IMG/VR virus record: IMGVR_UViG_3300027754_000482
Coordinates: 1 to 22,156 of that record
From: a virus
Length of the DNA stretch: 22,156 nt
Strand: one strand, 5' to 3'
The notes beneath the pieces were generated by a model. It worked only from the letters and a program-made list of their open reading frames with translations, was not told the origin of the DNA and ran no database searches. Positions 1 through 22,156 of the stretch are shown in pieces; the first letter of the stretch is position 1; the number at the start of each line of letters is the position of its first letter. The translations under genes and the position numbers were made by a program.

Positions 1-247
1 TTCTTCTTTGATCACCTGCAACTTCAATATTGTTGTAAAATATATTATGAATTTTTTCCAATTCTTCTAAACGACTTTCAGGAATGGTAATAGTTAATAG
101 CTTTTCTGTTTGCTGTACAAAGTTATTTGTTACTAGATCTTTGTCATACATGTCGGAAAACATGGTACCCGCATAATGCCGTCTAACATAACGTTTATTG
201 TCGTCAATTACCCGCATCTCATATTTTTCGTAAAAAGATTTATTCAT
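1..247 (-). CDS. Hypothetical protein, 3' end outside window
   Basis: N-terminal 82 residues of a protein that runs off the left edge. The start MNKSFYEKYE overlaps the stop of the preceding gene as ATGA, which fixes the start. The visible part is charged, with an Arg/Tyr-rich stretch (KRYVRRHY) and a Glu-rich predicted helix (ESRLEELEKI). I do not recognise the family. It follows a Gly-rich coiled-coil protein and may share its function, but nothing seen proves it. Confidence 0.75.
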   Translation of the reverse strand, partial: MNKSFYEKYEMRVIDDNKRYVRRHYAGTMFSDMYDKDLVTNNFVQQTEKLLTITIPESRLEELEKIHNIFYNNIEVAGDQRR

Positions 248-783
248 TTTGAATTATCATCCTTTTTAGGCATAATACACAATGCTTCTAATGTCTTATA
301 ATGCTCGTATGCTTCTCTCAATGCTTGGAAATGTTCTAATTTTTCTATATCAGGAGTCAGTATCGCTAATCGTTGCTCAACCTTTTCCATAAAGTCTTTA
401 AGACTCTTTCCATCTATTTTTATATCACCATGGGCTGGTAGTGTGGTAGGTATAGTGTTAGCCCAAGTACTGGGGTTGGAAAAGGTGATATTTCCATAAG
501 AGCCAGAACCACCGCCACCACCGCCACCACCGATCGTCGTGCCGCCGACATACACATTACCACTGGTTCCATTTGATATAACATAAGTTCCACTATTAAT
601 ACTCGCCCCTGTAACATCCAGTGTGGTGGTATTATCCAAGGCTGAATCCTGAACTACGTCTTCAACCTTGGGATTCTTTTGCTTGTTATACTCGTTAAAA
701 TTCCAAATACTATTAGAAATTCCCTCCCAGGGATATGTTACTGAATCTTTGTCTTTGGGTGATTCTTTTGGTTTGACTGCCAT
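244..783 (-). CDS. Gly-rich, coiled-coil phage protein, possibly structural
   Basis: A 179-residue protein in three parts. Residues 1-50 are charged, 50-95 form a Ser/Thr/Gly-rich stretch ending in eight consecutive Gly, and 120-175 form a Glu/Lys/Leu-rich helical segment (SLKDFMEKVEQRLAIL). Similar C-terminal segments (DGKSL...EQRLAIL.P....LE) occur in unannotated proteins of T4-like and uncultured phages, often close to virion genes. A flexible linker between a globular and a coiled-coil part suits an oligomeric structural protein, but that is inference. It starts 1 bp after the stop of the upstream gene and overlaps the next gene by ATGA. Confidence 0.8.
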   Translation of the reverse strand: MAVKPKESPKDKDSVTYPWEGISNSIWNFNEYNKQKNPKVEDVVQDSALDNTTTLDVTGASINSGTYVISNGTSGNVYVGGTTIGGGGGGGGSGSYGNITFSNPSTWANTIPTTLPAHGDIKIDGKSLKDFMEKVEQRLAILTPDIEKLEHFQALREAYEHYKTLEALCIMPKKDDNSK

Positions 784-784
784 T

Positions 785-1003
785 TTACCTTTCTCTAAGT
801 TTAATTAAGTGGTCACGGCGCATCCAGTTAACCTTGCGGTTACGGGTATCATCACATTTGGTAAATACTCCAACAAATGGTTCACCATTAATAGTCTTTT
901 CATAAAGATTACTGGTGTAAAATATATCACCAGTTACATTATTTTTGACCTTACTGATCTTTTCTCCATGCTTTACAAATTTAGGTTTGATTTCATGTTC
1001 CAT
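785..1003 (-). CDS. Small basic hypothetical protein
   Basis: A 72-residue Lys/Arg-rich protein (MEHEIKPKFVKHGEKISKVK) with a beta-rich middle and a basic C terminus (WMRRDHLIKLRER). No family recognised. The pattern of strands could fit a small SH3-like or nucleic-acid-binding fold, which is a guess. It lies just after a terminator-like hairpin at 1024-1050, so it may be expressed by read-through or from an unseen promoter, together with the two genes that follow. Confidence 0.7.
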   Translation of the reverse strand: MEHEIKPKFVKHGEKISKVKNNVTGDIFYTSNLYEKTINGEPFVGVFTKCDDTRNRKVNWMRRDHLIKLRER

Positions 1004-1023
1004 TATTACACCTTGGAAATAAA

Positions 1024-1055
1024 GAAAGCATGTGAGTTACACATGCCTTCTTTTT
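1024..1055 (-). terminator. Terminator-like hairpin, possibly bidirectional
   Basis: An 11-bp inverted repeat (1024-1034 and 1040-1050, one G-U wobble) with a 5-nt loop. On the minus strand the stem is followed by a T-rich stretch (CTTTATTT), and on the plus strand by five T. It sits just downstream of the winged-helix gene at 1083-1310 and could end or attenuate that transcript. Confidence 0.6.
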
Positions 1056-1082
1056 GATACTTACATCTATAACTAACTTACT

Positions 1083-1310
1083 TTAAATCTGACCAACCAT
1101 ACGACGGCTAACTGCATACGCGGTGCGGCCTTCGGTGTTCTTGTGAGTGCGAACACGGAATCCTTCGTTGCGTAGGTCAGTCATACGAGCACGGAGGTTC
1201 TTGATGCCATACAAGACTTCAGCTTGTGCTGAACTCAAAGTACGATCAGTGCCGCGAAGGTGCTTTACCAAAAACTCTTTTTGTGAAGTAGTGATTTTTG
1301 CAAATGCCAT
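1083..1310 (-). CDS. Small winged-helix DNA-binding protein
   Basis: A 75-residue basic protein. Residues 25-50 (SSAQAEVLYGIKNLRARMTDL) look like a helix-turn-helix, followed by a wing-like beta hairpin with RVRTHKNTEGRTAYAVSR. Short winged-helix proteins of this form are common in phages and are presumed DNA binders or regulators. It has its own promoter (1347-1374), a good SD (AAGGAGA) and a terminator-like hairpin downstream, so it may be a separate regulatory unit. The target is unknown. Confidence 0.75.
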   Translation of the reverse strand: MAFAKITTSQKEFLVKHLRGTDRTLSSAQAEVLYGIKNLRARMTDLRNEGFRVRTHKNTEGRTAYAVSRRMVGQI

Positions 1311-1346
1311 AATTGTAAATCTCCTTTATGTTATACAACAAAGACG

Positions 1347-1374
1347 ATTATACATTGTTCTCGTAATTAATCAA
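1347..1374 (-). promoter_or_regulatory. Sigma70-type promoter for the winged-helix gene
   Basis: -35 TTGATT (1369-1374), 16-bp spacer, -10 TATAAT (1347-1352), about 37 bp before the start of the gene at 1083-1310. It lacks the extended sequence shared by the four repeated promoters in this window. Confidence 0.7.
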
Positions 1375-1400
1375 CACTTTAATTAAGTTTTTTTATCAGA

Positions 1401-2093
1401 CTATAAACTTAATTGGCGATCTATTATACCTGTCTTGGCTTTGCTGAGCTTATCTAGAAAACCTTCGTTCCTAAGGTTTTTAAATGCCAGGTTTTCCACA
1501 CCGAATTCACCATGAGCTGCCAAACCTGATTGTCGCATACGTCGGATCTTGTCTTGTATATGTTCGATACCATCGATACTGCGATCATTGTCCACTGCCT
1601 GGTGAATCTGATATATCAACTCTGCTGTCTTGGCCATAACTGCATGGTCATCAACATCAGGTTGGTTATGTGTGGGTTGACTCAGCCACTGGTTGTCTAA
1701 CAAACTAAACTGGCCTTGGCTTTGAACATGTTCGCGCACACTTTGCACATATAGCTCAACATCAAAACCACGGATGGTGACATCATGTTGGCTATTCCAC
1801 AAGTCTTTTTTGGCTTTGAATAGGGCTTCTGCTACGTTGCAGTTTAACGTATCAAAATCTGCAACCACATGTACATCAAAATCGCTGTACTTGTTCCAGT
1901 TGAAGTTTGCATTGCTACCAACCAAGATAACGTCGGTGATGCGTAGTTCAGGTAGGTCCAGATAGTGAATAAACTGCCGCGCAGTACGAAGCAGATGCAG
2001 CCTTACTTGTGGGTTGAGTGTTAACCCATCCCAAGCTACAGGATTCAGGCTGGAATGATAACGGAATGTGTTGGCTAGTTCTTTTAGTCGCAT
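1401..2093 (-). CDS. Pol-beta-fold nucleotidyltransferase-like protein
   Basis: A 230-residue protein with the nucleotidyltransferase signature: G59-S60, then S70-D71-F-D73 (SDFDVHVV), and a likely third carboxylate at D111 (GFDVELYV). These residues bind metal and NTP in the minimal nucleotidyltransferase superfamily, which includes MNT toxins, aminoglycoside adenylyltransferases and tRNA nucleotidyltransferases. The C-terminal 100 residues are helical. Phage homologues are usually unannotated and I cannot name the substrate. No HEPN partner gene is adjacent, so an MNT-HEPN toxin pair is not supported. Confidence 0.75.
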   Translation of the reverse strand: MRLKELANTFRYHSSLNPVAWDGLTLNPQVRLHLLRTARQFIHYLDLPELRITDVILVGSNANFNWNKYSDFDVHVVADFDTLNCNVAEALFKAKKDLWNSQHDVTIRGFDVELYVQSVREHVQSQGQFSLLDNQWLSQPTHNQPDVDDHAVMAKTAELIYQIHQAVDNDRSIDGIEHIQDKIRRMRQSGLAAHGEFGVENLAFKNLRNEGFLDKLSKAKTGIIDRQLSL

Positions 2094-2128
2094 CAGTTAT
2101 TTATTCTGAAGCGACTATTTGGTACAAA

Positions 2129-2317
2129 CTATTCGCCAGTTTTAGGTATACTATCTCGTGTTTTGGCACGAGAATTTTGGAAGTTTTCGGCTGCCTTTTG
2201 TGCTTCAATCATGAGACGAAGATACTCACCACGCTCATGGGGATCTAAAATACCTGTTGCGACTACCTTTGTTTGTCCACTCAACTTGAAATTTACACCA
2301 CGTCCTGATCCTGCCAT
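2129..2317 (-). CDS. Small hypothetical phage protein
   Basis: A 62-residue protein with a Gly/basic N terminus (MAGSGRGVNFKL), a central GILDPHERGEYLRLMIEAQ helix and a polar tail. Similar short proteins occur in uncultured phage genomes without assigned function. It has a reasonable SD (AAAGGAGT), starts 12 bp after its upstream neighbour and precedes the nucleotidyltransferase. Confidence 0.7.
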   Translation of the reverse strand: MAGSGRGVNFKLSGQTKVVATGILDPHERGEYLRLMIEAQKAAENFQNSRAKTRDSIPKTGE

Positions 2318-2329
2318 TGTACTACTCCT

Positions 2330-2596
2330 TTAAATTTTCTTTAGCAAGGTAAACAGCAGATTCTTTTTCTCTGATACCCAAAATTTACCCTCTGCTCCAC
2401 ACTTGCCATATTTACGTTCCGTGCTGGCATTTTTTAATACTATTCTGGATCTGTCTTTGCCATTTACATAATCATATTCCACTTCCGTGGATGTCGTCAA
2501 TTTACATGTACCGTACACATTACTTAGTCCCTTTATTCTATCAAGGAAAGAAAACTGAAAATGAGTACAGTCCTTACACAACAATTGTTGATCCAT
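2330..2596 (-). CDS. Small Cys-containing hypothetical protein
   Basis: An 88-residue protein with four cysteines arranged as C7-x2-C10 near the N terminus (LLCKDCTHF), one at about residue 31 (GTCKL) and one at about 66 (KCGAEGKFW). This spacing fits a small zinc-binding fold found in phage hypothetical proteins that begin with a C-x2-C-x-H/Y motif. Function unknown. It follows the SGNH hydrolase gene by 9 bp and is probably in the same transcript as the DNA ligase. Confidence 0.7.
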   Translation of the reverse strand: MDQQLLCKDCTHFQFSFLDRIKGLSNVYGTCKLTTSTEVEYDYVNGKDRSRIVLKNASTERKYGKCGAEGKFWVSEKKNLLFTLLKKI

Positions 2597-2605
2597 GGTG
2601 TTCCT

Positions 2606-3001
2606 TTATTTGGTTGCTTCTGCAATAGCCTGATACCCCTTCCAACTTGGATGGACTTTATCTGGCTGTAACGAGACGATGGGTATAACTACATCACCAA
2701 AATCATTTGCTACTTTTTTAACCAACTCCTGTATATTGGGTTTAATAGCCGGAAGAATCCAGAAGACTCTTTGGGCTTTGGCATTTGCCCGCATAAATCT
2801 CAGCTCGGTTTCTGTTTTAACACCAGCGTGATCATTTGATCCCAAACTAATAATTACCGTGTTAGCAGTTAGATCTTTATCGTGGAACCGTCGATTCCAT
2901 TGCCAAGAGTTATACCCACCAACTGAATAACTGACACAGTCTTTTCTAACTATAGCAGTACCTACCCCAATACTATCACCAAGTATCAGACACTCTAGCA
3001 T
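2606..3001 (-). CDS. SGNH/GDSL-family hydrolase
   Basis: A 131-residue protein with the blocks of the SGNH hydrolase superfamily: block I GDSIG with nucleophile S10, block II Gly in YSVGG (about 29), block III GSND with N56, and block V D114-K-V-H117. All four name-giving residues are present. These enzymes are esterases or lipases; in phages they may deacetylate or de-esterify surface or tail polymers. No signal peptide is seen. The start (MLECLILG) overlaps the ligase stop as TAATG, and an upstream in-frame start at 3037 would sit inside the ligase gene. Substrate unknown. Confidence 0.8.
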   Translation of the reverse strand: MLECLILGDSIGVGTAIVRKDCVSYSVGGYNSWQWNRRFHDKDLTANTVIISLGSNDHAGVKTETELRFMRANAKAQRVFWILPAIKPNIQELVKKVANDFGDVVIPIVSLQPDKVHPSWKGYQAIAEATK

Positions 3002-4314
3002 TACAATTTTTCTCCCACAGCAAAGCCACGGAAACACTTGAATCGGGGAAAGCGCAAACTGTATGAACCGTCTTGATTTTGTGTCACAGCATCAGCACGG
3101 ACTTCAACAATTCTACCAACGACCAAATTACGATCCCGATAAAACTCAATTCGATTATCATCGCTAAAGCCACTACCAACATTGACGGTAATGAGCTTCC
3201 CATCGTCCATACCGGAGCAAACGAGAGCTCCAAGTCGTCCCACATTCTTACCAGTGCCTTCTTCAACATCAGTCACCTCCAGTGACACTTCGATAAAGGG
3301 TTTAAGTTTAAGCCACGCAGTGCTACGTTTACACTGATACGGTGCTTTGATATCTTTGATCATGATTCCTTCATACCCACCTGCAATGGCCTGAGCATTG
3401 ATCTCTTTGAATCGTTTTTGCCCTGCCGCAGTATCCAAATCCACCTGCTCTTGCCCCACCATGGTCACGTTGGGTAATTTGTCGCCATTGAACTCCATAA
3501 ACTTGGCAAGATGATTACTGCGGAATAACTGATCACTTTTCCAACCACCTTTTTCAAACTGAGCCAACGGCATACCATCAAACAGATGCAATACAGCATC
3601 GTTGGCTTTGACATCACTCTTGCGATGCACCTGCTTCATAAGATCTTGGAAACTACTTGACATTATCTCGCCGTCGAATACCCAGGGCTCCATCAAGCCA
3701 GCCGCTACTTTGGCGAACTGATCCTTGACATGACCAAAGTTCAGCAATTCCTTGCCGTTGCGGCTGAACTGATCCACTCGGCCCTCGGGATACACTATAG
3801 TCAAAACACGAACGCCATCCAGTTTGATCTCTACTATCTTTTTTCCGCACACTTTGCCTTCATGGTTAGCTGAGTCATGTGCCAGCTGACAGCTGAATAC
3901 CGGCACCGCATAATCAGGATACTGTTTAGCCACTACATTGTTGATGGTCTTTTCGCTGACACCACAGCGGAGATCTTTGATCAGGATACGACGATACCAG
4001 CCGTTCCATTGTGCATTGGTGCTATTGTCCATGAGCTTGACCAGCATATCACGGGCGGTATTACCAGTTACCTTGCGAGTAACAAAGCCAGTGAGTGCCA
4101 GTGTAAACGAATCCCAGCTTACACCCTTGCCGTCAGCACCGCTACGCTCGGGCACCTTTTTAATGCCAAAGGTAATCATACAATCCAGAGCCAAGCGGCA
4201 CCCTTCAAAAAACTCTGCATTACCCGCCACAGCCTCATCGTCAACCACTGCTTCTTTGTAGAGGCGACTGTTATCGGATTCCAGTTTAGCAATAACTTCC
4301 CAGGGTTTCATCAT
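3001..4314 (-). CDS. ATP-dependent DNA ligase
   Basis: A 437-residue enzyme that seals nicks in duplex DNA through a lysyl-AMP intermediate. Visible motifs: I EIKLDGVR with nucleophile K164; III FDGEI (213-217); IV EGIMIKD (315-321); V WLKLKP (334-339); and the C-terminal OB-fold block with GSGFSD (380-385), RADAVTQNQDGS and RFPRF (421-425). A helical domain of about 140 residues precedes the adenylation domain, as in T4-type phage ligases. SD GGAG lies 7 nt before the ATG at 4314, just after the stop of the upstream gene, so the longer frame from 4353 is not needed. The gene carries a candidate overlapping gene at 3084-3269. Confidence 0.95.
   Translation of the reverse strand: MMKPWEVIAKLESDNSRLYKEAVVDDEAVAGNAEFFEGCRLALDCMITFGIKKVPERSGADGKGVSWDSFTLALTGFVTRKVTGNTARDMLVKLMDNSTNAQWNGWYRRILIKDLRCGVSEKTINNVVAKQYPDYAVPVFSCQLAHDSANHEGKVCGKKIVEIKLDGVRVLTIVYPEGRVDQFSRNGKELLNFGHVKDQFAKVAAGLMEPWVFDGEIMSSSFQDLMKQVHRKSDVKANDAVLHLFDGMPLAQFEKGGWKSDQLFRSNHLAKFMEFNGDKLPNVTMVGQEQVDLDTAAGQKRFKEINAQAIAGGYEGIMIKDIKAPYQCKRSTAWLKLKPFIEVSLEVTDVEEGTGKNVGRLGALVCSGMDDGKLITVNVGSGFSDDNRIEFYRDRNLVVGRIVEVRADAVTQNQDGSYSLRFPRFKCFRGFAVGEKL
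3084..3269 (-). CDS. Candidate overlapping gene inside DNA ligase: small membrane protein
   Basis: A 61-codon frame in a different reading frame of the ligase gene. The ATG at 3269 is preceded by GGAGGTGA, a near-perfect SD, with 6 nt between GGAGG and ATG. The translation has one strongly hydrophobic segment (SLPSMLVVALAMIIELSFIG). From the DDL motif on it aligns with the stand-alone protein at 16942-17088 (DDL....F.PV....SLPS.LV......EL.F.GI..W), and the DNA itself aligns. The ligase frame through this region is a conserved OB-fold block, so the SD and frame could be by-products. Treated as a hypothesis. Confidence 0.4.
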   Translation of the reverse strand: MLKKALVRMWDDLELSFAPVWTMGSSLPSMLVVALAMIIELSFIGIVIWSLVELLKSVLML

Positions 4315-4315
4315 A

Positions 4316-4741
4316 TTATTTCTCCAAGGCGTAGGGTTTGTTCCAACGGCCAATGTTCACATCCACATACCAACCCACGTTGAAGTAGTCGGTCTGGATA
4401 TCACTCTTGTCCCAGTTACCATCGTTCATTATGGACATCACTTCGATCAAAAACTTCCTCGCACGGCCTGAAAAGTGATCCCGGTAATGATACGGGTTCA
4501 CATCCAGGCTTTGATCTTTGCGGATGCAGGCAATATCGGCTTCACTCATGTAATTGCAGTAGGACTTGGCCTTGTCCGTTTCAATGTAATTTTCGATAAA
4601 ATCTATGCTACCCTGCTTGACATTAAGCACCAGGGTGCTGTGATTACGCACCGCAACACTGGCCTTGATACCGTGTTTCTTACATACTGCTCGGATGCTG
4701 GGAGCCAATTTTGCTTTAAGTTCCTGAGATACGTATGCCAT
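4316..4741 (-). CDS. Conserved hypothetical protein, first gene of ligase operon
   Basis: A 141-residue protein. The N-terminal half (MAYVSQELKAKLAP, then KKHGIKASVAVRNHSTLVL) looks like a small alpha/beta domain, and the C-terminal half contains DIQTDYFNVGWYVDVNIG. The layout resembles a domain seen in phage hypotheticals and in large polyvalent proteins (LPD type), but I cannot confirm the family. It is the first gene after the consensus promoter at 4774-4802 and ends 1 bp before the ligase ATG, so it is co-expressed with ligase. No catalytic motif seen. Confidence 0.75.
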   Translation of the reverse strand: MAYVSQELKAKLAPSIRAVCKKHGIKASVAVRNHSTLVLNVKQGSIDFIENYIETDKAKSYCNYMSEADIACIRKDQSLDVNPYHYRDHFSGRARKFLIEVMSIMNDGNWDKSDIQTDYFNVGWYVDVNIGRWNKPYALEK

Positions 4742-4773
4742 TTTGTTTCTCCGTTTCGCTAGTGTAAGTGTAT

Positions 4774-4802
4774 ATTATACAGTCTTTGGACCAGAATGTC
4801 AA
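4774..4802 (-). promoter_or_regulatory. Consensus promoter, repeated class, copy 1
   Basis: -35 TTGACA (4797-4802), 17-bp spacer, -10 TATAAT (4774-4779): a perfect sigma70 match. The -35 lies in GGTTGACATTCTGGTC, where TTCTGGT occurs twice, before and after the -35. AAGCACTTA (4820-4828) lies 17 bp upstream. It drives the gene at 4316-4741, DNA ligase and followers. Confidence 0.85.
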
Positions 4803-4833
4803 CCAGAATATATGTCCTCTAAGTGCTTGATTC

Positions 4834-5193
4834 TTAAAGACTATTCACCATAGCCAGCAATTCCTGCTTGGCATCGCCATCAATATACACCGTCCCGGAG
4901 TAGGAAAAACTGCCTTGTAGCTTCTGGATCAGGCTGCGTACCAGTCTGGCTTTGTCTTGACGGGCCTGTTCTTTGGCCACACGCTCACGGAGATATTCTG
5001 CATCAACCAAGTGTACACCATAATTGGTGCCACGCTCGTTGCCATGCTTGTCAAACACTTTACCGGTGTCAAGGAAGTAATGCCCGTGGCCGTTAATTTT
5101 AGTTACTGTACCGTAACCCACGCCCATCATGTGTCCACCGGTGCCACCAACACGAAAGTAACCAACCATGTCACCCACTTTTGCTGTATACAT
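4834..5193 (-). CDS. Conserved hypothetical phage protein
   Basis: A 119-residue protein. Residues 1-55 are Gly-rich with many predicted strands (KVGDMVGYFRVGGTGGHMMGVGYG), resembling a small beta-barrel such as SH3. Residues 65-90 form a basic helix (RERVAKEQARQDKARLVRSL). Function unknown. It lies alone between two copies of the repeated promoter, so it is a single-gene unit driven from 5226-5253. Confidence 0.75.
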   Translation of the reverse strand: MYTAKVGDMVGYFRVGGTGGHMMGVGYGTVTKINGHGHYFLDTGKVFDKHGNERGTNYGVHLVDAEYLRERVAKEQARQDKARLVRSLIQKLQGSFSYSGTVYIDGDAKQELLAMVNSL

Positions 5194-5225
5194 ATCTGCT
5201 CCTGGTTATCTAACTGTATGTAGCT

Positions 5226-5253
5226 ATTATACGCTATTTGACCAGAATGTCAA
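5226..5253 (-). promoter_or_regulatory. Consensus promoter, repeated class, copy 2
   Basis: -35 TTGACA (5248-5253), 16-bp spacer, -10 TATAAT (5226-5231). The upstream part is nearly identical to copy 1, including AAGCACTTA (5271-5279) 17 bp before the -35. Drives the gene at 4834-5193. Confidence 0.85.
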
Positions 5254-5291
5254 CCAGAATATATGTCCCGTAAGTGCTTAATTCCATTGAG

Positions 5292-5753
5292 TTATTCCTG
5301 GATATTCTCTTGGGTTAATTTGCACATCAGCACGAAGTGATCATATGCTTGTCGCACCGCGGCATGTTTCATAAGTTTGTCGGCCTCTTCTTGCATCGCT
5401 TTAATACCGGCCTCGGCACAGTCAGAAAAACTTACACCAGTTAAAGTACACAGCTCATCACCAAACTCCAGGGCCAACTTGTCCCAAGCCTTCTTCTGAC
5501 CTATTGTGATGGGATTACTTGGTGGCCGTAATTCGCTGGCTTTGCTAATAGCTCGACAGATAGCATCTTGAGCAACACGCCCTGCGGCAATCATGGCCGC
5601 ATAGTTGGGATCAATGTTGTAGCGGGTACTACGCCCACCAGGATACGTTATAACAAGGTGCGCGCCCTTGGGAAACGATTCCTGTAACAGGCTATCGTAT
5701 TCACGTACAGGTTTGTACCGCCCACCTACTTTTTCGTAAAATATTTTTTTCAT
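5292..5753 (-). CDS. Conserved hypothetical phage protein
   Basis: A 153-residue protein starting MKKIFYEKVGG. An N-terminal beta-rich part (GAHLVITYPGGRSTRYNI) is followed by helices. Family not recognised; it is soluble, with no signal peptide. The ATG at 5753 overlaps the upstream stop as ATGA and has SD GAGGTGG. A longer frame from 5774 exists, but the SD supports the later start. Confidence 0.75.
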   Translation of the reverse strand: MKKIFYEKVGGRYKPVREYDSLLQESFPKGAHLVITYPGGRSTRYNIDPNYAAMIAAGRVAQDAICRAISKASELRPPSNPITIGQKKAWDKLALEFGDELCTLTGVSFSDCAEAGIKAMQEEADKLMKHAAVRQAYDHFVLMCKLTQENIQE

Positions 5754-5914
5754 GACCACCTCAACAAAAACCAAGTATAGTTTGTTTTATCACGAAAGTA
5801 AAGATGCCCGCGATGCCGCCACCAACCGCCGCGGTCTCGCCCTGGCGGTCCAAATGCTTCTCGACACCACTCCATCCCGGCCCACGCTTCAGGCATTTTG
5901 GCTTTGTAAATCAT
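5750..5914 (-). CDS. Small FLLRW-motif protein
   Basis: A 54-residue protein (start MIYKAKMPEAW) that fits exactly between its neighbours, with ATGA overlaps at both ends (5911-5914 and 5750-5753). It aligns with the proteins at 21165-21386 and 21835-22038: EWCREAFGP against EWCRENIGP, then a short strand region, then a FLLRWS end. Its last codons (L-R-W-S-stop) also form the SD GAGGTGG and part of the start of the next gene. Function unknown. It is probably a paralog of the set at the right end of the window, moved or copied here. Confidence 0.75.
   Translation of the reverse strand: MIYKAKMPEAWAGMEWCREAFGPPGRDRGGWWRHRGHLYFRDKTNYTWFLLRWS
5774..5802 (-). promoter_or_regulatory. Possible weak promoter inside a coding region
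   Basis: -35 TTTACT (5797-5802), 17-bp spacer, -10 TATACT (5774-5779). It would drive the gene at 5292-5753. It lies within the coding region of the 54-residue gene, so the match may be chance. Confidence 0.3.
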
Positions 5915-6594
5915 GCTGGCGTCAGTGCCTGTGGGGTCTTAATACGCAATTTGTCAGCTGACCACTTGGTCTTCATAAACAATTCGTCAGCTGCCTTGAC
6001 CTCGGGATCTTCCCATAGAAAATTATGCGTTGGGATGGCTGTATCTCTATCGTTAAGTATATCCCAGACCCTTTGCTTTTCGTATTCTTCCATAAGCATG
6101 GGCCAATCACTGTCAAAAAATCTATAGTCCCAACTGCGACATTCAGGTTCGGGATATCGAATAGATTTTCTTTTCGTACCTGCACCGTCACGGTACCATG
6201 CTGAGCATATTGCCGACCAAGGACCATTATACGCACCTGCACCACCAGTTCCAGGATAGGTCAAGGTGGCTGGGAAATAGTCACTGGAGAATCCATCGGG
6301 ATCTTTATTAAACCGTATCCACACTCGCCCATGCCACCCTGGGTAACTCCTGGTCGAGTTCTTTTTATCTCCACTCCAATTTGTTTCACCGTTGATGGGA
6401 GCATAGTGACTGTCGAGAATAGAGAGGTGCGTTATATTCCACGAAAATCCTACAACCTTGACTGGGTTAACTGACTTACGTGGTGTCAAGTTAATCACTG
6501 CCATGACCAGTTCTGCCAATTCATCCAAGGTAGCAGGTTCTTTACCGTAGATTTTAACGGCGTTGCGTTTAAATTGCTGTTTGTAATTTTTCAT
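5911..6594 (-). CDS. Hypothetical protein, Trp/Tyr-rich
   Basis: A 227-residue protein starting MKNYKQQFKRNAV. An N-terminal helical part contains TLDELAELVMAVINL. The middle is rich in Trp, Gly and Tyr (GWHGRVWIRF, YPGTGGAGAYNGPW) and looks beta-rich. The C terminus is charged. I recognise no family. The start overlaps the upstream stop by one base (TAATG). It lies between two unknown genes in one translationally coupled run from 7033 to 5292. Confidence 0.75.
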   Translation of the reverse strand: MKNYKQQFKRNAVKIYGKEPATLDELAELVMAVINLTPRKSVNPVKVVGFSWNITHLSILDSHYAPINGETNWSGDKKNSTRSYPGWHGRVWIRFNKDPDGFSSDYFPATLTYPGTGGAGAYNGPWSAICSAWYRDGAGTKRKSIRYPEPECRSWDYRFFDSDWPMLMEEYEKQRVWDILNDRDTAIPTHNFLWEDPEVKAADELFMKTKWSADKLRIKTPQALTPA

Positions 6595-6869
6595 TATGAG
6601 TATTTTAACGCTAAAAAAGTATAACATTGTTCGGCAGTGACACGACTACGGAATTTCCATTTTTGACCCAAGGGACCACTTTTACGACGCAAAGGGTCAC
6701 AAATGTCTCGGGCTGCTTGTAATGGTTTGATCCAGTCGTTTCCTGGAGACAAACGCCAAGTAGTAAATTCAATCTCCCAATACTTTTTCATACTGCCGCG
6801 TTGACGACCACGACGAGTAACTTCGTTCAAGTGAATAAAGTCTTTAATGTTACCAATTCGCGTTTTCAT
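6594..6869 (-). CDS. Small basic hypothetical protein
   Basis: A 91-residue basic protein (start MKTRIGNIKDF) with TRRGRQRGSMKKYWEIEF and PLRRKSGPLGQKWKFRSR. High Arg/Lys content suggests nucleic-acid contact, which is inference. The ATG at 6869 overlaps the upstream stop as ATGA, so the shorter frame is preferred to the one from 6911. No family recognised. Confidence 0.7.
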   Translation of the reverse strand: MKTRIGNIKDFIHLNEVTRRGRQRGSMKKYWEIEFTTWRLSPGNDWIKPLQAARDICDPLRRKSGPLGQKWKFRSRVTAEQCYTFLALKYS

Positions 6870-7033
6870 TTGTGTTTCTTTTGCTGATGGATAAATTCTC
6901 GTTTTAACCAATACTTGTACATTTGAAAATATTGCTGTTGCGTATATCGTTTTTGGTTTACTTGATCGTGTTCATCACAATTTTGATACCATAACTCCTG
7001 CACCCAATGGCGAAAGTGGTTTATCTTTTTCAT
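6866..7033 (-). CDS. Very small aromatic/basic protein
   Basis: A 55-residue protein, MKKINHFRHWVQELWYQNC at the start and YFQMYKYWLKREF near the end. Similar short proteins with a W-L-K-R-E-F/Y end occur in phage genomes and have no assigned role. ATGA overlaps at both ends (7030-7033 and 6866-6869) fix the boundaries and support it as a gene despite its size. Confidence 0.7.
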   Translation of the reverse strand: MKKINHFRHWVQELWYQNCDEHDQVNQKRYTQQQYFQMYKYWLKREFIHQQKKHK

Positions 7034-7281
7034 TTGTGTGTCTTCCTTAGTAGATACATGGTAACTTCTTGCTCATCAACTTTGAGACATTCGTGACCAC
7101 GCTTACGGAACGGATCTGTTGAGATACGGCGATCAAATCCCTTTACTAACACCATCTTGGGAGTACACTTTTGCACTTGTCCGACTTGGAAGGTTTTCCA
7201 ACCGTAAAATACAACGAAGTCACCGTCCCGAAGTTCATGTCCAAAGTAGTCCTGATGGATTATAGGTTCTTTAGTTTTCAT
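7030..7281 (-). CDS. Small hypothetical protein after RNA ligase
   Basis: An 83-residue protein. HELRDGDFVVFYGWKTFQVGQV and PKMVLVKGF suggest a small beta-barrel (SH3 or KOW-like), then a basic C terminus. Start overlaps the RNA ligase stop by one base (TAATG), so translation is coupled. Function unknown; a nucleic-acid role beside the ligase would be a guess. Confidence 0.7.
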   Translation of the reverse strand: MKTKEPIIHQDYFGHELRDGDFVVFYGWKTFQVGQVQKCTPKMVLVKGFDRRISTDPFRKRGHECLKVDEQEVTMYLLRKTHK

Positions 7282-8297
7282 TATCGATCTCCGTGCTTCA
7301 ACAAGTATTTGTTGGAGATTGTTTTAAAGGATATCTGACGTTCATTGCATTTAAACACTAAACCTTCTCGGTCAGCTTGTGGGTTTAATCTAGATTTGTC
7401 ATTGGCCCATGATAGAAGTTCTTCTACAGTGCCCATACCCAAATCTTTATCATCCACTATTACCGGCACATGTAGCAGTTCATGGAACTCACAAAAATCT
7501 CTACGCTCCTTAGGAGTCAAATACAATCCCTTATCAATGTCATAAATGTCAAACACGTAGAAACTCTGACCTTTGATCTTGTAGAGATTGCCCTGAATAC
7601 CCTCACCAATCAATTCACCTTGGACTGCTAGGTTACGTTGACTATCCTGTATAGCAGTTAGAATCTGATCACGGTGTGCCACTTGCCACAGGGTGTTACC
7701 TTCGGTATCGTATAGATTTAGATTGCGACTACACACTCCATAATCTTGTTCGTTGACATATACAGTCATACTGGAGCCATCTAACTTCTCAGTCAATTCC
7801 CAAGTCAATCCAGCAGTTACCCATTCAGCATGTTCTATGGTTAAATTCTGAATACGTTCCTGATCCGTTTTAGGGATAAAGCTGGGGAACATACCACGTG
7901 CCTGGCCAGCTAAACATGCAGGCACAGGTGCTTCGTATTTGACGATGTTGAGAAGATCGGACATATCCATACCTTCATGAATTTCTCCCACCTTATCCAA
8001 GGCAACGAATCGATCAAGAAGCAGACCCTGACTCAACTGCCCACGCAGTTTAACACTACGCAGACGTTCACCACGGACACCGTTGTATTCGCGTGGCTCT
8101 TTGCCCTTTGATAGGAATGGTGCCAGTTCAGTGGGAATCCAAGAATCAATTTCACAGTAGATAGCAAGATCGCCTGCCTTGAAGTCACCTTTCTTGATCA
8201 CTACAGTCCACCCACCTACCACTGCACACTCAATGGCATCAGCGTCGGAGATAGGACGGATCAAATCAATCTTACGAATGGTTGCTAATTTTCTCAT
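7281..8297 (-). CDS. RNA ligase, DraRnl (Rnl5)-like
   Basis: A 338-residue member of the covalent nucleotidyltransferase superfamily. Residues 1-140 form an OB-like N-terminal domain (RKIDLIRPISDADAIECAVV), which is typical of the DRB0094/Rnl5 family and absent from T4 Rnl2. Motif I is TEKLDGSS with nucleophile K171; QGELIGEG (227-234) is the motif III region; YVFDIYD follows; motif IV is EGLVFK (311-316); motif V is SFKTISNKYLLK (323-334). Length fits the family (about 340). Start MRKLATIRK at 8297 sits 1 bp after the upstream stop. Such ligases seal nicks with a 3'-OH RNA strand on a template. A P-loop kinase and a phosphatase lie upstream in the same direction. Confidence 0.88.
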   Translation of the reverse strand: MRKLATIRKIDLIRPISDADAIECAVVGGWTVVIKKGDFKAGDLAIYCEIDSWIPTELAPFLSKGKEPREYNGVRGERLRSVKLRGQLSQGLLLDRFVALDKVGEIHEGMDMSDLLNIVKYEAPVPACLAGQARGMFPSFIPKTDQERIQNLTIEHAEWVTAGLTWELTEKLDGSSMTVYVNEQDYGVCSRNLNLYDTEGNTLWQVAHRDQILTAIQDSQRNLAVQGELIGEGIQGNLYKIKGQSFYVFDIYDIDKGLYLTPKERRDFCEFHELLHVPVIVDDKDLGMGTVEELLSWANDKSRLNPQADREGLVFKCNERQISFKTISNKYLLKHGDR

Positions 8298-8298
8298 G

Positions 8299-8628
8299 CT
8301 AGACCTCAACGTGTTTACATTTACCGCGAAATGAAAATCCCGGACACGAACACGAGCCTGCATCCAAGTCCACTGTATATACGTTACCCTTGCTACCTTG
8401 CACCTTTTTAATGTTACGCACAGGGGCAGTCACCGCACCAAACTGTGCCACATCCACTTCTACGAATTTACGATATCGCTTGTTTAAGCGAAGCGGCGTT
8501 TTAGAATAGATAGGCTCACCAGTATGCCATTGCCGATATGCCAGAATCTTATCGCCATCAACCAAATAGGTATGATTGGGCTGTTTAAACTCCACGTTCC
8601 ACTCAGTCACTTCTTTCAGAGCCAGCAT
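8299..8628 (-). CDS. SWIM zinc-finger protein
   Basis: A 109-residue protein ending in a SWIM finger: C93-x-C95-x8-C104-x-H106 (CSCPGFSFRGKCKH). SWIM domains bind DNA or proteins and occur in transposases, SWI2/SNF2 proteins and recombination factors. The upstream 90 residues have no recognised domain. It lies directly before the RNA ligase gene (1 bp apart) and may act with it; that is inference from position. Confidence 0.8.
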   Translation of the reverse strand: MLALKEVTEWNVEFKQPNHTYLVDGDKILAYRQWHTGEPIYSKTPLRLNKRYRKFVEVDVAQFGAVTAPVRNIKKVQGSKGNVYTVDLDAGSCSCPGFSFRGKCKHVEV

Positions 8629-8629
8629 A

Positions 8630-8752
8630 TTATTGCTCCAGTGAACGATGTTTGGGTTGGCGTTTGAACGCTTTTTTGCTCACAACCACCCGCATTTTGT
8701 ATTTGGGGGTCCTAAGATCTTTTGCTACAAAGTTGGCACGTTTAGCCATCAT
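8630..8752 (-). CDS. Tiny basic protein
   Basis: A 40-residue, strongly basic protein: ANFVAKDLRTPKYK, then KRQPKHRSLEQ. Short phage proteins with a FVAK...KRQPKH pattern are known, without function. It has SD AGGAG and is the first gene after promoter copy 3. It starts at one of two adjacent ATG codons (8752 or 8749) and ends 1 bp before the SWIM gene. Confidence 0.7.
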   Translation of the reverse strand: MMAKRANFVAKDLRTPKYKMRVVVSKKAFKRQPKHRSLEQ

Positions 8753-8780
8753 ACGCTCCTATCTAACAATTTATGTGTCT

Positions 8781-8808
8781 ATTATACAGGATTTGGCCAA
8801 GATGTCAA
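8781..8808 (-). promoter_or_regulatory. Consensus promoter, repeated class, copy 3
   Basis: -35 TTGACA (8803-8808), 16-bp spacer, -10 TATAAT (8781-8786). ATTCTGGTTGACA is shared with the other copies, but the AAGCACTTA element is missing upstream. Drives the tiny basic protein, SWIM protein, RNA ligase and following genes. Confidence 0.82.
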
Positions 8809-8831
8809 CCAGAATTATTTCCTTAATGGAA

Positions 8832-9050
8832 TCAATGAGTTACATTAGCTCTGAGACGACGACATTCTTCACGGGCTTGCGGTGGGATATCAGGACTGAT
8901 TTCCGCCCAGGTACAATCAATTTTAATTTTGCGTGGGGCAGGAGTCCATACTGCATTAAACAGTATCCAGCTCATCATACATGTAGCAAAGACAAATCCT
9001 ATCACTTCGATGTTTACATATTTAGTGATCTTGGAAAATCCACCCATCAT
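8832..9050 (-). CDS. Small single-span membrane protein
   Basis: A 72-residue protein with one transmembrane helix at about 14-35 (VIGFVFATCMMSWILFNAVW) and a soluble C-terminal part with two cysteines (IDCTWAEISP, EECRRL). SD AAGGAAAAG precedes two adjacent ATG codons. It ends just before promoter copy 3. No family recognised. It could act at the host inner membrane. Confidence 0.7.
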   Translation of the reverse strand: MMGGFSKITKYVNIEVIGFVFATCMMSWILFNAVWTPAPRKIKIDCTWAEISPDIPPQAREECRRLRANVTH

Positions 9051-9065
9051 CTTTTCCTTTTTATT

Positions 9066-9485
9066 CTAGTCTGAATAAGTCCAACCCAATACTCGCATCA
9101 TACGATGCTTAACCAGCAAGTTTGGTGCGCGAAAACGATTTGTGTCGTCAAAGCCCATCATGACGCCAACCTCACAAACCGCACCCGACCGGCAAATGCC
9201 AGCATAACAGTGAACAACCACATTCATATGATTGTCTAATGCATATTGCAGTAAACGAACAAGCTCTGCGGCCTGCTCATGACTACACTTCATTGCTTCT
9301 TCCAGCACCTTGTCTTTTTCTTCTACATCCAAAAATTCAAAGTTATGCCGCTCTTTGAATTGATGTTTGGCTTCAGGACGCCAGCCAGCTGGATCCACTA
9401 TGCTGATCAGCATACTGTTCTCTCCAGCCGCATGATGAAACCCTGTTGGGATATCAGCTGCCGCTACATTTTCAATCCAGGGCAT
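9066..9485 (-). CDS. Dual-specificity/tyrosine phosphatase-like protein
   Basis: A 139-residue protein with the cysteine-phosphatase P-loop HCYAGICRSG (H92, nucleophile C93, R99, S100). Upstream FLDVEEKD could hold the general acid (D53 or D58), and the size fits a minimal DSP fold. Such enzymes hydrolyse phosphoprotein, phospho-RNA ends or small phosphates. Its gene overlaps the upstream one by 14 bp, and a P-loop kinase gene lies one gene further upstream. It might remove phosphates from RNA ends beside the kinase and ligase, or reverse host phosphorylation; neither is shown. Confidence 0.85.
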   Translation of the reverse strand: MPWIENVAAADIPTGFHHAAGENSMLISIVDPAGWRPEAKHQFKERHNFEFLDVEEKDKVLEEAMKCSHEQAAELVRLLQYALDNHMNVVVHCYAGICRSGAVCEVGVMMGFDDTNRFRAPNLLVKHRMMRVLGWTYSD

Positions 9486-9858
9486 TATGTTCCTTGTTGT
9501 TGGTTAAAACCTGCCACATGTATTTCTTGTGCGTTTCCTCAGAAAATCTACTACGCCGGCCAGCGACATCATTGCACCACATTTCAATCGCCTCATAATT
9601 ACCCCAAGAACCTCCTGGAGCATTGACGGTGATCCACCGCCCAATAGCCCACATAACTTGACGGTTAGCAGTATCGGCACTTGATAATGCACGTTGCATA
9701 TCCATAGCCAACATAGCTGATAAGAACCCACCAGGTTCCCATCCATTCAAAAAATAGTTTGCCAAAGACTCTTGTGCATGTTCTGGTACTTGCATACCCA
9801 TGTATCCCAGGTATCCATCACCCTGGGTACCAAAATCTAACATCTTTGTTGAAAACAT
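9472..9858 (-). CDS. Conserved hypothetical phage protein
   Basis: A 128-residue protein with a GDGYLGYMGM motif at about 13-22, then VPEHAQESLANYFLNGWEPGG, a helical middle and NAPGGSWGNYEAIEMW. Proteins with this order are known in uncultured phages and have no function assigned. It starts immediately before the kinase stop (adjacent genes) and overlaps the phosphatase gene. Confidence 0.75.
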   Translation of the reverse strand: MFSTKMLDFGTQGDGYLGYMGMQVPEHAQESLANYFLNGWEPGGFLSAMLAMDMQRALSSADTANRQVMWAIGRWITVNAPGGSWGNYEAIEMWCNDVAGRRSRFSEETHKKYMWQVLTNNKEHNALD

Positions 9859-10320
9859 TCACACTCTCCAAATTTCTGTAAAGCCTTCTTCCCTGGTAGG
9901 CTCTTGCCAGCCCGCAATCATGAGTTCAACCACTTCGGGCGAGATTGTTTTGCCTATTCGAGATAGTAGACGTCTTGCATGTTCTACTGAATCTGGGACC
10001 GCAAACACCACTGCAATTGCTTCGTGGTCCGGGAGCATAGCAAACTTCTTGGCACGACTTTCAATAGTAGTAGACGTTTGATCCCAAACAATATCCAGAC
10101 CTTGTTCTCTTGCGGTAACCACATCATTTGCCATTAGATGAACTGCCGTGGGCATATAAGATTCAAACACCTCAGAATAAGTCTTTCCTTGTCGGGATGC
10201 TTCTGCCTCAACATACATGTCAGTGTTAATATAAGCCATGCCCATCATCCAGTCCTGGCTATTGACCCAAGTGGATTTCCCTGATGCCGGAACTCCCACT
10301 AACATGTACACTGTCATCAT
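9859..10320 (-). CDS. P-loop kinase, polynucleotide 5'-kinase-like
   Basis: A 153-residue protein with Walker A G9-VPASG-K15-S16-T17 near the N terminus, INTD at about 31-34, a WDQTST motif near 80 as in T4 Pnk-type kinases (cf. D-x-T/N), and an Arg-rich lid (HARRLLSRIGKTI). This matches the AAA_33/Pnkp kinase family that phosphorylates 5'-OH ends of RNA or DNA. The HAD phosphatase domain of T4 PseT is absent. Zeta-toxin kinases are an alternative, but no antitoxin lies beside it. The RNA ligase downstream makes an end-healing role plausible. Confidence 0.78.
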   Translation of the reverse strand: MMTVYMLVGVPASGKSTWVNSQDWMMGMAYINTDMYVEAEASRQGKTYSEVFESYMPTAVHLMANDVVTAREQGLDIVWDQTSTTIESRAKKFAMLPDHEAIAVVFAVPDSVEHARRLLSRIGKTISPEVVELMIAGWQEPTREEGFTEIWRV

Positions 10321-10547
10321 TCAAGTCCCCAATGTTTTGCGATTGCCAATCCCACCCAGGATACTCCTACTTTTTCTTTGGGATCATCAAGCATGGCATC
10401 CACCTTGTCAACCTGTGCCAGACAGTCTTGCACAATCAACTGGGCGAACTTTTGATGTGCTTTTGAAAGATTAGTTTGGTCAAAGCCATTCGCCTCTGGA
10501 GCAATCAATTTAGCCTCAATAGCCAATTGTTTAATTCGTTCGTTCAT
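10317..10547 (-). CDS. MNERI-family paralog 1
   Basis: A 76-residue member of the repeated family: N-terminal MNERIKQLAIEA, central KFAQLIVQDCL, C-terminal AIAKHWGLE. Predicted all-helical. Function unknown. The 5' codons form a GAACGAACGAA repeat shared by most members. Both ends overlap neighbours (ATGA with the membrane protein upstream, and the kinase start downstream). Confidence 0.8.
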   Translation of the reverse strand: MNERIKQLAIEAKLIAPEANGFDQTNLSKAHQKFAQLIVQDCLAQVDKVDAMLDDPKEKVGVSWVGLAIAKHWGLE

Positions 10548-10651
10548 ATCATATCCTTATATAACCAGCGGCGGAATCTTGTTGATACTGTTGTTAGAAC
10601 ATTGACACCAACAATAACAACGACTGCGACAATGATAACAATTTCAATCAT
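10544..10651 (-). CDS. Tiny membrane protein
   Basis: A 35-residue protein with one membrane span (MIEIVIIVAVVVIVGV) and a basic tail (STRFRRWLYKDMI), predicted N-out/C-in. The SD GGAG lies inside a leftover of the MNERI-family 3' end (10649-10673). Its stop overlaps the next start as ATGA. Function unknown. Confidence 0.65.
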   Translation of the reverse strand: MIEIVIIVAVVVIVGVNVLTTVSTRFRRWLYKDMI

Positions 10652-10671
10652 GTTTAACTCCAAAATGTTGT

Positions 10672-10914
10672 TTATCTAAGTCCAAATCTATTCTGTATAG
10701 TGATATACCCATAGTGCAAAGCACCGCGCCCTGCCGCTAATTTTTCAGGATAGGCACTACCAAAGTCTGAATAGGTACTGTGAACAGCATCTAAACATTC
10801 AGCAATAATCAACTGGGCGAACTTTTCAAGGTCTTCTTCGATGTATGGTTTGTCGGGTGTCATAACATATGACAATCTGGCTTTAATAGCAAGTTCTTTA
10901 ATTCGTTCGTTCAT
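10672..10914 (-). CDS. MNERI-family paralog 2
   Basis: An 80-residue paralog: MNERIKELAIKARL, EKFAQLIIAECLDAV, and a diverged C terminus ITIQNRFGLR in place of IKxHFGVE. The divergent end and a second copy of the usual 3' end just downstream (10649-10673) suggest a recombination event at its tail. Start overlaps paralog 3 as ATGA. Confidence 0.8.
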   Translation of the reverse strand: MNERIKELAIKARLSYVMTPDKPYIEEDLEKFAQLIIAECLDAVHSTYSDFGSAYPEKLAAGRGALHYGYITIQNRFGLR

Positions 10915-11111
10915 TCTTTCACTCCGAAATGTTGTTTAATTCGATATCCAGCCATCCAACTTCCTCGTTCTGCACATTTGTCTGCTTCAGCAACACATTC
11001 CCGAACAATCAACTCGGCGAACTTTTCTGTGGCTTCGTGTGCATTTCCAACTCGACTGCCAGGACCTAATAGCCCAGCCTGTTCAGCAAATTGTTTAATC
11101 TTCTCGTTCAT
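10911..11111 (-). CDS. MNERI-family paralog 3
   Basis: A 66-residue paralog and the closest to the family consensus: MNEKIKQFAEQAGLLG, EKFAELIVRECVAEADKC, YRIKQHFGVKE. Its last codons supply the SD GGAG for paralog 2. Start overlaps the upstream gene (ATGA). Confidence 0.82.
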   Translation of the reverse strand: MNEKIKQFAEQAGLLGPGSRVGNAHEATEKFAELIVRECVAEADKCAERGSWMAGYRIKQHFGVKE

Positions 11112-11323
11112 TTAACTATATTCCTGTTTTGGATCAGTTGTTCAAAGGTCCTAAACATCTTGTCAAATTTTAATTCATACAACTGCTTCATGCCCAATAA
11201 TATATTGGCAATTTGATCAGTAGTCATATCTGACTCCAATACACCCTCACACAATGTATCGATATCTGAAGTAACATTCCAGCATGCCATAATTTGTTGC
11301 TCTAAATCAAATCGATCGTTCAT
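11108..11323 (-). CDS. Conserved small phage protein
   Basis: A 71-residue acidic/helical protein, MNDRFDLEQQIMACWNVTSD at the start and LLGMKQLYELKFDKMFRTFE later. Near-identical short proteins are common in freshwater phages without known function. It shares MNxR at the start with the MNERI family but not the rest, so I keep it apart. Overlaps: ATGA downstream with paralog 3, TAATG upstream. Confidence 0.78.
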   Translation of the reverse strand: MNDRFDLEQQIMACWNVTSDIDTLCEGVLESDMTTDQIANILLGMKQLYELKFDKMFRTFEQLIQNRNIVK

Positions 11324-11499
11324 TATTTCTCCTTGGGAATTTGGTTATAGGGCATATTGTGTTTGAAACTTTCTTCCATTATATGTGCCAAGTCATCTTC
11401 AAATTTCGTATATCCAGGACTGGCCTTTAGCTGTTGCCAGAATGGACTGTTGGGATCATCGCTGAACACTTCCTTGATACTGGTCTTATATGCTTTCAT
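11323..11499 (-). CDS. Tiny hypothetical protein
   Basis: A 58-residue protein, MKAYKTSIKEVFSDDPNSPF then WQQLKASPGYTKFEDDLAH. No family recognised. It fills the gap between neighbours exactly, overlapping upstream as ATGA and downstream as TAATG, with SD AGGAAG. Confidence 0.65.
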   Translation of the reverse strand: MKAYKTSIKEVFSDDPNSPFWQQLKASPGYTKFEDDLAHIMEESFKHNMPYNQIPKEK

Positions 11500-11675
11500 T
11501 TTTCTTCCTCTTCAAAATCGAACCATTCGTATATTTCATTTGTTATTGCTTCATTGATACATGTTTTAATATCATCTTGTGTTGGATCGGGATTATGTTT
11601 AAATGCACGATTGTATCCAAGATTAACTCCAGCATTAATACACATCTCCAAAACAGGATATATTTTAGGTTTCAT
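11496..11675 (-). CDS. Tiny conserved hypothetical protein
   Basis: A 59-residue protein with MCINAGVNLGYNRAFKHNPD and an acidic tail (YEWFDFEEEEK). The GVNLGYNRA/HKH pattern recurs in short phage proteins of unknown role. Overlaps both neighbours as ATGA. Confidence 0.7.
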   Translation of the reverse strand: MKPKIYPVLEMCINAGVNLGYNRAFKHNPDPTQDDIKTCINEAITNEIYEWFDFEEEEK

Positions 11676-11824
11676 TTTTTCTTCCGGAGGAATTTAAAGG
11701 TTAATCCATCCTTGAATCCTTGTTTAAAAGGAGTGAGTGGTGCCCATATAATATATCCAATTATAATACCATGAATAAACACTACTGCCAGTAATACTAC
11801 TATTTCAAAGCCGTCCATGTTCAT
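11672..11824 (-). CDS. Tiny single-span membrane protein
   Basis: A 50-residue protein with a transmembrane segment at about 7-29 (EIVVLLAVVFIHGIIIGYII) and a basic C terminus (KFLRKKK) that likely stays in the cytoplasm. Starts at the stop of paralog 4 (TAATG), whose final GGAG codons give its SD. Function unknown. Confidence 0.7.
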   Translation of the reverse strand: MNMDGFEIVVLLAVVFIHGIIIGYIIWAPLTPFKQGFKDGLTFKFLRKKK

Positions 11825-12045
11825 TATTCAACTCCGAAATGTCGTTTAATCGCACCACTGCATTCTCTCGCAAAGATAGCAGTAGGTGCCTGATCGTGTA
11901 GGAACCTGCCACCTTCTACAACCCCAACACATTCTCGCACAATCATCTCGGCGAAGAATTCTATCTCTTTGTTAGTCACTGCTTTGTTATCGTATGCAAT
12001 GTATAGTCCGCATTCATCTGCGATTTCTTTAATTCGTTCGTTCAT
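11824..12045 (-). CDS. MNERI-family paralog 4
   Basis: A 73-residue paralog: MNERIKEIADECGLYIAYD, EFFAEMIVRECVGVV, AIKRHFGVE. Coupled by ATGA to paralog 5 upstream and by TAATG to the small membrane protein downstream. Confidence 0.82.
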   Translation of the reverse strand: MNERIKEIADECGLYIAYDNKAVTNKEIEFFAEMIVRECVGVVEGGRFLHDQAPTAIFARECSGAIKRHFGVE

Positions 12046-12299
12046 TCTTCTACTCCGAAATGTTTTCTAATCTTGCTGTTTACTTCGCTTGCTTCACGGT
12101 ATGATTCCAAAAAATCATAATTGAACTGGCAACAATCCTTCACAATCAACTCGGCGAACTTTTCGCTAAACTGTGTCCATTTGTCAAACTCTTTATGCCA
12201 CTCAGGGTTGCCGGTAAACGTTGCAGGGACTGGTCCAGTATATGTTTCATTCACATAGTTGCCAGCCTGCACAGCAAGTTCTTCAATTCGTTCGTTCAT
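12042..12299 (-). CDS. MNERI-family paralog 5
   Basis: An 85-residue paralog with a longer variable loop between the N-terminal block (MNERIEELAVQAGNYV) and the core (EKFAELIVKDCCQF); ends SKIRKHFGVEE. Starts at the stop of the Cys-rich gene (TAATG). Confidence 0.82.
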   Translation of the reverse strand: MNERIEELAVQAGNYVNETYTGPVPATFTGNPEWHKEFDKWTQFSEKFAELIVKDCCQFNYDFLESYREASEVNSKIRKHFGVEE

Positions 12300-12490
12300 T
12301 ATTCGCCTTCCTTTTTCAATAACTTAAAACAAAAATAATCTTGGCATTCGCTACCTGGGTGTTCTGCTCGCTTGTGTAAGCGACAAAATCCATTATTAGT
12401 GTAGCGGCCTTCTGTATCGCCATTAAAATTATAATAGGCACAATGGTCACAGCATATACCACGTGGATCACAATCTGGGCACAAAGTCAT
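12299..12490 (-). CDS. Cys-rich putative zinc-binding protein
   Basis: A 63-residue protein with eight cysteines (C4, C7, C13, C14, C17, C36, C49, C54) and two histidines (H16, H39): CPDCDPRGICCDHCAYYNF, then GFCRLHKRAEHPGSEC. This could hold two zinc ions. The CCDHCAYY...C..H.....C..Y.C spacing recurs in phage hypothetical proteins. Function unknown. Coupled to both neighbours. Confidence 0.75.
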   Translation of the reverse strand: MTLCPDCDPRGICCDHCAYYNFNGDTEGRYTNNGFCRLHKRAEHPGSECQDYFCFKLLKKEGE

Positions 12491-12705
12491 TCTTCAATTC
12501 CCAATGTAGCTGGATTGTGATCCAATCTGTTACCTTTGTCATCTGAATAGAATGTGGCATCCGCATCCGTTATTGTAACACACAAATCACTATGAAGCAA
12601 GTCATAATCAGTAAAATCAAAATTGGCTTTATATACTCTGAACCGATATCTGCCATCAAAGCACCGAATTAAGAATCCCGTTACACCGTTAGCTGATAGT
12701 TTCAT
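12487..12705 (-). CDS. Small hypothetical phage protein
   Basis: A 72-residue, beta-rich protein: GFLIRCFDGRYRFRVY, DYDLLHSDLCVTITDADATF, DHNPATLGIEE. It looks like a small compact beta domain. Function unknown. ATGA overlaps at both ends. Confidence 0.72.
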   Translation of the reverse strand: MKLSANGVTGFLIRCFDGRYRFRVYKANFDFTDYDLLHSDLCVTITDADATFYSDDKGNRLDHNPATLGIEE

Positions 12706-13271
12706 TCTTCTTGGTGAATGTGAGTTGGATCTAATTCAAGGACATCTTGTTTGGTAATCTCACCGCTTTTAACTTTTTCAACTAGATCCACCAAGGCCAT
12801 ATTAATGTAGGCGTTGAGAGTAATGTTTCGTTTGTGGGCTTCTAATGCCGCTTGTAAAAGAAGATCGTCTGGTAAATCAATAGGAACTAGCACACCAGTA
12901 TCGTAATCTTCTCCAGCCTTAATAGCCAGACACTTTTGGATAAAGTCGTCATCCACTTCCAAATCAATATAGTTGACATCATCCCATGCTTGATTTTCTA
13001 GCACATTTCTATTCTCAGCTTCCTTACGATGTTTTTCAACATTTTTAGGATTGATCATGCGGTAAGCACGGTTATTGGTATAGTCACACATACTGACTTC
13101 GTAAACTTTTTGGCTTTTGGTACTAAACACGATACTGAAACTATAGCCATCCTGCTCACCGTTCCACGAATCCAGTGTATAGGCATTAGGTCCATAACAC
13201 GACCACATGTAATCACTGCCCTCAGTAATTTTATAGTCAACCAATTCCATCCATTCTCGCATATTCAACAT
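12702..13271 (-). CDS. Hypothetical protein with ribbon-helix-helix-like C terminus
   Basis: A 189-residue protein, first gene after the promoter at 13296-13324. Residues 1-120 form an unnamed phage domain (MREWMELVDYKI, SFSIVFSTKSQKVYEVSM, NNRAYRMINPKN, AWDDVNYIDLEVDDD). Residues 127-165 (LVPIDLPDDLLLQAALEAHK, then NITLNAYINMALVDL) match the strand-helix-helix pattern of RHH DNA-binding domains such as HicB or Arc. It may bind its own promoter, but no operator was identified. SD AAGGAG. Confidence 0.75.
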   Translation of the reverse strand: MLNMREWMELVDYKITEGSDYMWSCYGPNAYTLDSWNGEQDGYSFSIVFSTKSQKVYEVSMCDYTNNRAYRMINPKNVEKHRKEAENRNVLENQAWDDVNYIDLEVDDDFIQKCLAIKAGEDYDTGVLVPIDLPDDLLLQAALEAHKRNITLNAYINMALVDLVEKVKSGEITKQDVLELDPTHIHQEE

Positions 13272-13295
13272 TTCATACTCCTTAAAGGTTAAAAT

Positions 13296-13324
13296 ATTAT
13301 AACGTAAAACTTATTTTAAGTCAA
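13296..13324 (-). promoter_or_regulatory. Sigma70-type promoter
   Basis: -35 TTGACT (13319-13324), 17-bp spacer, -10 TATAAT (13296-13301). The -35 lies within the last codons of paralog 6. Drives the RHH-like gene and the long coupled run that follows. Confidence 0.75.
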
Positions 13325-13565
13325 CTCCGTAAAAATATTCCCTAATGGCCACATAACTGTCAACACCGCATTGAACATAACCATCCCAATGTGTGTCCTT
13401 CATCATATCTTCATCTTCCAACACAGGTTTGTATTGTTCTTCAACCTGACGCATACATTCCCGCACAATCAACACGGCGAAACCTTGAATCCACTCTTGC
13501 GTATAATAAGTGGGACAGTATTGTTTTGTAGCCTGAGCGGCAAGTTCTCGAATTCGTTCGTTCAT
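13311..13565 (-). CDS. MNERI-family paralog 6
   Basis: An 84-residue, more diverged paralog: MNERIRELAAQATKQYC, FAVLIVRECMRQVEEQY, ending VAIREYFYGVDLK. The C-terminal block no longer reads HFGVE and does not supply an SD; instead the end of the gene carries the -35 box of the next promoter. Start overlaps the upstream gene as ATGA. Confidence 0.8.
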   Translation of the reverse strand: MNERIRELAAQATKQYCPTYYTQEWIQGFAVLIVRECMRQVEEQYKPVLEDEDMMKDTHWDGYVQCGVDSYVAIREYFYGVDLK

Positions 13566-13816
13566 TTAATTTCATCCGACGTTTTGATAAAGTGACTGAT
13601 AATTAAATCCAAGGCCGCAATAGTTTGCATATTGATGCCTACATCTTCTGGATGTAGCCACTGTCCTTTGGGGTTGGCATCTGTTTTGGGATTCTTCTTC
13701 CACTGCTTCAATTCTTTCTTAAGATATGCACGATAGTCTTTGAGATTCATGCTGGTGATACGATCAGCAGTCTCACCATCAATCCACTGATATGGTTTGT
13801 GTTTGTCTTTGCTCAT
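13562..13816 (-). CDS. Conserved small phage protein
   Basis: An 84-residue protein: KPYQWIDGETADRITSMNLKD, LKKELKQWKKNP, WLHPEDVGINMQTIAALDLI. Very similar proteins recur in freshwater phage genomes with no function. Mostly helical and basic. Coupled to paralog 6 by ATGA. Confidence 0.78.
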   Translation of the reverse strand: MSKDKHKPYQWIDGETADRITSMNLKDYRAYLKKELKQWKKNPKTDANPKGQWLHPEDVGINMQTIAALDLIISHFIKTSDEIK

Positions 13817-13819
13817 TGA

Positions 13820-14014
13820 TTATTTCCCATCATCTATTGAATTGTAAAAGTGCGATAATTTTTTACGTAATGATTCGATTTCGTTTGCGGCTTCTTCCAA
13901 TATATCGGAAATACGGTCAGGCTGGCCTTGTTGCACACTTTTACGTGAGCTGATTTGGCGACGTATTTCGGCCCGCTTGCGTAATCTAAATACCAGGTCT
14001 TCCTGATTCACCAT
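13820..14014 (-). CDS. Small coiled-coil hypothetical protein
   Basis: A 64-residue protein (MVNQEDLVFRLRKRAEIRRQ, then ILEEAANEIESLRKKLSHFY) with a probable coiled coil in its second half. Phage proteins with the pattern LRKRAEIRRQI...EAA.EIE.LR are common and unassigned. The start at 14014 overlaps the upstream stop by 7 bp and follows a GGGG run that can act as SD. The longer frame from 14026 is less likely. Confidence 0.72.
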   Translation of the reverse strand: MVNQEDLVFRLRKRAEIRRQISSRKSVQQGQPDRISDILEEAANEIESLRKKLSHFYNSIDDGK

Positions 14015-14277
14015 TTTCCCCAACATTTGTTTTCATAATCCCAATGTCTATTGTCGTGTATGGTAAGATGACCACTAAATCCCAGTAATCCAACCTCTAC
14101 TGTTAGTCCAGCATGGTCACTGTGCATGGTAAAATTTATGGATACATCGACAATAGCATTGGTTTTCATAACTTGTATTTCCCAACTCTTATTTTCAGTT
14201 AAATACCCACCAGTGCTGTATATACTGGACCACCGATCACTGAAAGGATTACTCAATTCAAATTTTAAATTAATCAT
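14008..14277 (-). CDS. Conserved hypothetical phage protein
   Basis: An 89-residue protein: FELSNPFSDRWSSIYSTGG, KSWEIQVMKTNAIVDVSINF, DHAGLTVEVGLLGFSGHLTI, NRHWDYENKCW. Alternating hydrophobic residues suggest a beta sandwich. Homologues of the same layout are frequent in phages. Function unknown. ATGA overlap with the upstream membrane-protein gene. Confidence 0.75.
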   Translation of the reverse strand: MINLKFELSNPFSDRWSSIYSTGGYLTENKSWEIQVMKTNAIVDVSINFTMHSDHAGLTVEVGLLGFSGHLTIHDNRHWDYENKCWGKW

Positions 14278-14447
14278 CTGCGTGGGCGAAGCAAATAGTT
14301 AACGACAACCAATCCCCATTGAATCAATCCTGCTACAGTATCACCGTTCTTAAATGAATCAATACCAGCAAGAAACAAGAAGCCCATCAAAAACCAAGTG
14401 ATTTCCACATTGTATTTCCGCAACCAAGCTAAAATTTTATCTAGCAT
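14274..14447 (-). CDS. Small two-span membrane protein
   Basis: A 57-residue protein, MLDKILAWLRKYNVEITWF, with two hydrophobic segments (about 15-30 and 40-52) joined by a short DSFKNGDTV turn, and a basic tail (LLRPRR). Resembles small phage inner-membrane proteins of unknown role. SD AAGGAG lies before the ATG at 14447, so the longer frame from 14471 is rejected. Confidence 0.75.
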   Translation of the reverse strand: MLDKILAWLRKYNVEITWFLMGFLFLAGIDSFKNGDTVAGLIQWGLVVVNYLLRPRR

Positions 14448-14470
14448 TATGCTACTCCTTAGTGAGAACA

Positions 14471-14497
14471 ATTATAGTGTAACAGAGTTATTGTAAA
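14471..14497 (-). promoter_or_regulatory. Possible promoter
   Basis: -35 TTTACA (14492-14497), short 15-bp spacer, -10 TATAAT (14471-14476), 24 bp before the ATG of the two-span membrane protein. The -10 is perfect and the intergenic gap supports it, but the spacer is short. Confidence 0.5.
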
Positions 14498-14892
14498 TTG
14501 TCGACATCTTCTTCGTCATCATATTCCACATTATTTTCCACATTTCCACTCTTGATTATAGTTACTGAGTCATAATTATCTTCTTCAAGAAAATTAACTA
14601 TTAGTGCCTCAATGGTACTATACTCTACCTCAGCTTCAATCCATTCATATTTGCCATAACTGATTTTCCGTCCCAGGTCCTGCTCTACTAGAGCAACCTT
14701 TTTCTTAAGAGTACCTTCAAGTTTTTCAATGTCGTCTGACGATCCTCTGGCAATAAAATTCCATGTGATGTCAAACCCATTATGTCCTTGATAATTACGC
14801 TTCCTCCTAGACAGAGTATCAGTCACCCCGTAACAAGTCTTTTGAGTATAAGGATGCACCCACATATAAAAATAACGGATATCGTCGTTCAT
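14488..14892 (-). CDS. Possible GIY-YIG-like nuclease
   Basis: A 134-residue protein starting MNDDIRYFYMWVHPY. The pattern YFYMWVHP...KTCYGVTDTLSRRKRNYQ resembles the GIY-YIG core: a first Tyr strand, a Y-G-x-T strand in place of YIG, then an Arg-rich helix. E-K-L-E at about 74-77 could hold the metal-binding Glu. The usual G-I-Y tripeptide is degenerate, so the call is tentative. The C terminus is very acidic (EYDDEEDVDNLQ). Phage GIY-YIG proteins include homing endonucleases. Starts at the stop of the ParB-like gene (TAATG). Confidence 0.6.
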   Translation of the reverse strand: MNDDIRYFYMWVHPYTQKTCYGVTDTLSRRKRNYQGHNGFDITWNFIARGSSDDIEKLEGTLKKKVALVEQDLGRKISYGKYEWIEAEVEYSTIEALIVNFLEEDNYDSVTIIKSGNVENNVEYDDEEDVDNLQ

Positions 14893-16091
14893 TATACAAA
14901 CTCCTTCATGTCGTCTAACACTGGCAATTTGCCAAGAGTAAATCCACAAGCGTCACAATACTTTTCATAATCATCAAGCATATAAGGCAAACTGCAATCG
15001 TCAGTCCAAGTATGTGTCTTATATCCCAGCTTAGTGCGGGTATGTTCCAATCGTTTAGCGGCTATTTTACGGAAACTGTGACTGGTATCAACTTTACCAT
15101 ACCTGTCTTTGAGAAAAATTGCAAATCGATCTGTGCTAAACTGAGTAGACTTACTGCCTATTTTGATTTTTTGTTCATCAAGTATTTTAAATAGTTCAGC
15201 AATTGCCATGTAAAAACTGGAATTAATTCCATTATCTTTAATAAAATGTGCTGACAGGAAATCAATTGAGGCTTCGAAGGTATCAATGTTAAATGACTCT
15301 TTATCATGACCAGCTTTTGTTTTCATGCCGCTAATATGGGCAATATGTCCTGGCTTTAATTTGTTATTTTCATCTGCAGGATGCATATTGTGCCTAAGCA
15401 ATGCCTCCCACATATCTCGACTATGCAGATCTTCTTGTAAGTCGCTACTATACAACTTAGCCCCATGATATTCACTTCGCATCACATAATACGGGTCAAC
15501 TTTTTTCCTACCAGTTGGACCATTCAAAGTTCTAAATCCAAAATTTGCAACCGCTTCTGCTACAGTACACGATGCGCCTGGCACTATCAAATCAGCGTCA
15601 ATAATATTTGCCTTTACCTCAAAAGTTTCCCAATTTTCATTTTCAACTTCTATCAATCCATGACTGATTAAAATTAAAATAGTGCTGAGTGTCTGTAACC
15701 CATCCCAACAGGTATATCGCCCAGTTTCAGGATAATAAATTACATTGATCGGTTGCGTAATTCGCGGATCAAAGATTGGCAGTATGTTATTACCAATATG
15801 CTTCTGCTCAATCTCACGTTGAATGTCGATATTAATATCGTTCAATCCCATGGGGACCATACCAACTCTGCCAAAGTGTTTTGCTTTGTATTTTGCCCCC
15901 GCAAGTTTAGCTTTACGTATGTCAATTCCATCCTTAATTGTTTGAGAGCCTACTACCTTGTTAACCAAATCAGCGATAGGGACAAGATTTCCACCAGTAT
16001 TAGTTTGATACTTGGTAGTCTTGAGCATCAACGACTGCATATTCTTTGCATTAAGACTTTGCACTGCCGCAAGCAAATTAATAGACGACAT
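14892..16091 (-). CDS. ParB-like domain protein
   Basis: A 399-residue protein. Residues 78-140 resemble the ParB/sulfiredoxin-type domain: LNDINIDIQREIEQKHIGNN, then PINVIYYPETGRYTCWDG and LQTLSTILIL. In relatives this second block reads D-G-x-H-R; here it is D130-G131-LQT, so the usual His-Arg pair is missing. The remaining 250 residues are mainly helical. ParB-fold proteins can bind CTP, DNA or act as nucleases, and phage versions are mostly uncharacterised. SD GGAAG precedes ATG 16091; no clear promoter seen. It is the second-longest gene in the window. Confidence 0.65.
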   Translation of the reverse strand: MSSINLLAAVQSLNAKNMQSLMLKTTKYQTNTGGNLVPIADLVNKVVGSQTIKDGIDIRKAKLAGAKYKAKHFGRVGMVPMGLNDINIDIQREIEQKHIGNNILPIFDPRITQPINVIYYPETGRYTCWDGLQTLSTILILISHGLIEVENENWETFEVKANIIDADLIVPGASCTVAEAVANFGFRTLNGPTGRKKVDPYYVMRSEYHGAKLYSSDLQEDLHSRDMWEALLRHNMHPADENNKLKPGHIAHISGMKTKAGHDKESFNIDTFEASIDFLSAHFIKDNGINSSFYMAIAELFKILDEQKIKIGSKSTQFSTDRFAIFLKDRYGKVDTSHSFRKIAAKRLEHTRTKLGYKTHTWTDDCSLPYMLDDYEKYCDACGFTLGKLPVLDDMKEFV

Positions 16092-16125
16092 TTTTTTACT
16101 TCCTTTATATTAAACTACGATCGAA

Positions 16126-16329
16126 CTACTTACCACCCAGTATTGCACCTTCATACGTATCTACATACATTTCCACAGTGTAGTTCAATTTTGCCGCCAA
16201 CAGCTCGGCATCACACTTCAGTTTAAATGTAGCGACCGGGACACCTTCACTATATGCTTCGTTGCCATATGTAACAACAAAATCACCGGTAAGTAAACTT
16301 GTATATACAGTAAACCGTCGAGCCATCAT
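16126..16329 (-). CDS. Small hypothetical protein
   Basis: A 67-residue protein beginning MMARRFTVYTSLLTGDFVV, with KLKCDAELLAAKLN and EGAILGGK. Probably a small alpha/beta domain. The start at 16329 overlaps the stop of the short MNERI paralog as ATGA; a longer frame from 16395 is therefore rejected. Function unknown. Confidence 0.72.
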   Translation of the reverse strand: MMARRFTVYTSLLTGDFVVTYGNEAYSEGVPVATFKLKCDAELLAAKLNYTVEMYVDTYEGAILGGK

Positions 16330-16460
16330 TCGTTTTCCTTTACCAATTCTTCGGCCACCAAGTATGCAAACTTCTGGCAAAATACATTGAACCAAAGAGC
16401 ATTCAACATATCCTCGGGTGCTCCGGCTTCAACCGCAATTGCTTTCAATTCGTCATTCAT
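16326..16460 (-). CDS. Short MNERI-family paralog 7
   Basis: A 44-residue, truncated paralog: MNDELKAIAVEAGAPE and KFAYLVAEELVKENE. It keeps the N-terminal and KFAxLV blocks but lacks the variable linker and the IKxHFGVE end. ATGA overlaps at both sides support it as a translated gene. Confidence 0.72.
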   Translation of the reverse strand: MNDELKAIAVEAGAPEDMLNALWFNVFCQKFAYLVAEELVKENE

Positions 16461-16696
16461 TCTTTGACTCCAAAATGTTCTTTTACATATCGTGCAACCT
16501 GCACAGTAATATCTTCCTCGCTACAAATATCTAGATATCGTCTGTAAAAATCTACAATAGACTCCTGAGCAATTAACTGGGCGAACATATCCACATCCAA
16601 TTCGTATCCATTAAACTCCGGAGCACCGTTATATTGGTTCTCGCTCCACACTTCTTTGGTGGCAAGGGCCTTCAATGCCTCAATCCGGTCGTTCAT
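16457..16696 (-). CDS. MNERI-family paralog 8
   Basis: A 79-residue paralog: MNDRIEALKALATKEVW, DMFAQLIAQESIVDFY, RYVKEHFGVKE. The final codons give the SD GGAG for paralog 7. Starts within the stop of paralog 9. Confidence 0.82.
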   Translation of the reverse strand: MNDRIEALKALATKEVWSENQYNGAPEFNGYELDVDMFAQLIAQESIVDFYRRYLDICSEEDITVQVARYVKEHFGVKE

Positions 16697-16938
16697 TCTT
16701 CAACTCCAAAATGTTTTTTAATCTGATTCATAAAAACTTCAATTCCCATCTCTCTGCCAGCATTATATTCTTCTGATCCGTTCACCACTGCTTGCGATTG
16801 AGTCAACTTACCATGTGCTAAACATTCTAGTACAATCAACTGGGCGAACTTCTCAAACTTGTGTTCAACGATCAGTCGTTCCATTTCAGGCTGATGAAAC
16901 CCAGCCTCGTTGAATAATTTTAATAATTGTTTTTTCAT
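16693..16938 (-). CDS. MNERI-family paralog 9
   Basis: An 81-residue paralog with a changed N terminus (MKKQLLKLFNEAGFHQPE) but intact core EKFAQLIVLECLAHG and end NQIKKHFGVEE. It starts 3 bp after the stop of the small membrane protein. The SD GGAGTTGAAGA before its start is the same string that ends other family members. Confidence 0.82.
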   Translation of the reverse strand: MKKQLLKLFNEAGFHQPEMERLIVEHKFEKFAQLIVLECLAHGKLTQSQAVVNGSEEYNAGREMGIEVFMNQIKKHFGVEE

Positions 16939-16941
16939 TCT

Positions 16942-17088
16942 TCAACTCCAAAATAATATCCAAACTGCGATTCCAACAAAGCCCAATTCCATTACGATTC
17001 CAAACGTCGTCACTAAGATTGACGGTAAGGAATTTCCCCCTCCGTACAGAACCGGATCAAACATGTCTTTCAAATCATCTAGTGACAT
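16942..17088 (-). CDS. Small membrane protein related to a ligase-embedded frame
   Basis: A 48-residue protein: MSLDDLKDMFDPVLYGGG, then one hydrophobic span (LPSILVTTFGIVMELGFVGI) and AVWILFWS. SD AAGGAG lies 7 nt before the ATG at 17088; the longer frame from 17184 has no such support. The protein and its DNA align with the alternate-frame segment inside DNA ligase (3084-3269). The ligase frame in this copy has a stop (TGA), so it no longer encodes ligase. The last four codons derive from the same string as the MNERI-family 3' ends, read in another frame. Confidence 0.7.
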   Translation of the reverse strand: MSLDDLKDMFDPVLYGGGNSLPSILVTTFGIVMELGFVGIAVWILFWS

Positions 17089-17410
17089 GTCCGCACTCCT
17101 TCGTTGCCGCGTCCCAACCCAGTGCTTTGACGGCATTTTTATACACGTTTGAGTATGTAGGCCCACCGTAATCCGCAAAAGCATCCGCTAAGTCCCTCAA
17201 CGCCAGCTTCATTTCATCCCGCTCTGCGATCTCTGCTCGACGGTTCCAGATAGCATTAGCTTCGGCCTGTGATTCAATGCCGACTTCGCTCATTGTTATG
17301 CCGCAATCTTCGTTCATGCAGGCGACAACATACCAGCCGTACCTAGCATCATTAACTTCTTCGGCTGGCGAACCACAGTGAGCGCACGGTAATAGCTTCA
17401 TGACGTTCAT
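17075..17410 (-). CDS. Lar-like restriction alleviation protein
   Basis: A 111-residue protein with a zinc-ribbon of Lar type: LLPCAHCGSPAEEV (C9, C12), WYVVACMNEDCG (C31, C36), then SQAEANAIWNRR. The order C-x2-C, C-x4-C, then EAxxxWNxR is typical of the Lar family; Lar of the E. coli Rac prophage reduces restriction by type I enzymes. Residues 60-111 are a helical extension. In a phage it may blunt host restriction, which is inference. SD AGGAAG before ATG 17410; overlaps the next gene by 14 bp. Confidence 0.78.
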   Translation of the reverse strand: MNVMKLLPCAHCGSPAEEVNDARYGWYVVACMNEDCGITMSEVGIESQAEANAIWNRRAEIAERDEMKLALRDLADAFADYGGPTYSNVYKNAVKALGWDAATKECGHVTR

Positions 17411-17581
17411 TTATCTTCCTCCATACACCAATGATTTTTGCAGTTGACCCGGATGGGCAATGCATACAAACGTCAATACATCTCGACCCTGAAAATCTTC
17501 TTCGATGTTCTCAACCGCAACATGTTTCTTATCGCAAGGATGTTTCTCACCACAAGCCGGACACTGCACATAGGTCTTCAT
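17411..17581 (-). CDS. Tiny zinc-ribbon-like protein
   Basis: A 56-residue protein with CPACGEKHPC at 7-16, and a further Cys/His set (FVCIAHPG). Probably binds zinc. Ends directly before the Lar-like gene and contains its SD. Starts at the stop of the next gene upstream (TAATG). Function unknown. Confidence 0.72.
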   Translation of the reverse strand: MKTYVQCPACGEKHPCDKKHVAVENIEEDFQGRDVLTFVCIAHPGQLQKSLVYGGR

Positions 17582-17736
17582 TATTTCATCTCCATTTCAT
17601 TAACTTCTACCACATCATCATCAGGTTGCAACAGTCGCATCCACTCAGCGGAAGCTTCAGCATCAGCCTCCGACATGGGTTCGCTGGAAAAGACCAACTT
17701 CCCTGCACGATACACACCGTATGTATAAAGACTCAT
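17581..17736 (-). CDS. Tiny acidic hypothetical protein
   Basis: A 51-residue acidic protein: MSLYTYGVYRAGKLVFSSEP, an Ala/Glu-rich helix (SEADAEASAEWMRLL) and an acidic tail (PDDDVVEVNEMEMK). Function unknown. Coupled downstream by TAATG. A gap of 33 bp separates it from the gene upstream. Confidence 0.68.
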   Translation of the reverse strand: MSLYTYGVYRAGKLVFSSEPMSEADAEASAEWMRLLQPDDDVVEVNEMEMK

Positions 17737-17766
17737 TATTTCATATCCTTTTTCGGGGTCATAACA

Positions 17767-17836
17767 GCCTCACACGCAGGATTCAACATGGCGGTCTTCT
17801 TCAGCCCATCGTTTCTCTATTGCCTCACACGCAGGA
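17767..17836. repeat. 15-bp direct repeat, read in two frames
   Basis: GCCTCACACGCAGGA occurs at 17767-17781 and 17822-17836, 55 bp apart. On the coding strand one copy encodes C-P-A-C-E-A inside the gene at 17770-17931; the other, out of frame, ends that gene (E-S-C-V-stop). Consistent with a small duplication or recombination that shortened the gene. Confidence 0.75.
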
Positions 17837-17931
17837 CACTTACCAAAATGTCGCGCCAGCACACCACACACATGCGGAACAGATAAATCGTCATCTGTTA
17901 AGAAATATTTAAGGGTTGAGACTGATTCCAT
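17770..17931 (-). CDS. Tiny Cys-containing protein, possibly truncated
   Basis: A 53-residue protein: TDDDLSVPHVCGVLARHFGK, then CPACEAIEKRW and a Cys near the end (ESCV). The C-x2-C with C22 and H28 could bind zinc. The stop falls within a 15-bp direct repeat, so the C terminus may have been lost. Coupled to the upstream gene by TAATG. Confidence 0.65.
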   Translation of the reverse strand: MESVSTLKYFLTDDDLSVPHVCGVLARHFGKCPACEAIEKRWAEEDRHVESCV

Positions 17932-18302
17932 TATTTCATATCCAATTCAAATTGTTCAGCTTCGGTCAGCGGGGCCAACAGTTCAGCCAACACCGCATCC
18001 ATGCGACCTGCTTCTTGATACCGAGCTTCTTCCTCATCACGGGCACGGATTTCAGCGGCTGCATACTCCTCATCCGCTTCCTTGTCATCGGTGCAGAAGC
18101 CCATCTCACGCAATTGCTCACGGCCCTCGAAGGTTTCGCCCAGCATCTTGAGATATGCATGAAGACCGTCGATCTCACCACTGAGCCACTCTTCCGAATT
18201 CCACTGCTCGTCAGTAGAACTACGCGGGCGGAAACCATGCACATCCTTGTGGAAGTCGCTGTAGTGTGACTGGAGTTCTTCAACTTTGGTATATTCACGC
18301 AT
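17931..18302 (-). CDS. Conserved hypothetical phage protein
   Basis: A 123-residue, strongly acidic protein starting MREYTKVEELQSHYSDFHKD with GFRPRSS, then a long Glu/Ala-rich helical region. The motif YSDxxKDxxGFRPR recurs in freshwater phage proteins without function. First gene after promoter copy 4, with SD GGGAG. Confidence 0.78.
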   Translation of the reverse strand: MREYTKVEELQSHYSDFHKDVHGFRPRSSTDEQWNSEEWLSGEIDGLHAYLKMLGETFEGREQLREMGFCTDDKEADEEYAAAEIRARDEEEARYQEAGRMDAVLAELLAPLTEAEQFELDMK

Positions 18303-18337
18303 GGTTTGTTTCTCCCGTTATTTAACTGTATGTAGCT

Positions 18338-18365
18338 ATTATACGCTATTCGACCAAGAAGTCAA
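18338..18365 (-). promoter_or_regulatory. Consensus promoter, repeated class, copy 4
   Basis: -35 TTGACT (18360-18365), 16-bp spacer, -10 TATAAT (18338-18343), in the shared context ATTCTGGTTGAC with AAGCACTTA (18384-18392) 18 bp upstream. The TAGCGTATAATAGCTACATACAG part is nearly identical to copy 2. Confidence 0.82.
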
Positions 18366-18401
18366 CCAGAATCTTGTGTGTTCTAAGTGCTTGATTTTAC
18401 T

Positions 18402-18430
18402 GATAAAGAAGCCCACCGAAGTGGGCTTCT
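18402..18430 (-). terminator. Terminator after tmRNA
   Basis: Perfect 10-bp stem (AGAAGCCCAC with GTGGGCTTCT, 18407-18416 and 18421-18430) closed by a UUCG tetraloop on a C-G pair, followed by TTTATC on the minus strand. Ends the tmRNA transcript. Confidence 0.88.
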
Positions 18431-18468
18431 GGTAGTTGAGTGACAAGGCCTTTCCTGCCCCGTCAGGT

Positions 18469-18513
18469 TTACGCCGCTAGGCGAAGATCCTGATTAAAAT
18501 GCGAGTCGTTTGC
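18469..18513 (-). other. tmRNA proteolysis-tag reading frame
   Basis: Fourteen codons plus TAA, reading ANDSHFNQDLRLAA. Begins with the usual AND and ends with LAA, the signal recognised by ClpXP/ClpAP. The middle (SHFNQDLR) differs from tags I can recall. Confidence 0.88.
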
Positions 18514-18600
18514 ATTTATAGTTTTCGCTTGATTTACAGTCATCGCCTACTGTGTTGCCTCTTTCGCTATCTCACCATGTCGAAACCGGTCAGGCCCATT

Positions 18601-18710
18601 AGAGAGTATATTATCTTGGCTCCTGCCGTTAGGCTATCAACACACAAGTTCCGCCCTCATCATAATCTATGATTAGTTCAGGCTTCAGATTAGATCATAA
18701 TATACTCTCT
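18601..18710 (-). repeat. Inverted repeat around the tmRNA intervening segment
   Basis: AGAGAGTATATTAT (18601-18614) and ATAATATACTCTCT (18697-18710), a perfect 14-bp inverted repeat. In the precursor it forms a stem that holds the future 5' and 3' ends together, next to the acceptor stem. Host RNases would remove it. Confidence 0.85.
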
Positions 18711-18791
18711 GGTGGACCCGGGGGGAATCGAACCCCCGTCCACGATGCCTTCACTACGAAGGAATTACAACAATTCTTTATTACAGTGTCT

Positions 18792-18820
18792 ATTATATAT
18801 TTATTACTTTCGCCTGTCAA
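18792..18820 (-). promoter_or_regulatory. Promoter of the tmRNA
   Basis: -35 TTGACA (18815-18820), 17-bp spacer, -10 TATAAT (18792-18797): perfect sigma70 match. It lies immediately after the pstS stop, so tmRNA can be made independently of pstS. Confidence 0.88.
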
Positions 18821-18823
18821 CTA

Positions 18824-19810
18824 TTACTTAACTTGCGTGGCCCAATCTTTTCGGATCTGTGCTTTGACTGATTCTGGCAACGGAACATAGTCTAACTCTA
18901 CGGCAGACTTGTCGCCTTTGGCAAATACCCAATCAAAGAATTTAATGGCTTCCTTGGTATTAGCATTACCTTCTTTGAACAGTAGAATAAATGTTGCCGC
19001 AGTAATTGGCCAACCATCTTTGTTATTTAAATTAACAGCCATACCGGGCGTTTTCCAATCTGCTGATTTGGCGGCAATAGCAAATGTAGTGTCGTCTGGC
19101 TCAACTGGGTTGCCTTTCTTATCTAACATACGAACATAGTTCATTTTGGCCTGCTTGACATAAGCATACTCCACATAGCCAATTGCACCAGACACTTGTT
19201 GTGAAAATGCCGCAACACCTGCATTGCCTTTACCTGCTATCGTTTGTGGTGCCTTCCAACTAACCGTTTTACCCATTCCTATTTCATTTTTAAACTCTGC
19301 ACTGACCTGTGACAGGTAATCTGTGAATACCGCAGTAGTACCGCTGCCATCTGCACGTACAACGCGACTAATTGATTGATCTGGTAGTGGTAGTTTGGGA
19401 TTTAATTTCTTGATAGCCGGATCATTCCAATTATTGATCTTGCCATGAAAGATGTCCGCCAATGTTTTTCCATCTAATACCAATTGACCAGCTTCAATAC
19501 CTTTGATATTGACCACAGGAACCACTCCGCCTATCACAGACGGAAATTGATAGTAACCTTTTGCTTTTATTTCATCTGCTGTCATTGGATCATCAGTCGC
19601 ACCGAAGTCAAATGTTTTAGCTTCCATCTGTCTAATGCCGCCCGAAGAGCCAATTGATTGATAATTTACCCTAACACCAGTTTCTCTGTTGTACTCTCCT
19701 GCCCACTTTGCGTAAATTGGTGCTGGGAAAGTTGCACCACCACCAGTAACAAATTGTGCCTGTGCAGACACTGTAACCATTAACAATAAAATAACAAATA
19801 GTTTTTTCAC
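18824..19810 (-). CDS. pstS: Periplasmic phosphate-binding protein PstS
   Basis: A 328-residue phosphate-binding component of the Pst ABC transporter. Signal peptide at 1-18 (MKKLFVILLLMVTVSAQA, basic start, hydrophobic core, AQA site), so the product is periplasmic. Ligand motifs: GGGATFPAP (23-31), SIGSSGG (52-58), DFGATDDP and RADGSGTT. Length fits the family. The start is GTG at 19810 with SD AGGAG 8 nt before. No pstC, pstA or pstB lie nearby, so the protein would serve the host transporter to raise phosphate uptake in infected cells, as proposed for cyanophage pstS. A Pho box and SD-masking repeat lie upstream. The sequence looks proteobacterial, consistent with acquisition from a host. 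Confidence 0.95.
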   Translation of the reverse strand: MKKLFVILLLMVTVSAQAQFVTGGGATFPAPIYAKWAGEYNRETGVRVNYQSIGSSGGIRQMEAKTFDFGATDDPMTADEIKAKGYYQFPSVIGGVVPVVNIKGIEAGQLVLDGKTLADIFHGKINNWNDPAIKKLNPKLPLPDQSISRVVRADGSGTTAVFTDYLSQVSAEFKNEIGMGKTVSWKAPQTIAGKGNAGVAAFSQQVSGAIGYVEYAYVKQAKMNYVRMLDKKGNPVEPDDTTFAIAAKSADWKTPGMAVNLNNKDGWPITAATFILLFKEGNANTKEAIKFFDWVFAKGDKSAVELDYVPLPESVKAQIRKDWATQVK

Positions 19811-19818
19811 TCGGGAGT

Positions 19819-19872
19819 CTCCTGTAGTTAGTGAATAATGTGCGTTTGCACAATACTATTTAACTACAGGAG
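19819..19872 (-). promoter_or_regulatory. Inverted repeat that can mask the pstS SD
   Basis: A perfect 12-bp inverted repeat: TAACTACAGGAG on the coding strand (19819-19830), which contains the pstS SD AGGAG, and CTCCTGTAGTTA (19861-19872). The 30-nt loop holds a smaller hairpin (GCACA/TGTGC type, 19839-19852). If transcribed in full, the SD would be base-paired. Confidence 0.7.
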
Positions 19873-19873
19873 T

Positions 19874-19891
19874 GTTACCGTTTCATTACAG
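19874..19891 (-). promoter_or_regulatory. Pho box upstream of pstS
   Basis: CTGTAAT, GAAA, CGGTAAC: two 7-bp half-sites separated by 4 A-rich bases, close to the PhoB consensus (CTGTCAT, 4 bp, CTGTCAT). A candidate -10 TAGTAT (19853-19858) lies downstream. It overlaps the 3' end of the lipase gene. Implies induction by host PhoB under phosphate starvation. Confidence 0.68.
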
Positions 19892-20650
19892 TTGGTTAAT
19901 TTTTTGCCCAGAGTCGCGAATCTTTTCCAACTTAGTTATATATCCGGTCATTAGATGATCCTGTATACCATCAAACAATCTGAAGTTTTTCAAATCATGC
20001 CAATGTGCCCGCAACCGATCTTTGAACCGTTGATATGTGGTTAATGGACGAATGTTGCCATAGAAGTTAATGTAGCACAATTCGCCATAGTGTTCAAATC
20101 CCAGGGCTTGTGGTGGTACATGTGTCACCAAGTCGTTGCAATTTACAAAACGCCAATGCGGTGATTTAATCTGTGCAATATATTCTTCATTACCCAAGCG
20201 TGGTGAACCAAATGTATATAGTTCAATATGGCTGTGCCCAGCAAATTCCAATTCCTGAACCAAATACAATGCCATGGCGGCACCCAAACTATGTCCAGTT
20301 ACATAAATGTCCTTGCCTTTGTGTTTCTCTGCCCAGGCTAATACCTCAGGTAATAGTTTACGAGCTTCTCTGCGGAATCCTTTGTGAACCCAACCAGTTC
20401 CATTGGTTTTGGGAAAAGCATTTAAATCTGCCAACAAATCGCTGGGCTGATTGGGTTGTGTACCGCGGCAAGTGATAATAACTTCTGTATCACTTGCGGC
20501 CAAATGTCCTTCAGCATCGTTATGCTCTAAAAACTTATACTCATTAAATCCCAATTGTGAAAATATTTCTTGATTGTCGTTATTGTAGGCAGAGTCTGAC
20601 AATTTTGCCATAAGTAGGGCGGCTTCTTCCAACGTAAGTAAATGTATCAT
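19886..20650 (-). CDS. Class 3 lipase (alpha/beta hydrolase)
   Basis: A 254-residue lipase of the class 3 family (PF01764 type). Nucleophile motif TGHSLGAA with S121, catalytic D173 in NDLVTHVPP and H232 in QDHLMTG; the oxyanion-side strand reads VIITCRGTQ with GW.HKGF further on. All three triad residues are present, so it should be active on acyl esters. No signal peptide is seen, so it would act in the cytoplasm, on host membranes, or after lysis. It may release fatty acids, alter membranes or help lysis; the substrate is unknown. SD GGAG lies before MIHLLTLEE. It is upstream of pstS and read-through could carry both. Confidence 0.9.
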   Translation of the reverse strand: MIHLLTLEEAALLMAKLSDSAYNNDNQEIFSQLGFNEYKFLEHNDAEGHLAASDTEVIITCRGTQPNQPSDLLADLNAFPKTNGTGWVHKGFRREARKLLPEVLAWAEKHKGKDIYVTGHSLGAAMALYLVQELEFAGHSHIELYTFGSPRLGNEEYIAQIKSPHWRFVNCNDLVTHVPPQALGFEHYGELCYINFYGNIRPLTTYQRFKDRLRAHWHDLKNFRLFDGIQDHLMTGYITKLEKIRDSGQKINQL

Positions 20651-20662
20651 TTTTGATCTCCA

Positions 20663-20854
20663 TTAAGATTTAAACGCTCGGTAAAGAGCAAATAGAACTA
20701 ACAGAATGGAAACAGTACAGATACCTATTTCAGCAATAGTGATTTCACCATCAAACGGATCTACTGCGGCGACTTCTTTTGCAGTATGCTGGACGGCTGG
20801 CTGACTTTTTTGATAATTGGTATACGCATGGTTATCGACGATTTGAATATTCAT
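20663..20854 (-). CDS. Small membrane protein
   Basis: A 63-residue protein with a polar N-terminal part (MNIQIVDNHAYTNYQ, PFDGE) and a C-terminal transmembrane helix (EIGICTVSILLVLFALYRAF), probably a tail-anchored form. SD AGGAGG lies 4 nt before ATG 20854. It precedes the lipase by 12 bp and could help deliver it to the membrane, but that is a guess. Confidence 0.7.
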   Translation of the reverse strand: MNIQIVDNHAYTNYQKSQPAVQHTAKEVAAVDPFDGEITIAEIGICTVSILLVLFALYRAFKS

Positions 20855-20880
20855 AAGACCTCCTGTTAGGCTATGAATAT

Positions 20881-21162
20881 TTATGCTTTATCTGTATTAT
20901 GGTATTTCAGTATAAAAAATGTTCTCATCTCCTCGTCGTAGAAATCCAAACAGATCACAGTTTCCCGGTAGCTTAACACACCGTTTCCCCCTAGACGAAC
21001 AGGGCTATCCCCAACCGGAACCCACCTGTCATGATGTCGGACGATGAACCCCAGTTCTCTGCGGCATCGCCAACTGATACTCATTGTGGCCACACCATGC
21101 TCTTGTAAGAGTCGTTGCTGTAGGGGTATCCATTCGTCACGAGTAAACTCCAACGGTTTCAT
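20881..21162 (-). CDS. Conserved small phage protein
   Basis: A 93-residue protein: MKPLEFTRDEWIPLQQRLLQ, ISWRCRRELGFIVRHHDRW, ETVICLDFYDEEMRTFFILK. The end resembles the F-(D/E)..FLL pattern of its neighbours, so they may be distant relatives. An alternative start lies at 21174 (MGIEMKP), overlapping the upstream gene by 10 bp; the ATG at 21162 fits the beginning of similar proteins better. Function unknown. Confidence 0.72.
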   Translation of the reverse strand: MKPLEFTRDEWIPLQQRLLQEHGVATMSISWRCRRELGFIVRHHDRWVPVGDSPVRLGGNGVLSYRETVICLDFYDEEMRTFFILKYHNTDKA

Positions 21163-21164
21163 TT

Positions 21165-21386
21165 CTATGCCCATACTAATAAAAATAATGTTAAATGTTC
21201 TGGATCTTTAAATGTAAATGTGGTATTTCCAAACATACTTTCAATAACCCAGGTGTTGGGTTCCATATCATCCCATGTCTTTAGCCGACCTCCTACCCAT
21301 GTACCTGGTCCAATGTTTTCACGACACCACTCTTGCATTGCACTGTTCAGATGAAATCGTGTATTGTTAAATGTAATGAAATTCAT
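21165..21386 (-). CDS. FLLRW-family small protein, LLVWA variant
   Basis: A 73-residue protein: MNFITFNNTRFHLNSAMQEW, CRENIGPGTW, then TFTFKDPEHLTLFLLVWA. Aligns with 21835-22038 (W..xxFGP..., TFSDPENKEWFLLRWS) and with the 54-residue gene at 5750. SD GAGGTGG before ATG 21386 straddles the upstream stop. Function unknown. Confidence 0.75.
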   Translation of the reverse strand: MNFITFNNTRFHLNSAMQEWCRENIGPGTWVGGRLKTWDDMEPNTWVIESMFGNTTFTFKDPEHLTLFLLVWA

Positions 21387-21393
21387 AACCACC

Positions 21394-21615
21394 TCATGCA
21401 TCTCTTATTACATCGAATGTATCGCCAAATTCATATCCCTGATGAGGATAAACTATCCGATTGCGTTCTCTACGATATACAGTAGTGAACCAATACCATC
21501 GACCGTTAATTTTGCGTGGCTTCCAAGTGTAATATGGCGTCCACGGACCTTGTGGCCCTGACCATTTTACAGATAATTCTCTGAGCTGCCTTATTAAATA
21601 CTCTGCCACTGTCAT
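21394..21615 (-). CDS. Conserved small phage protein
   Basis: A 73-residue protein: MTVAEYLIRQLRELSVKWSG, PQGPWTPYYTWKPRKINGRW, YWFTTVYRRERNRIVYPHQG. Tryptophan/Tyr/Arg-rich and well conserved in phages of this type, with no function. The ATG at 21615 fits the relatives; an in-frame ATG at 21630 overlapping the upstream gene is the alternative. Confidence 0.75.
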   Translation of the reverse strand: MTVAEYLIRQLRELSVKWSGPQGPWTPYYTWKPRKINGRWYWFTTVYRRERNRIVYPHQGYEFGDTFDVIRDA

Positions 21616-21616
21616 A

Positions 21617-21838
21617 TTAAAAGTATTCATCTGGTTCTGCAAAGTAATCCCAACCCTTGCCACCCAAGTCTCGCCACATAGCCCATTTGGCTTCTTCATC
21701 TTTACATGCTTGAGGCATGGTGTCACTACCCACTATGCATTCACATTGAGCGCAGTAATAGTTCATACCATTAGTTGGTTCATCATAATAGGCGACACCA
21801 CCACAGGGCATTACTATGTAGTCTGAATAATCAATCAT
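21617..21838 (-). CDS. Small Cys-containing conserved protein
   Basis: A 73-residue protein: MIDYSDYIVMPCGGVAYYDE, NYYCAQCECIVGSDTMPQAC, then a Trp-rich end (KWAMWRDLGGKGWDYF). Four to five cysteines (about 12, 35, 38, 40, 51) could bind zinc. Similar proteins occur in freshwater phages. SD GAGGTGG is formed by the last codons of the upstream gene; ATGA overlap. Confidence 0.76.
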   Translation of the reverse strand: MIDYSDYIVMPCGGVAYYDEPTNGMNYYCAQCECIVGSDTMPQACKDEEAKWAMWRDLGGKGWDYFAEPDEYF

Positions 21839-22038
21839 GACCACCTCAACAAGAACCATTCTTTATTTTCAGGATCACTAAATGTAATCCCCATGCAACT
21901 TACACCAGCCCAATAAGTCCATTTAGAATTTTTAGGACGGCGCGGACCAAACGTTTTCTCTACCCATTTAAGAATATCTGCTGGTTCACAGTCATATACA
22001 ACTAGTTCGTTTAGGCGAAATCCATTTTGTATATTCAT
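21835..22038 (-). CDS. FLLRW-family small protein
   Basis: A 67-residue protein: MNIQNGFRLNELVVYDCEPA, WVEKTFGPRRPKNSKW, GITFSDPENKEWFLLRWS. Likely a small alpha/beta fold. Its final codons double as the SD and start of the next gene. Start ATG 22038 overlaps the upstream stop as ATGA and has the same GAGGTGG SD. Function unknown. Confidence 0.75.
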   Translation of the reverse strand: MNIQNGFRLNELVVYDCEPADILKWVEKTFGPRRPKNSKWTYWAGVSCMGITFSDPENKEWFLLRWS

Positions 22039-22156
22039 GACCACCTCAATAAAAACATAACAGCATCATGTTCATTTTCAAATTCCAAAACCGGACGGCA
22101 ACCGACGGCGCAATAACGCGGTTCTTCTATAATCATATAATTACCGGGATAGTATT
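22035..22156 (-). CDS. FLLRW-family protein, 5' end outside window
   Basis: The last 39 or so residues of a gene that enters from the right edge: EEPRYCAVGCRPVLEFENEH, then DAVMFLLRWS. The LEFEN...FLLRWS end marks it as a relative of 21835-22038. Its end supplies GAGGTGG and the ATGA for that gene. Confidence 0.7.
   Translation of the reverse strand, partial: YYPGNYMIIEEPRYCAVGCRPVLEFENEHDAVMFLLRWS

Follow-up and report, generated by a model that had tools for sequence, protein, structure and literature searches.

The window analysed here is a viral sequence of 22,156 nucleotides, comprising positions 1 to 22,156 of IMG/VR record IMGVR_UViG_3300027754_000482. Among 50,697 phage records, none is a near match to this 22 kb record. 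A preliminary description, made from the letters of the DNA, had pointed to a stand-alone small gene that shares DNA with an open reading frame embedded in a ligase gene thirteen kilobases away. The features concerned are as follows.

3001..4353, minus strand: ATP-dependent DNA ligase, of the putative source gene's family (PF01068, PF14743; phrog_114, E 7.7e-88)
3084..3269, minus strand: embedded +1 open reading frame inside the ligase 3′ end, 61 codons, with GGAGGTGA shortly before its ATG; candidate gene
3123..3239, minus strand: part of the ligase that matches the small gene, read in +1; end of the OB domain, GRLGALVCSGMDDGKLITVNVGSGFSDDNRIEFYRDRNL in the ligase frame (local alignment, repeat D6)
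16693..16938, minus strand: downstream small gene, member of a tandem family (from sequence; repeats D1-D3)
16942..17088, minus strand: stand-alone small gene, 48 codons (open reading frame call)
16960..17079, minus strand: ligase-homologous part of the small gene (local alignment; blastn against the ligase part within the record, E 2.4e-6)
17075..17410, minus strand: Lar-like restriction alleviation gene, directly upstream of the small gene (PF14354, E 8.1e-10)
Small gene product: predicted amphipathic N-terminal part (residues 3-15) and one predicted membrane helix (residues 21-47)

The small gene is closely packed between its neighbours. It shares 14 nt with the Lar-like gene, and an AAGGAG shortly 5′ of its ATG forms a Shine-Dalgarno-like site. 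A gap of 3 nt separates its end from the ATG of the next gene at 16938, whose ribosome site overlaps the small gene's last codons (FWS stop). These last codons match the gene-boundary sequence TTTTGGAGTTGAAGAATG, which also terminates a neighbouring gene. At the upstream edge of the ligase-like part lies the stop codon of the Lar-like gene. Because the FWS-stop end matches this local boundary sequence, the ligase-derived part amounts to about 120 bp, with local sequence on both sides.

The AlphaFold2 model of the 48-residue protein contains helices at residues 3-15 and 21-47, the second of 27 residues, with a pLDDT of about 90 over the C-terminal 20 residues. The protein is in no Pfam or PHROG family, and a Foldseek search against viral models gave no match. 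The product is most likely a single-span protein that would act as an accessory factor of the inner membrane.

The downstream gene belongs to a tandem small-gene family that occupies 10317-13565 and 16126-16938, and whose members have a common ‘FAQLI’ core and near-identical gene-boundary sequences (repeats D1-D3). Genes of this family are dispersed near the ligase in related loci too.

Common ancestry of the small gene and ligase DNA

The likeness between the two regions spans 117-120 nt. A recount over 25 codons from the SLPS motif returned exactly the figures first reported, 51 identical bases of 75, with the differences falling at 13 third, 7 first and 4 second positions of the membrane frame. 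Further likeness had been described upstream, beyond a one-codon gap. An unconstrained local alignment of ligase 3239-3123 with 17079-16960 covers that upstream part too, and the DNA places the small gene's start codon opposite Met9 of the embedded frame, in agreement with the gap. A repeat search over the whole window recovers the pair unprompted (family D6, 79 nt at 71%). At the protein level, blastp of the small protein against the embedded peptide gives E 2e-12, with 48% identity over 40 residues.

Two hydrophobic frames might resemble each other by chance or convergence, with no common ancestor, especially as both encode membrane helices and the middle position of hydrophobic codons is rich in T. 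The shuffled control proposed in the preliminary description speaks against this, since none of 5000 dinucleotide shuffles reached the alignment score under either of two scoring schemes. Because both frames encode membrane helices, membrane open reading frames were added as a second null: the pair has a protein score of 97, whereas the best of 450 other, unrelated and unique membrane-segment frames from related loci scores 53. High DNA scores of other frames in this null come from ligase sequence that remained where loci had been masked incompletely, chiefly L025. Moreover, in 1.1 Mb of related phage DNA outside the window, the clearest matches to the small gene (blastn E 1.3e-4) fall on the corresponding stretch of ligases from other phages. 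Convergence is therefore very improbable, and a shared DNA ancestry of the small gene and the ligase is confirmed. A template/variable repeat pair of a diversity-generating system was considered separately and rejected, as the mismatches are not adenine-specific and the genes searched include no reverse transcriptase.

The two partners differ greatly in distribution. The ligase is present in 719 phage records and in at least 598 viral contig stretches. For the small protein, no second copy was found in whole related records, phages, plasmids, prokaryote genomes or viral contigs, in searches by exact short peptides or tblastn, which very distant relatives would escape. Nor did the collections searched hold an independent family of the 48-residue protein lacking likeness to ligase DNA, a case that the preliminary description had raised. 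As the ligase is old and widespread and the small gene an orphan whose closest outside DNA lies in other ligases, these comparisons strongly favour derivation of the small gene from ligase DNA.

The donor could be the ligase of this record or that of a close relative, and another ligase lineage is possible. Over the 75 bases, the small gene shares 51 with its own ligase, 49 with that of L047 and 48 with that of L055. When substitutions are assigned to branches, 19 fall on the small gene's own branch (10 third, 6 first and 3 second positions of the membrane frame) compared to 4 on the ligase branch. Relatives of the locus were also sought through the neighbouring Lar-like gene and a 399-aa gene; none was found.

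The ligases themselves give signs of exchange. In the ligase tree, the window ligase groups with L003 over its first 355 codons, and its codons 361-405 are about 95% identical to those of L022, L055, L083 and L047. The ligase of L083 switches from L041-like to L022-like sequence. The common 3′ segment is dispersed over unrelated branches of the tree, and patches common to several ligases are found elsewhere in the gene too. Going by these patterns, ligases of this family are mosaics, with 3′ segments swapped between otherwise divergent genes (L083, L022, L041, L055, L047). Frequent recombination over short likeness would be a plausible route for an ectopic copy.

Reading frames in the copy and in the ligase

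Codons of the membrane frame begin at the second position of ligase codons, and the small gene is thus read in a different frame from the ligase. A TGA stop had been reported in the ligase frame of the copy. That frame is indeed broken, by stops that lie upstream of the 25 aligned codons; none lies inside them. The preliminary description also took the positional counts as a sign of selection on the membrane frame. The counts are right, but the skew is weak when taken by itself (chi-square about 5.25, 2 d.f., p about 0.07). A more direct comparison places the same substitutions at random: a membrane-frame score as good as that observed arises in 0.65% of trials (p = 0.006, resting on 24 substitutions in one sequence pair, the small gene being known from one copy), while the ligase frame scores below 99.4% of placements. 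These values suggest that the copy changed conservatively in the membrane frame and that its ligase frame was not preserved.

The same figures bear on whether the small gene is a gene at all, as it could be a non-functional piece of ligase that has retained a short open frame by chance. A stop-free frame is not a rare outcome, arising in 0.39 of random placements of the same substitutions, and the weak skew and the single copy would fit such a remnant. The conservative change of the membrane frame is harder to reconcile with it, as are the ribosome site, the upstream overlap and the 3-nt gap to the next start within a compact run of genes. On balance, we regard a chance remnant as unlikely.

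Within the ligase, the motif VNVGSGFSDxxR becomes strongly hydrophobic when read in +1, so that the hydrophobicity of the embedded frame is largely a by-product of this motif. Likewise, the start codon and Shine-Dalgarno-like site of the embedded frame are largely by-products of the ligase residues SLEVTDVEEGTG (LEV-DV).

Nevertheless, the embedded frame might itself be a functional overlapping membrane gene, and the stand-alone gene a true paralog freed from the overlap. This would be a sub-case of the copying of ligase DNA, and it shares in the probability of that reading. Several observations are in its favor. In 49 ligases, +1 stops over the embedded frame number 33 compared to 128.7 expected, a fourfold depletion (ratio 0.26), while other purine-ending codons are in excess (458 compared to 366 expected). 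The depletion starts at the embedded ATG and ends at the usual stop. It persists after thinning to mutually dissimilar sequences (23 compared to 40, n = 17), although the stop counts are not independent, given that the ligases are related and recombine. In addition, 39 of 68 ligases retain a start codon and a Shine-Dalgarno-like site, with an open frame of 50 codons or more.

Other observations weigh against a gene at this position. Synonymous change over the frame is not lowered, at 0.89-1.06 of expected in the unbiased ligase set, and the start signals follow from ligase residues as described above. Mosaic ligases, together with the selection of hits, account for the high identity that the overlap shows to L022, L055, L083 and L047. 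Ligase codons 145-203 (ratio 0.33) and 85-104 (0.34) are equally depleted of +1 stops and contain no plausible gene in the window, where the +1 frame of codons 145-203 is broken by stops. With two other blocks equally depleted, the depletion over the embedded frame is only suggestive of a gene.

Three further measures were set aside. An apparent synonymous constraint in the overlap (0.81-0.88 identical codons compared to 0.44-0.47) came from relatives fetched by likeness in that very frame, and is absent from the unbiased set. Position-class rates in the hit-selected ligases share this ascertainment bias and were not used as evidence. Hydropathy compared to synonymous shuffles was dropped because control regions gave equally large z-scores.

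The preliminary description had offered two readings: duplication of a ligase fragment that took on a new frame, or true paralogy of the membrane gene and the embedded frame. The first is well supported by an old, widespread ligase, an orphan small gene and nearest DNA in other ligases. The second is possible: +1 stops are depleted, but synonymous change is not slowed and two other ligase blocks are depleted alike. A broad phage ligase family that carries a conserved overlapping one-helix membrane gene at its 3′ end, with a freed copy here and both stages in one genome, is a doubtful possibility, to which we give rather less than an even chance.

Codons 145-203 themselves form a second long open +1 block across the ligase family, for example in L007 and L010, with 49 stops compared to 144-185 expected.

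Proposed origin and its nearest precedents

It is probable that a fragment of ligase DNA was copied and that this copy, read in the membrane frame, is a one-helix gene. The specific version in which the embedded ligase frame is no gene, and overprinting followed the copying, has by our estimate close to an even chance. Ectopic recombination would have placed a copy of some 120 bp of DNA ligase 3′ sequence, from either the record's own phage or a near relative, among small accessory genes, with the Lar-like gene on one side and a member of the small tandem family on the other. There the fragment would be translated one base out of phase with the ligase, starting at an ATG that has a Shine-Dalgarno-like site to itself. 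It may have brought a membrane helix ready-made, given the hydrophobic +1 reading of VNVGSGFSDxxR. Afterwards, change in the membrane frame would have been conservative, and the ligase frame would have decayed.

The nearest precedent, by analogy, is gene E of phiX174, which overlaps gene D by overprinting (PMC8227390). Gene E likewise yields a new hydrophobic membrane protein from an older gene read out of frame, by the same shift, in which the old third position becomes the new second position (PMC8227390). E has stayed within D and acts in lysis, whereas the small gene would be a copied fragment free of the ligase. Its resemblance to an E-type lysis protein consists of the predicted membrane helix, with no match in sequence or fold.

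More generally, overprinting is well established as a source of new genes, and there too a coding sequence gives rise to a new protein through another of its frames (PMC6542195). The present case would differ in that duplication frees the new frame from ligase constraint, with the old gene intact elsewhere in the record. The phage ATP-dependent DNA ligase (phrog_114; PF01068 with PF14743) would be the source of the DNA, but the small gene no longer keeps the ligase reading frame and codes for no part of a ligase. A literature search, conducted mostly outside subscription papers, found none on a gene overlapping a DNA ligase or on a freed copy of one.

The birth of a small gene from a copied, frame-shifted piece of ligase would be a rarely caught route to a new gene. 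Orphan small genes of obscure origin abound in phages, and here one source can be named, the motif of a widespread enzyme. Read in +1, this motif already encodes a membrane helix, with a ribosome site and start codon already in front of it. A named source makes de novo gene birth testable. If the embedded frame were a true gene, ligase annotations across many phages would be missing one gene.

Elsewhere in the window, an RNA ligase (7281-8363; phrog_968) and an AAA_33-type kinase (9859-10320) are perhaps an RNA repair pair. A phosphate-binding PstS-like protein (18824-19810; phrog_5385) is encoded next to a class 3 lipase gene (19886-20650). Finally, conserved intergenic repeats of 48-56 nt (D4, D5), up to 92% identical, lie at 4786-4833, 5205-5284, 8760-8815 and 18317-18397, and are possibly a phage promoter or regulatory element.
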